Shown one piece after another: positions 1 to 64,000 of a stretch of DNA of 64,000 bases (position 1 is its first letter; each line of letters starts with the position of its first letter). Source of the DNA: Rhizorhapis sp. SPR117 (lineage in GTDB: Bacteria; Pseudomonadota; Alphaproteobacteria; Sphingomonadales; Sphingomonadaceae); contig NZ_JAKKIE010000004.1 in assembly GCF_021742065.1 (NCBI RefSeq), forward strand, positions 1 to 64,000. The letters are read 5' to 3'. The notes under the pieces were generated by a model. It saw nothing but the letters and a program-made list of their open reading frames with translations. It was not told the origin of the DNA and searched no databases. Position numbers and translations under genes: made by a program.

Positions 1-77
1 GATCTGAGGCTTTTTGTTCAATCCAACTGGTACAGTTTTACACCGGAATCTTGCACAATTTTACCCCGACGTTGACA
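1..77. mobile_element. End of an IS21-family-like insertion sequence
   Basis: Read from position 77 leftwards the sequence begins TGTCAACGTCGGGG, a typical IS21-type terminus. Two related sub-terminal repeats follow, at 52-68 and 29-46 on the plus strand; both have the core CA-n-TTTTAC-n-CCG. Multiple short repeats inside the terminus are characteristic of IS21-family transposase binding sites. Only the end is in the window; the transposase genes would lie to the left. The adjoining gene (61-387) is interrupted exactly at this boundary, which supports the call. The family assignment is by terminus pattern only. Confidence 0.6.
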
Positions 78-387
78 AATGGCAATGAGCGTATTGGTTT
101 CGAATTTTCAGACAATGACGCATCGATCCAATTGCTTCGCCATAGTCATCGCCGAGCCCAACCTCTTTGTAGCGACGACGCATAAGATTATCAGCAATAT
201 CAATTCGCGCCGTTTCGCCCCTAATGCCAAACAAGGATTTGAAAGCAACATCGCGATCATCGCCAAGTGCAAACTGTAGTAGAAAGGCGATATCGAACTC
301 CAGTTCGCCGTATCCACTCAGAATTCGTCCTAGAATTGCTGTTTCTTCTGGAAAATGACGCAAGTCAGTTGTGATTATTTTGGTCAT
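61..387 (-). pseudogene. Hypothetical protein truncated by the insertion sequence
   Basis: The reading frame starts at an ATG at 387, preceded by an AGGGTGGAG-type ribosome binding site, and gives 108 residues. Residues up to RNQYAHCH look native. The last five residues and the stop are encoded inside the IS end, whose terminus is at 77. The gene is therefore probably the 5' part of a longer one. The visible part is rich in E, R and L (for example ILSGYGELEF) and recalls a widespread family of uncharacterised proteins with a conserved R-N-x-x-A-H motif. It is more AT-rich than the neighbouring genes, consistent with acquired DNA. Function is not known. Confidence 0.6.
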
Positions 388-642
388 GCTCCACCCTAGC
401 TTCACAGCAACCACAAATCAGCCTTAATCTGGAGCGGCGGTAGAGGAAGACTGCGGCGCAAAAAACTGGTGGTCCGCTCCCCCCACTTCTCGGACATTGC
501 CCTACCTCGCCGGTGATGGAAAGCGGACCGTCGGCTTTTAGGGGAATGCAAATCGTCGTCGAACGACCGCAAATGTTGCGCGAAGCTGACTGCTAATTTC
601 CGTTCCACGAATGGCTGGCCTCCAGAAGGCAGCCATAGAAAA
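388..642. other. Intergenic stretch without a convincing gene
   Basis: About 255 bases between the truncated gene and the clpA terminator. An 8-bp inverted repeat, GGTCCGCT at 471-478 and AGCGGACC at 522-529, is the only structure noticed. A short minus-strand frame at 402-608 has no ribosome binding site and arginine-rich shadow-like composition, so it was not called. The stretch may be a decayed spacer. Confidence 0.4.
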
Positions 643-667
643 AGGGCGGTCCTTTCGAACCGCCCCT
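643..667 (-). terminator. Rho-independent terminator of clpA
   Basis: On the minus strand, just after the clpA stop codon, an 8-bp GC-rich stem (GGGCGGT and ACCGCCC arms at 659-667 and 643-650) with an 8-base loop is followed by a run of T residues (the A run at 638-643 on the plus strand). Confidence 0.75.
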
Positions 668-672
668 TCTTA

Positions 673-2997
673 TTACTTCGCCTTGGCAGCGGCCGCTTTC
701 TTTGTGCCGCCCTTTTTCGGGCGCTTGGGCGCGGCGGGCGTTATTTCGAAGACAAGGCCATTGTCCTTTAGCCGGACATGGACTTCGCCGCCGTGGACGA
801 GTTTGCCGAACAGCAGTTCCTCTGCCAGCGGCTGCTTGATCTTCTCCTGAATGAGACGGCCCATCGGGCGCGCGCCATAGAGCTTGTCATAGCCGCGTTC
901 GGTGAGCCATGCCTTCGCATCATCGTCCAGCGTGATATGCACGTCGCGGTCGGCCAACTGCAATTCCAGTTGCAGGATGAACTTTTCGACCACACGGGCC
1001 ACCACTTCTGGCGGCAGGTAGCTGAAGGGCACGATGGCATCCAGACGGTTGCGGAATTCCGGCGTGAACAGCTTCTTGACCGCTTCCTCGCTGGCATCTT
1101 CCTTGCTGATGACATCGCCAAAGCCGATGCCTTCGCGCGCCATGTCGGATGCGCCCGCATTGGTCGTCATGATCAGGATGACATTGCGGAAATCCACCGT
1201 CTTGCCGTGATGATCGGTCAGCTTGCCATTATCCATCACCTGCAACAGGATGTTGAACAGGTCCGGGTGCGCCTTTTCGATTTCGTCGAGCAGCAGGACG
1301 CAATGCGGTTGCTGATCCACGGCATCGGTCAGCAGGCCGCCCTGGTCATAGCCGACATAGCCGGGAGGCGCGCCGATCAGACGGGATACGCTGTGGCGTT
1401 CCATATATTCCGACATGTCGAACCGCTGCAGCGGGATGCCGAGCAGGGTTGCAAGCTGACGGGCAACCTCTGTTTTGCCGACGCCTGTGGGGCCGGAGAA
1501 CAGGTAGTTGCCAATCGGCTTGTCGGGATCGCGCAGGCCCGCACGGCTCAGCTTGATTGCGGAGCTGAGCAGCTCGATGGCCTGATTCTGCCCGAAGACG
1601 ACGCGCTTCAGATCGGTGCTGAGCGTTTCCAGCGTTGCCTTGTCATCGCTCGACACCGATTTGGGCGGGATACGCGCCATGGTGGCGATGACCGCCTCGA
1701 TCTCTTTCGAGGTGATGGTCTTGCGCCGCTTGGCAGGCGGCACCAGCATCTGCATCGCGCCGACCTCATCGATCACGTCGATGGCCTTGTCGGGCAGCTT
1801 GCGGTCATTGATGTAGCGGGCCGACAATTCGACCGCCGACTTGATCGCGTCGGGCGTGTATTTGACCTTGTGATGGCTTTCGAACGCACTGCGAAGCCCG
1901 GCGAGAATCTTGACCGTATCCTCGATGGTGGGTTCGTTGACGTCGATTTTCTGGAACCGGCGCAGCAGGGCGCGGTCCTTTTCGAAATGGTTGCGGAATT
2001 CCTTGTAGGTGGTCGAACCGATGCAACGGATCGTCCCGCCCGACAAAGCCGGTTTCAGCAGGTTCGAAGCATCCATCGCGCCGCCGCTCGTCGCGCCAGC
2101 ACCGATTACCGTATGGATTTCGTCAATGAACAGGATGGCGTGGGGCAGCTTTTCCAGTTCGTTGACGACAGCTTTCAACCGTTCCTCAAAATCGCCGCGA
2201 TAGCGCGTGCCGGCCAGCAGCGCGCCCATGTCGAGCGAATAGATGACGGCGGGCAGCAGCACTTCGGGCACATCGCCCTCAATGATCTTGCGTGCCAGAC
2301 CCTCGGCGATGGCGGTTTTGCCAACGCCCGGATCGCCGACATAGAGCGGGTTGTTCTTTGACCGGCGGCACAGGATCTGGACGGTCCGATCCACCTCGGG
2401 ACCGCGACCGATCAGCGGATCGACCTTTCCAACCTTGGCCTTTTCATTCAGGTTGACGGTGAACTGATCGAGCGCGCTTTCCTTCTTGCTCTTGGTTTCG
2501 GGCTTTTGCGCCTTTTCCTCTTCGGCGCCCTTCACTTCGTGCGTTTCGGGCGTAGAGAGGCCCTTGCCGACGCCGTGGCTGATATAGCTGACGGCATCCA
2601 GGCGGCTCATATCCTGCTGTTGCAGGAAATAGACGGCATAGCTTTCGCGTTCGGAAAAGAGTGCGACCAGCACGTTGGCGCCTGTCACTTCATCCTTGCC
2701 CGATGACTGGACATGCAGGATGGCCCGCTGGACCACGCGCTGAAAACCGCTGGTGGGCGAAGGATCGGTTGTCCCTTCGACTTTCAGTGAATCCAGCTCA
2801 CTGTCCAGATAGACCGTTACAGCATCCTGAAGCTCGCCCAGCTCCACGCCGCATGCCTGCATCACCTTTGACGCATGTTCATCGTCGATCAGCGCGAGGA
2901 GCAGATGCTCCAGCGTCGCATATTCGTGACGACGTTCAGATGCGTGAGTGAGCGCATTGTGAAGCGTGGTTTCCAGCGCAGCAGCGAAAGACGGCAT
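673..2997 (-). CDS. clpA: ATP-dependent Clp protease ATP-binding subunit ClpA
   Basis: Hsp100/AAA+ unfoldase that feeds substrates to the ClpP peptidase in the cytoplasm. At 774 residues it is close to the usual ClpA length. A Clp N-terminal repeat domain occupies about 1-145. The first AAA+ module has Walker A GDPGVGKT near residue 221 and Walker [10 protein letters not shown]. The second has Walker A GPTGVGKT and Walker [10 protein letters not shown]. The IGF loop that docks onto ClpP is present (EGIGFGD). The protein ends in a Lys/Ala-rich tail. No clpS adaptor gene lies next to it, although clpS often precedes clpA; the upstream neighbour is a DUF1192 gene. Confidence 0.97.
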
Positions 2998-3060
2998 TTG
3001 ACTTTACTCCTGTCGGGCCAAAGCGGCCCTGCCTGCCCCCGATATGAGGGCCTTGGACCT

Positions 3061-3090
3061 TATGTCGGGATTGTCGGCCCTGCTATCAAG
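3061..3090 (-). promoter_or_regulatory. Candidate heat-shock (sigma-32-like) promoter of clpA
   Basis: Read on the minus strand, upstream of clpA, the sequence has CTTGATA, a 14-base spacer and CCCGACATA. This resembles the sigma-32 pattern CTTGAAA-N12-14-CCCCATNT. It lies about 65 bases before the start codon. Clp genes are commonly heat-induced. The match is imperfect and the call is tentative. Confidence 0.3.
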
Positions 3091-3158
3091 AACGGCAGGA
3101 CAGTCACCGGGTTGCGCTCTGGGTTTTGCCTCATGGGCGAAATCCGGCCCGCATAAGC

Positions 3159-3356
3159 TCATTTCCTGAATAACGCGTCGGCGCTTGCCTTATGGTTAAC
3201 AGCATATTCTATTTTTTTCCGCGTTCGGGAAATCTCCGCTTCCAGTGCGGAAACCCTGTTCCGAAGTTCGTCAACGGAGAATGGATCAAGGTCCTGTCGC
3301 TGCAGGGCGGCAACAGGATCATCAGCCTTTCTGGGCAGGTTTTCGTCCATGTCCAT
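3159..3356 (-). CDS. DUF1192 family small protein
   Basis: Small acidic protein of 65 residues belonging to the alphaproteobacterial DUF1192 family, whose function is unknown. It begins MDMDENLPRKADDPV and contains the family's typical SVDELRNRVSALEAEI stretch, predicted to form a helix or coiled coil. The start at 3356 is chosen because a longer frame upstream would run into the divergent gene; an ATG at 3350 is an alternative. It is divergent from the quinone oxidoreductase gene with about 90 bases between the starts, an arrangement often seen in this group. Confidence 0.8.
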   Translation of the reverse strand: MDMDENLPRKADDPVAALQRQDLDPFSVDELRNRVSALEAEISRTRKKIEYAVNHKASADALFRK

Positions 3357-3447
3357 ACCCAAGAATGTTGACCGTCCATCGGCATCTGTCAATAAGGTCG
3401 CGTCGATTTGTGGGATCGGCGCCGTGGGATCTGGGAGAAATAACTTC

Positions 3448-4455
3448 ATGCCGCAAAGATATTCCATTCCTGAACGCATGACGGCGGTCGGTTTCGATGC
3501 TCCCGGCCGGGCGGAAGTCTTGAAACCCGTTGATCGCACGGTGCCGCAACCGATGGAAAATGAAGTGCTGATCAAGGTCGCGGCTGCGGGTGTGAACCGG
3601 CCCGATATATTGCAAAGACGTGGCTTTTACGCGCCGCCGCCAGGGATTTCGGATATTCCGGGGCTGGAAGTGTCGGGTGAGGTCGTCGCGGTGGGTGCTG
3701 GTGTCGACGGTGCCATGATCGGGCAAAAGGTCTGCGCCCTGCTGGCGGGCGGCGGCTATGCCGAATATGCGGTTGCGCCGGTCGGACAATGCCTCGCCGT
3801 GCCCGCAGGATATGACATGGCAGAGGCTGCGGCGCTGCCCGAAACGCTGTTTACGGTATGGAGCAACCTGTTCGAGCGCGCTTATGTGGTCGAAGGCGAT
3901 ACGGTGCTGGTCCATGGCGGCACCAGCGGCATCGGCACCATGGCGATTTCGCTTTGCAGATTGTTTGGCATCAAGATCATCGTCACCTGCGGCAGCGACG
4001 ACAAATGCGCGGCGGCGCTGAACCTTGGTGCGACCCATGCGATCAATTATGCGGCGAGTGATTTTGTCGAGGCCGTGCGCGATATTACGGATGGCAAGGG
4101 CGTGCAGGCGGTACTGGACATGGTCGGCGGCGATTATGTGCCGCGCAATCTGGCCTGCATGGCGGAGGATGGCCGCCATGTTTCCATTGCAACGCAGCGT
4201 GGCGTGAAGGCGGAAATATCGGTTCTCGATGTTATGCAAAGGCGGCTGACCCTGACGGGGTCGACATTGCGCCCCCGTCCGATTGTCTTCAAAACCTTGG
4301 TTGCAGAAGAATTGTCGCGGGTGGTGTGGCCATTTGTAACCGAAGGAAAATTGCGCCCGGTAATGGATCGCGCCTTTCCATTGGCAGAGGCCGCCGCCGC
4401 CCATGCCCGGATGGAGGCGGGAGAGCATGTGGGGAAGATCGTGTTGGTGACGTGA
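3448..4455 (+). CDS. NAD(P)H-quinone oxidoreductase, PIG3/zeta-crystallin type
   Basis: Zinc-independent medium-chain dehydrogenase of 335 residues that probably reduces quinones or reactive carbonyls with NADPH. The N-terminal GroES-like part includes AAGVNRPDILQRRG. The Rossmann part has HGGTSGIGTMAI, the nucleotide-binding motif of the quinone reductase branch, and the catalytic zinc ligands of alcohol dehydrogenases are not evident. The ATG at 3448 follows a GGGAG ribosome binding site; an in-frame ATG at 3349 overlaps the divergent gene and was not used. A TTGACC box at 3368 with AATAAG 17 bases downstream could be its promoter. Confidence 0.88.
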   Translation: MPQRYSIPERMTAVGFDAPGRAEVLKPVDRTVPQPMENEVLIKVAAAGVNRPDILQRRGFYAPPPGISDIPGLEVSGEVVAVGAGVDGAMIGQKVCALLAGGGYAEYAVAPVGQCLAVPAGYDMAEAAALPETLFTVWSNLFERAYVVEGDTVLVHGGTSGIGTMAISLCRLFGIKIIVTCGSDDKCAAALNLGATHAINYAASDFVEAVRDITDGKGVQAVLDMVGGDYVPRNLACMAEDGRHVSIATQRGVKAEISVLDVMQRRLTLTGSTLRPRPIVFKTLVAEELSRVVWPFVTEGKLRPVMDRAFPLAEAAAAHARMEAGEHVGKIVLVT

Positions 4456-4462
4456 TTCATTC

Positions 4463-4490
4463 CGTCGTCCCTGCCTTCGCAGGGACGACG
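4463..4490. repeat. Palindromic hairpin repeat, left flank of the GIY-YIG gene
   Basis: Perfect 12-bp inverted repeat CGTCGTCCCTGC and GCAGGGACGACG around a CTTC loop. A 25-base segment of it recurs in the same orientation at 4834-4858, on the other side of the nuclease gene. It belongs to a hairpin family seen at 33784, 44910 and 44967 (core CCYGC-CTTC-GCRGG followed by GACGA or GACGG). Confidence 0.85.
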
Positions 4491-4513
4491 GCATTAAAAT
4501 GGTGATGAACTGA

Positions 4514-4807
4514 ATGGATAAAGGCGGTTGGGTCTATATTCTTGCAAGCCGTTACCGGGGGACGCTTTATATCGGCGTTACGGCAAATCTGGCGCAGCGC
4601 ATTTGGCAGCATCGCAATGGCATGGGTTCCGATCATGTGCGGAAATATGATGTGTTCAGGCTCGTCTATACCGAACCTCACACAATCATTCAGGAAGCCA
4701 TCCAACGCGAAAAGCAGTTGAAGCGCTGGAAGCGGGATTGGAAGATCAGACTGGTTGAGGAACAGAATCCGGATTGGGTTGACCTGTTCGATCTCTTGAA
4801 TGCGTGA
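4514..4807 (+). CDS. Stand-alone GIY-YIG domain nuclease
   Basis: Single-domain GIY-YIG protein of 97 residues. The signature is VYILASRYRGTLYIGVT near residues 7-23, followed by the catalytic-region HRNG and a basic KQLKRWKRDWKI stretch typical of the UvrC/YhbQ-like small family. Such proteins are predicted metal-dependent nucleases; the biological role of this type is not established. The ribosome binding site is weak. The gene is bracketed by two near-identical palindromic repeats (4463-4490 and 4834-4857), so gene plus repeats may be a mobile unit. Confidence 0.85.
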   Translation: MDKGGWVYILASRYRGTLYIGVTANLAQRIWQHRNGMGSDHVRKYDVFRLVYTEPHTIIQEAIQREKQLKRWKRDWKIRLVEEQNPDWVDLFDLLNA

Positions 4808-4833
4808 TCGGCCTTGGCGAAAAAGGCAGCGGG

Positions 4834-4857
4834 GTCCCTGCCTTCGCAGGGACGACG
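4834..4857. repeat. Palindromic hairpin repeat, right flank of the GIY-YIG gene
   Basis: Inverted repeat GTCCCTGC and GCAGGGAC around a CTTC loop, followed by GACGG. It is the direct-orientation counterpart of the repeat at 4463-4490. Confidence 0.85.
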
Positions 4858-4953
4858 GGGATAATGATTCGTAAAACCGTCATGTTTCAAGTCAAATTGT
4901 AACATTGCGACGTTAAATGTCTGGTCCCGAGGCAAGAAGCTTTGGGGATTTTC

Positions 4954-5829
4954 ATGGACGCGATTACGCGATTGTCATTTGTTGCTGACGCCGATGATTT
5001 CAGCAATAGCGCACCTCATCTCCCCGAGCCGGTGGGAAATGGACGCCGTTCATACCGGACGATCTGGATTTCCGACATCCATCTGGGCACACGGGGCTGC
5101 AATGCCGAAATGCTCATCGACTTTCTTGATAACGTCGATAGCCAGACCCTGTATCTGGTCGGGGACATCATTGATGGTTGGCGGTTGAAAAAGCGGTTTT
5201 ACTGGCCTGCCACGCATAATGATATCGTCTGGCGGATATTGAAGCGTGCAAAACGCGGTACGCGGATCGTGTATATTCCGGGCAACCATGATGAGATGTT
5301 CCGCCAGTTCACCGGCCTCAACTTTGGCGGTGTCGAGATTCGGCGCAAGGCGCTGCATGAAACCGCCGATGGCCGCAAACTGCTGGTATTGCACGGCGAT
5401 GAATTCGATACGGTGATGCTGGCGCACCGCTGGCTCGCGTTTATCGGCGATGCTGCCTATGAAACGCTGATGCGGCTCAATGTGCTGGTGAACGCTGTGC
5501 GTAGCCGCTTTGGACTGTCCTATTGGTCACTGTCCAAAATGGCCAAGCACAAGGTCAAGAACGCAGTCGAGTTCATTTCCAAGTTCGAGGAAGTGGTAGC
5601 GCATGAAGCCGGAATGCGCGGCGTCGACGGCGTGGTGTGCGGCCATATCCACACCGCCGAAATCCGCGATATTGCAGGCATCGAATATTATAACGACGGC
5701 GACTGGGTGGAAGGCTGTACGGCATTGGTTGAACATGATGACGGGCAGATGGAGGTGCTGCACTGGGCCGATGAGATTGCCGCTCGTAATGCTGACCCCG
5801 CCGAACCGCACACGCAGCTGGCCGCATGA
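4954..5829 (+). CDS. LpxH-like UDP-2,3-diacylglucosamine diphosphatase / metallophosphoesterase
   Basis: Calcineurin-like metallophosphoesterase of 291 residues. All dimetal motifs are visible: SDIHLG (Asp41, His43), GDIIDGW (Asp71), GNHDE (110-114), HGDEFD and GHIHT. It resembles the group annotated as UDP-2,3-diacylglucosamine pyrophosphatase, which removes UMP in lipid A synthesis. Many sphingomonads use glycosphingolipids instead of lipopolysaccharide, so the true substrate could be a different lipid-linked diphosphate. The ATG at 4954 is preferred over a TTG at 4942. Its stop overlaps the start of the following glycosyltransferase by four bases, implying translational coupling. Confidence 0.83.
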   Translation: MDAITRLSFVADADDFSNSAPHLPEPVGNGRRSYRTIWISDIHLGTRGCNAEMLIDFLDNVDSQTLYLVGDIIDGWRLKKRFYWPATHNDIVWRILKRAKRGTRIVYIPGNHDEMFRQFTGLNFGGVEIRRKALHETADGRKLLVLHGDEFDTVMLAHRWLAFIGDAAYETLMRLNVLVNAVRSRFGLSYWSLSKMAKHKVKNAVEFISKFEEVVAHEAGMRGVDGVVCGHIHTAEIRDIAGIEYYNDGDWVEGCTALVEHDDGQMEVLHWADEIAARNADPAEPHTQLAA

Positions 5830-6854
5830 GGATCGCGCTGGTCACGGACGCCTGGCTGCCGCAGGTGAACGGGGTTGTGCGGACGTTGCAGTCGGTACGC
5901 CGCGAACTGGAAGCGATGGGGCACAGGATCGAATTGATCTCGCCCGATCAATATGGGTCGTTGCCTTGCCCCACTTATCCCGAAATCCGGCTGGCGGTGG
6001 CGCGGGCGGCAACGGTGGGGCGGCGGATCGAGACGTTCCTGCCTGATGCGGTCCATCTGGCGACCGAAGGACCGCTATGCCTGTCCGCCCGGCGATGGTG
6101 TCTGCGTAACCATATTCCGTTCACGACCGCCTATCATACGCAATTCCCCGAATATGTGGCGAAACGGACTAGACTGCCTGCCAACTGGTTCTGGCGGTAT
6201 ATTCGCTGGTTTCACGGTCCGGCGCAGGCGGTGCTGGTTTCGACGCGGACGGTACGCGAAAATCTGCGCTCTCATGGTATAGCACAGGTGCGCCACTGGG
6301 GCCGGGGGGTTGACCTTTCCTGCTTCAATGCCGGTGCGCCCGCTCCAGATGGCTTTGCAGCCATGGCGCGACCGATTCAGCTATATGTCGGTCGGGTCGC
6401 CATTGAAAAGAATCTGGAGGCATTCCTCGCCAGTTCGCATCCCGGAACAAAAGTCGTTGTCGGCGATGGCCCAGCTCGGGCGGCATTGGAAAAGGCCTAT
6501 CCGCAGGCGAAATTCCTGGGGTCAATGGCGGGACGCGCGCTGGCCGGTGCCTTTGCTCATGCCGATGTGTTCGTCTTTCCCAGCCGGACCGATACTTTCG
6601 GGCTGGTGATGATCGAAGCGCTGGCCTGTGGTACGCCGGTTGCTGCTTACCCCGTTACGGGGCCCGTCGATATATTGACGCCGCAAACTGGTGCGATGCG
6701 GGATGATCTGGATGATGCGATTGCCGCGGCATTGCGGCTCGATCGGACAGAGTGTGCCGCCTATGGGCGTCAGTTCACATGGGTTGCGAGTGCACGCCAG
6801 TTTGTCGATGGTCTTGCGCCGTTCGATCCCGAGCTGGTCGTCGACGCGGCTTAA
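5826..6854 (+). CDS. Glycosyltransferase family 4 (GT-B fold)
   Basis: Predicted cytoplasmic or membrane-associated glycosyltransferase of 342 residues. The N-terminal motif TDAWLPQVNGVVRTL is typical of the MgtA/SQD2-like GT4 group that glycosylates lipids such as diacylglycerol. The C-terminal donor site reads FPSRTDTFGLVMIEALACG, where the EX7E motif starts with Asp. Coupling (ATGA) to the LpxH-like gene suggests a shared envelope-lipid job. Donor and acceptor cannot be read from sequence; mannose or glucuronate onto a membrane lipid is a guess from the family. Confidence 0.85.
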   Translation: MRIALVTDAWLPQVNGVVRTLQSVRRELEAMGHRIELISPDQYGSLPCPTYPEIRLAVARAATVGRRIETFLPDAVHLATEGPLCLSARRWCLRNHIPFTTAYHTQFPEYVAKRTRLPANWFWRYIRWFHGPAQAVLVSTRTVRENLRSHGIAQVRHWGRGVDLSCFNAGAPAPDGFAAMARPIQLYVGRVAIEKNLEAFLASSHPGTKVVVGDGPARAALEKAYPQAKFLGSMAGRALAGAFAHADVFVFPSRTDTFGLVMIEALACGTPVAAYPVTGPVDILTPQTGAMRDDLDDAIAAALRLDRTECAAYGRQFTWVASARQFVDGLAPFDPELVVDAA

Positions 6855-6941
6855 TAATGGTTCCGGGCGCGACAAAAGCAGTGTAGGATATGTTTGAACT
6901 TGCCGGGGTTGGCCATTTGCCCTAAATGGCTGTTACGCGAT

Positions 6942-6968
6942 GGCCGTCCTGCAAGGGGCGGCCCTTAT
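6942..6968 (+). terminator. Possible terminator after the glycosyltransferase gene
   Basis: GGCCGTCC at 6942-6949 can pair with GGGGCGGCC at 6955-6963 across a short loop, followed by CTTATTATTT. A separate 7-bp hairpin, GCCATTT and AAATGGC, lies just upstream at 6912-6930. Either could belong to the trcR leader rather than being a terminator. Confidence 0.4.
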
Positions 6969-6989
6969 TATTTGTACTGGAGAGTAAAC

Positions 6990-7682
6990 GTGGCCCAGCC
7001 GCTTATGCCCCATGCGACCGCCAGTTGGCTTGTCGATAATACCGCTCTGTCATTTGAGCAGATTGCCGAATTTTGCGGCCTTCACATATTGGAGGTGCAA
7101 GCCATTGCTGACGATACGGCCGCGACCAAATATACAGGTCGCGATCCGGTGCGCGCGCATGAATTGAGCATGGATGAAATCGAAAAGGGCCAGAAGGACC
7201 CCGATTACCGGCTGACGATGCTGAAAGGCCCGGATCAGGTTCGCCGTACCAAAGGGCCGCGCTATACGCCGGTTTCCAAGCGTCAGGACAAGCCCGATGG
7301 CATCGCCTGGATCCTGCGCAACCATCCGGAAGTGTCCGATGGCGCGATCAGCGGCCTGATCGGGACGACGCGCACGACGATCACCGCCATTCGGGATCGT
7401 TCGCATTGGAACATCGCCAACATCACGCCCAAAGACCCGGTGACTCTGGGTTTGTGTTCGCAGCGTGAATTGGACGCACTGGTGGCCAAGGCGGCGAAGA
7501 AGGCGGGGCTTGAAGCGCCCACCGATGTGCGGTTCGACGGTGATCGTGAAGCATTGATCGAGGAACTGCGCAAGGAACGCGACGATGCTGCTCGCCAGAT
7601 AGAGGCCGCGCACCATGTTGAGGCGCAAGCTATCGAGCAGGTTGCGGAGTGGATCGATCCATTTAGAAAAAAGAACGATTGA
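6990..7682 (+). CDS. trcR: DUF1013 cell-cycle transcriptional regulator TrcR
   Basis: 230-residue protein of the alphaproteobacterial DUF1013/TrcR family, predicted to bind DNA through helix-turn-helix-like segments. Conserved landmarks are ASWLVDNTALSFEQIAEFCG at the N-terminus and IAWILRNHPEVSDGAISGLIG centrally, followed by a C-terminal helical region of E/R/A residues. The start is a GTG at 6990 (VAQPLMPHATAS, read as MAQPLMP), preceded by GGAGAG; an upstream frame opening lacks similarity to the family. TrcR has been linked to cell-cycle transcription in Caulobacter relatives. It appears to be monocistronic. Confidence 0.88.
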   Translation: MAQPLMPHATASWLVDNTALSFEQIAEFCGLHILEVQAIADDTAATKYTGRDPVRAHELSMDEIEKGQKDPDYRLTMLKGPDQVRRTKGPRYTPVSKRQDKPDGIAWILRNHPEVSDGAISGLIGTTRTTITAIRDRSHWNIANITPKDPVTLGLCSQRELDALVAKAAKKAGLEAPTDVRFDGDREALIEELRKERDDAARQIEAAHHVEAQAIEQVAEWIDPFRKKND

Positions 7683-7735
7683 GAGCTGGTTCCGCACCAT
7701 AAATATTGCGTCCGGCCCGTCGTTCTCATAGCGTG

Positions 7736-9421
7736 ATGGCAATGGCGAACGACGCAATAATCTGGAGAGAGAAGTACAACCATCCGGTGGCTTGGGATCA
7801 GCATTTCCCGCCGCTTTCCCTGCCCGAAATGTTCTACGCCAGCGCGGCCCGAAATCCTGATGCGATTGCGCTCGATTTTATGGGACGAAAATACAGCTAT
7901 TCCGAATGCCGCGACGGCATGGAGCGGGTTGCCCATGGTTTGCAGGCGATGGGCGTCAAAAAGGGTGACCGGATCGGGCTGTTCCTGCCCAATGTGCCTC
8001 ATTATATTGCGGCTTATTATGGCGCGATGGCCATTGGCGCGGTCGTGGTCAATTTCTCACCGCTCTATACGGCTGCGGAACTGGAGCATCAGGTGGAGGA
8101 TTCGGGGACGAAAATCCTCTTCACCCTGTCTGCCAAGGCATTGTTGCCGACCGCGCTGGAGGTGTTGAACAACAGCAGTCTGGAACGGCTGGTGGTAGGT
8201 TCAGTGGCCGGCGTTCTGCCGACAACCAAATCGATCCTGTTCCGGCTTTTCAAGCGCAGCGAGACTGTCGCGCGCCCACATGATCCCCGCATCACAGCTT
8301 TTTCGGCGTTGATTGACAATGACGGCAGTCATGTGCCAGCCCCTATCGATCCGGAAAAGGATATTGCCCTGCTGCAATATACCGGCGGCACGACAGGGCG
8401 GCCCAAGGGGGCGATGCTGTCGCACCAGAATCTGACCGCCAATGCGCGTCAAGTGAACATGCTGGACCCCGGCAATGTCGAGGAAGACCGGATTATCGGC
8501 GTGCTGCCCTTTTTCCATGTTTTTGCAAATACGGTGGTGCTGAACCGGACGATATACAGCGGTGGAGAGATCGTCATGCTGCCGCGTTTCGACGCGGTGC
8601 AAACATTGGCGGCGGTGGAACGGACGCGGCCGACCGCCCTGCCGGGCGTGCCGACCATGTATCAGGCTTTGCTGGACAGTGCACGGCTGGGCGAAACCGA
8701 TTTCTCCTCCATGCGCATGTGCATATCGGGCGGTGCGCCGCTGCCTGTCGAAGTGAAGCAAAAGTTTGAGGCCGCCACGGGCGCAACGGTGGTGGAGGGC
8801 TATGGCCTGACCGAAAGCAGTGGCGTCGTTACGGTCAATCCTTACAAGGGGTTGAACAAGACGGGCACTATCGGTCAACCCTTGCCCGGCACCATCGTCA
8901 AGCTGGTCGACAAGGAAGATCCGACACGTCCGCCGCCGGAGGGCGAACCGGGTGAGGTTGTATTTTCAGGGCCGCAAGTCATGCAGGGCTATTGGCAGCG
9001 TCCGGAAGCACATGCCGAGGTATTTGTTGGCGAATATATGCGGACTGGCGACGTTGGCCTGATCGACGAGGACGGCTATATCCGCATCGTCGATCGATTG
9101 AAGGACATGATTTCGGTCGGCGGGTTCAAGGTGTTTCCAAGCCAGGTCGAGGAAGTTCTGTACCACCATCCTGATGTTCGGGAAGCGCTGGTGATTGGTA
9201 TTCCCGACCCCTATCGCGGCGAAAGCCCGAAGGCCTTCGTCACTTTGACGGAAGGGTCCGGTACGGACGGGGACGCACTCAAATCCTGGCTTAACCCCCA
9301 ATTGGGCAAGCATGAACGGGTGGTTGCGGTGGAGGTCAGGGCGGCCCTGCCAAAGACGATGGTCGGTAAATTAAGCCGCAAGGAACTGGTGGCCGAGGAG
9401 AAGGCGAAGGCCGCGATATAG
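7736..9421 (+). CDS. fadD: Long-chain fatty acid-CoA ligase (AMP-forming)
   Basis: ANL-superfamily adenylate-forming enzyme of 561 residues that activates fatty acids with ATP and CoA. Core motifs are present in order: YTGGTTGRPKGAMLSH (P-loop-like A3), GYGLTESS (A5), TGDVGLIDEDGYIRIVDRLKDM (A7/A8) and the C-terminal catalytic lysine region MVGKLSRKEL. ATG codons at 7736 and 7742 are both possible starts; neither has a strong ribosome binding site. The preference for chain length cannot be told from sequence. It lies alone between trcR and msrA. Confidence 0.9.
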   Translation: MAMANDAIIWREKYNHPVAWDQHFPPLSLPEMFYASAARNPDAIALDFMGRKYSYSECRDGMERVAHGLQAMGVKKGDRIGLFLPNVPHYIAAYYGAMAIGAVVVNFSPLYTAAELEHQVEDSGTKILFTLSAKALLPTALEVLNNSSLERLVVGSVAGVLPTTKSILFRLFKRSETVARPHDPRITAFSALIDNDGSHVPAPIDPEKDIALLQYTGGTTGRPKGAMLSHQNLTANARQVNMLDPGNVEEDRIIGVLPFFHVFANTVVLNRTIYSGGEIVMLPRFDAVQTLAAVERTRPTALPGVPTMYQALLDSARLGETDFSSMRMCISGGAPLPVEVKQKFEAATGATVVEGYGLTESSGVVTVNPYKGLNKTGTIGQPLPGTIVKLVDKEDPTRPPPEGEPGEVVFSGPQVMQGYWQRPEAHAEVFVGEYMRTGDVGLIDEDGYIRIVDRLKDMISVGGFKVFPSQVEEVLYHHPDVREALVIGIPDPYRGESPKAFVTLTEGSGTDGDALKSWLNPQLGKHERVVAVEVRAALPKTMVGKLSRKELVAEEKAKAAI

Positions 9422-9487
9422 GAATGGGTCTGGAATAGCGCCGGCATTCATCTTACCTTGAACCCTTACCGTGGATGAAGGTGCAAC

Positions 9488-10021
9488 ATGGCTCAGGAAA
9501 TCGCGACGTTGGCAGGCGGGTGCTTCTGGTGCACGGAGGCCGTGTTCAACGGCCTCAAAGGCGTGTCTTCCGTCGAAAGCGGCTATACAGGCGGACACGG
9601 GGCCAATCCCACTTATGAAGAGGTGTGCAGCGGCACGACCGGCCATGCCGAGGCGATACGCATTGCATTCGATCCTGACGCGATCAGTTATGGCGACCTG
9701 CTCGACGTATTTTTTGCAACGCACGATCCGACAACGCTCAATCGGCAGGGGAATGATGTCGGCACCCAATATCGTTCCGCCATCTTCCCCCACACACCCG
9801 CGCAGGCAGAAGAAGCGCGTGCCGCGATGGATCGGGCGGGCGCGGATTGGCCGGACCCGATCGTCACGACGATTGAACCGCTGTCGGACTGGTATCCGGC
9901 GGAGGATTATCACCAGACCTATTGGGAACGTGTGGGGGCACGTAATCCTTATTGTATGGCTGTTATTCCACCCAAATTACAGAAACTGAGACGAAAATTC
10001 GGTGAGCGGTTGAAAGTCTGA
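9488..10021 (+). CDS. msrA: Peptide-methionine (S)-S-oxide reductase MsrA
   Basis: Repairs the S-epimer of oxidised methionine in proteins. The 177-residue protein carries the family signature GGCFWCTEAVF, with the catalytic cysteine at residue 12. The conserved HDPTTLNRQGNDVGTQYRS stretch and the C-terminal EDYHQTYW follow. The ATG is preceded by GAAGG. The next gene encodes a small lipoprotein, but a shared function is not evident. Confidence 0.96.
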   Translation: MAQEIATLAGGCFWCTEAVFNGLKGVSSVESGYTGGHGANPTYEEVCSGTTGHAEAIRIAFDPDAISYGDLLDVFFATHDPTTLNRQGNDVGTQYRSAIFPHTPAQAEEARAAMDRAGADWPDPIVTTIEPLSDWYPAEDYHQTYWERVGARNPYCMAVIPPKLQKLRRKFGERLKV

Positions 10022-10075
10022 TAGTCAGCCAGGTACGGCCTGAGGTTGATTGGCGCATGGTCTGGAGGATGCTAT

Positions 10076-10330
10076 ATGCGGTATTTGTTGTTGCTGTTGC
10101 CCATTTTGGCCAGCGGATGCATTGCCAGGACCGCGGCGAATGTCGTGACCATGCCGGTCAAGGCGGTTGGGCAGGGGGCTGACTGGGCCACGACCAGTCA
10201 GGATGAGGCCGATCGGAATTATGGTCGCCAGATGCGCAAGCAGGAAGCGCGTGAGGGTAAGGACGCGAAGCGGGCCGCCGCGCAACGCCGCAAGGACTGC
10301 GAAGATGCGGGCTATTCGAGTTGCAATTGA
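10076..10330 (+). CDS. Small predicted lipoprotein
   Basis: 84-residue protein with a lipoprotein signal peptide. MRYLLLLLPILASGC ends in the lipobox LASGC, with the acylated cysteine at 15. The mature part is short and highly charged (repeated K, R, E, D, Q), ending in RRKDCEDAGYSSC with two more cysteines. GGAGGA lies about seven bases before the ATG at 10076, which decides the start over an upstream ATG at 10046. Membrane-anchored; function unknown. Confidence 0.75.
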   Translation: MRYLLLLLPILASGCIARTAANVVTMPVKAVGQGADWATTSQDEADRNYGRQMRKQEAREGKDAKRAAAQRRKDCEDAGYSSCN

Positions 10331-10411
10331 CCTGCGGTTGAATGTTTGACCGGCGCGATAGGGCGCAACGGAGCCTTTGACCTTTAGCTGATTCCTCACT
10401 AGGGGCCATGC

Positions 10412-11758
10412 ATGCTCAGCCTTGACGATGCCCAGAAGCGGGCGGAACAGCTTGTCGAAACGGCCCGCCGGATCGGTTCCGATGCCGCCGACGCGATTTA
10501 TATATGTGACGCATCCACGCAGGTGCAAATGCGCCTGGGTCTGCTGGAGGATGTGGAGCGGTCGGAGGGCGAGGAAATCGGTCTTCGCGTCTTTGCGGGC
10601 AAAAGATCGGCGACGGTTTCTTCTTCCGATATGTCGGATGAGGCGCTGAACCGACTGGCTGAACGCGCGTTGGCCATGGCGCGGGAAGCGCCTGAGGACC
10701 AATATGCAGGGCTTGCGCCCGAAGAGTTGCTGCTCCGCAAGAAAGCACCCAATCTGGAACTCGCGGCCAAGGATGAACCCGATCCGCAGGCATTGAAGGA
10801 ACGCGCACTCGTCGCGGAAGAGGCCGCGCGCGGCGTCATGGGCGTGACGAACAGCGAAGGGGCGGGCGCCAGCGCGGGACGCAGTCATATCGCCCTTGCC
10901 ACCAGCCATGGATTCGCCGGAAGCTATGCCGCGACCTCGCATGGTTGCTATGCCAGCGTACTGGCGGGCGAAGGGTCTGGCATGCAACGCGATTATGCGA
11001 GCCACAGCGTCCGGCACCTGTCGGACCTTGAAGGGGCCGAAAGCATCGGACTGCGCGCGGGCCAGCGTGCGGTGGCGCGGCTCAATCCGGTCAAGATCGA
11101 AAGCGGGCAGATGCCGGTCATTTTCGATCCACGCATTGGGTCCAGCCTGATCGGGCATCTGATCGGCGGCATTGTGGGTTCCGCCATCACGCGCAAATCG
11201 AGTTTCCTGCTGGAATCGCTGGGCAAGTCGATTTTTCCTGAAGATATTACGATCATCGACGATCCGCATCGGTTGCGCGGCTTGCGCTCGCGCCCCTTTG
11301 ACGGAGAAGGCCTGCCGACGCGCCGCAACGCATTGATTGAAGAGGGCGTTTTGACCGGCTGGTTGCTCGACAGCGCTTCGGCCCGCCAACTGGGATTGCA
11401 ACCGACCGGCCATGCGGCGCGAGGGACTGGCGGTTCGCCGGGGGCAAGCGCGACCAACGTCCACATGGAACCGGGCAGCATGGCGCCGGGCGATCTGATG
11501 GCCGATGTGAAGCGCGGCATTTATGTAACCGAACTGATCGGCATGGGCGTCAATATGGTGACGGGCGATTACAGCCGGGGGGCATCGGGTTTCCTGATTG
11601 AAAACGGCGCAACGGGACCTGCGGTGGCCGAAATCACTATCGCGGGCAATCTGAAGGACATGTTTGCATCGCTTAGCGCTGCCAACGATCTGGAATTCCG
11701 TCACGGAATCAATGTTCCAACGCTGCGGGTGGACGGAATGACGGTCGCGAGTGGCTGA
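10412..11758 (+). CDS. pmbA: TldE/PmbA family metalloprotease component
   Basis: 448-residue PmbA (TldE) protein. With TldD it forms a heterodimeric protease that matures peptides and degrades misfolded ones; the TldE subunit lacks the HExxxH zinc site, and none is seen here. Family-typical stretches include the N-terminal EEIGLRVFAGKRSATVSSSD and the C-terminal GMGVNMVTGDYSRGASGF. AGGGG precedes the ATG. Its end overlaps the following cysQ-like gene by eight bases, so the two are probably co-translated. No tldD is in the window. Confidence 0.93.
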   Translation: MLSLDDAQKRAEQLVETARRIGSDAADAIYICDASTQVQMRLGLLEDVERSEGEEIGLRVFAGKRSATVSSSDMSDEALNRLAERALAMAREAPEDQYAGLAPEELLLRKKAPNLELAAKDEPDPQALKERALVAEEAARGVMGVTNSEGAGASAGRSHIALATSHGFAGSYAATSHGCYASVLAGEGSGMQRDYASHSVRHLSDLEGAESIGLRAGQRAVARLNPVKIESGQMPVIFDPRIGSSLIGHLIGGIVGSAITRKSSFLLESLGKSIFPEDITIIDDPHRLRGLRSRPFDGEGLPTRRNALIEEGVLTGWLLDSASARQLGLQPTGHAARGTGGSPGASATNVHMEPGSMAPGDLMADVKRGIYVTELIGMGVNMVTGDYSRGASGFLIENGATGPAVAEITIAGNLKDMFASLSAANDLEFRHGINVPTLRVDGMTVASG

Positions 11759-12539
11759 ATCCTTGCTTGAACAGGTTGAGGCTGCGGTTCAGGAAGCCGC
11801 GGATATGGCGATGGCGCTCTGGCATGAGGGCGAATCCCGGGTGAAGACTTGGGAAAAGTCCCCCGGCCAGCCTGTGTGCGAGGTGGACATAGAGGCCGAC
11901 CGGCTGTTGCGCGAACGATTGGGCGCGATTGATCCGGGTGCGGCATGGTTGTCGGAAGAGGCCGCGGACGATCTGGTGCGCCTGGGCCATGAGCGTATAT
12001 GGGTCGTCGATCCGATCGACGGCACGCGCGATTATTTGCGTGGGCGACGCGGCTGGGCAGTTTCCGTGGCGCTGGTCGAACATGGCGAGCCCGTGTTGGG
12101 GTTGTTGGCTGCGCCGGCGCGGGACGAAATGTGGATCGCGCAGAAGGGCAAGGGCGTGTGGCGCAATGGCGTGCCACTGGCTGCGAGCCAACGTGCGATC
12201 TTTGCCGGTGCGCGTGTTCCCGCCGATCAACTTCCCAAAGCCGATCGGGACCTGACCCCGGTGCACAAGCCCAACAGCATTGCGCTGCGTATGGCGATGG
12301 TTGCTGCCGATGAGGCGGATCTGGTCGCCACGATCCGCTGGGGCAATGAATGGGACATAGCGGCTGCGATGCTGATTGCGGGGGAGGCAGGCGCGGCCGT
12401 CACTGATGCGCTGGGTCAGCCATTGCGTTTCAATCGCGAAAATCCAACCGCTTTTGGCGTATTGTGTTGCGCGCAGGGTATTCATGCGGCCGCCGTCGAA
12501 CGATTGAGCGGACGGGTTAAGGATATACTTGGAAGCTGA
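11751..12539 (+). CDS. cysQ: 3'(2'),5'-bisphosphate nucleotidase / inositol monophosphatase family (CysQ-like)
   Basis: Magnesium-dependent phosphatase of 262 residues. WLSEEAADD provides the first metal-binding acidic pair, VVDPIDGTRDYL is the diagnostic DPIDGT motif, and NEWDIAAAMLIAGEAGAAV is the second site. This pattern fits CysQ, which recycles adenosine 3',5'-bisphosphate from sulfate assimilation, but inositol phosphatase activity cannot be excluded. The start is a GTG inside the end of pmbA, consistent with coupling. Confidence 0.85.
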   Translation: MAESLLEQVEAAVQEAADMAMALWHEGESRVKTWEKSPGQPVCEVDIEADRLLRERLGAIDPGAAWLSEEAADDLVRLGHERIWVVDPIDGTRDYLRGRRGWAVSVALVEHGEPVLGLLAAPARDEMWIAQKGKGVWRNGVPLAASQRAIFAGARVPADQLPKADRDLTPVHKPNSIALRMAMVAADEADLVATIRWGNEWDIAAAMLIAGEAGAAVTDALGQPLRFNRENPTAFGVLCCAQGIHAAAVERLSGRVKDILGS

Positions 12540-12544
12540 CGGCC

Positions 12545-13483
12545 CTAGCGGGGGCGCGTCCATAGTCCCTGACGAATTGCATCACCCTGTCCAAATCGCG
12601 CCCGCCGCCGGGACTGGATACCGGCTTTGATGATCCATCCGATTTTTGCCAATTTGCCCGTATGCACGCGCTGGTCCCAGGCATGCCCACCTTTTGCCGC
12701 TACTTTCCGGGCGATGTCGCCATAGATCCCCGCCGCCGCCAATACTGCCCAGGCTGATCGAAATGGGAGCGCAGGCGTGCCGTGACGGGCGCTGGCTTCG
12801 TAACGTGCGGCCATGACGGAGAGGCGCTTGCCAAGCACCGCAAGCCGTGCCCGATAGGCGGGTTGCAGCATGTTGTCGGTCGGGATGGTCATTTCCATGA
12901 GCCAGTCGGCGGGCAGATAACAGCGGCCAGCCGCATGGTCCTCCCCGACATCGCGGGCGATATTGGCAAGTTGAAAGGCAAGGCCCAGATCGCAGGCCCG
13001 GTCGAGAGTAGCATCGTCGGCGGGATCGACGCCCATGACCAGCGCCATCATGCATCCGACTGCACCGGCGACATGATAACAATAGCGCAGCAGATCGTCT
13101 TCGCTCTGCGGCTGCCAACCCTGTGCATCCAGTGCAAAGCCTTCGATCAGGTCGTGGATGAGGGATGCGGGAATATGACATTCGGCGGCAACGAGGGCCA
13201 GCCCGTCAAAAGCGGGATCGCCTGTTGTTTGTCCAGCCAAGGCTATGGCCGTCAGGGCGCGGATATGGGCGAGGCGGGCCTGCGGATCATCAACGCTCGC
13301 CATCGCGCCGCCATGATCCTGTCCATCGGCCAGATCGTCGCATTTGCGGCACCATGCATAGAGCAGCCATGCCCGCTCACGCGTTTGGCGGGCGAACAGG
13401 GTGGAGGCCATGGCGAAGCTTTTGGAGCCTTTGGCAATGCTGTCGCGGGCATGGGCGATCAGCGCCGCGCGACCTTTCTTCAC
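12545..13483 (-). CDS. crtB: Phytoene synthase CrtB
   Basis: Head-to-head prenyl synthase that joins two geranylgeranyl diphosphates to phytoene, the first step of C40 carotenoids. The two Asp-rich metal motifs are visible: YAWCRKCDDLADGQD near residues 41-55 and LANIARDVGED. The length of 312 residues is normal. It is the last gene of the minus-strand crtY-crtI-crtB operon, 24 bases after crtI, and converges on cysQ with only five bases between stops. Confidence 0.93.
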   Translation of the reverse strand: MKKGRAALIAHARDSIAKGSKSFAMASTLFARQTRERAWLLYAWCRKCDDLADGQDHGGAMASVDDPQARLAHIRALTAIALAGQTTGDPAFDGLALVAAECHIPASLIHDLIEGFALDAQGWQPQSEDDLLRYCYHVAGAVGCMMALVMGVDPADDATLDRACDLGLAFQLANIARDVGEDHAAGRCYLPADWLMEMTIPTDNMLQPAYRARLAVLGKRLSVMAARYEASARHGTPALPFRSAWAVLAAAGIYGDIARKVAAKGGHAWDQRVHTGKLAKIGWIIKAGIQSRRRARFGQGDAIRQGLWTRPR

Positions 13484-13507
13484 AAATCCTCACGTTTCAT
13501 GGTCGTG

Positions 13508-14989
13508 TCACAGCCGCAGATCTTCGATCATCAATCCAGCGGTGGCTTTTGCGCTGGCCACGACGCCGGGAATGCCCGCGCCCGGATGCGTGCCCGCGCC
13601 GACGAAATAGAGATTCTGGATCATATCGTCGCGGTTATGCGTGCGGAACCACGCGCTTTGGGTCAGCGTCGGTTCCAGCGAAAAAGCGCTGCCCATATGC
13701 GCATTCAGGTCGTGCGCGAAATCGGTCGGAGCATAATGGAAACTGGTGACGATGCGTGATCGAATGTCAGGAATCAGCCGCCGTTCGATTTCGTCGAGTA
13801 TCCGTTCCTTGTAAACGGGGCCGACTTCGTCCCAGTCGATCGGCAGTTTGCCCAGATGCGGGACGGGAGCGAGTGCGTAGAAGGTGGAATGCCCCTCCGG
13901 CGCCATGCCGGGATCGGTGACGGTCGGATGGTGCAGGTATAGCGAGAAATCCCGGGCCAGCACTCCATGTTCGTATATGTCCTGCAACAGTCCTTTGTAA
14001 CGCGGTCCGAACAGGATCATGTGGTGGGGGATGCCGGGCCATGTTCCCTTGATGCCGAAATGCACGACGAAGAGGCTGGGCGACCAGCGCTTTTGCGCCA
14101 ATGCATCACCCTGGCGCTGGCCACGGATGTTGGAGGCGAGAAGGTCGCGATAGCTGTGCATGATGTCGGCATTGCTGGCGACGGCATCGAATTTCTCGAT
14201 CCAGCCGCTGCGCGTCCGCACGCCGGTGGCGCGATTGCCCAGTGTTTCGATCTCCTCGACCGGATCGCCCAGACGCAGCGTGCCGCCCAGTCGTTCGAAC
14301 TGCGCGACCATGCCGGAAACCAGCTTGTTGGTGCCGCCACGCGCAAACCAGACGCCACCGTCGCGTTCCAGCTTGTGGATCAGGGCGTAAATGCTGCTGG
14401 CCGTCATCGGATTGCCGCCGACGAGCAAGGTGTGAAAGCTAAGCGCCTCACGCAGTTTTTCGCTTTTTACGAAGCTGGACACCATGCTGTAGACGGATCG
14501 CCATGCCTGGTAACGGGCGAGTGCAGGCGCAGCGCGGATCATGGTGGAAAAATCAAGGAAGGGCGTGGCGCCCAGCTTTACATAGCCTTCTTCATAAACG
14601 CCCGACGCATATTCCAGAAAACGTTCATAACCCGTAATATCGGCGGGGTTGAGCTTGGCGATTTCCTTGCGCAAGGCGGCTTCGTCATTGCTGTAGTCGA
14701 ATTGCGACCCGTCAGGCCAGTTGAGGCGGTAAAAGGGGCTGACAGGTTCAAGCGCGACATCCTCTGCCATATCATGGCCGGTCAGCCGCCACAGATCGGC
14801 AAGGCACGCCGGATCAGTGATGACCGTGGGGCCAGCGTCAAAGGTGAAGCCATCCTTTTCCCATACATAGGCTCGCCCGCCGGGACGATCGCGCGCTTCC
14901 ACTACGGTGGTCGCGATGCCCGCCGATTGCAGGCGGATCGCCAGCGCCAACCCGCCAATGCCAGCCCCTATGATCGCGGCTGTCTTCAC
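13508..14989 (-). CDS. crtI: Phytoene desaturase CrtI
   Basis: FAD-dependent desaturase of 493 residues that converts phytoene to lycopene in four steps. The N-terminal dinucleotide motif is GAGIGGLALAIRLQSAG, followed by EARDRPGGRAYVWE. The C-terminal carotenoid desaturase signature reads VGAGTHPGAGIPGVVASAKAT. Its start overlaps the crtY stop by four bases (ATGA), so crtY and crtI are translationally coupled. Confidence 0.96.
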   Translation of the reverse strand: MKTAAIIGAGIGGLALAIRLQSAGIATTVVEARDRPGGRAYVWEKDGFTFDAGPTVITDPACLADLWRLTGHDMAEDVALEPVSPFYRLNWPDGSQFDYSNDEAALRKEIAKLNPADITGYERFLEYASGVYEEGYVKLGATPFLDFSTMIRAAPALARYQAWRSVYSMVSSFVKSEKLREALSFHTLLVGGNPMTASSIYALIHKLERDGGVWFARGGTNKLVSGMVAQFERLGGTLRLGDPVEEIETLGNRATGVRTRSGWIEKFDAVASNADIMHSYRDLLASNIRGQRQGDALAQKRWSPSLFVVHFGIKGTWPGIPHHMILFGPRYKGLLQDIYEHGVLARDFSLYLHHPTVTDPGMAPEGHSTFYALAPVPHLGKLPIDWDEVGPVYKERILDEIERRLIPDIRSRIVTSFHYAPTDFAHDLNAHMGSAFSLEPTLTQSAWFRTHNRDDMIQNLYFVGAGTHPGAGIPGVVASAKATAGLMIEDLRL

Positions 14990-16149
14990 GCTGCCTGTTC
15001 CCCCAGCGCTGCGATAGCGCGGCCCAGCGGAACTGGCGGTTTACCGGTCAATATACGGAGCCTGTCCGCCATGGTGGATCGACCGGCATAGAAGCGTCCG
15101 ATCAGTTTGGGATCAAGCCGATAGAATCGTTCCAGCACCTTGTAACGTTCCTCCGGTTTGGCAGCGCGCAGCATCATGCGGTCAAGCACATGGTAAAACT
15201 GCCCCTGATGCCAGCGCTTTCGCGCAAAGCCATAGCAGGCGTCGTGCAGGCTGACCGCTGAAAAATCCGTGAGTGTCGTGAGAAAGGCGGCCAGCCGGAC
15301 CGCATCGGGCAGGGAATAGCCGGTAGTCGGGTGGAACAGGGCGGCACGCGTGCCCGCCTTTGGCATCTCCTTGCCGCCGCGATTCCAGTATGCGGTGAAA
15401 TCGCCGCCCATCAAAATGGGCAATACGCCGCGTTCGCTGCGTTCGATCCGATCCACCTGCCATCCTTGCGCTTTTGCATAATCGGCAATGCGCGCGGCGA
15501 GCACTGGCTCGTCGAGGTCGGACTGGTTGCTGAAATATGTATCTTCGACAAACATCTGCGCGGGACCAAAAGGAAGGCAATAGACGAAGCGATAACCATC
15601 AAATTGTTGCACGGTTGCGTCCATGATGACAGGGCGTGTGCGCCAATGGGGTTCTTTCAGGGATAAAAGCTGACCCACGAATTTCTGATAGCCGACATCG
15701 AGCGGGGCCATGTCGCCCGCACCGCGTGCGTCGATGACCCCCTTTGCCTCTATGCGTAAACCATTGTCGAGCACGGCGGTCACGGGATTGGCGGCCAGCA
15801 CCTTGCGGCCCGTGACAAGCGCAGTTGGCGGCAGCGCAGCGCGGATGACCTGATCGAAACGCTCGCTTTCTATGGAATAATAAATCGCGTCCAGTTGTCG
15901 GCTGTGGCCCGGGAAGGCGACGTCATATCCCTTCCACCCATGGGTGACGAGCGGTGCGATCAGCCAGCGATTCTGCGGGTCTATATCATCGGCGAAATAG
16001 GACCAGATATGATTGCCGCCAAGATTTTCACCTTCTTCGACCAGCAGGATCTTCAGCTCTGGCCGCGTTTTTGCAAGCGCCAGCGCGATCAATCCCCCCG
16101 CCAGGCCGCCACCCAATATGACGAGATCGCAGGAAACGCTTTTGGTCAT
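14986..16149 (-). CDS. crtY: Lycopene beta-cyclase CrtY
   Basis: Cyclises both ends of lycopene to beta-carotene. The 387-residue protein has the FAD motif VILGGGLAGGLIALAL near its start and the cyclase-typical HPTTGYSLPDAVRLA in its second half. The ATG at 16149 (MTKSVSCDL) is chosen because it sits directly before the Rossmann strand; an ATG at 16227 would add 26 unconserved residues. It is the first gene of the crtYIB operon and is divergent from the hydroxylase gene at 16267. Confidence 0.93.
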   Translation of the reverse strand: MTKSVSCDLVILGGGLAGGLIALALAKTRPELKILLVEEGENLGGNHIWSYFADDIDPQNRWLIAPLVTHGWKGYDVAFPGHSRQLDAIYYSIESERFDQVIRAALPPTALVTGRKVLAANPVTAVLDNGLRIEAKGVIDARGAGDMAPLDVGYQKFVGQLLSLKEPHWRTRPVIMDATVQQFDGYRFVYCLPFGPAQMFVEDTYFSNQSDLDEPVLAARIADYAKAQGWQVDRIERSERGVLPILMGGDFTAYWNRGGKEMPKAGTRAALFHPTTGYSLPDAVRLAAFLTTLTDFSAVSLHDACYGFARKRWHQGQFYHVLDRMMLRAAKPEERYKVLERFYRLDPKLIGRFYAGRSTMADRLRILTGKPPVPLGRAIAALGEQAA

Positions 16150-16266
16150 GCGCACATGGCTTAACGGGTCAGTGCGATGGCGGAAAGAGGGCTTGGGAAT
16201 TATGTTGTGGGCTTTTTTCAAAGCCATGCCGGATGACGGCTCGGCGAAACCAGTCTATGGGAGGGC

Positions 16267-16998
16267 ATGTCCATTCTGACCGCGATGCTGCTTTCGGCTC
16301 TTGCAATGACGATGATCGTCGCAATCCGCTATGTACTGGCGAGCGGCGGCTTTGCTTTGGCTACGCGATTGCGGCATCGGGGACTTTACGTCGGACTGGG
16401 TGCCCAGATCAGACGGGAAATCGGCTGGTCGCTCGCCAGCGCGGTAATTTATGGCGTGCCTGCGGGAATTGTTGCCTGGGGCTGGCAGACCCATGGATGG
16501 ACGCGCATCTATTGGGAGGTTGGTGACTGGCCGTTCTGGTATTGGCCGCTGTCGGTCCTCCTCTATCTATTCGCGCATGACACATGGTTTTACTGGACCC
16601 ATCGCGCCATGCACGGACGGCATCTGTTCCGTATCGCCCATGCCGTCCATCATGCCAGCCGCCCGCCAACCGCCTGGGCCGCGATGAGCTTTCACCCCTG
16701 GGAGGCTATGACAGGCGCTGTGGTCATTCCGGCGCTGGTGTTCATCATCCCCATTCATGTCGGTGCGTTGGGAGCGGTGTTGGCGATCATGACGATCATG
16801 GGCGTCGCCAATCATATGGGATGGGAAATGTTTCCTCGCGCGTTGGTGCAGGGCCCTGCAGGAAAATATTTGATCACGGCCAGTCATCATCAGCGGCATC
16901 ATCAGCAATATACTTGTAATTTTGGGCTTTATTTCCGTTTCTGGGACCATGTCTGTGGAACAGATCGCGGCCTTGGCCACTTTGAAGGGCGGGCGTAA
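16267..16998 (+). CDS. Fatty acid hydroxylase / sterol desaturase superfamily protein, possible carotenoid hydroxylase
   Basis: Integral membrane diiron oxygenase of 243 residues with several hydrophobic segments. The histidine boxes are FAHDTWFYWTHRAMHG, HAVHHASR and SHHQRHHQQ. It is longer than typical sphingomonad CrtZ and has a different histidine-box pattern. Because it is divergent from crtYIB, a carotenoid ring hydroxylase is plausible; carotenoid 2,2'-hydroxylase (CrtG), needed for nostoxanthin, is one candidate. This is inference from position and family. The start follows GGGAGGG, and the stop overlaps the next start by one base. Confidence 0.75.
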   Translation: MSILTAMLLSALAMTMIVAIRYVLASGGFALATRLRHRGLYVGLGAQIRREIGWSLASAVIYGVPAGIVAWGWQTHGWTRIYWEVGDWPFWYWPLSVLLYLFAHDTWFYWTHRAMHGRHLFRIAHAVHHASRPPTAWAAMSFHPWEAMTGAVVIPALVFIIPIHVGALGAVLAIMTIMGVANHMGWEMFPRALVQGPAGKYLITASHHQRHHQQYTCNFGLYFRFWDHVCGTDRGLGHFEGRA

Positions 16999-17435
16999 TG
17001 CGGAGAACGGGAATATGCTTGGCCGGAATAATGCTGCTGACCACCTTGCCCGGAGCCGTGCCGGTGCATGATCTGGAAGTGTCCATCGGCGGGCTTCGGT
17101 CGGACAAGGGCGTGTTGCAGCTTTGTCTGACGCGCGATTCCGCATTCTTTCCGGATTGCCGAAAGGATCCGGCCCGCCGCCACCTGACGGTTGCGGCCAG
17201 CCACCCTGATGGGATCGTTTTTCCGGCCTTGCCAGAGGACGTTTATGCCCTGTCGGTGTTGCACGATGAAAATGCCAATGATCGGCTTGATACCTTCTTG
17301 GGCATTCCAAAGGAGGGCATTGGATTTTCGCGTAATCCGCGACTGCATTTCGGCCCGCCCCGTTTCAGCGCCGTCGAACTTGACTCCGCTGATGGTGCGC
17401 GTTTGAGCCAGATCAAGATGAAATATTTCCTGTAG
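16998..17435 (+). CDS. DUF2141 secreted protein
   Basis: 145-residue protein with a signal peptide (MRRTGICLAGIMLLTTLPGA) and a DUF2141 domain, recognisable from VLQLCLTRDSAFFPDC and the acidic LHDENANDRLDTFLGIPKEG turn. Periplasmic or surface-exposed; its function is unknown. The start codon overlaps the hydroxylase stop (TAATG), so both are one transcription unit. This pairing beside carotenoid genes suggests an envelope or pigment-membrane role, but nothing in the sequence proves it. Confidence 0.82.
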   Translation: MRRTGICLAGIMLLTTLPGAVPVHDLEVSIGGLRSDKGVLQLCLTRDSAFFPDCRKDPARRHLTVAASHPDGIVFPALPEDVYALSVLHDENANDRLDTFLGIPKEGIGFSRNPRLHFGPPRFSAVELDSADGARLSQIKMKYFL

Positions 17436-17464
17436 ATAGTTCCGTCGCCCCACACCATGAAGGA

Positions 17465-18331
17465 ATGCCCATGATTTCCCCTCGCATGCTTGCCTGGACT
17501 ATCCCATCGTTGCTTTTGGCAATTCCGTCTGTTCATGCACAAGAATCGGCTGATCCAGCCGTCCCAGCCGTCGACCTGTATGGGGATACGCTGACTGTTG
17601 CAGTAGGTGGGGCCTACCTGCCCAGTTATGACGGGTCGGACGATTATGTCGCAACCCCGGGCGCTCTGGTGCGAGGACGGGTATCCAATATCGTCTTTTT
17701 CACGCGTGGCACGACGTTCTTCATCGATGCCCTTCCCGACAGGAATGACGACGGCTGGGATTTTGAAGTGGGTCCTGTCGCCAATCTGCGGCTCGACCGC
17801 AATAGTCAGATCAAGGATGTGCAGGTCAAAGCGCTGGGCAAGTTCGACAAGGCCTTTGAACTGGGCGGATGGATCGGGGTCGCCAAAACGGGTGTCATTA
17901 CCAGTGCCTATGATAATTTATCGTTTCGGGTCAGTTATTTGCGTGACATGGGCAATGTGCATGACAGCTATATCATCACGCCCAGCATCGAATATGGCAC
18001 TCCGCTCAGCACGACGGCTTACGTGGGGCTTTCCCTCTCGGCCGATTATGTGGGCAAAGGCTATGGAAGAACCTATTTCGGCGTAACGCCGGGTGGCGCG
18101 CTGGCCAGCGGATTGCCAGCCTATGCCGTTTCGGGCAGCGGGTTCAAGGCGGCACACCTGTCGGCTTTTGCAACCAAGAGCCTCACTGGTGATCTGACCC
18201 ATGGCTTGAGCATCGGTGCGGGGCTGAGCTATGGGCGGATACTTGGCAAATATGCCGACAGCCCGATCGTCGCGCAGGCTGGCGATGCGGATCAGTGGCG
18301 CGGCGCATTGGGTCTTGCCTATACATTCTGA
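17465..18331 (+). CDS. MipA/OmpV family outer membrane protein
   Basis: 288-residue protein with a signal peptide ending SVHAQ near residue 25, alternating beta-strand pattern and a C-terminal aromatic residue (LGLAYTF), all typical of outer membrane barrels. The N-terminal part DTLTVAVGGAYLPSYDGSD matches the MipA/OmpV family. Family members are scaffolds for murein hydrolases or stress-related porins; which applies here is unknown. An ATG at 17471 is an alternative start. It follows DUF2141 by 29 bases and may share its transcript. Confidence 0.83.
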   Translation: MPMISPRMLAWTIPSLLLAIPSVHAQESADPAVPAVDLYGDTLTVAVGGAYLPSYDGSDDYVATPGALVRGRVSNIVFFTRGTTFFIDALPDRNDDGWDFEVGPVANLRLDRNSQIKDVQVKALGKFDKAFELGGWIGVAKTGVITSAYDNLSFRVSYLRDMGNVHDSYIITPSIEYGTPLSTTAYVGLSLSADYVGKGYGRTYFGVTPGGALASGLPAYAVSGSGFKAAHLSAFATKSLTGDLTHGLSIGAGLSYGRILGKYADSPIVAQAGDADQWRGALGLAYTF

Positions 18332-18409
18332 CCGGTCAGACGTTCCGCTATGGCCGGGACCAGAAAAGCCCCATTTCCTTGGGCGCAAAAAGCCGGTAGG
18401 GGCTAACCC

Positions 18410-18787
18410 ATGCAGAATACCCTTCTTGTCATGGCGGGCGGCGCGGTGGGCGCGGCCTGTCGCTACCAGCTTGGCCGGCTGATGACCCATATGATGGGTC
18501 CAGGCTATCCGTGGGGTACGCTGGCGGCCAATATGCTGGGCGGACTTCTCATGGGCCTGCTGGTCGGGATATTGGCGCGCTTCATTGATGGCGGCGAACA
18601 GATCCGGCTGTTGATCAGCGTCGGCGTGCTGGGCGGTTTCACGACCTTTTCGTCCTTCAGTCTGGAGGTCGTACTGATGTTGCAACGCGGGCAATTGGCC
18701 GCAGGGGTTACATATATAATGGCATCGGTAGCAGGTGCCGTCGGCATGCTCGCCGTTGGCCTGTGGGCGGTCAGGAGCATAGCATGA
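18410..18787 (+). CDS. crcB: Fluoride efflux channel CrcB/Fluc
   Basis: Small four-helix membrane protein of 125 residues that exports fluoride as a dual-topology dimer. Conserved motifs are GAVGAACRYQLG, GTLAANMLGG and GVLGGFTTFSSFSLE, the latter with the phenylalanine-box TTFSSFS. No convincing fluoride riboswitch was recognised in the 78 bases upstream. It opens a five-gene overlapping operon, crcB-rlu-HAD-membrane protein-atp12. Confidence 0.93.
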   Translation: MQNTLLVMAGGAVGAACRYQLGRLMTHMMGPGYPWGTLAANMLGGLLMGLLVGILARFIDGGEQIRLLISVGVLGGFTTFSSFSLEVVLMLQRGQLAAGVTYIMASVAGAVGMLAVGLWAVRSIA

Positions 18788-20142
18788 AGGTAACACGCGG
18801 GCCGGGACCCAAGGGCGGTAAAAAACCGGGAGGCAAGGGCACGGGCAAATCCGGACCACCAAAATTTGACGCCAAATCCGGTTCAAAGTCCTACGCGAAA
18901 TCCGGGGCTAAATCCGGCTCCAAAAGTGCGCCGAAAAAGGCGGGGTGGGCGAGAAGTGCGCCCAAGGCCGCCGCTGCGCGCAAGACGACTGCCAAGCCGG
19001 CACCCAAGGTTTCTGTAAAGAAGATTGAAAAGACAGTCAGCACCATCAAGACCGGCGTGGTTCAGGATGTCCGGCAATTTCAGGTGCAGGCCGACGACGA
19101 TGGTATCCGCCTTGATCGCTGGTTCAAACGGCATCTGCCCGACATCGCGTTTAACATCGTGTCGCGCTGGGCGCGGACCGGGCAACTTCGCATCGATGGC
19201 GCGCGCGCAACCCCCGGTGACCGGCTTCTGGAAGGACAGACCATCCGCGTGCCGCCCGAAGAAGCGAAGGCCGCCGCGCCGGTCAAGAAAATACGGGTGG
19301 TCGACCTAAGCGAAGATCAGATCGCCTATGCGCAGGACATGGTCATCCATCGCGATGCGCAGGTGATAGTGGTCAATAAGCCGCCCGGACTTGCCACGCA
19401 GGGCGGCACAAAGACATCCGAACATCTCGATGGCCTGCTCGATGCGCTGATTTTCGATGGGGAAAGCCGCCCCAAACTGGTGCACCGACTGGACAAGGAT
19501 ACATCGGGCGCGCTGGTTCTGGCGCGAACGACCCGCGCGGCTGCGGCCATGGCGAAGAGTTTTTCCAGCCGCACGGCCCGCAAGGTCTATTGGGCGCTGG
19601 TCATGGGCGTGCCGTCCATCAACGATGGCATGATTGAACTGGCCATTGCCAAGCAACCCGGCACCGGCGGCGAAAAGATGCACGTGGATGAGGCAGAGGG
19701 CCTGCCATCGCGCACCCGCTACCGTGTCATCGAACGCGCTGGAAATCGCGCCGCCTGGGTCGAACTGCAACCCTTTACCGGGCGCACGCACCAGCTTCGC
19801 GTGCATATGGCGGCGATCGGGCATCCGATTGTGGGTGACGGCAAATATGGCGGCAAGGAAGCGTTTCTGAGCGGCACCATCAGCCGCAAGATGCACCTGC
19901 ACGCGCGCCGCATCCGTATCGATCATCCTGATGGCGGGAAAATCGACGTGACGGCGGAACTGCCCACCCATTTTGCCGAAAGCCTTGCCGATCTGGGCTT
20001 TGACATGATGTTGGGCGATCTGCCGCTGGATGATGGCAAGCCCGAACCCACGCGTGAGGATTTGAAGCAATTCGCCAAGCAGCACGCCAAGCAGGTGCGC
20101 AAGGAACGGCGGGGGGAACGGCGCACACGGGGGGCGAAGTGA
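18784..20142 (+). CDS. RluA-family 23S rRNA pseudouridine synthase with basic N-terminal tail
   Basis: Pseudouridine synthase of 452 residues, RluC/RluD type. An S4 RNA-binding domain lies at about 105-160 (DGIRLDRWFKRHLPD). The catalytic motif HRLDKDTSGALVLART contains the active-site Asp. It begins with an unusual tail of about 85 residues rich in K, G, S and P with KSGSKS-like repeats, and ends in a basic KERRGERRTRGAK, both likely to bind RNA. ATG at 18784 overlaps crcB (ATGA). The exact uridine target cannot be assigned. Confidence 0.88.
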   Translation: MKVTRGPGPKGGKKPGGKGTGKSGPPKFDAKSGSKSYAKSGAKSGSKSAPKKAGWARSAPKAAAARKTTAKPAPKVSVKKIEKTVSTIKTGVVQDVRQFQVQADDDGIRLDRWFKRHLPDIAFNIVSRWARTGQLRIDGARATPGDRLLEGQTIRVPPEEAKAAAPVKKIRVVDLSEDQIAYAQDMVIHRDAQVIVVNKPPGLATQGGTKTSEHLDGLLDALIFDGESRPKLVHRLDKDTSGALVLARTTRAAAAMAKSFSSRTARKVYWALVMGVPSINDGMIELAIAKQPGTGGEKMHVDEAEGLPSRTRYRVIERAGNRAAWVELQPFTGRTHQLRVHMAAIGHPIVGDGKYGGKEAFLSGTISRKMHLHARRIRIDHPDGGKIDVTAELPTHFAESLADLGFDMMLGDLPLDDGKPEPTREDLKQFAKQHAKQVRKERRGERRTRGAK

Positions 20143-20801
20143 GCAACCGTCTGGCGCTGTTCGATTGCGACGGGACGCTGGTGGACAGCCAGCACAACAT
20201 CTGTACGGCCATGGACCGGGCATTCGAGGCGGTGAAGCTGGCGCCACCGGCACGGCATCAGACCGTGGCGGTTGTCGGGCTAAGCCTGCCCGAAGCGATG
20301 GCGGTGCTGCTGCCTGAAGCGGAAGCGGACTTCCACCTGCACATTGCCGAGCAATACAAGCTGGTCTTTCACGCGATGCGCGGACAGGGCATGGTGCATG
20401 AACCACTGTTTGCCGGGATTGCGGAACTGATCGAGCGGCTGGATTCGGCTGGCTGGATGCTGGGCGTGGCGACAGGCAAGTCGGATCGCGGCCTTAACCT
20501 GTGCCTTACCCATCATGGTTTGATCGAACGGTTCGTGACGTTGCAGACGGCCGACCGGCACCCGTCCAAACCGCATCCGTCGATGATCGAACAGGCCATG
20601 GCGGATGCGGGTGCGGTCCCCGAAACAACGGCGATGATCGGAGATACCAGTTTCGACATGGAAATGGCGGTCGCTGTCGATGCAAGGGCGTTGGGCGTCG
20701 GCTGGGGCTATCATCCGCCACAGGATCTGATCGCGGCGGGCGCGCAGAGCGTGGCGGTAGACGCAGATCAACTCTATCGCCATATAGGCGGCCATGACTG
20801 A
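20139..20801 (+). CDS. HAD-superfamily phosphatase, phosphoglycolate phosphatase-like
   Basis: 220-residue HAD hydrolase, subfamily IA. The nucleophile motif is LFDCDGTLVDSQ near residues 7-18, motif II is GVATGKSDRG, and motif III/IV is MIGDTSFDMEMA. Substrate is not known; the Gph group removes phosphate from phosphoglycolate, but paralogues act on many small molecules. It starts at a GTG overlapping the previous stop (GTGA) and ends overlapping the next gene by eight bases. Confidence 0.87.
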   Translation: MSNRLALFDCDGTLVDSQHNICTAMDRAFEAVKLAPPARHQTVAVVGLSLPEAMAVLLPEAEADFHLHIAEQYKLVFHAMRGQGMVHEPLFAGIAELIERLDSAGWMLGVATGKSDRGLNLCLTHHGLIERFVTLQTADRHPSKPHPSMIEQAMADAGAVPETTAMIGDTSFDMEMAVAVDARALGVGWGYHPPQDLIAAGAQSVAVDADQLYRHIGGHD

Positions 20802-21039
20802 CGAACAAAAAGCACGGGAAGCCGCCGCCAGACAGCGCTTTTTCGCTATCGGCCTATTCCGTTTGAGCGGTGTTTTCATCCTGATGTTCGGATTTCTGAT
20901 CATGTTGCAGAAATTCGACTTCGTATCGGGGGACAAGGCGAAAATCATGGGCGCGATCATTGCGACCGTGGGCATGTTCCAGACGATTATTGTACCGCGC
21001 CTTTTGGCCCGCGCCTGGCGGACACCACCTGGTCCATGA
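20794..21039 (+). CDS. Small two-helix membrane protein
   Basis: 81-residue protein with a charged N-terminal stretch (MTDEQKAREAAARQR) and two hydrophobic segments, about 22-40 and 50-68, ending in a basic, proline-rich tail. It has no recognisable domain. Overlaps at both ends (eight bases with the HAD gene, four with atp12) place it firmly in the operon. Its position immediately before the ATP12 chaperone may point to a membrane or ATP synthase link, but that is only a guess. Confidence 0.78.
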   Translation: MTDEQKAREAAARQRFFAIGLFRLSGVFILMFGFLIMLQKFDFVSGDKAKIMGAIIATVGMFQTIIVPRLLARAWRTPPGP

Positions 21040-21731
21040 AGCGTTTTTACAAGGAAGCAAGCATTGTCGCCGACGAGGGCGGCCATGGAGTCAGACTGGA
21101 TGGCCGGCCGATACGGACGCCGGGCCGTGCGCTGCTTGTGGTGCCAACGCTGGAACTGGCGGAACATATTGCGCGGGAATGGGCCGAGCAGGGCGAGGAG
21201 ATCGATCCGGCGGCCATGCGCCTGACTGGTCTTGCCAATGCCGCGATTGATCTGGCCGCGCCCGACCCGGCATCATTTGCAACTGGCATTGCCGCTTATG
21301 GCGAAACTGATCTGCTGTGTTACCGCGCCAACGGACCGGACGCCCTGGTGGCGCGGCAGGCGGCGAGCTGGGACCCGCTGCTTGCATGGGCGGGCAGACG
21401 CTATGACATTACCTTCAACGTCGTTGCCGGGATCATGCATGTGCCGCAGCCGCAAGCGACGCTGGCACGCCTGCACGCGGCGGTATCGAGCCATTCGCCG
21501 TTCATTCTGGCCGGTTTGTCGCCTCTTGTTTCACTCACGGGATCACTCGTGGCATCTTTGGCTTTGATTGAAGGTGCTTTTGAGTCCTCAATGATATGGG
21601 ACGCTTGCCAGCTTGACGAAACATGGCAGGCCGAAATGTGGGGTCAGGATGCGCTTGCGACGCAAATTCTCGGGCAAAAGCGCGCGGAATTTGACGATTG
21701 CGTCAACTTCTGTAGACTTGTCGGCAGGTAG
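21036..21731 (+). CDS. ATP12-family F1-ATPase assembly chaperone
   Basis: 231-residue ATP12 protein. In mitochondria and alphaproteobacteria it assists insertion of the F1 alpha subunit during ATP synthase assembly. Family-typical segments are RLDGRPIRTPGRALLVVPT, the ETDLLCYRA stretch and the late WDACQLDETWQAEMWGQD. The start overlaps the membrane protein gene (ATGA). This is the last gene of the crcB operon. The family is restricted largely to alphaproteobacteria and mitochondria, which fits the organism. Confidence 0.9.
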   Translation: MKRFYKEASIVADEGGHGVRLDGRPIRTPGRALLVVPTLELAEHIAREWAEQGEEIDPAAMRLTGLANAAIDLAAPDPASFATGIAAYGETDLLCYRANGPDALVARQAASWDPLLAWAGRRYDITFNVVAGIMHVPQPQATLARLHAAVSSHSPFILAGLSPLVSLTGSLVASLALIEGAFESSMIWDACQLDETWQAEMWGQDALATQILGQKRAEFDDCVNFCRLVGR

Positions 21732-21821
21732 CGGCCCCGTCGCGCCTGCTTTTTTGAGCTATTTTGTGAGTGGCCAGCGCCTTTCTGGCGACCGCGCCCA
21801 TTAATGATGGAGAGACCAAAA

Positions 21822-22610
21822 GTGACGAGACCTGTTTTCGCTGCCGTGCTGTGCATTGGCGTTTCAGCTATGGCGGTGCCTGCTCTGGCCCAGACTGTCC
21901 CAGCGCCTGCCGAGCCCGTTCCGGCACCTGCCCAGTCTGCTCCGGCGCCTGCTGAGCCTGCCTCGGCACCGGCCGAAACGGCCACCGCCGCCGAAATGTC
22001 GCCAGAGCAAATCGCGGCCTTCAATCAGGCTGTCGCTGATTTCACCGCCGCGCAACAATTGCAGCAGGCCGGCAATAATGCGGGCGCGATTGCCAAATAT
22101 GAAGGTGCGCTGCCTGCGATCCGCACGGCCGTGAAAATACAGCCAAATAATGCGGATTATACCAAGTTCCTCGCAAATGCGCTTTATGCGACGGCAGCGG
22201 CGCAAGCGAGCGTTCAGAATTTCGACGCCTTCATCAGCCTGTACAAGGAAGCGGTTCCCTTGTGGCGGGGTATTGTCGATGTCAATCCGACCGATGCCAC
22301 CAGCCGTAATATATTGGCAGGCATGCTGGTCCAACTGGGCAACCAGGCGCTGAGCACGCAGGACAAGGCGGCAGCGGGCACCTATTATACAGAAGCGACG
22401 GCGCTTGCCCGCAAGTCCGTGGCGGCGGCGCCGGCCGATCCGGTCAACAAGAACCTGTTGCTGTCCGCACTTATCGGACTTAGCCAGACAAACACCGACA
22501 AGGCCGTGATGGATGAAGTCCTGGCGATGGGCAAGAAAATGCTGGCCGATGGGTCGATCGACGCCGTCAACAAGCCATCCATCGAGATCATGACCGGCGC
22601 AAAGGGCTGA
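21822..22610 (+). CDS. Secreted helical-repeat (TPR-like) protein with Pro/Ala-rich linker
   Basis: 262 residues if started at the GTG at 21822, which has GGAGAG seven bases upstream; an ATG at 21804 is possible but lies on top of that ribosome binding site. A signal peptide ends at VPALAQ. A low-complexity linker of repeated PAPAE/PAPAQ units follows, then predicted helical repeats with alternating A/L and Q/N (QQAGNNAGAIAKYEGALPAI). Tetratricopeptide-like, so probably a periplasmic scaffold. Function unknown. It is followed by a strong terminator. Confidence 0.72.
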   Translation: MTRPVFAAVLCIGVSAMAVPALAQTVPAPAEPVPAPAQSAPAPAEPASAPAETATAAEMSPEQIAAFNQAVADFTAAQQLQQAGNNAGAIAKYEGALPAIRTAVKIQPNNADYTKFLANALYATAAAQASVQNFDAFISLYKEAVPLWRGIVDVNPTDATSRNILAGMLVQLGNQALSTQDKAAAGTYYTEATALARKSVAAAPADPVNKNLLLSALIGLSQTNTDKAVMDEVLAMGKKMLADGSIDAVNKPSIEIMTGAKG

Positions 22611-22642
22611 TCGCGGCTCCTAGCGCTATATATACAGGATAT

Positions 22643-22685
22643 ACAGGGCCGTTTGCTTTGGGCGAACGGTCCTGTTTCTTTATTT
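22643..22685 (+). terminator. Rho-independent terminator
   Basis: An 11-bp stem (ACAGGGCCGTT with AACGGTCCTGT, one G-T pair) around an 11-base loop, followed by TTCTTTATTT. It lies 33 bases after the secreted repeat protein gene. Confidence 0.75.
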
Positions 22686-22794
22686 GTCATTCACCTTTTT
22701 CGCGCTGCAACTTGCAGTCGGGACGGCTTCCGCTTAACTTGGCTTCAAGTACCGGCGGTATTTCCGATCCGGAAAGCATAAGTGAGTTACGGCC

Positions 22795-23859
22795 ATGGCA
22801 TATTATGGTTCGCCATCGCCGCGAAGTTCCGGCGCCAATGGGGAAGGGGGCCGGGCCATGGCGGCACAATTGCCCCATTCGGCAGGGCGTTGGCCCCCTC
22901 GCAAAGCCTATGCGGCCATCGACCTGGGCACCAACAATTGCCGCCTTCTGATCGCAAAACCTTCTGCCGACGGTTTCGTTGTTGTCGATGCTTTTTCGCG
23001 CATCGTGCGTCTGGGCGAAGGGCTGGCGACAAGCGGGCAATTGAGCGATGCGGCCATTGACCGGGCGATTGCGGCGCTGTCGGTCTGTTCGGACAAACTG
23101 CGCCGCCGCCATGTCACGCTCGCTCGATCTGTTGCAACAGAGGCATGCCGTCGCGCAAGCAACGGCGCGGCCTTTATCGAGCGGGTTTACAAGGAAACAG
23201 GCATTGCCCTCGACATCATTTCGGCTGAGGAAGAGGCACGCCTTGCTGTACTGGGATGCCATATCCTGCTGGAGCCGGGTGATGGTCCGGCGCTGATTTT
23301 CGATATTGGCGGGGGATCGACCGAACTGGTGCTGGTCGACACCGAAGGGCCTGCGCCGCGCATTGTCGATTGGCAAAGCGCCCCATGGGGCGTGGTGTCG
23401 CTGACGGAAAGCGAGGCGTTCGATTCTGCTGATCCAGAGGCGCGGATTGCGGCCTATGCGCGGATGCGTGCACGTGTGACCGATGCATTTCAGACCTTTG
23501 CCGAACGGTTGCCCAAACGCCGCGACGGCGTGCGTCTGCTTGGCACCAGTGGAACCGTTACGACGCTGGCCAGCCTGCATCTGGAGTTGCCGCGCTATGA
23601 CCGGCAGGCCATTGACGGGTTGATTGTGCCATCCGCTTCCATGCGGGATATTGCCATGCGCCTGTCCGCCATGTCGATAGATGAGCGGCAGGAATTGCCC
23701 TGTATCGGGCAGGAACGCGCCGATCTGGTGGTGGCGGGGTGCGCCATATTGGAATGCATTCTGGACATCTGGCCCGCCGAGCGGTTGGGGGTTGCCGACC
23801 GGGGTATTCGCGAGGGCATTTTGCGTGCGCTGATGGAACGCGACGGGCGCGCCGCATGA
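22795..23859 (+). CDS. ppx: Exopolyphosphatase / Ppx-GppA phosphatase family
   Basis: Actin-like-fold phosphatase of 354 residues acting on polyphosphate or guanosine pentaphosphate. The phosphate-binding motifs are YAAIDLGTNNCRLLIA and IFDIGGGSTELVLVD. It is shorter than E. coli Ppx and corresponds to the compact form without the C-terminal HD-like domain. ATG at 22858, which has AAGGGGG in front of it, is an alternative start that would remove 21 poorly conserved residues. It precedes rlmE by 15 bases and lies near CHAD and CYTH genes. Confidence 0.9.
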   Translation: MAYYGSPSPRSSGANGEGGRAMAAQLPHSAGRWPPRKAYAAIDLGTNNCRLLIAKPSADGFVVVDAFSRIVRLGEGLATSGQLSDAAIDRAIAALSVCSDKLRRRHVTLARSVATEACRRASNGAAFIERVYKETGIALDIISAEEEARLAVLGCHILLEPGDGPALIFDIGGGSTELVLVDTEGPAPRIVDWQSAPWGVVSLTESEAFDSADPEARIAAYARMRARVTDAFQTFAERLPKRRDGVRLLGTSGTVTTLASLHLELPRYDRQAIDGLIVPSASMRDIAMRLSAMSIDERQELPCIGQERADLVVAGCAILECILDIWPAERLGVADRGIREGILRALMERDGRAA

Positions 23860-23874
23860 CAAGGACACAGTATC

Positions 23875-24594
23875 ATGGCTAGGGGCGGCGGCGCTGGTCG
23901 TGTGCGCGTGAAAACGGCGAAGGGACGGACGGCGCAATCCACCCGCTGGCTGGCACGGCAACTGAACGATCCTTACGTAAAAAAGGCAAAAGCCGAAGGC
24001 TATCGCAGCCGTGCGGCTTACAAGCTCATCGAACTTGACGAGAAATACAAGTTGATCCGGCAGGCGCGGCATGTCGTCGACCTTGGCGTCGCACCGGGTG
24101 GATGGGCGCAGGTCGTGAAGAAATTGAGCCCGAAGGCGCAAGTTGTCGGCATCGACCTGTTGCCGACCGACCCCATAGCCGAGGTCACATTGTTCCAGAT
24201 GGATTTCATGGACGACAAGGCGCCGCAAGTGCTGTGCGAGGCACTGGGAGCCCAGCCTGATCTGGTCCTGTCCGACATGGCGTCCAATACGGTGGGCCAT
24301 GCACAGACCGATCATTTGCGTACTATGGCGCTGGTCGAGGCTGCGATTCAGTTCGCAATCGAAAATCTGCAAAAGGGCGGAGCGTTTGTATCCAAGGTTT
24401 TTGCCGGGGGCACCGACCAGGAACTGCTCGTTGTTCTGAAAAAACATTTCAGCACGGTCAAACACGCAAAGCCGCCAGCCAGCCGCAAGGGCAGCAGCGA
24501 ATGGTATGTGATCGCGCAGGGGTTCAAGGGTCGGACGCCGCAGAATGAGGTTACCCAAGGGACGGGCGGTGCAAATAACGTGCTGCCCGGTTAA
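23875..24594 (+). CDS. rlmE: 23S rRNA (uridine-2'-O-)-methyltransferase RlmE (FtsJ)
   Basis: Methylates U2552 of 23S rRNA at a late step of 50S assembly. The 239-residue protein has the SAM motif VVDLGVAPGGWAQVV and the K-D-K-E catalytic residues spread through YRSRAAYKL, LVLSDMASN and AFVSKVFAGG. N- and C-terminal extensions are Gly-rich and longer than in E. coli. Co-transcribed with ppx, which is the usual pairing in this group. Confidence 0.94.
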   Translation: MARGGGAGRVRVKTAKGRTAQSTRWLARQLNDPYVKKAKAEGYRSRAAYKLIELDEKYKLIRQARHVVDLGVAPGGWAQVVKKLSPKAQVVGIDLLPTDPIAEVTLFQMDFMDDKAPQVLCEALGAQPDLVLSDMASNTVGHAQTDHLRTMALVEAAIQFAIENLQKGGAFVSKVFAGGTDQELLVVLKKHFSTVKHAKPPASRKGSSEWYVIAQGFKGRTPQNEVTQGTGGANNVLPG

Positions 24595-24702
24595 GCCGCC
24601 GATGGTGAACATGGGAGGCTGTCTCTATCTGCTTTGTACGATGTTGAACATTAAGGAAGAGGATGCGCTATTGCCGCTTCATGGAATGAGCGTAGCCGGA
24701 TT

Positions 24703-25896
24703 TTGTTGAAGGTTACCGACGTTCGAGCGCCCCATCTGGACAGTTCATCGCCTGCCCGTCTTTCGGCGGCGATAGCAGTTGCACGGGTTCTGTGCATCGT
24801 CGGGGTCATCTATGCGCATGCATGGACAGGCCTTGGCGGAGATCAGCTCGATGCGGCCAACGGAACGGCGCAGGGGACCCTGCGGTGGGTACTCACCGAA
24901 CTGCTGGGTCGAAGCGCAGTGCCATTGCTTGGCATGATTTCGGGCTGGTTGGTCATGAGTTCCGCCTCGTCCCGATCCTATAACCGCTTCATCGCAGGCA
25001 AGGCGCGCACGATCCTGTTGCCGATGCTGGCATGGAATGCACTGGCGATGCTGATCATATCGGGAGGCGCGTATCTCGGTTTTCTGCTGGCGCCGGTGCC
25101 GGGATCGCTGTGGATCGCCATCGATCAGCTTTTTTGTCTGATCTCGCCCAATGAAACCAATGTGCAGATGGCCTTTCTGCGCGACTTGTTCATATGCATG
25201 GCGATGGCGCCGCTATTGGTGCGGTTACCGGGTCGCTGGCTGGTGCTGATCGCGGCGGGGGTGGCGCTCTGGTCTATTTCCGGGGTGAACGTCCCGGTCC
25301 TTTTGCGCCCGGCGATCCTGCTCTTTTTTATTGGTGGCATTCTGACCCGGCAAGCACGGCTGGAAACGCGAGTCATTGCTGTTCCGCTTGTCCTGGCGGC
25401 GCTTGCCTTCGGGGCGGTGGCGGCCGTGAAAATCTGGCTTTCCGCTCTGGCTGTGCCGCTTGGGACAGCCCATCCCTTGATGATGGCTTCGCTTGATCTG
25501 GTGCTGCGGTTTGCAGCCGCCCTGTTTTTCTGGCGGCTTTCATGGTTTCTGGCGGGACGGTCTGTGAGCGACCTGTTGTTGCGGATTGAACCCTATGTAT
25601 TTCTTGTGTTCTGTGCACACCTGATCATGATGTGGTTGGGCGGGCCATTGATCGGGACGTTGACTGGCCCGCTCGGATCACCGCTTTATCCGCCTTTCCT
25701 GTTACTTCAGCCGCTGCTTGTCGTCGCGGCCGCTATTGGGTTGGGCCGGGTTCTGGGCGCGTATATGCCGTCCGCGGCCCGTTTGTTGAGCGGGGGAAGG
25801 CTGAAGGCAAGGAAGGATGCATCGGTGCGCCGACGCAGCCCTATCCCGCCCGGTTCAATATGGCCGCCCAGGCATAGCCCCGATGAAGCCGGATGA
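24703..25896 (+). CDS. Acyltransferase 3 family membrane protein
   Basis: 397-residue integral membrane protein with about ten hydrophobic segments. The N-terminal VARVLCIVGVIYAHAW with its R and H residues is the acyltransferase 3 catalytic signature; members add acetyl or other acyl groups to surface polysaccharides or lipids. No ATG is available before residue 77, and a stop lies upstream, so a TTG start at 24703 or 24706 is likely. A stretch of basic residues closes the protein. Substrate unknown. Confidence 0.8.
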   Translation: MLKVTDVRAPHLDSSSPARLSAAIAVARVLCIVGVIYAHAWTGLGGDQLDAANGTAQGTLRWVLTELLGRSAVPLLGMISGWLVMSSASSRSYNRFIAGKARTILLPMLAWNALAMLIISGGAYLGFLLAPVPGSLWIAIDQLFCLISPNETNVQMAFLRDLFICMAMAPLLVRLPGRWLVLIAAGVALWSISGVNVPVLLRPAILLFFIGGILTRQARLETRVIAVPLVLAALAFGAVAAVKIWLSALAVPLGTAHPLMMASLDLVLRFAAALFFWRLSWFLAGRSVSDLLLRIEPYVFLVFCAHLIMMWLGGPLIGTLTGPLGSPLYPPFLLLQPLLVVAAAIGLGRVLGAYMPSAARLLSGGRLKARKDASVRRRSPIPPGSIWPPRHSPDEAG

Positions 25897-26027
25897 AATC
25901 GAGCGACAAGCCACGCTTGTAGATATTGGTAGCAAAGACATTGATCCGGCGGCGCTCGGCCAGGTTCCGCGATTCCCAATAGCGTCGGGTGTGCTATAAC
26001 GTCGCTTGCTTGCGAGAGGGCGCGGGG

Positions 26028-26951
26028 ATGAAGAGCAAGAGGACTGATCGGTCCTATCGTTTCAAGATTGACGACATCAGCGCCGGGGCGGCGGTCCGGC
26101 GTGTCGCCTTGAATCAGATCAATGCTGCCATCGCAGAAATCGACAGCGGCCTGCTCAGCCCGGAAGATATGGTTCACGATGTACGCAAACGATGCAAGAA
26201 AGTGCGCGCGCTGGTTGGTCTGGTCCGACCCGGCTTTGCGGACTATGCCGTCGAAAATGCCGCTTTTCGTGACATGGGTAGAATGCTTGCCGGCGTGCGT
26301 GATCATGATGTGTTGATTGAGACATGCGACCTTGTCAGCGCGCATTGCCACAAGGAGACGGATCGTGCGGTTTCTGCAGCGATCCGGTTGCAGTTCATGC
26401 AGGACAAGAAAGCCCTTGCCAGGAATGAAAATCTGCCGGAAAAACTCGATCAGGTCCGGCAGGCCTGTGACAAGGCGCGCAATCGGGTGCAGGATTGGTG
26501 CATTCAGGGCAAAGATTTTGACGCCTTTGCCGCAGGATTCCGTTTCACGCTGAAACGCGGGCGCAAGGCAATGGCGGCGGCGCGCAAGGAGCCTTCTGCC
26601 GATACCATGCATGAATGGCGCAAGCAGGTGAAATATCACTGGTATCACGCCCGGCTGTTACGCGACATATGGCCCGGTCCGATGGAGGCACATATCGAGG
26701 CTGCAAATGTTCTGGGAGAGCGTTTGGGCGATCATCATGATCTGGCGGTGCTGCGGCAGGCATTGCAGAAACAGCCCGGCCATTATGGCGATCGGGATGC
26801 GATCCGTCACGTCATGAAGCTGATTGCCAAACGTGAGCGGGACATGGCGAAGACGATATTCCGGCAAGGCGCCTTGCTGTTTGCGGAACGACCAAAGGCG
26901 CTTGCCTCGCGGTGGAGCGCCTATTGGACGTTGTGGCGCGAAGAAGGATAA
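26028..26951 (+). CDS. CHAD domain protein
   Basis: 307-residue helical protein of the CHAD family (conserved histidine alpha-helical domain), which is known to bind polyphosphate. Family landmarks are MVHDVRKRCKKVRALVGLVR and TMHEWRKQVKYHWYHARLL, rich in His, Arg and Lys that form a positively charged surface. GAGAGGG precedes the ATG at 26028. The gene is followed seven bases later by a CYTH gene, so the polyphosphate binder and a triphosphate enzyme are paired in one operon. Confidence 0.9.
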   Translation: MKSKRTDRSYRFKIDDISAGAAVRRVALNQINAAIAEIDSGLLSPEDMVHDVRKRCKKVRALVGLVRPGFADYAVENAAFRDMGRMLAGVRDHDVLIETCDLVSAHCHKETDRAVSAAIRLQFMQDKKALARNENLPEKLDQVRQACDKARNRVQDWCIQGKDFDAFAAGFRFTLKRGRKAMAAARKEPSADTMHEWRKQVKYHWYHARLLRDIWPGPMEAHIEAANVLGERLGDHHDLAVLRQALQKQPGHYGDRDAIRHVMKLIAKRERDMAKTIFRQGALLFAERPKALASRWSAYWTLWREEG

Positions 26952-26958
26952 AACTGCC

Positions 26959-27432
26959 ATGACACAGGAAATAGAGCGCAAATATCTGGTCACCGGAAAT
27001 GAATGGCAAGGTGAAACGGGGACGCGGATTGATATTGTCCAGGTTTATCTGGCCATTGAAGAAAGCGTGCAGATCAGGGTGCGGATCATCGATGGCGCAA
27101 GGGCGGCATTGACGGTCAAGGCTGGTGCGCCGGGATTGGTCCGGGATGAATATGAATATGCAATTCCGTTGGCTGATGCGCAGGCGATGTTGGCGCTGCG
27201 CAGGGGGAGCCTGATAGAAAAAACGCGCATGGTGATCCCGCGTGATGGCCTTGTTTGGGAAATCGACGCATTTCATGGTGTTCATGAGGGGCTTGTACTG
27301 GCGGAGGTTGAACTGAATGATGCCGCCCATGATGTACCGCTGCCGCCATGGGTCGGGCGGGAGGTGACGGACGATGCGCGCTATTATAATGCGGTTTTGG
27401 CGCGCAATCCGATTTCTGCGGATGACATATAG
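26959..27432 (+). CDS. CYTH domain protein (triphosphate tunnel metalloenzyme)
   Basis: 157-residue CYTH protein starting MTQEIERKYLV, which contains the E-x-E-x-K signature. Charged residues lining the tunnel recur in QIRVRI, LTVKAG and VWEIDAF. Small bacterial members hydrolyse inorganic triphosphate or act on adenylate. It is a stand-alone domain partnered with a separate CHAD protein, whereas in other bacteria CYTH and CHAD are fused. Its last 49 bases overlap, convergently, the end of the cyclopropane synthase gene. Confidence 0.9.
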   Translation: MTQEIERKYLVTGNEWQGETGTRIDIVQVYLAIEESVQIRVRIIDGARAALTVKAGAPGLVRDEYEYAIPLADAQAMLALRRGSLIEKTRMVIPRDGLVWEIDAFHGVHEGLVLAEVELNDAAHDVPLPPWVGREVTDDARYYNAVLARNPISADDI

Positions 27433-28622
27433 TCGCGGGTGACAGGCAGGGCGCGGCGATCGCGCAGATACTGGATCTGGAAATTGACCATGTTGCCATG
27501 TTCGAACGCAGTAGCAGAACCGGCCAGATAGAATTTCCACATCCGGTAGAAACGTTCGTCATACAGCTTGACGATCTCTTCCCTGTTCGCTTCGACACGG
27601 GCATACCATTGCCGCAGCGTCATCGCATAATGCAGGCGCAGCACCTCTACATCCGACACCATCAGCTTGTTGGGTTCGCTCGCTGCCGCGATTTCGCGGA
27701 GTGAGGGGCAATAGCCGCCGGGGAAAATATATTTGCGAGTCCAGGCGTCGGTCACGCCGGGTTCGTTCAATCGGCCAATGGTGTGCAGCAGCATCACCCC
27801 GTCTTCGGCCAGCAGATTGTGACAATGGCGGAAAAACTCGCTGTAATGCCATGCACCTACATGTTCGAACATGCCGACCGAAACGATCCGATCGAAACGA
27901 CCGGAGACATCCCGATAATCAACAAGTTCAAATTTGACGTGATCGGCAACGCCTGCCGTCTCGGCGCGTTGCCGCGCCACCTTCAACTGTTCTTCAGACA
28001 AGGTGATGCCCAGCACGTCGACCCCGCATTTTTCATGCAGATACAGTGCCATGCCGCCCCAGCCGCAACCGATGTCTAGCACGCGCTGTCCCGGTTTCAG
28101 CGCCAGTTTGGCTGCAATATGGGCTTCCTTGTCCTCTTGCGCTTGCTCCAGGCTGTTGGTCGGATCAGTGAAATAGGCGCAGCTATATTGCTGGTCCTTG
28201 TCCAGAAAAAGCTCATAAAGCCGGCCGCTCAAGTCATAATGATGCGCGACATTGGCCTTGGCGCGGGCGCGCTGGTTGATGCGGTCGAGCTTGCCGATCA
28301 GGGCGCGGGCGCCTTTCTTGATGATGTTCGGCCGCTCCATCGCGCGGCCGCTTTCCCAGCGGGTATTGGCTTGCACCAGTTCGACCAGACCCATGATGTC
28401 GTCGCCATCGACTGAGAACCGGCCATTCATATAGCCTTCTCCGGCACCCAGAGCCGGGTTGCGCACGATTGCACCAGCGGCACCGCTGTCGTTCATGCGA
28501 ATGGTGATATCGGGATAATCCGGCGCGGGGGTGCCGAAGCTTTGTGACTTTCCTTTGTGGTCGACGACGGTCAATCTGCCATTGAGGATGACGCGGCGAA
28601 GGAAAACGTCAAACAGGCTCAT
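27384..28622 (-). CDS. cfa: Cyclopropane-fatty-acyl-phospholipid synthase family methyltransferase
   Basis: 412-residue SAM-dependent enzyme that adds methylene across acyl-chain double bonds of membrane phospholipids. An N-terminal lipid-binding part precedes the Rossmann methyltransferase with VLDIGCGWGGMALYLHEKCG. The family DRIVSVGMFEHVG segment and the YIFPGGYCPSL stretch follow. The 3' end overlaps the CYTH gene. It is the third gene of a minus-strand group with a molybdopterin oxidoreductase and cytochrome b. Confidence 0.92.
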   Translation of the reverse strand: MSLFDVFLRRVILNGRLTVVDHKGKSQSFGTPAPDYPDITIRMNDSGAAGAIVRNPALGAGEGYMNGRFSVDGDDIMGLVELVQANTRWESGRAMERPNIIKKGARALIGKLDRINQRARAKANVAHHYDLSGRLYELFLDKDQQYSCAYFTDPTNSLEQAQEDKEAHIAAKLALKPGQRVLDIGCGWGGMALYLHEKCGVDVLGITLSEEQLKVARQRAETAGVADHVKFELVDYRDVSGRFDRIVSVGMFEHVGAWHYSEFFRHCHNLLAEDGVMLLHTIGRLNEPGVTDAWTRKYIFPGGYCPSLREIAAASEPNKLMVSDVEVLRLHYAMTLRQWYARVEANREEIVKLYDERFYRMWKFYLAGSATAFEHGNMVNFQIQYLRDRRALPVTRDYMSSAEIGLRAKTAL

Positions 28623-28654
28623 GGGCGCGCACTATCTCCATGTACAATGGTCGT

Positions 28655-29416
28655 TCAAATACCTGCATACCATTCATATCCGGCCCTGTCCTCCCAATAG
28701 CCGCCCTTGCCCAGACCGATGCCGGACAGGCTTTCGACCGCTTCGATTCCCATGACATATTTGGCATGTTTATAGCCAAGCTGGCGTTCGACACGAAGCC
28801 GGATCGGTGCGCCGTGCGCTATGTCCAACCGTTTATCATTCAGCGCAAATGCCATGATCGTCTGGGGATGGAAGGCATCGATCAGATCGATGCTTTCATA
28901 ATAAGGCGTGCGCCCCATGAAATCGGCGCAGTGAAAAATCAGGTAGCGCGCCCTGTCCTTCATGCGGGCGGCGGTGAGTAGCAATTTCAAGGGCACTCCG
29001 GTCCATTTGCCGATCGCGCTCCATCCTTCAACGCAGTCATGGCGGGTGATTTGACTGCGCAGGGGCATTTGGCGGATTTGCGCAAGCGAGAGGGAGAGCG
29101 GACGACCGACAAGGCCCGTGATTTGCAGCCGATAGTGAGCGAATTTGTCTTGTGCCAGTGCGGCATATTCCCGCGTGCCGGGATTACGGGTGCCGTTGGA
29201 TCGGAAATAAGGGGACATATCCTCAGGCGAAAATTCCCGCGCCAGCGCTTGCCGGTCCGTCAGTGCGCGCTGGGTCCATCGGTGCATGTTTTCGGCCGAA
29301 AACAAGGCATTCCGAAAAGCTTCGTTCTTTGCCAGCCGATCGCATCCGGTCAGCAGACCGCCCGCGCCGATGGCAAGGCCGGACACCAATTGGCGACGGG
29401 AAATGGGACCGCTCAT
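28655..29416 (-). CDS. Molybdopterin-dependent oxidoreductase, MsrP/YedY-like
   Basis: 253-residue protein with a twin-arginine export signal (SRRQLVSGLAIGAGGLLTGC), which also contains a lipobox-like LLTGC. The sulfite-oxidase fold is recognisable from HDCVEGWSAIGKWTGVPL, where the Cys would bind molybdenum, and RLRVERQLGYKHAKYV. Family members reduce oxidised periplasmic methionine or other S/N-oxides. Its start overlaps the end of the cytochrome b gene (ATGA), so the partner is probably its haem-bearing electron donor. Confidence 0.87.
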   Translation of the reverse strand: MSGPISRRQLVSGLAIGAGGLLTGCDRLAKNEAFRNALFSAENMHRWTQRALTDRQALAREFSPEDMSPYFRSNGTRNPGTREYAALAQDKFAHYRLQITGLVGRPLSLSLAQIRQMPLRSQITRHDCVEGWSAIGKWTGVPLKLLLTAARMKDRARYLIFHCADFMGRTPYYESIDLIDAFHPQTIMAFALNDKRLDIAHGAPIRLRVERQLGYKHAKYVMGIEAVESLSGIGLGKGGYWEDRAGYEWYAGI

Positions 29417-30150
29417 GCGTCTGGTCCTTTTCGTTCGGGCGGCAGGCGATAGCGGCCAGTAATCATTGAACGGATTTCGTTATAGGGACCGGCGAGCAGC
29501 ACCATCACGATGTGCACGGCAAAAAATCCGAGTAATAGAGCCGCGGCGATGAAATGAATGGACCGCGCCGACTGGCGCCCGCCGAACAGGTCGAGCAGCC
29601 ACGGCCAGGCGGCATTCATTCCGGGTGACATCGTCAGCCCAGTCAGGATCATCGTCGGGATCAGGACAAAGATGACACCGATATAGCTGAGTTTTTGCAG
29701 GACATTATAGCGTAGCGCCGCCTGGCCTGTCGGAAAGCGCAGCCGGGCGTGATCCTTGATGTCCTGCCAGACATGGCCTGGCCGCACTTCGTCCCTGTTC
29801 AGCGTCAGATCGCGCTGGATATGGCGGTTGATGAGGCTCCAGAGCAGGAAGGCAAGCAGCGTAAAGGCAAAAATCAGCGCAAAGGCCAGATGCCAGCGCC
29901 GGGACATGGCAAGGCTGTAATGACATGGAATAGTCGCCCATTCGGGAAAACGATCCAGCACCAGCCATGCATGATCGAAATTCGCCCCATATTGTCCCCA
30001 ATAGAGGCGCGGATGAGCATTGAAGATGCCAAGGCCGCTCATCAGCAGCACGGTCACGCAGATGAAGTTCGCCCAATGCCACAACCGCGTGGATAAGCGG
30101 TGGCGTTTTACCAATCCGGCTCGACTTGTCACATGCGGATCAGACAACAC
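29413..30150 (-). CDS. Cytochrome b561-type membrane protein
   Basis: 245-residue membrane protein with four main transmembrane helices and spaced histidines fitting a di-haem cytochrome b (RLWHWANFICV near residues 22-32, SLAMSRRWHLAFALIF, and SIHFIAAALLLGFFAVHIVMV). It probably passes quinol electrons to the molybdopterin enzyme encoded immediately downstream with an ATGA overlap. It lacks sequence similarity to MsrQ of E. coli as judged by eye and looks more like the b561/formate-dehydrogenase gamma type. Confidence 0.85.
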   Translation of the reverse strand: MLSDPHVTSRAGLVKRHRLSTRLWHWANFICVTVLLMSGLGIFNAHPRLYWGQYGANFDHAWLVLDRFPEWATIPCHYSLAMSRRWHLAFALIFAFTLLAFLLWSLINRHIQRDLTLNRDEVRPGHVWQDIKDHARLRFPTGQAALRYNVLQKLSYIGVIFVLIPTMILTGLTMSPGMNAAWPWLLDLFGGRQSARSIHFIAAALLLGFFAVHIVMVLLAGPYNEIRSMITGRYRLPPERKGPDA

Positions 30151-30211
30151 GCGGCCTCCTTGCCCGCTCTTGTTATCTTTTCACGTAGCGCTGTCAAAAG
30201 TTAAGGCCGCA

Positions 30212-31450
30212 TTATCCCAGCGCTGCCTGTTTTTCCTCCGCCAGCCGGTCAAGCTCGGCGCGGCTTTTCTTCTCGCTTGCCGATTTCAACTGCCCGCAGG
30301 CGGCCATGATGTCGCGGCCGCGCGGCGTGCGGATGGGAGCGGAAATGCCCGCCTTGAAGATCAGATTACTGAATGCCCTGATTCGTTCCGGGCTTGAACA
30401 TTCATAGAGCGCGCCGGGCCAGGGGTTGAAGGGGATCAGGTTCACCTTGGCCGGCAGCTTGTAATGTTTGATCAGGCGGACCAGTTCGCGCGCATCGGCG
30501 TCGCTGTCATTCTTGTCCTTCAACATGACATATTCGAACGTGATGCGGCGGGCGTTGCTGGCACGCGGATAGTCGGCGCAGGCCTGCAATAGTTCCTCAA
30601 TGCCGTATTTGCGATTGATCGGGACGATTTCGTCGCGGATTTCCTTTGTCACCGCATGGAGCGAGACCGCCAGATTGACGCCGATTTCGTCTGCTGCGCG
30701 CGCCATCATCGGCACGACGCCGCTGGTGGAAAGGGTGATCCGGCGACGGGAAAGCGACAGGCCATCCCCGTCCATGACGATTTTCAATGCGTCGCGGACA
30801 TGCTCGAAATTATAGAGCGGTTCGCCCATGCCCATCATGACGATGTTGGTGAGCATCCGCCCGTCCGCCTGATATTGCGGGGCGTCCTCGTCTTCCTCTT
30901 CATCATTGGATGCGGCCATATTTCCCTTTGGCCATTCGCCCAGCGCGTCGCGGGCCAGCATCACCTGACCCACGATTTCACCCGGCGTCAGGTTGCGGAC
31001 TAGGCGCATCGTGCCAGTGTGGCAGAAACGGCAGTTGAGGGTGCAGCCGACCTGGCTGGACACACATAGCGTGCCCCGGTCGGCGTCGGGAATGAAGACC
31101 ATTTCATAGTCCTGCCCATCATCCGATCGCAGCAACCATTTGCGTGTGCCGTCCGTCGAAACCTGCGCCTCCACGACCTGAGGACGGCCGACGACGAAGC
31201 GTTCGGCCATCCAGAGGCGCATCGGTTTGGCCAGATCGGTCATCACCAGGAAATCGGTTTCGCCGCGATGATAGAGCCAGTGGAACAACTGCTTGGAACG
31301 GAGCTTGGCCTGTTTGGCGTCCAGTCCCGCTTCGGCAAGGCAGTCGCGGATCTGTGCCTTGTTGAGGCCGAGAAGATCAATACGACCATCCTCGCGCGGG
31401 GTGACAGCGCGCGGCACGGGCACGGGATCGATATGTCCGGGAATCTGCAT
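30212..31450 (-). CDS. rlmN: 23S rRNA/tRNA (adenine-C2)-methyltransferase RlmN
   Basis: Radical SAM enzyme of 412 residues that methylates A2503 of 23S rRNA and A37 of some tRNAs. The [4Fe-4S] motif is [11 protein letters not shown] (CxxxCxxC); the sequence [13 protein letters not shown] and the region before the C-terminal [10 protein letters not shown], which holds the catalytic cysteine, are conserved. The insertion [16 protein letters not shown] is acidic and unusual. The ATG at 31450 is preferred; an upstream ATG at 31495 adds unconserved residues. Confidence 0.95.
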
Positions 31451-31520
31451 GGCGCGCCTATAGTGGGAATCGGGGATAAACGCCAGCGGGTGCAAAAATA
31501 GGAATTGCCCCTGTTGAAGT

Positions 31521-31991
31521 TTAACGATGCGAAGTTTGACGAAGCCCCCGCACGATGATTTCGGTCTTACACGGATGGCAGCGAAGTATCTCTGTTCGTC
31601 CTACTGCAAGCGTCTCAGGTTGCAAATAGGACTTCTTACCATTGTGAAAGCATGTGGGGCAAAGCCAGTGCGATGGCTCGCCATTTTCCATCCCGTGCTT
31701 AAGCTTATAAGCGAGTGATCCTTTACCAGTGTCGGCGGCCTCGTAGCGCTGCTTTTCTGCTGTCCAATCTTTCAAACGCAGGATTTCTTGCTCAAGTTCT
31801 TCTATGCGTTTGGCTACCGTCACTTGCTCTTGTTGTGCGGAAAACAATCCTTGTTGGGCATCGAGAATAAGACTCTGAAGTTGTATCTTTGTCTCGTTAA
31901 TGGACGTTTCGGTCTTGAGAGCGTTCAAACCCTGCACAATGTCCTTCGCAGCCTTTAAGCTGCTCAAACCGGCACTAATCTCAGCGATCAT
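31521..31991 (-). CDS. Coiled-coil protein with C-terminal zinc ribbon, function unknown
   Basis: 156-residue soluble protein. Residues about 15-85 are predicted coiled coil, rich in E, Q, K and L ([19 protein letters not shown]). The C-terminal third holds two cysteine pairs, CPTCF and CHPC, with a spacing that suggests a zinc ribbon. GGAGGAATAT just before the ATG is a strong ribosome binding site that lies within the end of the upstream gene. Base composition is clearly more AT-rich than that of the neighbours, and similar proteins occur on mobile DNA, so recent transfer is likely. Role not known. Confidence 0.7.
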
Positions 31992-32487
31992 ATATTCCTC
32001 CTAGTTTTGCGCATCCCAAAGCCGCCGCGTCGATGGCGCTGGCCGCGCCGCGCAGGGCATAGACATCGGCGAAGGGAGCGCCGCTTTTGGAAACTGTCTG
32101 AACGCTCATGCTGTTGCCCGACCGAATGGCGGCGATGATGGCGGCATCGGTCCTTTTGTCCGGCGCCCAGGCATCGGCGCCTCCGGCGATGAGGGTAAAG
32201 CGTCTGACGCCGATGCTTAATGTGATTTGCGAATCCGGGGCCTTTTCGCGGCTGATACGGAAATGCACTTGCCCGCGCACGCCCTTTTCCGGCCAGAAGC
32301 CAATGGCGGCAAAGGGATGCCAGCGACCCTTGCGATTGCCGTTCACAGGTTGGGAAATGGCATAACAGCGTGGTATTTCGGCATCATGGAAAGCGCCCCA
32401 GCGTTCATAGACACCCAGCGATTCCCGCGCATGGGCCGGTACGGACACGGCAAGTGCCAAAGCAAGAAAAAGAACCGCGCATTTCAT
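31981..32487 (-). CDS. Secreted IalB-like / hypothetical protein
   Basis: 168-residue protein with a clean signal peptide (MKCAVLFLALALAVSVPAHA). The mature part has beta-rich character and includes DAEIPRCYAISQP and HFRISREKAPDSQITLSIG, which resembles the invasion-associated locus B (IalB) family found in alphaproteobacteria. Function is unknown. The start at 32487 is chosen for the signal peptide. It overlaps the zinc-ribbon gene by 11 bases and is divergent from dnaN. Confidence 0.72.
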   Translation of the reverse strand: MKCAVLFLALALAVSVPAHARESLGVYERWGAFHDAEIPRCYAISQPVNGNRKGRWHPFAAIGFWPEKGVRGQVHFRISREKAPDSQITLSIGVRRFTLIAGGADAWAPDKRTDAAIIAAIRSGNSMSVQTVSKSGAPFADVYALRGAASAIDAAALGCAKLGGIYDR

Positions 32488-32655
32488 GTGCCTGTCACCA
32501 AGCGCAATTATTACGGCTTTGCAAGCATCTGTGCGCAAAAGCATGTCGTGCACGCTTGCCCCGTTCATCATAGCTGGTAATGAAGGAAGAGAATCCTTTC
32601 ACCATACTGGCCGTCCATGTCGGCGGCCGGGTCAGATCAGAAGCGGGAACAGGGA

Positions 32656-33768
32656 ATGAAGGCGACAATCGAACGCGCAACGCTGCTCAAAAGCTTGAGC
32701 CACGTGCAATCGGTGGTGGAACGGCGGAACACCATTCCCATTCTGTCCAATGTGTTGATCGAAGCGACATCGGATGGCGCGATCAAGCTGATGGCGACCG
32801 ACCTTGACTTGCAGATCGTCGATACGGTGCAGGCCGCCGTCGATACGCCGGGTTCGACCACAGTATCAGCGCACACATTGTTCGACATTGTGCGCAAGAT
32901 GCCGGAAGGAAGCCAGGTTTCCCTGAATGCCGCCGAAGGCAAGATGCAGATCAATGCAGGGCGCGCGCGCTTCAGTCTGCAGACTCTGCCGCGCGACGAT
33001 TTCCCGGTAATTGCAGAGGGCGATCTGCCGGTCAGCTTTGAATTGCCGGCAGCGACGCTGATCCAGATCATCGACAAGACTCGTTTTGCGATCTCGACCG
33101 AGGAAACCCGCTATTATCTGAACGGCATTTTCTTCCATGTGTCGGACGAGGCGCAGCCGGTGCTGAAGGCCGCAGCGACTGATGGGCACCGCCTTGCCCG
33201 CGTCACCGTGCCGCGACCTGACGGCGCAGAGGGGATGCCCGACATCATCATACCGCGCAAATGCATTGCCGAATTGCGCAAGCTGCTCGATGAGGTCGAT
33301 GGCGGCGTGCTGGTGGATTTGAGCGCGACCAAGATTCGTTTCGGCCTGGGCAACGCGATCCTGACCAGCAAGCTGATCGACGGAACCTTCCCCGATTACA
33401 GCCGCGTCATTCCGACCGGCAATGACAAGCTGCTCAAGATCGATCCGCGCAGCTTTGAAGAAGGCGTCGATCGCGTCGCCACCATCGCGACCGAAAAAAC
33501 CCGCGCGGTCAAAATGGCACTCGACCGCGACAAGATTACCCTGTCCGTCACCAGCCCTGAAAACGGCACGGCGGCGGAAGAGGTGCCGGGCGACTATAAT
33601 GCCGACAGCTTCGAAATTGGCTTCAATGCCCGTTACTTGCTCGACATATTGCAACAGATGCAGGGCGATACGATTGAGCTGCATCTGGCCGACGCGGCTG
33701 CGCCAACGCTATTACGGGAAAATGACAAGAGCATCGCGCTCTATGTGTTGATGCCGATGCGGGTGTGA
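32656..33768 (+). CDS. dnaN: DNA polymerase III sliding clamp (beta subunit) DnaN
   Basis: Processivity clamp of 370 residues that encircles DNA and tethers polymerases and MutS/MutL. Three clamp domains are recognisable: ERRNTIPILSNVLIEA at the start, RYYLNGIFFHV and TDGHRLARVTV in domain 2, and the C-terminal ALYVLMPMRV. ATG at 32656 follows AGGGA; the upstream ATG at 32617 is not conserved. The gene is not next to dnaA, which is common in alphaproteobacteria. Confidence 0.97.
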   Translation: MKATIERATLLKSLSHVQSVVERRNTIPILSNVLIEATSDGAIKLMATDLDLQIVDTVQAAVDTPGSTTVSAHTLFDIVRKMPEGSQVSLNAAEGKMQINAGRARFSLQTLPRDDFPVIAEGDLPVSFELPAATLIQIIDKTRFAISTEETRYYLNGIFFHVSDEAQPVLKAAATDGHRLARVTVPRPDGAEGMPDIIIPRKCIAELRKLLDEVDGGVLVDLSATKIRFGLGNAILTSKLIDGTFPDYSRVIPTGNDKLLKIDPRSFEEGVDRVATIATEKTRAVKMALDRDKITLSVTSPENGTAAEEVPGDYNADSFEIGFNARYLLDILQQMQGDTIELHLADAAAPTLLRENDKSIALYVLMPMRV

Positions 33769-33783
33769 GGTGGCGGGAGATGG

Positions 33784-33803
33784 ATTCCCGCCTGCGCGGG
33801 AAT
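33784..33803. repeat. Palindromic hairpin repeat
   Basis: ATTCCCGC, loop CTGC, GCGGGAAT, followed by GACGAA. Same hairpin family as at 4463, 4834, 44910 and 44967. It lies 15 bases after the dnaN stop and might serve as a transcript end. Confidence 0.75.
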
Positions 33804-33862
33804 GACGAACATTTTGATGATACTACCGGTGTGGAGGCCGTGTGAGCCTTCATCTATTGCAC

Positions 33863-33879
33863 TTGCGAATGAGTTGCAA
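33863..33879. promoter_or_regulatory. Candidate Fur/Irr-type iron box upstream of mdh
   Basis: TTGCGAATGAGTTGCAA, an imperfect palindrome (6 of 8 half-site positions) resembling the TTGC-rich iron boxes found before TonB receptor genes in alphaproteobacteria. The wider context TGCACTTGCGAATGAGTTGCA strengthens the resemblance. It lies about 110 bases before the mdh start. Regulation of the TCA operon by iron would be new information for this locus and is inferred only. Confidence 0.35.
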
Positions 33880-33924
33880 AGATAATCGGTAAATCACGCT
33901 TTTCCGCTGTTGTGCTCTACCTGA

Positions 33925-34953
<1,029 letters not shown>

Positions 34954-34961
34954 TTGATAGT

Positions 34962-35075
34962 GCCCCGGCGAAGGCCGGGGTCCCTGGAAAATTCGTGTGG
35001 TTGAAGCAATGAATCCAAACTGGGACGATTTGTATTTATCGCTGGTATAGCTGGACCCCGGTCTTCGCCGGGGTA
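34962..35075. repeat. Inverted pair of hairpin repeats between mdh and sucD
   Basis: Left unit 34963-34980 is CCCCGGC, GAAG, GCCGGGG. The right unit 35055-35074 is ACCCCGG, TCTTCG, CCGGGGT, in opposite orientation. Aligned as an inverted pair, 20 of about 22 core positions match. The roughly 70 bases between them contain no gene. Such pairs are typical of REP/BIME-like elements. Confidence 0.75.
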
Positions 35076-35093
35076 CTGAAAGGACGAACATAG

Positions 35094-35987
35094 ATGTCAA
35101 TTCTCGTAAACAAGAACACCAAGGTCATTACGCAGGGCATGACCGGCGCGACCGGAACATTTCATACCGAGCAGGCGCTGGCCTATGGTACGCAGATGGT
35201 CGGCGGTGTGACGCCGGGCAAGGGCGGCACGACCCATATCGGCCTGCCGAACTTTGACACGGTGCTGGAGGCCAAGCAGGCCACCGGCGCGGATGCAAGC
35301 GTCATCTATGTTCCGCCTCCCTTTGCGGCCGATTCGATCCTGGAAGCGATCGACGCGGAAATACCGCTGATCGTGTGCATTACCGAAGGTATTCCTGTGC
35401 TGGACATGGTGCGCGTGAAGCGAGCGCTGACTGGCAGCAAGTCACGTCTGATCGGTCCGAACTGCCCCGGCGTCCTGACCCCCAATGAATGCAAGATCGG
35501 CATCATGCCGGGCAGCATCTTCCTGAAGGGCAGCGTTGGTGTCGTGTCGCGTTCGGGTACGCTGACATATGAGGCGGTGCACCAGACGACGGCGGTTGGC
35601 CTGGGCCAGACGACGGCGGTCGGCATTGGCGGCGATCCCGTCAACGGCACCAACTTCATCGATGTGCTGGAATTGTTCATGGCCGACGATGCGACCGAAT
35701 CGATCATCATGATCGGTGAAATCGGCGGTAGCGCCGAGGAAGAAGCAGCGCAGTTCATTGCCGACGAAGCCAGGCGGGGACGCAAGAAGCCGATGGTCGG
35801 CTTCATCGCGGGTCGCACGGCGCCTCCGGGTCGCCGCATGGGCCATGCAGGTGCGATTGTATCGGGCGGCCAGGGCGGTGCGGATGACAAGATCGCTGCC
35901 ATGGAAGCCGCAGGCATTCGTGTCAGCCCAAGTCCTTCCGAACTTGGCACCACGCTTGCTGAGTTGCTGAAGGGTGTTCCGGCTTAA
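35094..35987 (+). CDS. sucD: Succinyl-CoA ligase alpha subunit
   Basis: 297-residue alpha subunit, which binds CoA and carries the phosphorylated histidine. [19 protein letters not shown] is the CoA-binding start. [17 protein letters not shown] holds the active-site histidine, and [12 protein letters not shown] is conserved. The beta subunit gene sucC normally sits directly in front but is missing here; mdh and a hairpin pair take its place, so sucC must be elsewhere in the genome. Confidence 0.97.
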
Positions 35988-36010
35988 ATCCTTTCCTTTG
36001 GTTCGGGTCT

Positions 36011-36050
36011 GTCGAGAACTATGGCCGCGCCCCGGTTCTCGACTTCTCTC
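36011..36050 (+). terminator. Possible terminator or attenuator between sucD and sucA
   Basis: GTCGAGAAC at 36011-36019 and GTTCTCGAC at 36035-36043 form a 9-bp stem around a 15-base loop, followed by TTCTCTC. It lies 25 bases after sucD. A weak T-tract suggests partial termination that lets the transcript run into sucA. Confidence 0.5.
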
Positions 36051-36156
36051 ACAGGTCCAAAGTGCGATGGCCGAGCCAAGGGAATATCTGCAAGCTAAGG
36101 ATTAGACTTCCCGAACCGTTCTGTTTCGGCACAGCAGTCTACTAAGGACAAAATGC

Positions 36157-39072
36157 ATGGGTTTCGAGGGTCAGGATTTCGATGACATCGAGGGAGTTAG
36201 TCCCTCTTTCGTCGAATCACTCTATCGGCAGTTCACCGCTAACCCAAACAGTGTCGCCCCGGAATGGCAGCGTTGGTTTGGCGGGCTGGAGGGTAGTGTT
36301 GCCGGACCGAGCTGGCAGCGGAAAAACTGGCCGGTTGCAGCAACCGATAGTTTGACTGCCGCACTTGACCCGACGCAGATGTCTTCCACGGCGACGCCGC
36401 CTGCTGGAAAGCCGGGTAAGGCGGGCATCTCCGCCGCCGATATCGAATCTGCCGCTGGTGACAGCATTCGGGCGATGATATTGATCCGCACCTATCGTGT
36501 GCGTGGGCATTTGGCGGCGAATCTTGATCCGCTGGGCATTTTGAAGCGTGAACTTCCTGCCGACTTAACCCCGGAATATCATGGTTTCACCGGCGCCGCC
36601 CTTGACAAGCCGATCTATCTCGGCGGGACGTTGGGCCTTGAAACGGCGACCGTGCGCGAACTGGTGGACATATTGCGCGCCAATTATTGCAGCAATGTCG
36701 GCCTGGAATACATGCATATCTCCGACGTGGAGGAACGCCGCTTTCTGCAAGAGCGGATGGAAGGCCGCGACAAGGCCATCGAATTCACGCCGGAGGGCAA
36801 GAAGGCCATTCTGTCCAAGGTGATCCACGCCGAACAATATGAGAAATTTCTCGGCAAAAAATATGTCGGAACCAAGCGCTTTGGTCTCGATGGTGGCGAA
36901 TCGATGATCCCTGCGCTGGAAAGCGTCATCAAATATGGCAGCCAGTTCGGCGTGCGCGAAATTGTGTATGGCATGGCGCATCGCGGTCGTTTGAACGTCC
37001 TCGCCAATGTGATGGCGAAGGGCTTTCGCGTCATATTCCACGAATTTTCTGGGGGCACGGCGAACCCGGAAGATGTCGGCGGTTCGGGCGACGTGAAATA
37101 TCATCTCGGCACCTCTACTGACCGGGAATTCGATGGCATCAACGTCCATATGTCGCTGGTCCCCAACCCTTCGCATCTGGAAACAGTCGATCCGATCGTG
37201 TTGGGCAAGGTTCGTGCGCAGCAGGTGATCCGCGATGACCTTTCTCAGCACAAGGAAGTGCTGCCGGTCCTTATCCATGGCGATGCGGCTTTTGCGGGGC
37301 AGGGGATTGTCTGGGAATGCCTCGGCTTTTCCGGCATCCGCGGATATAATACCGGCGGCTGCATCCACTTCATCGTCAATAATCAGGTGGGTTTCACCAC
37401 CTCGCCGCAATTCGCCCGCTCCTCACCCTATCCCAGCGACGTGGCAAAGGGCGTGCAGGCACCGATTTTCCATGTGAACGGCGATGATCCCGAAGCCGTG
37501 ACCTTCGCCTGTAAGATGGCGATCGAATTCCGTCAGACCTTTCATCGCGACATCGTGATCGACATGTGGTGCTATCGCCGCTTTGGTCACAATGAAGGCG
37601 ATGAGCCAAGCTTCACCCAACCGCTGATGTACAAGGAAATCCGCCAGCATCCGCCGGTCAGTGCCGTTTATGCGACGCGGTTGGAGCAGGAAGGCGTGAT
37701 CGATGAAGGTTTTGCCGCAGCTGCCACCCATGAATTCACCCAGCATCTGGAGGAAGAATTCGAAGCTGCAAAAAGCTACAAGCCCAACAAAGCGGATTGG
37801 TTTGCCGGCCGCTGGTCGGGTCTGCACCAGCCGGCCGACATAGAAACCGCGCGACAGAACGTTGAAACAGCCATTGAAAAGAAGTTGCTCGACAGCCTTG
37901 GCCGCACGCTGACCAAGGTCCCCGCGGACGTGAACGTCCATAAGACGCTGCGCCGCATATTGGAACAGAAAGCCGCGATGTTCAGCAGCGGCGAGGGCTT
38001 CGATTGGGCAACGGGCGAAGCGCTGGCGTTCGGCAGCCTCATCTCCGAAGGCTATAATGTCCGTCTGTCCGGTCAGGATTCCGGTCGTGGCACGTTCAGT
38101 CAGCGCCACAGCGTCTGGGTCGATCAGGACACCGAAGCCAAATATATTCCGTTGACGACTGTGCCGCATGGCAAATTCGAAGTGCTCGACAGTCCGCTTT
38201 CGGAATATGGCGTGCTGGGTTTTGAATATGGCTATGCCATGGCCGATCCCAAAACGCTGGTCCTGTGGGAAGCGCAGTTCGGTGATTTTGCCAATGGCGC
38301 GCAGATCGTCATCGATCAGTATATCGCCTCATCCGAGTCCAAGTGGCTGCGCGCCAACGGCCTGGTCCTGCTGTTGCCGCATGGGTATGAGGGGCAGGGG
38401 CCGGAACATAGTTCCGCGCGTCTGGAGCGTTTTCTGCAACTCTGCGCGGAGGGCAATATACAGGTCGCCAACTGCACCACCCCCGCCAATTATTTTCACA
38501 TCCTGCGCCGCCAGATGCTGCGGTCCTTCCGCAAGCCCCTGATCATCATGACGCCCAAGTCGCTGCTCCGGCACAAGATGGCGGTGTCGAAGGCGGAAGA
38601 CTTCATTGGCGACAAGCACTTCATGCGTATCCTGTCGGACATCAATGCGCCGAAGGATGAGGATACCAAGCGGCTGGTGCTTTGTACTGGCAAGGTCGCC
38701 TATGACCTGATCGAGGCGCGCGATGCGGCAGGCGACAAGAACACACAGATCGTCCGCATCGAGCAACTCTATCCTTTTCCAGCCGAACCGTTGATCGTGC
38801 GCCTCAAGCGCATGGTCAATCTGGAGGAAGTCGTCTGGGCGCAGGAAGAACCGAAAAATAACGGTGCCTGGTTCTTTGTTGACTCCTATATCGAACATTG
38901 CCTTGTGGAGGCAGGTGTCGGCCCAATCCGTGCCCGTTATGCCGGTCGCAAGGCATCGGCATCCCCCGCCACCGGTCTCGCCAAGCGCCACATTGCCGAA
39001 CAGGGCGCATTGGTTGCCGATGCGTTGGGCCACAGCGTCCGTGAAGAAATCAAACGCCAGCAGAAGGGTTAA
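36157..39072 (+). CDS. sucA: 2-oxoglutarate dehydrogenase E1 component
   Basis: 971-residue thiamin diphosphate enzyme that decarboxylates 2-oxoglutarate, E1 of the OGDH complex. The N-terminal segment SPSFVESLYRQF is the E2-binding region. The ThDP fold is recognisable at MAHRGRLNVLANVMAK, GDAAFAGQGIVWECLGFSG and RFGHNEGDEPSFTQP. The C-terminal pyrimidine domain includes HGYEGQGPEHSSARLERFLQL. The gene has a leader of about 170 bases with a hairpin, and AAGGAC precedes the ATG. Confidence 0.97.
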   Translation: MGFEGQDFDDIEGVSPSFVESLYRQFTANPNSVAPEWQRWFGGLEGSVAGPSWQRKNWPVAATDSLTAALDPTQMSSTATPPAGKPGKAGISAADIESAAGDSIRAMILIRTYRVRGHLAANLDPLGILKRELPADLTPEYHGFTGAALDKPIYLGGTLGLETATVRELVDILRANYCSNVGLEYMHISDVEERRFLQERMEGRDKAIEFTPEGKKAILSKVIHAEQYEKFLGKKYVGTKRFGLDGGESMIPALESVIKYGSQFGVREIVYGMAHRGRLNVLANVMAKGFRVIFHEFSGGTANPEDVGGSGDVKYHLGTSTDREFDGINVHMSLVPNPSHLETVDPIVLGKVRAQQVIRDDLSQHKEVLPVLIHGDAAFAGQGIVWECLGFSGIRGYNTGGCIHFIVNNQVGFTTSPQFARSSPYPSDVAKGVQAPIFHVNGDDPEAVTFACKMAIEFRQTFHRDIVIDMWCYRRFGHNEGDEPSFTQPLMYKEIRQHPPVSAVYATRLEQEGVIDEGFAAAATHEFTQHLEEEFEAAKSYKPNKADWFAGRWSGLHQPADIETARQNVETAIEKKLLDSLGRTLTKVPADVNVHKTLRRILEQKAAMFSSGEGFDWATGEALAFGSLISEGYNVRLSGQDSGRGTFSQRHSVWVDQDTEAKYIPLTTVPHGKFEVLDSPLSEYGVLGFEYGYAMADPKTLVLWEAQFGDFANGAQIVIDQYIASSESKWLRANGLVLLLPHGYEGQGPEHSSARLERFLQLCAEGNIQVANCTTPANYFHILRRQMLRSFRKPLIIMTPKSLLRHKMAVSKAEDFIGDKHFMRILSDINAPKDEDTKRLVLCTGKVAYDLIEARDAAGDKNTQIVRIEQLYPFPAEPLIVRLKRMVNLEEVVWAQEEPKNNGAWFFVDSYIEHCLVEAGVGPIRARYAGRKASASPATGLAKRHIAEQGALVADALGHSVREEIKRQQKG

Positions 39073-39081
39073 TCCAAGACC

Positions 39082-40311
39082 ATGGCCACCGAAATCAAAG
39101 TGCCAGTCCTCGGCGAGTCCATTACCGAAGCGACCGTTGGTCAATGGCTGAAAAAGCCCGGCGAAGCGGTTGCCGCCGACGAGCCGGTAGCGAGCCTTGA
39201 AACCGACAAGGTGGCCATTGATGTGCCATCCCCGGTCGCCGGCGTGATGGGCGATCTGTTGGTGGCAGAGGGTGATACGGTGCAGGTTGGCACAATTATC
39301 GGCTATGTCGAAGCAGGCAGCGGTGCCCCGGCGAAGAAGGAAGCGCCTGCGCCTTCCGCTCCCGCAGCAGCACCGACGCCAACGCCAACGCCAACGCCAA
39401 CGCCAACGCATGAAGAAAGCGCATCCGCCGCACTGACCCTGTCGCCCGCCGTACGTCGACTCGTGCTGGAGCATGGCCTGGACCCCACCGCTATCAAGGG
39501 CACGGGCAAGGATGGCCGATTGACAAAGGACGACGTCATGGGCGCCGTTCAAGCTGGCAGTGCCCCGGCCGATGCACCTGCCGCTGCGGTCTCGGCGCCT
39601 GCCGCTTCGGGTCGCAATGAAGAACGTGTGCGTATGACACGCCTGCGCCAGACCATCGCCAAGCGATTGAAAAGCGCACAGGAAAATGCCGCTCTGCTCA
39701 CAACTTTCAACGATGTCGATATGACCGCTGTTATGGAGGCGCGCGCCAAGTACAAGGACTTGTTCGAAAAGAAACATGGCGTGCGGTTGGGCTTCATGGG
39801 CTTTTTCGTGAAGGCTGCCTGTATGGCGCTGAAAGATGTGCCGTCAGTCAACGCCTTTATCGAGGGCGATGAGATCGTCTATCACGACTATGCCGATGTA
39901 TCGGTCGCGGTCAGCGCGCCCAATGGTCTGGTCGTCCCGGTCATCCGCGATGCGCAGACCATGAGTGTTGCCGACGTAGAGCGCACCATCGGTGATTTTG
40001 GCAAGCGGGCCAAGGATGGCACGCTCACCATGGAAGAAATGAAGGGCGGTACTTTCACGATATCAAACGGCGGCGTCTTCGGCTCGCTGATGTCCACACC
40101 GATCATCAATCCGCCGCAGAGCGCGGTTCTGGGCCTGCACCGCATTGAAGAGCGTCCGGTCGTCCGTGACGGGCAGATCGTGGCGCGGCCGATGATGTAT
40201 CTGGCGCTTTCCTATGACCACCGGATTATCGATGGACGCGAGGCAGTGACGTTCCTTGTGGCGCTCAAGAATGCAATTGAAGACCCGACGCGGCTTTTGA
40301 TTGACCTTTAA
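39082..40311 (+). CDS. sucB: Dihydrolipoamide succinyltransferase (E2 of OGDH)
   Basis: 409-residue E2 core. One lipoyl domain (about 1-77) has the lipoylation motif [18 protein letters not shown] flexible linker contains a (TP)n run encoded by a 6-bp microsatellite at 39376-39405. The peripheral subunit-binding domain follows ([19 protein letters not shown]), and then the catalytic domain with the terminal [13 protein letters not shown], where His and Asp form the active site. It starts ten bases after sucA. Confidence 0.97.
39376..39411 (+). repeat. Hexanucleotide microsatellite in the sucB linker
   Basis: Five perfect ACGCCA units (39376-39405) followed by ACGCAT. They encode a run of Thr-Pro pairs in the inter-domain linker. 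The unit length is a multiple of three, so slippage would change the linker length without shifting the frame. Confidence 0.85.
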
Positions 40312-40342
40312 GCGTTAACTTTCCCCCTTTCTGGAGTTTGGA

Positions 40343-41737
40343 ATGGCTGAGTTCGACTATGACGTCCTGGTAATCGGCGCTGGTCCCGGCGGTTATGTCG
40401 CGGCCATCCGCGCGGCGCAGTTGGGCCTGAAGACCGCCTGCGTCGAAGGGCGGGAGACGCTGGGCGGAACCTGTCTCAATGTCGGCTGCATTCCGTCGAA
40501 GGCGTTGCTGCACGCCTCCGAACTCTATGAAGAGGCGGCATCGGGCGCTCTGGAGAAGTTTGGTGTAAAGATGAGCGGCGTGAAGCTCGACATCGACCAG
40601 ATGCTTGCTGAAAAAACCAAGGCGGTTGGCGAACTGACCGGCGGCATCGAATATCTGTTCAAGAAGAACAAGGTTGATTGGCTGAAAGGCTATGCCGCGT
40701 TCAAGGACGCCCACAGCGTTGAGGTCGCAGGCAAAAACTATAGCGCGAAGAATGTCGTCATTGCGACCGGCTCATCGGTCACGCCGTTGCCGGGCGTGGA
40801 GATTGACGGCAAGGTTATCGTCGACAGCACCGGCGCGCTGGCATTGCCCAAGGTGCCAAAGCATATGGTCGTCATTGGCGGCGGTGTGATCGGGCTGGAG
40901 CTTGGATCGGTCTGGCGGCGTCTGGGTGCGCAGGTGACGGTCGTTGAATTCCTGGACCAGATCTTGCCCGGCATGGATGGTGAAATTCGCAAGGAAGCGG
41001 CCAAGATATTCAAGAAGCAAGGTTTCGATATCAAGCTGGGCACAAAAGTTACAGGCGCGACCGTCAAGGGCGGAAGGGCGACGCTGACTGTCGAACCGGC
41101 CAAGGGTGGCGAGGCGGAAACGATCGAGGCCGACTGCGTGCTCGTCGCCATTGGCCGCAAGCCCAATACGGACGGCCTTGCACTCGACAAGGCGGGCCTT
41201 GCCGTCAATGCGCGTGGCCAGATCGATACGGGCCATGATTTCGCGACAACCGTCGAAGGTGTCTGGGCTATAGGCGATGTCATTCCTGGCCCCATGCTGG
41301 CCCATAAGGCGGAAGATGAAGGAATTGCGGTTGCCGAAAATATCGCGGGCCTGACCGGAATCGTAAACCATGACGTGATCCCGGCGGTCGTTTATACCTA
41401 TCCCGAAATCGCCAGCGTCGGTCTGACCGAAGAACAGGCGAAAGAAAAGGGCGCGATCAGGGTCGGCAAATTCCCGATGATGGCGAACAGCCGCGCCAAG
41501 ACCAATCGCGACACCGACGGCTTCGTCAAGGTGATTGCCGATGCGGAGACCGACAGAGTGCTGGGCGTCCACATCATTGCATCGCTTGCCGGTACGATGA
41601 TTGCGCAAGCGGCGCAAGCGATGGAATTCGGCGCATCATCGGAAGATATCGCCTATACTTGCCACGCGCATCCCACGCATAATGAAGCGGTCAAGGAAGC
41701 GGCGATGGCGGTGCTAGGCAAGCCCATCCATATTTGA
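40343..41737 (+). CDS. lpd: Dihydrolipoyl dehydrogenase (E3)
   Basis: 464-residue FAD flavoprotein that reoxidises the lipoyl groups of the OGDH complex. The FAD motif is VIGAGPGGYVAAIRAAQ, the redox-active disulfide is GGTCLNVGCIPSK, NAD binds at VIGGGVIGLELGSVW, and the C-terminal AHPTHNEAVKEAAM carries the catalytic His-Glu. Last gene of the mdh-sucD-sucA-sucB-lpd cluster; a GC-rich terminator follows. Confidence 0.97.
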   Translation: MAEFDYDVLVIGAGPGGYVAAIRAAQLGLKTACVEGRETLGGTCLNVGCIPSKALLHASELYEEAASGALEKFGVKMSGVKLDIDQMLAEKTKAVGELTGGIEYLFKKNKVDWLKGYAAFKDAHSVEVAGKNYSAKNVVIATGSSVTPLPGVEIDGKVIVDSTGALALPKVPKHMVVIGGGVIGLELGSVWRRLGAQVTVVEFLDQILPGMDGEIRKEAAKIFKKQGFDIKLGTKVTGATVKGGRATLTVEPAKGGEAETIEADCVLVAIGRKPNTDGLALDKAGLAVNARGQIDTGHDFATTVEGVWAIGDVIPGPMLAHKAEDEGIAVAENIAGLTGIVNHDVIPAVVYTYPEIASVGLTEEQAKEKGAIRVGKFPMMANSRAKTNRDTDGFVKVIADAETDRVLGVHIIASLAGTMIAQAAQAMEFGASSEDIAYTCHAHPTHNEAVKEAAMAVLGKPIHI

Positions 41738-41750
41738 TCGACTCGAAAAA

Positions 41751-41774
41751 GCCGGGGTGGAAAACCACCCCGGC
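41751..41774. terminator. Convergent terminator between lpd and the RcnB-like gene
   Basis: Perfect 10-bp stem GCCGGGGTGG and CCACCCCGGC with an AAAA loop. On the minus strand it is followed by TTTTTCGAG, a good terminator for the RcnB-like gene; on the plus strand the following T-tract is weaker (TCTTTCT). It probably works in both directions. Confidence 0.85.
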
Positions 41775-41809
41775 CAATCGTCTTTCTGATGGTCAGATCA
41801 GGTGTGTGC

Positions 41810-42544
41810 TTAATCGAAAAAGTTGTAGATCACATCAACGACATAACCATCCCGAATGTCTATCAGTAGCGCGTCGTCATAGTAGCGAATCCAGCGCATC
41901 GATCCGTAAGCGGGCGGCAGGCGGTAATACCAGGGATCATCGATCCAGTAGTTGCGGCTATAGAGCGGCCCGCCCAAATAGATGCCAACGGAAAAGCGGC
42001 TATAACCATGGTTCCATCCGCGCGGCGCATAATAGCGGCCCGACCGATAGATGTGCCTGTGTGTCTGGCGATAGTTGCGCCAGTCATAGCGGCGGTCATT
42101 GCGCCAGTTATGGCTCCAACGGCGTTGATCGGACCAGCGGTTTGCAACCCGGTTTCGGTGATCGTCCCGACGATTCTCACGCCAATCGCGCCGATTTTCA
42201 TGCCGGTCATCGCGTCTTACGATGCGGGGGTTGTGCCGATCATCGCGACGATCCCGGCGTGCATCATGGCGATTCTCATGCCGTGTTTCGCGCCAGTTAC
42301 GCTGATTGTCGCGGCGGTCAACGCGGCGTTCCGAACGGTCGCCGCGTCGATCATTGCGATCCGCAATGCGCGTGGTGGCGCGCCGGTTATTGTCTGACCT
42401 AGTGTGGTCGCGTTGATTCGCCTTATCTTGATTAGCCTTGTCCCGCCGCTCTATCTGATAATTGGGCAGTTGGGCGGCCATGGCCGTCGCAATGGGTGTA
42501 AAGGCCGTGGCGGCCATCAGTCCCGCCAAAATGAAATGTCTCAT
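41810..42544 (-). CDS. RcnB-like periplasmic protein, Arg/Asp/Asn-rich
   Basis: 244-residue secreted protein. A signal peptide (ends AMAAQ) is followed by about 140 residues packed with R, D, N, H and W in short repeats such as RRDDRHENRRDWRENRRDD, then an RcnB-like C-terminal domain with YAPRGWNHGYSRFSVGIYLGG and YDDALLIDIRDGYVVDVIY. In E. coli RcnB takes part in nickel/cobalt homeostasis; the role in sphingomonads is unknown. The skewed composition makes it look repeat-derived. It ends at the convergent terminator. Confidence 0.78.
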   Translation of the reverse strand: MRHFILAGLMAATAFTPIATAMAAQLPNYQIERRDKANQDKANQRDHTRSDNNRRATTRIADRNDRRGDRSERRVDRRDNQRNWRETRHENRHDARRDRRDDRHNPRIVRRDDRHENRRDWRENRRDDHRNRVANRWSDQRRWSHNWRNDRRYDWRNYRQTHRHIYRSGRYYAPRGWNHGYSRFSVGIYLGGPLYSRNYWIDDPWYYRLPPAYGSMRWIRYYDDALLIDIRDGYVVDVIYNFFD

Positions 42545-42643
42545 CTCAAATCCTCCAAAGGGGCTTCCGGCCCACTGTGGATACAGGGTTACTCCCCTGT
42601 AAATGAGTCATTGCTGAATTGCTTAGTCAGCAAAGAGCAATAA

Positions 42644-43189
42644 TCATTCGCCGTCAGGCGTCGATAGCGCCGGCACCACTCTGGCCGCGTCCTGGGGTGT
42701 GATGCCGGATGGCGGGGCGGCGGCAATGCTTTCTTCCCGCCGCATGATCCGGCCCGCACGCTTTACCGCTTCCCGAATGCGGGGATAGGTGCCGCAGCGG
42801 CATATATTCGTGATCGCCGCGTCAATGTCCTCGTCGTTGGGATTGGGATTTTTCTTTAGCAATACAGATGCGGCCATGATCATGCCGGGTTGGCAGAAGC
42901 CGCATTGCGGCACATTTTCGGCCGCCCACGCCTGTTGCACCGGATGACTGCGATCAGGGGAGAGTGCCTCGATCGTCGTGACGAAGCGACCTTCGGCCGC
43001 AGCGATGCTGACAAGGCAACTGCGGACCGCCTCCCCATCTATGTCGACCGTGCATGCGCCGCAATCGCCAGTTCCGCAGCCATATTTTGTGCCCGTCAGG
43101 TTGGATGCGTCGCGCAGCGCCCAAAGCAGCGGGGTGTCAGGGTCCATGCGATATTGAATGGGCCGGTCATTGACGGTGAATTTGGTCAT
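42644..43189 (-). CDS. iorA: [2Fe-2S] subunit of a molybdenum hydroxylase (isoquinoline 1-oxidoreductase alpha type)
   Basis: 181-residue small subunit with a ferredoxin-like cluster motif, [16 protein letters not shown], and a second cluster domain, [10 protein letters not shown] plus [15 protein letters not shown]. It would transfer electrons from a molybdopterin large subunit to an acceptor. The large subunit (iorB), which normally follows, is absent: the next gene downstream encodes the RcnB-like protein. A C-terminal tail rich in Ala/Pro is unusual. The start at 43189 (MTKFTVNDR) lacks an obvious ribosome binding site. Confidence 0.85.
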
Positions 43190-43497
43190 GTGATTGCGTA
43201 AACCATCTGCTTGCGGAATGGGAGGGGGAAGCATACCCGCTCCAGATCCTTTGAAGCCTGACACCCGATCTGTTCTGTTTGCGCCACTATCGGCCAGAAA
43301 ACGCCATCTGTCGAGTTTATGCGGCGTGTTTTGGATGGCTTTTGACTTGATATTCTCCGACTCCGCTGATAGGGCGCCCGACATACGGCGCAGTCCTTGC
43401 CTGCGACGAACCCTGTTTATGTGCTTTCGGTTTGCCCGTTGGCGGCGCACTATGCGGCTGGCGGATGATATCGTTTCGGTTGGAGATTGACTGGCTT
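43190..43497. other. Intergenic region between iorA and rpsU
   Basis: 308 bases separating the divergent iorA and rpsU genes. No gene or repeat recognised. TTGACT at 43342 followed by TGATAG 19 bases later could be part of an rpsU promoter; the spacing is poor, so this is weak. No riboswitch pattern was identified. Confidence 0.4.
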
Positions 43498-43704
43498 ATG
43501 CAAATTATCGTTCGCGACAACAATGTTGACCAGGCGCTGCGGGCGCTGAAGAAGAAGCTGCAGCGTGAAGGCGTGTATCGCGAAATGAAATTGCGCCGCC
43601 ATTATGAGAAGCCATCGGAAAAGCGCGCCCGTGAAAAGGCTGCTGCTATTCGTCGCGCTCGCAAGCTGGAACGCAAGCGGGTCGAACGCGACGGTGCCCG
43701 TTAA
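43498..43704 (+). CDS. rpsU: 30S ribosomal protein S21
   Basis: 68-residue, highly basic ribosomal protein S21. It begins [20 protein letters not shown] and ends in an Arg/Lys-rich helix. S21 is among the last proteins added to the 30S subunit and assists initiation. GGAG lies eleven bases before the ATG at 43498; a longer in-frame opening from 43432 is not part of the conserved protein. It is followed by the FKBP gene 44 bases later. Confidence 0.97.
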
Positions 43705-43748
43705 GACCTTACTTACGCGTTTCTCTCTTTCATAAGGGCTGCTCCGGC

Positions 43749-44321
43749 ATGTCGGAAATCACCGCCGTTCCCCTTCGTCCCATTGCCAAGGGATCGCTGG
43801 TCAAATTGTGGCTGGGTATCGCTGTTGCGTTGCTGGTTGCGGCGGGTTTGGCCTATGTGGGAACGCGAGGCGTCGTCGATAAATCGCCGGCGGGCTTCAT
43901 GGCCGCCAATGCGCGGGACGAAGGCGTGGTCACGACGAAAAGCGGTTTGCAATACAAGATACTGGAAGCGGGCAAGGGCGACAGCCCGACCACGGACGAC
44001 GTCGCTTTGATAAACTATACCGGCATGTTGATCGACGGCAAGGTGTTCGACCAGAATGAACGTGCGCCGCTGGAAGTTGCTGGCGTCGTACCGGGCTTTT
44101 CCGAAGGGCTGCAACTGATGCAGCGCGGCGGCAAATATCGGCTCTGGATCCCACCACAACTCGGCTATGGTTCGGACGTGCCGGCTGGTGGTCCGATTCC
44201 CAAGGACAGCATTCTTGTGTTTGATGTCGAACTGCTCGACTATATCTCCAGAGCACAGTTGATGCAGATGCAGCAAATGCAACAGATGCAGCAGCAGGCC
44301 CCGGCCCCCGCAGGACAATAG
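43749..44321 (+). CDS. FKBP-type peptidyl-prolyl isomerase, membrane-anchored
   Basis: 190-residue isomerase. An uncleaved transmembrane segment (about 20-40, WLGIAVALLVAAGLAYVG) anchors it with the catalytic domain in the periplasm. The FKBP core carries VLINYTG-like NYTGMLIDGKVFD, VVPGFSEGLQLM and KYRLWIPPQLGYG. The C-terminal tail is a methionine-glutamine run (MQMQQMQQMQQQ) and a Pro/Ala end. It may fold envelope proteins. Usually found next to rpsU in this group. Confidence 0.92.
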   Translation: MSEITAVPLRPIAKGSLVKLWLGIAVALLVAAGLAYVGTRGVVDKSPAGFMAANARDEGVVTTKSGLQYKILEAGKGDSPTTDDVALINYTGMLIDGKVFDQNERAPLEVAGVVPGFSEGLQLMQRGGKYRLWIPPQLGYGSDVPAGGPIPKDSILVFDVELLDYISRAQLMQMQQMQQMQQQAPAPAGQ

Positions 44322-44326
44322 TCCTT

Positions 44327-44346
44327 AACAACCTCTGTTGTTTTTC
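44327..44346 (+). terminator. Weak terminator after the FKBP gene
   Basis: AACAAC, loop CTCT, GTTGTT, then TTTCT. The stem is AT-rich and only six pairs, so efficiency is uncertain. Confidence 0.35.
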
Positions 44347-44438
44347 TGGTCCGGTGTACGATTTTTCGTGGAACCTTAACCTCCTGCTTACCTTGATGTG
44401 CGAAATAGAAGCCAGAGATTCGACCCGAATGGGGCAAT

Positions 44439-44774
44439 ATGGCTGCGCATAACCAAGCTTTCACTGACCAACCGGAACGATTGAACGATCGGCACAACCT
44501 GCTGATCAGCGTCAAGCTGCGCCGATCGGGTGAAAACTGGTTCAATGCACGACTTGCCAATCTGTCACCGACAGGGTTCCGCGTTCAAAGCTTTGCCAAG
44601 CTGGAAATGGATTCCCTTATCTGGGTGATGCTGCCGGGTTTCGATGCGCGGCGGGCCAAGGTGATCTGGACGCGCGATCATGAGAGCGGATGCCAGTTTG
44701 AGCGACCGCTTCACCCGGCAATCTTCGACCATATTCTGCGCATGAACCGGATGCGCGCGCGTCAGGAATCATGA
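44439..44774 (+). CDS. PilZ domain protein
   Basis: 111-residue single-domain protein. The c-di-GMP motifs are visible as RLNDR near residue 14-18 (RxxxR) and NLSPTGFRVQS near 41-51 (D/NxSxxG). It is a predicted cyclic di-GMP receptor that would change conformation on binding. No partner output domain is fused or encoded beside it. It is followed by a noncoding stretch containing a large inverted repeat. Confidence 0.85.
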   Translation: MAAHNQAFTDQPERLNDRHNLLISVKLRRSGENWFNARLANLSPTGFRVQSFAKLEMDSLIWVMLPGFDARRAKVIWTRDHESGCQFERPLHPAIFDHILRMNRMRARQES

Positions 44775-45156
44775 ACGCCTAGAATGGTGGAATTGAAGTT
44801 CGCGACATTGGAAGGCCGTCACCCTGAAACAAGTTGGCAATTGTGCCCTTGAAACATGTAGCCAATCTCCCTCTCCCCTGTGGGGATCGTTGCATAATTT
44901 CATTTTACCGTCATCCCCGCGAAGGCGGGGATCCATCTCCTGACCTGACCGCTTGATTTTACGTCGGGAGATGGGTTCCCGCCTTCGCGGGAACGACGAA
45001 AATCAGGAAATGTACGAATTATGCAATAGTCCCTTCAGGGGAGGGCTATGATGGCGAGCCCAGCCTACTTGTCGCAACGGTATGATTCCCAAACAAGTTC
45101 AGCATGATGATTCTTATGTGACGAACGGAAGTGGAGTAACCTAAACTCATCACGCT
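44775..45156. other. Non-coding region holding the nested inverted repeat
   Basis: 382 bases between the PilZ gene and the LysR gene, convergent at their ends. Apart from the inverted repeat at 44873-45043, no gene, promoter or RNA was recognised. Confidence 0.6.
44873..45043. repeat. 171-bp nested inverted repeat (MITE/BIME-like)
   Basis: Outer arms 44873-44899 and 45017-45043 pair as CTCCCCTG, GGGA and TTGCATAATT against their complements. Inner arms 44910-44940 and 44967-44997 (31 bases each) match with about four or five differences, which preserve each local hairpin. The spacer is about 25 bases. The inner units belong to the same palindrome family as at 4463 and 33784. No transposase frame is inside. 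Confidence 0.8.
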
Positions 45157-46020
45157 TTAAACCATCTGCCGAATGGCTGCGATGATGGGCGATGGGTTTT
45201 CGTACAGTGTTTCAGCATGGCTTGCATACAGAATGCCGATGCTGCGCGTCAGGGTGAAACCGGCAAGCGGCACCAGCACGATCCCCGCCCCCGCGTGGCT
45301 TTCGGGCATGAGCGTAATACCAAGTCCGGCACGAACGAATGCGCTCACGCGCTCGTCATTGGTGGTGCGATAGGCGAAAAAGGGCCGTATTCCGCGTTCG
45401 GTGAAATAACGACTGGTGTCGGCCAGTACCTCGCAGTTGCGACGGACGATCATCACGTCATTGGCGAGACTTTCGGGCTGAAGTATCTTTTGTCGCGCCA
45501 GAGGATGATCGAGTGGAAGCGCCATCGCATAACCTTCGGTTTTCAGGACCTCGCCCAGAAAACGGTTATCGTCCGCCCGGACGATACTGAGCGCTATGTC
45601 AATACGGCCACGCATGAGTTGCTGGTTGAGTTCGCGTTCGTTGCCATCGATGATTTCTATCTGATCATGAACATTGTCGTGCCGTAGTGCCTCTACCACT
45701 TGGGTCATGGTGGTTGTGTTGATAGTGGACAGCAGGCCAACCCGCGTAATCCGGGCGCTTTCATGTCCGGTCATTGCGGCGGCCGCCTGATTGAATTCGG
45801 CCTCTATGCGCCGGGCATAGGGCACAAGCTTCGCACCTGCTTCGGTCAAATGCACACGCTGGCTGGATCGGAAAAAGAGAGTGGTGCCCAACTCCGTTTC
45901 CAGCTTTGCAATTCCCACGGAAAGTGTTGGTTGCGTCACATTGCTATGGGATGCAGCACGAGAAAATGTGCCGCAATCGACGACGGCCAGAAAATAACGA
46001 AGCAGATACCGATCTATCAT
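45157..46020 (-). CDS. LysR-type transcriptional regulator
   Basis: 287-residue LysR regulator. The N-terminal winged helix-turn-helix reads FLAVVDCGTFSRAASHSNVT and QPTLSVGIAKLETELGTTLF; a substrate-binding domain follows. It is divergent from the leucine catabolic operon with a 98-base gap, so it is the natural candidate for its regulator, responding to a pathway intermediate. A palindrome overlaps its own start codon (46019-46033), suggesting autoregulation. Confidence 0.9.
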   Translation of the reverse strand: MIDRYLLRYFLAVVDCGTFSRAASHSNVTQPTLSVGIAKLETELGTTLFFRSSQRVHLTEAGAKLVPYARRIEAEFNQAAAAMTGHESARITRVGLLSTINTTTMTQVVEALRHDNVHDQIEIIDGNERELNQQLMRGRIDIALSIVRADDNRFLGEVLKTEGYAMALPLDHPLARQKILQPESLANDVMIVRRNCEVLADTSRYFTERGIRPFFAYRTTNDERVSAFVRAGLGITLMPESHAGAGIVLVPLAGFTLTRSIGILYASHAETLYENPSPIIAAIRQMV

Positions 46021-46033
46021 AGATACTATCTAT
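46019..46033. promoter_or_regulatory. Candidate LysR operator
   Basis: Perfect 7-bp palindrome ATAGATA-C-TATCTAT across the LysR start codon. A related ATAGATAT half-site lies at 46079-46086. LysR regulators often bind a site near their own promoter and the divergent target promoter. Confidence 0.55.
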
Positions 46034-46118
46034 ACTGTGCACGACTATATTTCAATTTTTCCAATAGTGAGCCCCGTGATAGATATGCGCTAATCGAGTA
46101 ACGGATGAGGATCGAAAG

Positions 46119-47267
46119 ATGCTGGACGCGCTGGATTTCGCGCTGGGCGACAATGCCGATATGATTCGGGAGAGCACTGCGCGTTTTGCTGTCGACAGAA
46201 TTGCTCCGCTGGCGGCCAGGATTGATGCAGATGACTGGTTTCCACGCGAACTTTGGCCTGCGATGGGCGAACTGGGCCTGCATGGGATTACGGTCGAGGA
46301 AGAATGGGGCGGTCTGGGCCTTGGATATCTGGAGCATGTAGTCGCGGTTGAGGAAGTGTCCCGCGCATCGGCGTCCATCGGTCTTTCCTATGGCGCGCAC
46401 AGCAATCTGTGCGTCAATCAGATCCGCCGTTGGGGCAATGACGCGCAAAAGGCCAGGTATCTGCCCAAGCTAATCTCTGGTGAACATGTCGGTTCCCTTG
46501 CCATGTCGGAAGCGAATGCCGGGTCGGACGTGGTCGGCATGAAGCTGAAAGCCGACAGGAAGGGCGACCGCTATATTCTCAACGGCACGAAATTCTGGAT
46601 CACCAATGCGCCTTATGCCGACACGCTGGTCGTCTATGCCAGAACTGGCGAAGGATCGCGTGGGATAACCGCATTCCTTATTGAAAAAGACATGCCCGGC
46701 TTTTCCATCGGGCAAAAGATCGACAAGATGGGCATGCGCGGATCGCCCACCGCCGAACTGGTGTTCGACGATTGTGAAGTGCCGGCGGACAATGTCATGG
46801 GACCGGAAAATGGCGGAGTCGCCGTGTTGATGTCGGGCCTTGATTATGAGCGCGCGGTGCTGTCGGGCATTCAGTTGGGCATCATGCAGGCCTGCCTTGA
46901 CGTGGTGCTGCCCTATGTTCGGGAACGCAAACAATTTGGCAAACCCCTTGGCAGCTTTCAACTGATGCAGGCGAAAATTGCCGATATGTACGTCGCCCTG
47001 AATTCAGCGCGTGCCTACGTCTATATCGTGGCGCGCAATTGCGATGCGGGAAACACAACCCGCTTCGATGCGGCAGGTGCGATCCTGCTGGCGAGCGAGA
47101 ATGCCGTGAAGGTCAGCCTTGAAGCAATTCAGGCGTTGGGCGGCGCGGGTTATACGAAGGATTGGCCGGTCGAACGCTTCATGCGCGATGCCAAGCTGCT
47201 CGACATCGGTGCAGGCACCAACGAGATTCGCCGGATGCTGATCGGGCGGGAGTTGATCGGGGCATGA
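46119..47267 (+). CDS. liuA: Isovaleryl-CoA dehydrogenase
   Basis: 382-residue acyl-CoA dehydrogenase. The catalytic glutamate position is that of isovaleryl-CoA dehydrogenase: [15 protein letters not shown] has Glu in helix G, while the usual MCAD position reads GAGTNEIRR, where the Glu is replaced by a small residue. FAD and substrate motifs include [17 protein letters not shown] and [16 protein letters not shown]. First gene of the leucine operon; a GAGGA site precedes the ATG. Its stop overlaps the next start (ATGA). Confidence 0.92.
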
Positions 47268-48865
47268 GCGCGCCTGTGCTGGACACGCGCATCGCTACCG
47301 ACAGCGAAAGTTTTCGCGCCAATGCCGAACATAATCGAGCGCTGCGTGACGAGCTTTATGCGCGGGTGAGCCAGGCAGCCTCAGGCGGTTCGGAAAAACA
47401 TCGGGAGCGCCATGCTGCGCGTGGCAAGCTGTTGCCGCGGGAACGGGTGGAGCGCCTGCTTGATACCGGTTCGGCTTTTCTGGAGATCGGCCAGCTTGCC
47501 GCGGGCGACATGTATCATGGTGAAGTTCCCGGCGCGGGCCTGATCACGGGGATCGGTCGCGTGTCGGGGCGGCAGGTGATGATCGTGTGTAATGATGCGA
47601 CGGTGAAGGGGGGGACCTATTACCCCATCACCGTTAAAAAGCATCTGCGTGCGCAGGAAATAGCGGCGGAGAACCGCTTGCCGTGCATCTATCTGGTCGA
47701 TTCGGGCGGTGCGAACCTGCCGCATCAGGCAGAGGTTTTTCCCGACCGGGAGCATTTCGGGCGCATCTTTTTCAATCAGGCGCAGATGTCGGCCAAGGGC
47801 ATCCCCCAGATTGCGTGCGTCATGGGCAGTTGCACGGCGGGCGGGGCGTATGTGCCTGCCATGTCGGATGAAACTGTGATCGTGCGCAATCAAGGAACGA
47901 TATTTTTGGCCGGACCGCCATTGGTGAAGGCCGCGACTGGTGAAGAAATCAGCGCCGAGGAACTGGGTGGCGCGGAAACCCATGGGCGCCGGTCGGGTGT
48001 TGTCGACCATGTTGCGGAAAACGACGAACATGCGTTGTCGATCGTGCGCGACATCATTTCCACGCTGCCCGAAGATCGCGTGCCCGATGTGGCGATGAAA
48101 GACCCGCGTCCGCCGAAATACGCGCCGGAGGAACTTTACGGCATCATCCCCGACGATGTCCGCGCACCTTATGATGTCCACGAAGTCATTGCCCGCATCG
48201 TCGATGGCAGCGAATTTCATGAATTCAAGGCGCTTTACGGCAGTTCGCTGGTCTGCGGTTTTGCCCATATCTGGGGCATGCCGGTGGCGATTCTCGCCAA
48301 CAACGGGGTGCTGTTTTCCGAAAGTGCGCAGAAAGGGGCGCATTTCATTGAATTGGCCTGCCAGCGACGGATACCCCTGTTGTTCCTTCAGAACATCTCC
48401 GGTTTCATGGTCGGTGGCAAATATGAAGCAGAGGGGATCGCCAAGCATGGGGCGAAACTCGTCACCGCCGTTGCGACCGCCAGCGTGCCCAAGGTGACGG
48501 TCCTGATCGGCGGCAGCTTCGGCGCGGGCAATTACGGCATGTGCGGGCGGGCTTATTCGCCACGCTTCCTGTTTACCTGGCCCAACAGCCGGATCAGCGT
48601 GATGGGCGGCGAACAGGCGGCGAGCGTGCTCGCCACCGTCCACCGCGACGCCAATAAATGGGATGAACGGGAGGCCGAAGCCTTCAAGGCCCCGATACGC
48701 AAGAAATATGAGGATGAAGGCAATCCATGGCATGCGACGGCACGGCTGTGGGACGATGGCGTGATTGACCCGGTGCAGACAAGGGATGTGCTGGGGCTGG
48801 CGCTTGCAGCGGCGCTAAATGCGCCGGTGCCGGAACGGGCGCAATTTGGCGTGTTCAGGATGTGA
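47264..48865 (+). CDS. liuB: Methylcrotonyl-CoA carboxylase beta (carboxyltransferase) subunit
   Basis: 533-residue carboxyltransferase that moves CO2 from biotin to 3-methylcrotonyl-CoA. Both carboxyltransferase domains are visible, for example [20 protein letters not shown] in the N half and [42 protein letters not shown] in the C half. Its start is inside the end of liuA. The operon is then interrupted by an antisense nuclease cassette before liuD. Confidence 0.93.
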
Positions 48866-48885
48866 TGGCGAGAGGACAGCGTCAT

Positions 48886-49323
48886 TCATTCCTCCCCGAG
48901 CTTGTCTCGGGGAGGAGGACCGCCCGGCGCAGCCGGGTGGTGGAGGGGCAGCCGCGTCTGAGCCGCCGCCGTAATCCCGCGCACAACCGCCTCCAGATCA
49001 TCCAGCACATCGCGGGCCGCTATGCGCAACGTCACAATCCCGGCTGTCGCAAACCATGCATCCCGCGCTGCGTCATGCTGAGGCCGCGCGCCGCTTTCGT
49101 GGCTTCGTCCGTCGATCTCGATCGCCAGTCGTGCGTCGCTGCAGTAAAAATCCAGAATATATGGTCCGGTCGGGTGCTGGCGGCGAAATTTCAAACCAGC
49201 AGGGCGTCCGCGCAAGACCTGCCAGACAAGCACCTCTGGCAGCGTCATTGCCCGGCGCAAGCCCGGGCCTTGCGGGTTACGCCGTGTCCCGCCTTGGGCG
49301 CCGTATTTTTCAACATCGTGCAA
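48886..49323 (-). CDS. DUF559 endonuclease-like protein
   Basis: 145-residue protein of the DUF559 family, a restriction-endonuclease-like (PD-(D/E)xK) fold. It contains LRRAMTLPEVLVWQVLRG, FRRQHPTGPYILDFYC with the catalytic Asp and LAIEIDGRSHESG with the catalytic E-x-D region. The likely start is a TTG at 49323, five bases after GGAGG contributed by the right repeat; ATG at 49248 is the first ATG. The last codons and stop come from the left repeat. Role unknown. Confidence 0.82.
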   Translation of the reverse strand: MHDVEKYGAQGGTRRNPQGPGLRRAMTLPEVLVWQVLRGRPAGLKFRRQHPTGPYILDFYCSDARLAIEIDGRSHESGARPQHDAARDAWFATAGIVTLRIAARDVLDDLEAVVRGITAAAQTRLPLHHPAAPGGPPPRDKLGEE

Positions 49324-49383
49324 TCACCCCTCCACCATGCTTTGCATGGTCCCCCTCCCCAAGACAAGCTTGGGGAGGAATGA
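48886..49383. mobile_element. DUF559 nuclease cassette with hairpin terminal inverted repeats
   Basis: Left terminal repeat 48886-48921 and right repeat 49348-49383 match at 33 of 36 positions in inverted orientation. Two of the three differences are a compensating pair inside the hairpin stem CCTCCCC-R-AG, CTTGT, CT-Y-GGGGAGG. Each is followed inwards by a second, different hairpin and a shared GTGGTGGAGGGG. The unit lies between liuB (stop 48865) and liuD (start 49397), in opposite orientation to the operon. Confidence 0.75.
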
Positions 49384-49396
49384 TCGGAGCCGTCCC

Positions 49397-51241
49397 ATGA
49401 TCACCTCCCTCCTTATCGCCAATCGGGGCGAAATTGCTTGCCGCATCATCCGCACCGCGCGCGCCATGGGCATTCGCACAATCGCGGTTTATTCCGATGC
49501 GGATGCGCAGGCGATGCATGTCGCCCATGCCGATGAAGCCGTGCATATCGGACCATCGCCGGCACGCGAAAGCTATCTGGTTGGTGAAAAGATCATAGCG
49601 GCCGCCAAGGCAACGGGCGCAGAGGCAATTCATCCCGGCTATGGTTTTCTTTCCGAGAACGCGGCCTTCGCGCAGGCGGTGATTGATGCTGGCCTGATCT
49701 GGGTCGGGCCAGGGCCGGACAGCATTACCGCCATGGGGTTGAAAGACGCGGCCAAGCAATTGATGCAGGACGCGGGCGTCCCCACCACGCCGGGCTATCT
49801 GGGGGACGACCAGTCCCTTGAGCGTCTTGCAAAGGAAGCGGATGCGATTGGTTATCCCGTTCTGATCAAGGCGGTCGCCGGCGGCGGCGGCAAGGGGATG
49901 CGCAAGGTCGATGCAGCGGGCGATTTTGCCGATGCGCTTGTATCGTGCCGGCGGGAGGCGGCGTCGTCCTTTGGCAATGATCATGTGCTGCTGGAAAAAT
50001 GGGTTACGAACCCGCGCCATATCGAGGTGCAGGTGTTTGGCGATACGCACGGCAATGTCGTTCATCTGTTCGAACGCGATTGCTCGCTCCAGCGCCGCCA
50101 CCAGAAAGTAATCGAGGAAGCGCCCGCGCCCGGTATGGATGCGGATACGCGTCAAGCGATCTGCGCGGCGGCGGTGCGGGCGGCCAAGGCTGTCAATTAT
50201 GTCGGCGCGGGAACGATTGAGTTCATCGCTGACGGGTCGGAAGGGCTGCGCGCCGATCGCATCTGGTTCATGGAAATGAATACAAGGCTGCAGGTCGAAC
50301 ATCCGGTGACTGAGGAAATTACCGGCGTGGACCTGGTCGAATGGCAGTTGCGCGTTGCCAGTGGCGAGGCTCTGCCAAAGCGGCAGGAGGAACTGTCTAT
50401 CAACGGTTGGGCGATGGAAGCGCGCCTCTATGCCGAAGATCCGGCCAAGGGCTTTCTGCCCAGCATCGGTCGCCTTGAAACCTTCGATCTGGGCGATGCG
50501 TACCGGATCGATACCGGGGTGGAGCAGGGTGCCGAAATATCGCCCTTTTATGATCCCATGATTGCAAAGGTCACTGCCTGGGGAGCGGATCGTGACGCCG
50601 CCCGCCTGTCGCTGGCCGAAACATTGGCGGGTAGCGCGGTGTGGCCCGTTCGGACCAATGCGGGATTTCTCGTCAAGGCGCTGGAACATCCCGCCTTTGT
50701 CGCAGCCACGATCGACACCGGCCTGATCGGGCGTGAAGGCGATGCGCTGCTTGCCGCTCAGCGACCGTCGGATGATGCGCTGGCCGACGGGGCGGCGGCG
50801 CTGGTGCATGGCGGCGACCTGAACGGTTTCCGGCTGAATGCGCCGCACAAGCGAGATGGCCATTTCCTGCTGGATGGCGAACCCGTGACAGTGCGAATTG
50901 GCGATACGACCAAAGATGGAGAGGGAGCCGATTCCATCCTGATCGCGGAAGGCGGTCAGACCTGGGAACTGACGCCCTGGCGCGCAGCGGGCGTGGAGGG
51001 GGCGGGGGCCGGTGACGGTGCGATTCTTTCACCCATGCCCGGTCGCATCATCGCCGTATCGGTTGGCCTGGGCGAACAGGTGACGAAAGGACAAAAGCTC
51101 GTCACACTGGAAGCCATGAAGATGGAACACAGTCTGATCGCACCCTTTGACGGCACGGTCGCGGAATTGAGCGCCGTTGATGGTGCTCAGATATCCGAAG
51201 GCGCGCTGCTGGCGCGGATCGAAACAGGGGATGAGAGCTAG
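49397..51241 (+). CDS. liuD: Methylcrotonyl-CoA carboxylase alpha (biotin carboxylase) subunit
   Basis: 614-residue biotin-carrying subunit. Biotin carboxylase motifs include LIANRGEIACRIIRTA, VAGGGGKGMRKV and FMEMNTRLQVEHPVTEE. The C-terminal biotinyl domain has LEAMKMEHSL, with the modified lysine. ATG at 49397 lies 13 bases after the DUF559 cassette; expression may depend on read-through from liuB or a new promoter. It carboxylates biotin for liuB. Confidence 0.95.
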   Translation: MITSLLIANRGEIACRIIRTARAMGIRTIAVYSDADAQAMHVAHADEAVHIGPSPARESYLVGEKIIAAAKATGAEAIHPGYGFLSENAAFAQAVIDAGLIWVGPGPDSITAMGLKDAAKQLMQDAGVPTTPGYLGDDQSLERLAKEADAIGYPVLIKAVAGGGGKGMRKVDAAGDFADALVSCRREAASSFGNDHVLLEKWVTNPRHIEVQVFGDTHGNVVHLFERDCSLQRRHQKVIEEAPAPGMDADTRQAICAAAVRAAKAVNYVGAGTIEFIADGSEGLRADRIWFMEMNTRLQVEHPVTEEITGVDLVEWQLRVASGEALPKRQEELSINGWAMEARLYAEDPAKGFLPSIGRLETFDLGDAYRIDTGVEQGAEISPFYDPMIAKVTAWGADRDAARLSLAETLAGSAVWPVRTNAGFLVKALEHPAFVAATIDTGLIGREGDALLAAQRPSDDALADGAAALVHGGDLNGFRLNAPHKRDGHFLLDGEPVTVRIGDTTKDGEGADSILIAEGGQTWELTPWRAAGVEGAGAGDGAILSPMPGRIIAVSVGLGEQVTKGQKLVTLEAMKMEHSLIAPFDGTVAELSAVDGAQISEGALLARIETGDES

Positions 51242-51694
51242 ATGGCTGGTAAATATTTCGACCAATGGGTGCTGGGCGAGACATTATCGCATGAAATCAG
51301 GCGAACCGTCACCGAGACGGACAATCTGCTGTTTTCGACGATGACCCACAATCCACAACCGCTGCATATCGACGCAGAAGCGGCAAAAGCATCGGAATTT
51401 GGCCAGATCCTCGTCAACGGCACCTTTACCTTTGCGCTGATGGTGGGATTGTCGGTCGGCGATACCACGCTGGGCACGCTGGTCGCCAATCTGGGCTATG
51501 ACAAGCTGGTCATGCCAAAGCCGGTGTTTATCGGCGACACATTGCGTTGCGAGAGTGAGGTGACAGCGCTACGGAGCAGCAAGTCGCGCCCCGATGCGGG
51601 AATTGTGACCTTCACCCATCGCCTGTTAAACCAGCGGGATGAGATTGTTTGCCAGTGCTTGCGTATGGCGTTGATCCAGAAGGCCCCCTCATGA
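51242..51694 (+). CDS. MaoC-family enoyl-CoA hydratase
   Basis: 150-residue single hot-dog fold hydratase, starting directly after the liuD stop. The active-site region THNPQPLHIDAEAA corresponds to the hydratase-2 D-x4-H motif, with Asn in place of Asp, as in itaconyl/mesaconyl-type hydratases. By analogy with M. tuberculosis Rv2499c it may hydrate 3-methylglutaconyl-CoA or itaconyl-CoA. It replaces the crotonase-type LiuC found in other leucine operons. It overlaps the next gene by four bases. Confidence 0.83.
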   Translation: MAGKYFDQWVLGETLSHEIRRTVTETDNLLFSTMTHNPQPLHIDAEAAKASEFGQILVNGTFTFALMVGLSVGDTTLGTLVANLGYDKLVMPKPVFIGDTLRCESEVTALRSSKSRPDAGIVTFTHRLLNQRDEIVCQCLRMALIQKAPS

Positions 51695-52539
51695 AATTGC
51701 GCTCCCTTCTCTTCGTTCCCGGTGACCGGCCTGAACGGTTCGACAAGGCGGCGGCAAGCGGCGCGGATGCGGTCATACTGGATCTGGAAGACAGCGTCGC
51801 ATCGGCGAACAAGGGCAAGGCACGCGATGCCGTGGCGTGCTGGGTCGGGGAAAATGCGGGGCTAACCACCCGGATCATCCGCGTCAATCCGATCGATAGC
51901 GGCCTGCTAGATGCCGATCTGGACGCCATATTGGGCGCAGGGGCGGACGCTTTGATGCTGCCCAAGGCGGAAGGTGCGGCATCGGTTCGGGCGCTTTGCG
52001 ACATGATGCAGGGCTCTGCCATTCCGATTTTGCCTATCGCTTCGGAAACGCCCGCCGCGGTGTTCCAGCTGGGCAGCTATGCCGAGGTCGCCGACAGGCT
52101 CTGCGGCCTGACATGGGGCGCGGAAGACCTGCCCGCCGCCATTGGCGCGGCCACATCACGGGAGGCTGACGGACGCTATACGCCGCCTTATGAAGTGGTG
52201 CGGTCGCTGACCTTGTTCGGTGCCCATGCAGCGGGCGTCCCGGCGATCGAAACGGTATTTCCAGCCATAGACGACACAGACGGGCTGGCGACTTATGCGG
52301 CGCGCGGACGGCGGGACGGTTATGTAGGCATGATGGCCATCCATCCGGTGCAGGTGCCCACGATCAATGCGGCCTTTACCCCGGATGAAGCGGAAATCGC
52401 ACATGCCCGCGCTGTTATTGCGGCGTTTGAGGCCAATCCGGACGCAGGCGTGTTGCAGCTTGATGGCAAGATGATCGACAGGCCGCACATCAAGCAGGCG
52501 GAGCGGGTATTGGCGCTGGCCGGAGTGACAGCCGATTAG
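51691..52539 (+). CDS. CitE-like beta-hydroxyacyl-CoA lyase (HpcH/HpaI family)
   Basis: 282-residue TIM-barrel lyase. Motifs are LRSLLFVPGDRPERFDKA, AVILDLEDSV, RVNP, metal-binding ASETPAAVF and GLTWGAEDLPAAIGA. By position and family it resembles M. tuberculosis Rv2498c, a lyase acting on (R)-HMG-CoA and (S)-citramalyl-CoA, which would yield acetyl-CoA with acetoacetate or pyruvate. It closes the operon. Its start overlaps the MaoC stop (ATGA). The exact substrate needs assay. Confidence 0.85.
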   Translation: MKLRSLLFVPGDRPERFDKAAASGADAVILDLEDSVASANKGKARDAVACWVGENAGLTTRIIRVNPIDSGLLDADLDAILGAGADALMLPKAEGAASVRALCDMMQGSAIPILPIASETPAAVFQLGSYAEVADRLCGLTWGAEDLPAAIGAATSREADGRYTPPYEVVRSLTLFGAHAAGVPAIETVFPAIDDTDGLATYAARGRRDGYVGMMAIHPVQVPTINAAFTPDEAEIAHARAVIAAFEANPDAGVLQLDGKMIDRPHIKQAERVLALAGVTAD

Positions 52540-53609
52540 TCCTGCGCGGGTGCCCCGTTCTGCCGGGACCGTTCTTCCAGAAATACCTTGATCATTGCGA
52601 CAATGGGATCGGCCAGGAACAGCCCCAATATGCCGAACAGTGCGCCGAACAGGATCTGCGCGCCGAGCACCAATGCAGGGGCCAGGTCAACAGCGCGTTT
52701 CGCCACGATGGGCACGATCAGATAGCCATCGATAATCTGCACCGCAAGGTAAACGCCAACGGCGTACAAGCCAGTATCCACGCCCGCCGAAAAGCCTACA
52801 AGTATGATGAGAATGCCCGAAATAATGGCGCCGATATTGGGCAGGAAGGCCAATATGCCGGTAAGGACGCCCAGCAAGGCCGCCATAGGCACGCCGCCAA
52901 GCAGCAGCAATATCCAGGTGCCAAACCCTTCCACCGCCATGCCGACCATCCGGCCCGCCATCAACCGGCGCAGTGTCCAGGCCATTTTGTCGGCGGTGGT
53001 GTAAAAGGCAGCGCGCCGCCCCATGGGCAGCATCCAGGCAATGCCCCGCTCATAGAGGCGCGGTTCGACCGCGATGAAGATGGCGAGTACGAGCATCATC
53101 ACCAGACTGGTCACGGCGCCTACCACCGTGCTGACCGCTGCCGTCACTTTGCCGAGCGACCCCAATATCTGATTGCCCAATGATTTGAGGTCGGTTGGGG
53201 TCGCAGTAAGACCTTGATCGCTGGCAAAGGCACTGATCCTGCCGATTTGGGTTTCGATGATCTGTTGCATCGCGGCGGCCTGCGCGGAAAGTTGTGATCC
53301 GGTCAGCCAGACTGTCCAGGTCAGAAAGCCGAACAAGGCAAGGATGATGATGCCAAGCCGCCAACCCCGGCCAATGGGCAATATCCGTTCAAGAAGGCGC
53401 GTGCCGCCGTCCAGCATGGATGTGATGACCAATGCGCCCAGGATGACGAGAATGGGCTGGGCAAGCAGGACGACCAGCCCGATGCCGATGGCGACGCCAA
53501 ACCAGATTGCCGCTTTCTGAAATTCCCGGCGGACCAGCGGGTCGTGCAATTCGGCGGGGCCGGGCGCTTCGATATAGGCTTCATCCCTGGGGCCGCGCTG
53601 ACCGTTCAT
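52536..53609 (-). CDS. AI-2E family transporter (PerM-like membrane protein)
   Basis: 357-residue integral membrane protein with about eight hydrophobic segments in the pattern of the AI-2E/PerM permease family, including LGVLTGILAFLPNIGAIISG. Members are implicated in sodium/proton exchange or autoinducer export, but most are uncharacterised. It is the last gene of the pyrE-pdxJ-acpS-lepB cluster, where rnc and era often stand. Its 3' end overlaps the end of the lyase gene by four bases, tail to tail. Confidence 0.85.
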   Translation of the reverse strand: MNGQRGPRDEAYIEAPGPAELHDPLVRREFQKAAIWFGVAIGIGLVVLLAQPILVILGALVITSMLDGGTRLLERILPIGRGWRLGIIILALFGFLTWTVWLTGSQLSAQAAAMQQIIETQIGRISAFASDQGLTATPTDLKSLGNQILGSLGKVTAAVSTVVGAVTSLVMMLVLAIFIAVEPRLYERGIAWMLPMGRRAAFYTTADKMAWTLRRLMAGRMVGMAVEGFGTWILLLLGGVPMAALLGVLTGILAFLPNIGAIISGILIILVGFSAGVDTGLYAVGVYLAVQIIDGYLIVPIVAKRAVDLAPALVLGAQILFGALFGILGLFLADPIVAMIKVFLEERSRQNGAPAQD

Positions 53610-54496
53610 TGATTATCCTTTGTGGCTATTGTGCGGGCGGGATGCAGGCTGAAACCTGCGCGGCCGCTCCGCAACGACGAAAACCAGCTTAGCGGATTCC
53701 AGCCCGTCGAACCGTCCAGTGAGAACGTGATGAATTCGGCACGGCCCCCGATGCTTTCAAAGGGTACGGGTCCGCCTAAACCGTCCTCATCCAGGCTCAC
53801 ACGACTGTCGGCGGATCGGTCGCGATTGTCGCCCATCAGGAACAGATGGTCAGCCGGTATCTTGATGGGGCCGTACCAATCCAGACCTCGATCGCCCAGA
53901 TCTACAATGTCGTAATACCGGCCATTAGGCAGGGTTTCGCGCTTGATCGGCAGATCGCAATAGCGGGTGCCGTCGGGGCCGGTGCGCTGACGGTTCGGGA
54001 ACTGGTCCGGCGCGCACGGCGCATTGGCGTCGATGGGTAAATGCATATCGGGGCGCGTTTCCAGCCGTGTCGGAACGCCATTCAGGATGACCTGTCCATC
54101 GCGCAGTTCCAGCGTGTCGCCGGGCAGGCCGATGACACGCTTGATATAATCGCTGTTCTTGCCGCGCGGAGTGACGATGACGATATCGCCGCGCTCGGGC
54201 AGTTGCCCCAGCAGACGTCCCTTGATGGGCGGCAGAATATGGAAGGACGGCGACACATAGGACCAGCCATAGGGATATTTGCTGACCACCAGACGATCCC
54301 CGACCAGCAGGCGCGGCATCATCGATTCGGACGGGATGTAAAAAGGCTTGGCGATCAGGCTGTGAAAGGCCAGTACGGCCAGAATTAGAAGGAATATACT
54401 GCGCGCTTCGGCGATCCAGTCGGTGGTCTGCGTTTTCTTGTCATCTGATGGCGCGTGCTGGTCCGTTTGCCCCGGTTCGGTCATATCGGCTTCCAT
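53606..54496 (-). CDS. lepB: Signal peptidase I
   Basis: 296-residue type I signal peptidase. One N-terminal membrane segment, SIFLLILAVLAFHSLIA, is followed by the catalytic serine in IPSESMMPRLLVGD. The catalytic lysine is in DYIKRVIGLPGD, and MGDNRDRSADSR is box E. ATG at 54496 follows GGAAGGG; 54484 is an alternative start. Its stop overlaps the permease start (ATGA). Confidence 0.94.
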   Translation of the reverse strand: MEADMTEPGQTDQHAPSDDKKTQTTDWIAEARSIFLLILAVLAFHSLIAKPFYIPSESMMPRLLVGDRLVVSKYPYGWSYVSPSFHILPPIKGRLLGQLPERGDIVIVTPRGKNSDYIKRVIGLPGDTLELRDGQVILNGVPTRLETRPDMHLPIDANAPCAPDQFPNRQRTGPDGTRYCDLPIKRETLPNGRYYDIVDLGDRGLDWYGPIKIPADHLFLMGDNRDRSADSRVSLDEDGLGGPVPFESIGGRAEFITFSLDGSTGWNPLSWFSSLRSGRAGFSLHPARTIATKDNQ

Positions 54497-54528
54497 CGCT
54501 TCTGACCCTTCCCGGGCTTGATCCGGCT

Positions 54529-54930
54529 TCAAACTGGCACTGCCTCTATTATTACAAACGCCTGTGCCCATGGATGATCGTCGGTGAGCGTCAGGTGAAC
54601 AAGCGGCTTATAGCCGCTGGGAACAAGGGATTCCAGCCGGACAAGCGCGCCGCCGGTCAAGTGCAGTGTCGGCGCGCCGGATGGACCATTGACCACGCCG
54701 ATATCCCGCATGAACACGCCTGTTTTGAACCCGGTGCCGACCGCCTTTGAAAAGGCTTCCTTGGCGGCAAAGCGCTTGGCGTAGGTGCCGGCGCGGGTAT
54801 GCGGGCGGCGGGCCGCCTTTGCCCGTTCGACCTCGGTGAAGACCCGGGTTTCGAATCGCGCGCCGAAACGGTCGAGGGAGTTCTGGATACGCTCGATATT
54901 GCAGAGATCGGAGCCAAGCCCAATGATCAC
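54529..54930 (-). CDS. acpS: Holo-[acyl-carrier-protein] synthase
   Basis: 133-residue enzyme that attaches 4'-phosphopantetheine to acyl carrier protein. The magnesium-binding Asp lies in [14 protein letters not shown], and the second motif is [19 protein letters not shown] at 54930 overlapping the pdxJ stop (GTGA) is the best start; it places the conserved motif directly at the N-terminus. Part of the pyrE-pdxJ-acpS-lepB operon. Confidence 0.93.
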
Positions 54931-55658
54931 CGGACCAGATCCATCTGCCTGCGCATTTCGCTGATAGAATCTTTCAGACCACAAAAAATCGCCTCGCCAA
55001 TCAGGAAATGACCGATATTGAGTTCGGCAAGCTGCGGAATGGCGGCAATTGGTCCGACATTATCGAATGTGAGTCCATGGCCCGCATGGGGTTCAATGCC
55101 ATTCTTGGCCGCCAGCGCCGCACCATCCGATATGCGGCGCAGTTCGGTGCTGCGCGCCGTGCCATCCAGATGCGCATATAGCCCGGTGTGGAATTCGACC
55201 ACCGGAGCCTTCAGGCGAATCGCGGCGTCGATCTGAACAGGATCGGGTTCGATGAACAGGCTGACGCGGACCCCCGCATCGGACAGCGCCGCGACGATGG
55301 GGACCAGTTGATCGAATTGCCCGGCAGCATCGAGGCCGCCCTCGGTCGTCCGTTCTTCCCTTTTTTCGGGAACGATGCAGGCGGCATGCGGTTTGTGGCG
55401 AATCGCAATGTGCAACATTTCCTGCGTTGCGGCCATTTCCAGGTTGAGCGGGATGGTCAGCGCCGCCAACAATGCGGAAATATCCTCATCGCGAATATGC
55501 CGACGGTCCTCGCGCAGATGGGCAGTAATTCCATCTGCGCCTGCTGACGCTGCCATCAATGCAGCCTTCACCGGATCAGGATGGTCGCCGCCCCGCGCGT
55601 TGCGGATGGTGGCGACATGATCGATGTTAACGCCAAGGCGGAGAGGGCGGGGCGCCAT
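54927..55658 (-). CDS. pdxJ: Pyridoxine 5'-phosphate synthase PdxJ
   Basis: 243-residue TIM-barrel enzyme that condenses 1-deoxyxylulose 5-phosphate with 3-amino-2-oxopropyl phosphate to pyridoxine 5'-phosphate. The signature [17 protein letters not shown] near its N-terminus and GHGLTFDNV late in the barrel are visible. It follows pyrE by five bases. Confidence 0.96.
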
Positions 55659-55663
55659 GGAGT

Positions 55664-56245
55664 TCAGCTTTTCCGGCTGCCCGGCTTGATCGCCTCTAGC
55701 GCAGCCAGTTCTGGCGGCAGGTCGTCAGGATCGTAAACCGGAAAATTCAGGGACACGAGCGGGAAGAAAGGGACGCCCAGATCTGCTTCGCCCGCCGACC
55801 GATCGACCAATGCGGCCTCTGCGATCACTTCGCCGCCCGCCGCCCTGATGGCTTCTATGGCCTGACGCGAGGAAAGGCCGGTGGTGACGACATCTTCCAC
55901 CATCAACACCTTCTGTCCCTCGGTCAGTGCAAAACCGCGCCGCAGTTCGAACGTGCCATCGGGACGTTCGAGAAACATGGCCTCGACACCCAACGCACGA
56001 CCCATTTCATGGCCGATTATAAGGCCGCCCATGGCTGGAGAAACCACGATTTCGATTTCCGCACGTACCTCGCGAGGTATTTTCTGCACCAGCGCGCGGG
56101 CAAGGCGGCCAGCGCGTTCCGCATCCATCAATACGCGCGCACATTGCAGATAATTGGCGCTGCGTTTGCCGGAAGAGAGGATGAAATGGCCCTCCAGCAG
56201 CGCTTGCGCCGCACGGAATTCCGCCAAAATCTCATCATCGTTCAT
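55664..56245 (-). CDS. pyrE: Orotate phosphoribosyltransferase
   Basis: 193-residue pyrimidine biosynthesis enzyme that makes OMP from orotate and PRPP. The PRPP motif is [17 protein letters not shown], and [15 protein letters not shown] is the N-terminal binding region. ATG at 56245 ([10 protein letters not shown]) matches the family start; 56257 would add four residues. First gene of a minus-strand operon of unrelated essential functions. Confidence 0.94.
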
Positions 56246-56438
56246 GTCACGGTCCATTCTTTTGTCTTGGCGAGGCTAATAGGCGGGAGGGGCTGCAAGT
56301 TCAACACAAAGAAAATAAGCCCTTTAGGTGCTTGAGGCCTGCGAAAAGCATGCCTATAAGCCGCCGCAATAAAGACAGGACTGTGACCGGACCCTGCGTC
56401 CGATACAGAACAGTATGCGGGGTAAGATCGAGACGCTT

Positions 56439-57422
56439 ATGAACATGGTGAAATCGCTATTTCTGGCCGGAATACTGGCTTTTACGCCCGGTTCCGTCAG
56501 TGCGCAAAGTGCTGCGCCCACGCCGCAGGCGGTGGGTGCCGCTCCGGCCGAAGCGGGGACGGAATCAGCACAGGCAGCAGCGCCTGCCGCTTCTGTAATG
56601 AAGCCGACCGAGGGCATCGGCATGCCCCAATCGGGCGAAACGACGTTTCAGGAACAGTTCGCCGACAATGGCAGATATGCTCTCTGGTTTCATGACTCGG
56701 TGCTTTTGCCTATCATTACTGCGATTTCGCTGTTTGTTCTGGGTCTGCTGATCTGGGTGATGTTCCGCTATCGCCGATCGGCCAATCCCGTGCCGTCAAA
56801 AACCTCGCACAATACCTTGATCGAAGTGATCTGGACATTGGTGCCGGTGTTGATTCTCGTTGGTATCGCGATACCGTCGATCGACCTTCTTGCGCGCCAG
56901 TACAAACCTGCGCCGGAAAATGCGCTGACTGTCAAGGTGACGGGTTATCAATGGTATTGGGGCTATGAATATCCCGACAACGGCATTTCGGAAATCATCT
57001 CCAACATGCTTTCGAACGAAGAGGCGCGCAAGCGTGGCGAGCCTGAATTGCTTGGCGTTGATAATCGCCTGGTCCTTCCGGCTGGTCGACCGATCAAGTT
57101 GTTGATTACCGGGGCGGACGTTATTCACAGCTTCTCAGTTCCAGCATTCTGGATAAAGGAAGACGCGGTTCCGGGCCGCATCAATGAAAAGGGCTTCATC
57201 ATCGACAAGCCAGGCATTTATTATGGCCAGTGTTCCGAATTGTGCGGGGCGCGCCATGGTTTCATGCCGATTGCGGTTGAAGCACTTCCACCTGCCGAAT
57301 TCGACGCCTGGGTTCTTGCTCAGGGAGGCCATGCACGCGGTGCGGCGGAAGCGCCTGCTGAGGCGGTAGCCGCCGCAGCCCCCGCCGCCAATGCCGTGCA
57401 ACCGGCTACAGCCACCAATTAA
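56439..57422 (+). CDS. ctaC: Cytochrome c oxidase subunit II
   Basis: 327-residue subunit of aa3-type oxidase. A signal peptide (ends SVSAQ) is followed by an Ala/Pro-rich stretch, two transmembrane segments ([20 protein letters not shown] and [19 protein letters not shown]) and the periplasmic cupredoxin domain. The CuA site is [14 protein letters not shown] plus the upstream His in [11 protein letters not shown]. The tail is a Pro/Ala run. Start codons at 56415, 56439 and 56445 are possible; 56439 suits the signal peptide. Confidence 0.93.
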
Positions 57423-57435
57423 GGGTCGCCAGGAC

Positions 57436-59112
57436 ATGACTGACACAACCGCAACGCCCGCCGATTTCCAGGCGCATCCCCAGGATCACCATCATGACGG
57501 GGATCACAAGCCGGCCTTTTTTGCTCGATGGTTCATGTCGACCAATCACAAGGACATCGGCACGCTTTACCTGATCTTCGCCATTGTGGCGGGCATCATC
57601 GGCGGCGCTATTTCCGGCCTGATGCGTGCTGAACTGGCGGCGCCTGGCATTCAATATCTTCAGGCATGGGCGCTGATGTCCGATGGTCCCGATGCGACTA
57701 TGGATCAGGCCTATCACCTCTGGAATGTGCTTATCACGGCGCATGGTCTGATCATGGTGTTCTTCATGGTCATGCCGGCGATGATCGGCGGCTTTGGCAA
57801 CTGGTTCGTGCCGATCATGATCGGCGCGCCGGATATGGCCTTTCCGCGGATGAACAACATCAGCTTCTGGTTGTTGATCCCGGCTTTCCTTCTGCTTCTT
57901 GGTTCCACCTTCGTTCCAGGTGGTACTGGCAACGGTGCGGGCACGGGCTGGACCGTCTATGCGCCGCTTGCAACCAGCGGAAGCCCGGGGCCAGCGGTCG
58001 ATCTTGCCATCCTGTCGCTGCACCTTGCCGGTGCAAGCTCCATTCTGGGCGCGATCAATTTTATCACCACCATTTTGAATATGCGCGCGCCGGGCATGAC
58101 CCTGCACAAGATGCCGCTGTTCGTGTGGTCGGTGCTGGTTACAGCGTTCCTGCTGCTTCTGGCGCTGCCGGTTCTGGCGGCGGCCATCACGATGCTGCTG
58201 ACGGACCGCAATTTTGGCACAACCTTCTATGATGCAGCGGGCGGCGGCGATCCGGTGCTTTACCAGCATCTGTTCTGGTTCTTTGGTCATCCTGAAGTGT
58301 ACATCATGATTTTGCCGGGCTTTGGCATTGTCAGCCAGATCATTTCGACTTTCAGCCGCAAGCCCGTCTTTGGCTATCTCGGCATGGCCTATGCCATGGT
58401 TGCGATCGGCGTGGTGGGCTTTGTCGTGTGGGCGCACCACATGTTCACCACAGGAATGAGCGTCAACGTCAAGATGTACTTCACTGCCGCAACCATGGTG
58501 ATCGCGGTGCCTACCGGTATCAAGATCTTTTCATGGATCGCCACGATGTGGGGCGGATCGCTATCATTCAAGACACCGATGGTGTGGGCGATCGGTTTCA
58601 TTTTCCTGTTCACGGTGGGCGGCGTCACGGGTGTGGTGCTCGCTAATGGCGGCATCGACGACAATCTGCACGACACCTATTATGTCGTTGCGCATTTCCA
58701 TTATGTTTTGAGCCTTGGCGCTGTGTTCTCTCTCTTTGCGGGATTTTATTACTGGTTCCCGAAAATGAGCGGCAGGCAGTATAATGAATTTCTGGGCCAT
58801 CTTCATTTCTGGGTCTTCTTTGTCGGTGTGAACCTGTTGTTCTTCCCGATGCACTTCCTGGGTATGAGCGGCATGCCGCGTCGTATTCCTGATTATACCG
58901 GAGCCTATGCGTACTGGAATGACATTGCCTCGTTTGGCTATGTCATCATGGCTGCGGGTATGGCGATTTTCTTCGTCAACCTGATCTGGTCGCTGCTTGC
59001 GGGCAAGAAGGCGGAATCCAATCCCTGGGGTGAAGGCGCAACGACGCTGGAATGGACCTTGTCCAGCCCGCCGCCGTTCCACCAGTTCGAAACACTACCA
59101 AAGATCGATTGA
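57436..59112 (+). CDS. ctaD: Cytochrome c oxidase subunit I
   Basis: 558-residue catalytic subunit with twelve transmembrane helices carrying haem a, haem a3 and Cu[20 protein letters not shown] opens the core. The CuB ligand region is [17 protein letters not shown], and the haem ligands sit near [15 protein letters not shown] and [19 protein letters not shown] precedes the ATG at 57436. A strong hairpin terminator follows, but the cluster continues with assembly genes. Confidence 0.97.
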
Positions 59113-59120
59113 TTGAATGA

Positions 59121-59155
59121 ACCGGCCACGTCAAAATGGGCGTGGCCGGTTTTTC
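59121..59155 (+). terminator. Hairpin terminator between ctaD and ctaB
   Basis: Perfect 10-bp stem ACCGGCCACG and CGTGGCCGGT around a 10-base loop, followed by TTTTCGGG. It lies nine bases after the ctaD stop. It may limit expression of the downstream assembly genes relative to the structural subunits. Confidence 0.8.
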
Positions 59156-59183
59156 GGGACAAGCAATTGTGGCAACTACGCCA

Positions 59184-60083
59184 ATGACAGGCAGAATGAC
59201 CCGTACAACGGCTGACTGGCGCGATTTCCTCGCGCTGACCAAGCCGCGCGTCATGACGCTTGTCGTTTTTACCGGCCTTTGCGGATTGCTGGCGGCGCCG
59301 GGAACGATCCATCCTGTGCTCGCCTTTACCGCGATATTGTGCATCGCACTTGGCGCAGGAGCGGCGGGTGCCCTCAACCAATGGTATGAAGCCGATATCG
59401 ATGCCATGATGAAGCGGACAGCCAACCGCCCGCTGCCCGCCGGACGCATGGACCCGCAGTCGGCACTGCACTTTGGCGTGGGGCTGTCCTTTTTCTCGGT
59501 GCTGCTGCTGGGCGTTGCGACCAACTGGCTGGCGGCGGCTATATTGGCCGTGTCGATCCTGTTCTATGTGCTGGTCTATACGGTATGGCTCAAGCGCAGG
59601 ACCCCGCAGAATATCGTCATTGGCGGTGCGGCAGGCGCGTTTCCGCCGTTGATCGGCTGGGCTGCCGCAACCGGTAGTATCGCACCGTTGCCGCTGGCCC
59701 TGTTCGCGTTGATATTTTTCTGGACGCCGCCGCATTTCTGGGCGCTCGCGTTGTTCGTGAAAACGGATTACGCCAATGCAGGCGTGCCGATGCTGCCTGT
59801 AGTTGCCGGGGAAGTGGCGACGCGGCGCCAGATTTTCGTTTATACCGCGATCATGGCGGTAGCTGCCCTGGCGCCGGTCCTGTTACGGCTGACCGGACTT
59901 GTCTATGGCGTTTCGGCATTGGTGCTGACCGCCATTTTTGCGGTTATGGCCTTTCAGGTGGCGGTGCGCCGGGAAAGCGACCCTGCCAATATGAAGCCGG
60001 AACGTCGGCTTTTTGCTTATTCGATCCTGTATCTTTTTCTCATATTTGGAGCGGTCGTCATCGACCGTTGGGTGCTGGCGTGA
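59184..60083 (+). CDS. ctaB: Protohaem IX farnesyltransferase (haem O synthase)
   Basis: 299-residue UbiA-family prenyltransferase that attaches farnesyl to haem b for haem a-type oxidases. Eight or nine transmembrane helices are expected. The Asp-rich motifs are [21 protein letters not shown] and the later [15 protein letters not shown]. Starts at 59169 (GTG), 59184 and 59196 are all plausible; none has a clear ribosome binding site. The stop overlaps a very small membrane protein gene. Confidence 0.93.
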
Positions 60084-60208
60084 ACAATGACGAACAGGAT
60101 CAGATCAGGGCGCGTCAGCGCGCTCGTGCTTTGGCGACTGGCGCCCTGCTGGTCGCCCTGGTGGTGCTCTTCTATCTCATCACCTTGGCGAAAATCGGGG
60201 GAAATTGA
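60080..60208 (+). CDS. CoxF-like 42-residue membrane protein
   Basis: Very short gene between ctaB and ctaG. It begins at a GTG overlapping the ctaB stop (GTGA) and ends at a TGA overlapping the ctaG start (TGATG). It encodes a charged N-terminal stretch ([18 protein letters not shown]) and one transmembrane helix ([17 protein letters not shown]). Small proteins of this kind sit at this place in many alphaproteobacterial oxidase clusters and are annotated as CoxF; function unproven. Confidence 0.75.
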
Positions 60209-60762
60209 TGGCAACCCTTGAGCAGAAGAATAGAAACAGCGCCGTTTTCGCGTTGTCCCTGGCCGCCGGAATGCTGGCGCTGGGGTTTGCATCTGTCCCA
60301 CTTTACCGCATCTTCTGTCAGGTGACCGGCTATAACGGTACGACCCAGCGGGCGACCGCCGACACAAAAGTGCCGGTAGCAACCGGGCACATGATGTCGA
60401 TTCGGTTCGATTCGAACGTGGCGCCGGGCATGCCTTGGAAATTCTACCCTGAACATACAACCGACAAGGTCACGGTCGGTGCACGTGACATGGCGATCTT
60501 CATTGCCAAGAACATGTCGGACAAGCCCGTAACGGGCGAGGCTTCATTCAATGTGACGCCATCGCAGGCCGGGAGCTATTTCGCCAAAATTCAGTGCTTT
60601 TGCTTCACCGAACAGACACTGCAGCCGGGGCAGGAAGTCCGTATGCCCGTCCTATTTTATGTCGATCCCAAAATTTTGGACGATCCCGACAACAAGGACA
60701 CGCAAGAAATTACGTTGAGCTACACATTCTATCCTGTGGACCAGGACGGAAGCGGAAGCTAA
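60208..60762 (+). CDS. ctaG: Cytochrome c oxidase assembly protein CtaG (Cox11)
   Basis: 184-residue copper chaperone that inserts CuB into subunit I. One N-terminal membrane anchor (FALSLAAGMLALGFASVPLYR) is followed by a periplasmic domain. The copper-binding pair is in KIQCFCFTEQTLQPGQ. The ATG at 60208 overlaps the small gene's stop; the preceding TTG was not used. It precedes subunit III by 35 bases. Confidence 0.95.
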   Translation: MATLEQKNRNSAVFALSLAAGMLALGFASVPLYRIFCQVTGYNGTTQRATADTKVPVATGHMMSIRFDSNVAPGMPWKFYPEHTTDKVTVGARDMAIFIAKNMSDKPVTGEASFNVTPSQAGSYFAKIQCFCFTEQTLQPGQEVRMPVLFYVDPKILDDPDNKDTQEITLSYTFYPVDQDGSGS

Positions 60763-60797
60763 GAGCCAATCAAAGTTACAGACAGGGATAAAGCACA

Positions 60798-61619
60798 ATG
60801 GCCGGAGCCAAGAACCACGATTACCATATTCTTCCGCCCAGCATCTGGCCGCTTGTCGGCTCCATGTCGGCGCTGCTGATGGCGTTGGGCGGGGTTATGT
60901 GGATGCACGAATATGCAGGCGGCGGCTGGGTTTTCCTGGGCGGCCTAGCAGGTGTGCTGTTCACGATGTTCAGCTGGTGGTCCACGGTGATTGGCGAAGC
61001 CCATGCGGGCGATCACACGCCGGTGGTGCAACTGCATTTGCGTTACGGCATGATCCTGTTCATCGCATCGGAAGTCATGTTTTTCGTCGGCTGGTTCTGG
61101 GCCTTTTTCGATTTTGCCCTGTTCCCGTCCGCTGCAGAGGTGATCGGCGGCCAGTTTCCGCCCAAGGGCTTGGAGGTCATGAGCGCCTTTGAATTGCCCC
61201 TGCTTAACACGCTGATTCTGCTCTGTTCCGGCACAACCATCACCTGGGCGCACCACGCGTTGATCCATGGCGATCGTGAGGGATTGAAGAAAGGTCTGTG
61301 GTGCACGATCATCTTGGGCATCCTGTTTTCGTCGATCCAGGCTTATGAATATGCCCATGCGCCCTTTGGCTTTGGCGGCAACACTTATAGTTCGGCATTC
61401 TATATGGCGACCGGTTTCCACGGTTTCCACGTCTTGGTCGGTACGATCTTCCTGATCGTCAACCTGATCCGCACATATCAGGGCGACTTCACCCCGCGCC
61501 AGCATTTCGGCTTTGAAGCGGCGGCCTGGTACTGGCATTTCGTCGATGTCGTCTGGCTGTTCCTGTTCATAGCCATCTATGTCTGGGGTGGTTGGGGCGC
61601 GCCGGTTCACGCCGGCTGA
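60798..61619 (+). CDS. ctaE: Cytochrome c oxidase subunit III
   Basis: 273-residue membrane subunit with about seven helices that lacks metal sites but helps stabilise the oxidase. Typical segments are YHILPPSIWPLVGSMSALLM, RYGMILFIASEVMFFVGWFW and GFHGFHVLVGTIFLIV. The stop overlaps the DUF983 start (TGATG). Confidence 0.96.
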   Translation: MAGAKNHDYHILPPSIWPLVGSMSALLMALGGVMWMHEYAGGGWVFLGGLAGVLFTMFSWWSTVIGEAHAGDHTPVVQLHLRYGMILFIASEVMFFVGWFWAFFDFALFPSAAEVIGGQFPPKGLEVMSAFELPLLNTLILLCSGTTITWAHHALIHGDREGLKKGLWCTIILGILFSSIQAYEYAHAPFGFGGNTYSSAFYMATGFHGFHVLVGTIFLIVNLIRTYQGDFTPRQHFGFEAAAWYWHFVDVVWLFLFIAIYVWGGWGAPVHAG

Positions 61620-62026
61620 TGAACATCGGGGAAGGCCTCTCGCCGGTGGTGCGGTCGGCCTTTCTCGGCCTGTGCCCGAAGTGCGGGTCGGCGACGCTGT
61701 TTGGCGAGCATATGGTCCACTTTGAGCCGCAATGTTCCGCTTGTGGCCTGGACTACAGCCAGTTCAATGTTGGTGATGGTCCTGCGGCGTTCCTGATCCT
61801 GATCATCGGAGCGCTGGTGACGGCGATGGCCCTTGTTTTCGAAGTGATGATGCATCCGCCCTTCTGGGTGCATATGCTGATCTGGATACCGGTGACTACG
61901 CTGGCGGTTGTCGGGTCATTGCGCGTGGCGAAGGCGGCGCTGCTGATCCTGGAGTTCCGCAACAAGGCGCGCGAGGGCAAGTTGCAAATACCGGACGCGG
62001 GACAGAGCGGCGACGTACAAGCTTGA
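61619..62026 (+). CDS. DUF983 zinc-ribbon membrane protein
   Basis: 135-residue protein with two CxxC pairs (LCPKCGSATLFG and CSACGLDYS), likely a zinc ribbon, and two transmembrane segments (AAFLILIIGALVTAMALVF and MLIWIPVTTLAVVGSLRV). Family members sit in oxidase clusters; a role in haem-copper oxidase assembly is suspected. ATG at 61619 overlaps the ctaE stop; its own stop overlaps surf1. Confidence 0.88.
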   Translation: MNIGEGLSPVVRSAFLGLCPKCGSATLFGEHMVHFEPQCSACGLDYSQFNVGDGPAAFLILIIGALVTAMALVFEVMMHPPFWVHMLIWIPVTTLAVVGSLRVAKAALLILEFRNKAREGKLQIPDAGQSGDVQA

Positions 62027-62604
62027 TGCGGCGTTTGCCCGTTCTGCCGACGATATTGGTCGCGCTCGCCATAGCGGTTATGATCGCGCTGGGCATTTGG
62101 CAGTTCCAGCGCTTGGCCTGGAAGGAGGACCTTCTCAAAAGCTATGCCGCCGCGCAGGGATTGCCGCCTATCCGCTATCCGGAACGACCGGACAAGATGC
62201 ACCCGCCACTATTCCGGCACGCGACTGGGCATTGCGCGCAGGTTGTCGATTGGCGCAGCACCAGTGGTCGAAATCTGAAAGGGGAGGCCGGTTGGGTGCA
62301 TGTCGCGCAATGCCGCACGGATGCAGGACATGATATGCAGGCCGTGATGGGCTGGTCTGACCGCCCGGTTTCACCAGAGTGGACAGGCGGACCGGTCACC
62401 GGAATCATTGCGCCCGATAGCCAGCATGTCATTCGTCTGGTTGTCGATCGTCCCGCTCCGGGCTTGCAAGCCGCGCAACCGCCCAGCCTTGCCGATATTC
62501 CCAACAATCATTTCGCCTATGGTGTCCAATGGTTCCTGTTTGCCGGGATCGCGGGGATAATCTATGGCCTCGCCTTGCGCCGCCGGAGCGTCGATCGCGC
62601 TTAA
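62026..62604 (+). CDS. SURF1 family oxidase assembly protein
   Basis: 192-residue protein with N- and C-terminal transmembrane helices (LVALAIAVMIALGIWQFQR and NNHFAYGVQWFLFAGIAGIIYGLAL), the SURF1/Shy1 architecture. It aids delivery of haem a to subunit I. The ATG at 62026 overlaps the DUF983 stop. Last gene of the oxidase cluster before thrC. Confidence 0.9.
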   Translation: MRRLPVLPTILVALAIAVMIALGIWQFQRLAWKEDLLKSYAAAQGLPPIRYPERPDKMHPPLFRHATGHCAQVVDWRSTSGRNLKGEAGWVHVAQCRTDAGHDMQAVMGWSDRPVSPEWTGGPVTGIIAPDSQHVIRLVVDRPAPGLQAAQPPSLADIPNNHFAYGVQWFLFAGIAGIIYGLALRRRSVDRA

Positions 62605-62638
62605 TTCATGGGTCCTGACCCTAAACTCTTGCGGCAGG

Positions 62639-62662
62639 GCCACGCGCGGTCTAACGCGTGGC
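62639..62662 (+). promoter_or_regulatory. Hairpin immediately before thrC
   Basis: GCCACGCG and CGCGTGGC form an 8-bp stem around an 8-base loop, ending five bases before the thrC ATG, where a ribosome binding site is expected. A smaller stem GGGTC and GACCC lies upstream at 62610-62621. It could block translation initiation or be an attenuator; no leader peptide was recognised. Confidence 0.45.
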
Positions 62663-62667
62663 GCATT

Positions 62668-64000
62668 ATGCAATATGTCAGCAGCAGGGGTAGCGCACAG
62701 GCGCTGAATTTCGAGGATGTGACGCTGGCCGGGCTGGCGTCGGACGGGGGGTTGTACCTGCCCGAAAGCTGGCCGCTTTTTTCGAGTCAAGAGATCGCGG
62801 CGCTGGCAGGCCTGAGCTACGTCGAAACGGCGGTGCGTGTGATGATGCCCTTCGTGGCGGGGTCGCTCAGCGAAGCGGAGTTGCGGGATCTGTGCACGCA
62901 AGCCTATGGCCGGTTCAGCCATCAGGCCGTGACCCCTTTGGTCCAGCTTGACCATCGTCATTGGTTGCTGGAACTGTTTCACGGCCCGACATTGGCGTTC
63001 AAGGATGTGGCGCTACAGCTTTTGGGCCTGTTGTTCGAAAAGTTCCTCAGCAACAGTGACCGGCATCTGACCATCGTCGGCGCGACATCGGGCGATACCG
63101 GATCTGCGGCAATCGATGCGGTGGCGGGTCGTGACAAGATCGACATTTTCATGCTTCATCCCGACGGTCGCGTATCGGATGTCCAGCGGCGGCAGATGAC
63201 GACAGTGCGCGCGCCCAATGTTTACAACATCGCCGTTGATGGCAGCTTTGATGATGCGCAGGCGCTGGTGAAGCGGATGTTCAATGACCGCGAGTTTTCA
63301 TCGCGCTTTAGTCTGTCGGCGGTCAATTCGATTAACTGGGCCCGGTTGATGGCGCAGGTGGTGTATTATTTCTATGCCGCCGTGCGCCTCGGCGCGCCGG
63401 ATCGGCCCGTGGCTTTTTCGGTGCCCACGGGTAATTTCGGCGATGTGTTTGCCGGTTATGTTGCCGCGAAGATGGGTTTGCCGGTCGCCCGTTTGATTGT
63501 TGCGACCAACGTGAACGACATCCTCCATCGCGCGCTGTCTCAGGGCGACTATAGCCAGGGTAAAGTGACCGCTACGGCCACGCCCAGCATGGATATCCAG
63601 GTCAGCAGCAATTTCGAGCGGCTGCTGTTCGATCTGGGCGGGCGTGATGGCAAGGCTATGGCGGCGCAGATGCACGGATTTGAGGCAACACGCGCCATGC
63701 GCCTTTCCAATGCGCAGCGTGAGGGCGCGGCGAAGCTGTTTTCGAGCGCGCGGATTGATGCGGATGATATGTCGATCGCCATGCGCTGGGCCAATGATGC
63801 CGCAGGGCAGGTGATTGATCCGCACAGCGCGGTTGGCCTTGCTGCCGCGCGGGCGAGTGACCTTGACCCCGCCATTCCGATGGTGACGCTAGCTACGGCG
63901 CATCCAGCCAAGTTCCCCGATGCTGTCGAACGTTCAACTGGCGTTCGTCCGCCACTGCCCGCGCGCATCAGCAATCTGTTCGACCGTGAAGAGCGCTATG
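62668..64000 (+). CDS. thrC: Threonine synthase (3' end outside the window)
   Basis: PLP enzyme converting O-phosphohomoserine to threonine. The 444 codons present begin MQYVSSRGSAQALNFED; the frame has no stop before position 64000, so a few more residues are missing. The PLP lysine is in HGPTLAFKDVALQL, the phosphate/PLP loop region in GATSGDTGSAAIDAV, and SVPTGNFGDVFAGY follows. It is the longer fungal/Gram-negative type of threonine synthase, not the short archaeal one. Confidence 0.94.
   Translation, partial: MQYVSSRGSAQALNFEDVTLAGLASDGGLYLPESWPLFSSQEIAALAGLSYVETAVRVMMPFVAGSLSEAELRDLCTQAYGRFSHQAVTPLVQLDHRHWLLELFHGPTLAFKDVALQLLGLLFEKFLSNSDRHLTIVGATSGDTGSAAIDAVAGRDKIDIFMLHPDGRVSDVQRRQMTTVRAPNVYNIAVDGSFDDAQALVKRMFNDREFSSRFSLSAVNSINWARLMAQVVYYFYAAVRLGAPDRPVAFSVPTGNFGDVFAGYVAAKMGLPVARLIVATNVNDILHRALSQGDYSQGKVTATATPSMDIQVSSNFERLLFDLGGRDGKAMAAQMHGFEATRAMRLSNAQREGAAKLFSSARIDADDMSIAMRWANDAAGQVIDPHSAVGLAAARASDLDPAIPMVTLATAHPAKFPDAVERSTGVRPPLPARISNLFDREERY

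Follow-up and report, generated by a model that had tools for sequence, protein, structure and literature searches.

REPs are abundant in many bacterial chromosomes. In organelles, the mitochondrial GC clusters and double-hairpin elements are mobile hairpin repeats for which spread by break repair has been proposed, and we know of no cognate flanked nuclease for the GC clusters. According to the available text of the 2013 census of Di Nocera (PMC3733652), tagged REPs form two super-families, and an enzyme is known for the GTAG kind alone. In the latter systems (REPtrons, REPINs) the RAYT gene is flanked by palindromes which also occur dispersed, often as inverted pairs, and the genes are repeat-specific. 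The CGTC-tagged palindromes are predominant in alphaproteobacteria and are mostly inverted dimers; in the same text no transposase gene flanked by CGTC REPs is recorded and a dedicated transposase is reported lacking. The available part of another source names EDxHD (I-Bth0305I) and GIY-YIG among the homing endonuclease families (PMC3943268). As for DUF559 itself, the accessible portion of PMC12907096 makes the Caulobacter protein VsrA responsible for an SOS response in the absence of cytosine methyltransferase, mismatch repair being the reading of its authors. In titles and the starts of abstracts, with few subscription journals covered, neither an earlier link of DUF559 or GIY-YIG genes to REPs nor GIY-YIG together with 'repetitive extragenic palindromic' was found.

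The DUF559 gene described here, in our judgement, probably encodes the enzyme of a REP/REPIN-like selfish element in which a homing-type nuclease takes the place of the transposase. Since most of the examined relatives of the gene show the same pairing with REPs, at changing genome positions, the results suggest that a large class of bacterial repeats owes its spread to a cutting enzyme and not to a transposase.

The DUF559 reading frame of the liu operon and its repeats

The window, i.e. the whole analysed stretch of 64,000 nucleotides from Rhizorhapis sp. SPR117, carries the following features at the junction of two liu genes.

47162..48865, + strand: liuB-like gene, a listed ORF and the left neighbour of the insertion; its true start is probably further in
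48886..49323, - strand: DUF559 (PF04480) ORF, listed with a TTG start; nuclease domain at about 48960-49263
48891..48948, + strand: left REP, type A; hairpin 1 at 48890-48916, hairpin 2 at 48919-48941, inner G-rich arm GGAGGGG at 48942-48948
49327..49378, - strand: right REP, type A, inverted copy; hairpin 1 at 49354-49378, hairpin 2 at 49334-49350, inner arm at 49327-49333
49397..51241, + strand: liuD-like gene, the right neighbour of the insertion

The ORF was identified as DUF559 by Pfam (PF04480, 82.7 bits against a gathering cut-off of 20.6, E=2e-23); its matches were solely DUF559, MTES_1575 and DUF2726, and no HUH tyrosine transposase (Y1_Tnp) was present between the REPs. With 145 aa and the domain at 21-119 the protein is about one domain long, and the long DNA-binding region which the EDxHD homing endonuclease has beside its catalytic domain is absent from it. 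In profile comparison it matched 3HRL (E=2e-29), which is an endonuclease-like protein, and, at E=4e-5, the homing endonuclease I-Bth0305I through its catalytic domain (3R3P), followed by PvuRts1I (E=0.0045). Foldseek, run with a structure model of mean pLDDT 81, placed the same two entries at the top (E=8e-7 for 3HRL; 3e-5 and TMt 0.78 for I-Bth0305I), with PvuRts1I at rank 6 and Vsr at rank 12 among mitoribosomal proteins of Toxoplasma. Unlike RAYTs, which are HUH tyrosine transposases, the DUF559 enzyme is a nuclease of PD-(D/E)XK/EDxHD type. PADLOC gave a weak DpdF match alone for DUF559, and Rfam returned no match in 48800-49450.

The initial annotation had described a complete antisense DUF559 gene between liuB and liuD. 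The antisense position was confirmed, while the completeness is doubtful: the N-terminal segment common to the relatives, MLxDxAPKAxxGTxxKARxLRR, is divided in the window between two reading frames, one giving MLKNTAPKAGHGVTRKARACAGQ* and the other ...GLRRAMTLPEV, from which the ORF with its TTG start is probably a copy frameshifted near the start, or one affected by a sequencing error. This split would suit a reading in which the cassette of the window is an old, fixed and decaying insertion without a present role. That reading is compatible with a REP-borne nuclease element as the explanation for the family, and our opinion on it is evenly balanced, the nuclease domain and the conserved residues of the window copy being intact; D37, E48, D50 and H54 (numbered from the domain start) were invariant among 30 aligned sequences.

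The repeats were seen as an inverted pair, 48874-48921 and 49348-49395, complementary at 83% over 48 nt, which was the sole inverted pair reported in 48600-49700 at a minimum length of 14. Within it the 36-nt core described earlier (TCATTCCTCCCC.../...GGGGAGGNGGACC) could be confirmed, including its three differing positions, two of which (G/C to A/T) preserve the pairing of the stem. These 36 bp proved to be the outer part of larger double-hairpin elements of 58 and 52 bp, each consisting of hairpin 1 (CCTCCCC..GGGGAGG) followed by GGACC-hairpin 2-GGTGGAGGGG. Both elements folded better than their shuffled versions (z -5.0 and -5.1; 0 of 200 shuffles equal). Among 129 different type A elements a hairpin 2 stem of at least 5 was found in 77%, against 5% of shuffles, so the pairing is retained while the sequence changes, in line with the selection on structure that had been proposed. 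Unlike the GTAG REPs, the repeats of DUF559 genes combine a hairpin whose arms are of the CCTCCCC, CCCTCTCCC or CCCCTCCC kind with a second G-rich arm, and no GTAG tag was present at the hairpin foot of either of the two window elements. As a separate observation, in the flanks of L001-L150 the inner G-rich arm of many elements mirrored the G-rich arm of the hairpin (GGGGAGG / GGAGGGG), and T frequently replaced the A (GGTGGGG, GGGTGAGGG).

The repeats also supply parts of the gene. The inner arm of the right REP (49327-49333) stands directly upstream of the DUF559 gene, and in relatives such as L001 and L002 the GGAGG of the inner arm lies shortly upstream of an ATG. The C-terminal tail of the protein is, as had been stated, encoded within the left repeat, and in L001-L005 within the counterpart of that repeat.

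Flanking hairpins of DUF559 genes and the dispersed REP families

In order to score the flanks of DUF559 genes, the best inverted match between the 260-nt flanks of each gene was taken. In 1082 control windows from the loci the 99th percentile of this score was 14.0 and the highest value 18.5; in a stricter control, with flanks of different loci compared in direct orientation, since palindromic arms alone can match, the 95th and 99th percentiles were 14.5 and 19.0. Four samples were scored. The first, drawn from the genome collection by a sequence search, comprised 80 loci (L001-L080), two of which were left out for short flanks; they had been retrieved with six peptide patterns, one of them (HHPAAPGG) encoded by the repeat, a source of bias that is absent from L081-L150 and from the later samples. 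In this first set 67 of the 78 scored loci had inverted flanks at 14.0 or more, and 58 at 18.5 or more. The second set (L081-L150) consisted of 70 loci taken by domain score from DUF559-carrying genomes of the family of Sphingobium cyanobacteriorum, where DUF559 is present in 127 of 149 genomes; 64 of them reached 14.0 and 62 reached 18.5. In the phylum of a Phycisphaeraceae genome the strong matches were scored, 7 of 30 loci with weak matches being left out: 19 of 23 reached 14.0 and 14 reached 18.5, the 66 controls scoring 12.0 at most. That this sample also contains weak DUF559 matches in long frames, outside the scored set, is a point against the preferred explanation. Finally, in the genus Caulobacter 27 of 30 loci passed 14.0, all 27 with 16.0 or more, and 22 passed 18.5, with 85 controls at 15.5 or below.

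Taken together, matching inverted flanks (at least 14.0) were found for 177 of the 201 scored DUF559 genes; the 24 genes without them count against the preferred explanation. The layout of a gene between inverted hairpins was seen in most of the Sphingomonadales and Caulobacterales loci read, and other hairpins (CCCTCTCCC..GGGAGAGGG and CCCCTCCC..GGGAGGGG) flank some DUF559 loci of Verrucomicrobia, Planctomycetes, Gammaproteobacteria and candidate phyla. Other copies with the same boundaries, which the initial annotation proposed to look for, were seen at other loci as cassettes of like build. The DUF559 gene of L347 in the phylum sample lies within an inverted repeat much longer than is usual, about 148 nt (score 123). 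The LexA box GTTC-N7-GTTC, taken from the available text of PMC12907096 and sought as a marker of relatives of the Caulobacter vsrA, occurred at 2 of the 30 loci of the Caulobacter sample (L422, L434) and identified nothing as such.

The repeats are not confined to the cassettes. With a loose type A pattern 176 copies were counted in Asticcacaulis aquaticus (G026) against 6 for the reversed control, the pattern being noisy in GC-rich genomes (160 matches and 120 in the reversed control for G015). A stricter pattern, whose controls were near 0 save in G064 (159 matches, control 25) and G127 (112, control 25), gave up to 225 copies among the 149 genomes (G102, control 0). In four fully listed genomes with 61 elements, 12 facing pairs lay less than 150 bp apart and none in other orders; four further facing pairs were 150-500 bp apart, and three of these (G069, G089, G130) have a DUF559 gene between them. 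This alters the initial picture: the repeats are members of dispersed REP families which often appear as gene-less inverted pairs. Likewise, a single element private to the liu operon is ruled out by the REPs and flanked genes at many loci. What stands of the proposed mobile cassette is a hairpin-bounded unit inserted between liuB and liuD which resembles cassettes elsewhere. The initial annotation had named repeats occurring genome-wide, independent of DUF559 genes, as a reason to drop the idea; taken to the letter, they do occur genome-wide. REP/RAYT systems, however, show just this pattern, and both copy number and type of the REPs track DUF559.

For the copy number, at least 9 type A REPs were present in 43 of 127 genomes with DUF559 and in 0 of 22 without it (Fisher p=3e-4, uncorrected for kinship); the latter 22, two of which (G175, G181) were assigned by elimination, had at most 8 each. 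All 21 genomes with at least 30 type A REPs have DUF559, and over the 149 genomes the correlation of DUF559 with the type A copy number was rho 0.60, again uncorrected for kinship. The 49 genomes with one DUF559 gene had a median of 0 type A REPs, type A alone being counted, which speaks against the preferred explanation. For the type, a tree was used of 105 DUF559 domains, those among 163 rows whose two flanks gave one type, with 48 of the 102 inner branches unresolved. The four REP types required 14 changes on it, against a mean of 46.2 for shuffled labels, and 0 of 200 shuffles was as low. In G127 and G067, with several DUF559 genes each, several REP kinds occur, each next to its own gene.

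A different enzyme, a RAYT or an IS200/IS605 transposase, might instead spread the REPs, DUF559 being a passenger between two REPs of a composite unit. According to the accessible text of PMC3733652, REP/RAYT systems with GTAG REPs behave in this manner, and the presence of Y1_Tnp did correlate with REP copies (rho 0.34), with a match in 10 of the 21 REP-rich genomes, a point against the nuclease as the mobiliser. The other 11 REP-rich genomes had no Y1_Tnp match, however, and around Y1_Tnp genes of the Sphingomonadaceae set inverted flanks were found at 0 of 8 scored loci (2 of 10, incomplete, left out); these counts weaken the case for a RAYT as mobiliser. Nor would a passenger be expected to keep its own REP type across the DUF559 tree. 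We regard this explanation as unlikely.

Empty, exchanged and copied sites

A LiuB match was found in 135 of the 149 genomes, and the liuB-liuD side was read in 70 related loci. A DUF559 cassette was present at 9 of these. Empty junctions of 2-11 bp, looked for as sites without the cassette, were found at 17, and two further junctions of 58-60 bp had no REP. Single loci had a hairpin only (L181), one REP (L183), a decayed cassette with both REPs (L217) or a CGTC pair (L161). A GIY-YIG cassette occupied five junctions, that of L219 having a type A REP next to it, and nine contained other sequence, that of L220 resembling a CGTC cassette by DNA alone. At the remaining 24 loci liuD was not within 1.5 kb. 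The DUF559 gene was opposite to the liu genes in 7 cases, as in the window, and in the same direction in 9. On the tree the copies from liu junctions tend to group together (7 changes against 14.3 when shuffled), which indicates that some are old residents and does not favour the preferred explanation; this partial clustering and the decayed cassette of L217 fit the view that the copy in the window is itself a decaying resident.

Cassette junctions of G127 were also compared in five relatives, the gene names serA, yqeY-like and dnaG being read from the flanks. On the serA side (L132) a cassette was present in G305, a gene-less pair of another type in G292, CGTC hairpins in G257 (as a pair) and in G227 (one alone), and 866 bp of other sequence in G355. 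Between the yqeY-like gene and dnaG (L134) the cassette was common to G292, G305 had a different DUF559 cassette, G227 was empty with no gap, and G257 and G355 carried 834 and 753 bp of other sequence. The cassette of L133 was likewise common to G292, and no REP was seen in G227 and G355. For L131 the flanks were about 3.5 kb apart in the closest genome, G292, with no adjacent flanks among the matches listed and hence no empty site to be read there, and both flanks of the L115 site were matched by no relative. In the reverse comparison, six of the seven G292 sites with a type C pair were read in the sister genome G127: one had a single hairpin (L381), one no REP (L385) and four a pair of another family (L382, L383, L384, L387). 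At L381, compared with L402, the sister keeps exactly one hairpin in place of the whole REP pair, a state comparable to the solo LTR that remains when two flanking repeats, here the two hairpins, recombine.

Copying within one genome was seen in G159, where two cassettes at unrelated sites share 96.3% identity over 491 bp and their surroundings, about 1 kb on either side, show no similarity beyond that. A target-site duplication was not seen by eye at the L143/L144 or the L134 junction, few close relatives being at hand; this would fit repair more than transposition, though close pairs are few. The 10-30 nt beside the REPs differ between sites, which is a point against the preferred explanation.

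The gene-less pairs were followed in Asticcacaulis aquaticus, in 20 regions picked as facing pairs from the loose pattern. Nineteen were gene-less pairs, 17 of them with spacers of 43-49 nt, and their 38 inner ends agreed with the end of a DUF559 cassette of the same genome at a mean of 8.7 of 14 positions, against 4.2 for shuffled ends; 18 ends reached at least 10 of 14, where 0 were expected. By this resemblance the pairs look like non-autonomous derivatives of the DUF559 cassette.

The junctions bear on one more alternative, in which DUF559 is a nuclease of repair or restriction type (VSP-like) and the REPs, as terminators or because the slots tolerate insertion, gather in shared intergenic slots with no functional link to the gene. 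The SOS effect of VsrA without cytosine methyltransferase, as far as the available text of PMC12907096 goes, and the several REP kinds occupying the same junctions would agree with this. Against it stand the flanks, inverted and type-matched in samples from several phyla, and the inner ends which gene-less pairs have in common with a cassette, and we regard this alternative as unlikely.

The preferred reading remains that of a nuclease-carrying REP element. Comparison of the sequences establishes the association, the type specificity, the unit structure, the empty and exchanged sites and a recent copy in one genome. The proposed unit would be REP - gene - inverted REP, with inverted REP pairs (about 100-150 bp) and solo REPs as gene-less kin, and it would enter intergenic junctions and later be lost again. 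The DUF559 protein, of EDxHD/Vsr fold and homing type, may recognise the REP hairpin, probably extruded or single-stranded, and may cut or nick at the REP or at the target; the break would then be filled by host repair copying the REP-bounded element, without a transposase. On this view the window copy is one such insertion in the liu operon, possibly no longer active. Like free-standing homing endonuclease genes (EDxHD I-Bth0305I; GIY-YIG), these are small intergenic genes with related catalytic domains and empty sites in relatives; unlike them, DUF559 is bounded by hairpin repeats and has many gene-less derivatives, and a homing-type use of targets is putative here. If the mechanism is true, DUF559 gains a biological role, and transposase-free spread would become open to study by means of a substrate of 60 nt and a gene some 130 codons long.

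GIY-YIG genes and CGTC-tagged REPs

A second nuclease cassette was observed in the window, at 4463-4857.

4463..4489, + strand: CGTC-tagged hairpin, left flank of the GIY-YIG gene
4514..4807, + strand: GIY-YIG nuclease gene, 97 aa (PF01541, E=2e-16)
4831..4857, - strand: CGTC-tagged hairpin, right flank, inverted

Its flanks have the CGTC tag and lack the CCA tail. At the five liu junctions with a GIY-YIG cassette the gene stands between inverted CGTC-stem-CCA-like hairpins, one tag being TGTC. Twenty small GIY-YIG loci were then selected by frame length, not by flank, and scanned for CGTC elements with stems of 7-12 and tails CC, CT, TC or CA. Inverted flanks were found in 17 of them, and CGTC elements on both sides in 9, an arrangement seen in none of 70 DUF559 loci and none of 58 control windows; these nine recall the CGTC REPs of the 2013 census. 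The REP form itself (CGTC - stem of 8-9 bp - loop of 4-5 - CCA tail) was seen as well, e.g. as CGTCATTCCCGCGAAAGCGGGAATCCA flanking L252 on both sides. In the top GIY-YIG loci 23 of 29 scored (1 of 30 left out) had inverted flanks, many of CCGTTCG type. The pairing of GIY-YIG with CGTC is less firm than that of DUF559, and the link at the genome level is weak (rho 0.32 with the CGTC copy number, five exceptions having at least 10 CGTC copies and at most one GIY-YIG match).

A wider reading of both pairings would be that at least three unrelated nuclease folds serve bacterial REPs: the HUH RAYTs (GTAG), DUF559 (cross-phylum C/G-rich hairpins) and the small GIY-YIG proteins (CGTC, CGTTCG), the two latter in transposase-free units cut at hairpins and copied by host repair, the kinds swapping in the same intergenic ports. 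We give this reading an even chance. If true, it would supply the missing enzyme of the CGTC REPs, and if small nucleases of homing fold drive other REP kinds, there would be a testable mechanism for a large part of bacterial repeat biology.

Two further places in the window carry CGTC hairpins. At 44870-45046 a longer inverted repeat, CCCTCTCCCC...TTGCATAATT / AATTATGCAA...GGGGAGGG, encloses a pair of CGTC hairpins (44909-44998), which gives the impression of one element inserted into another, and at 33781-33807, on the - strand, there is a lone CGTC hairpin with no partner nearby.
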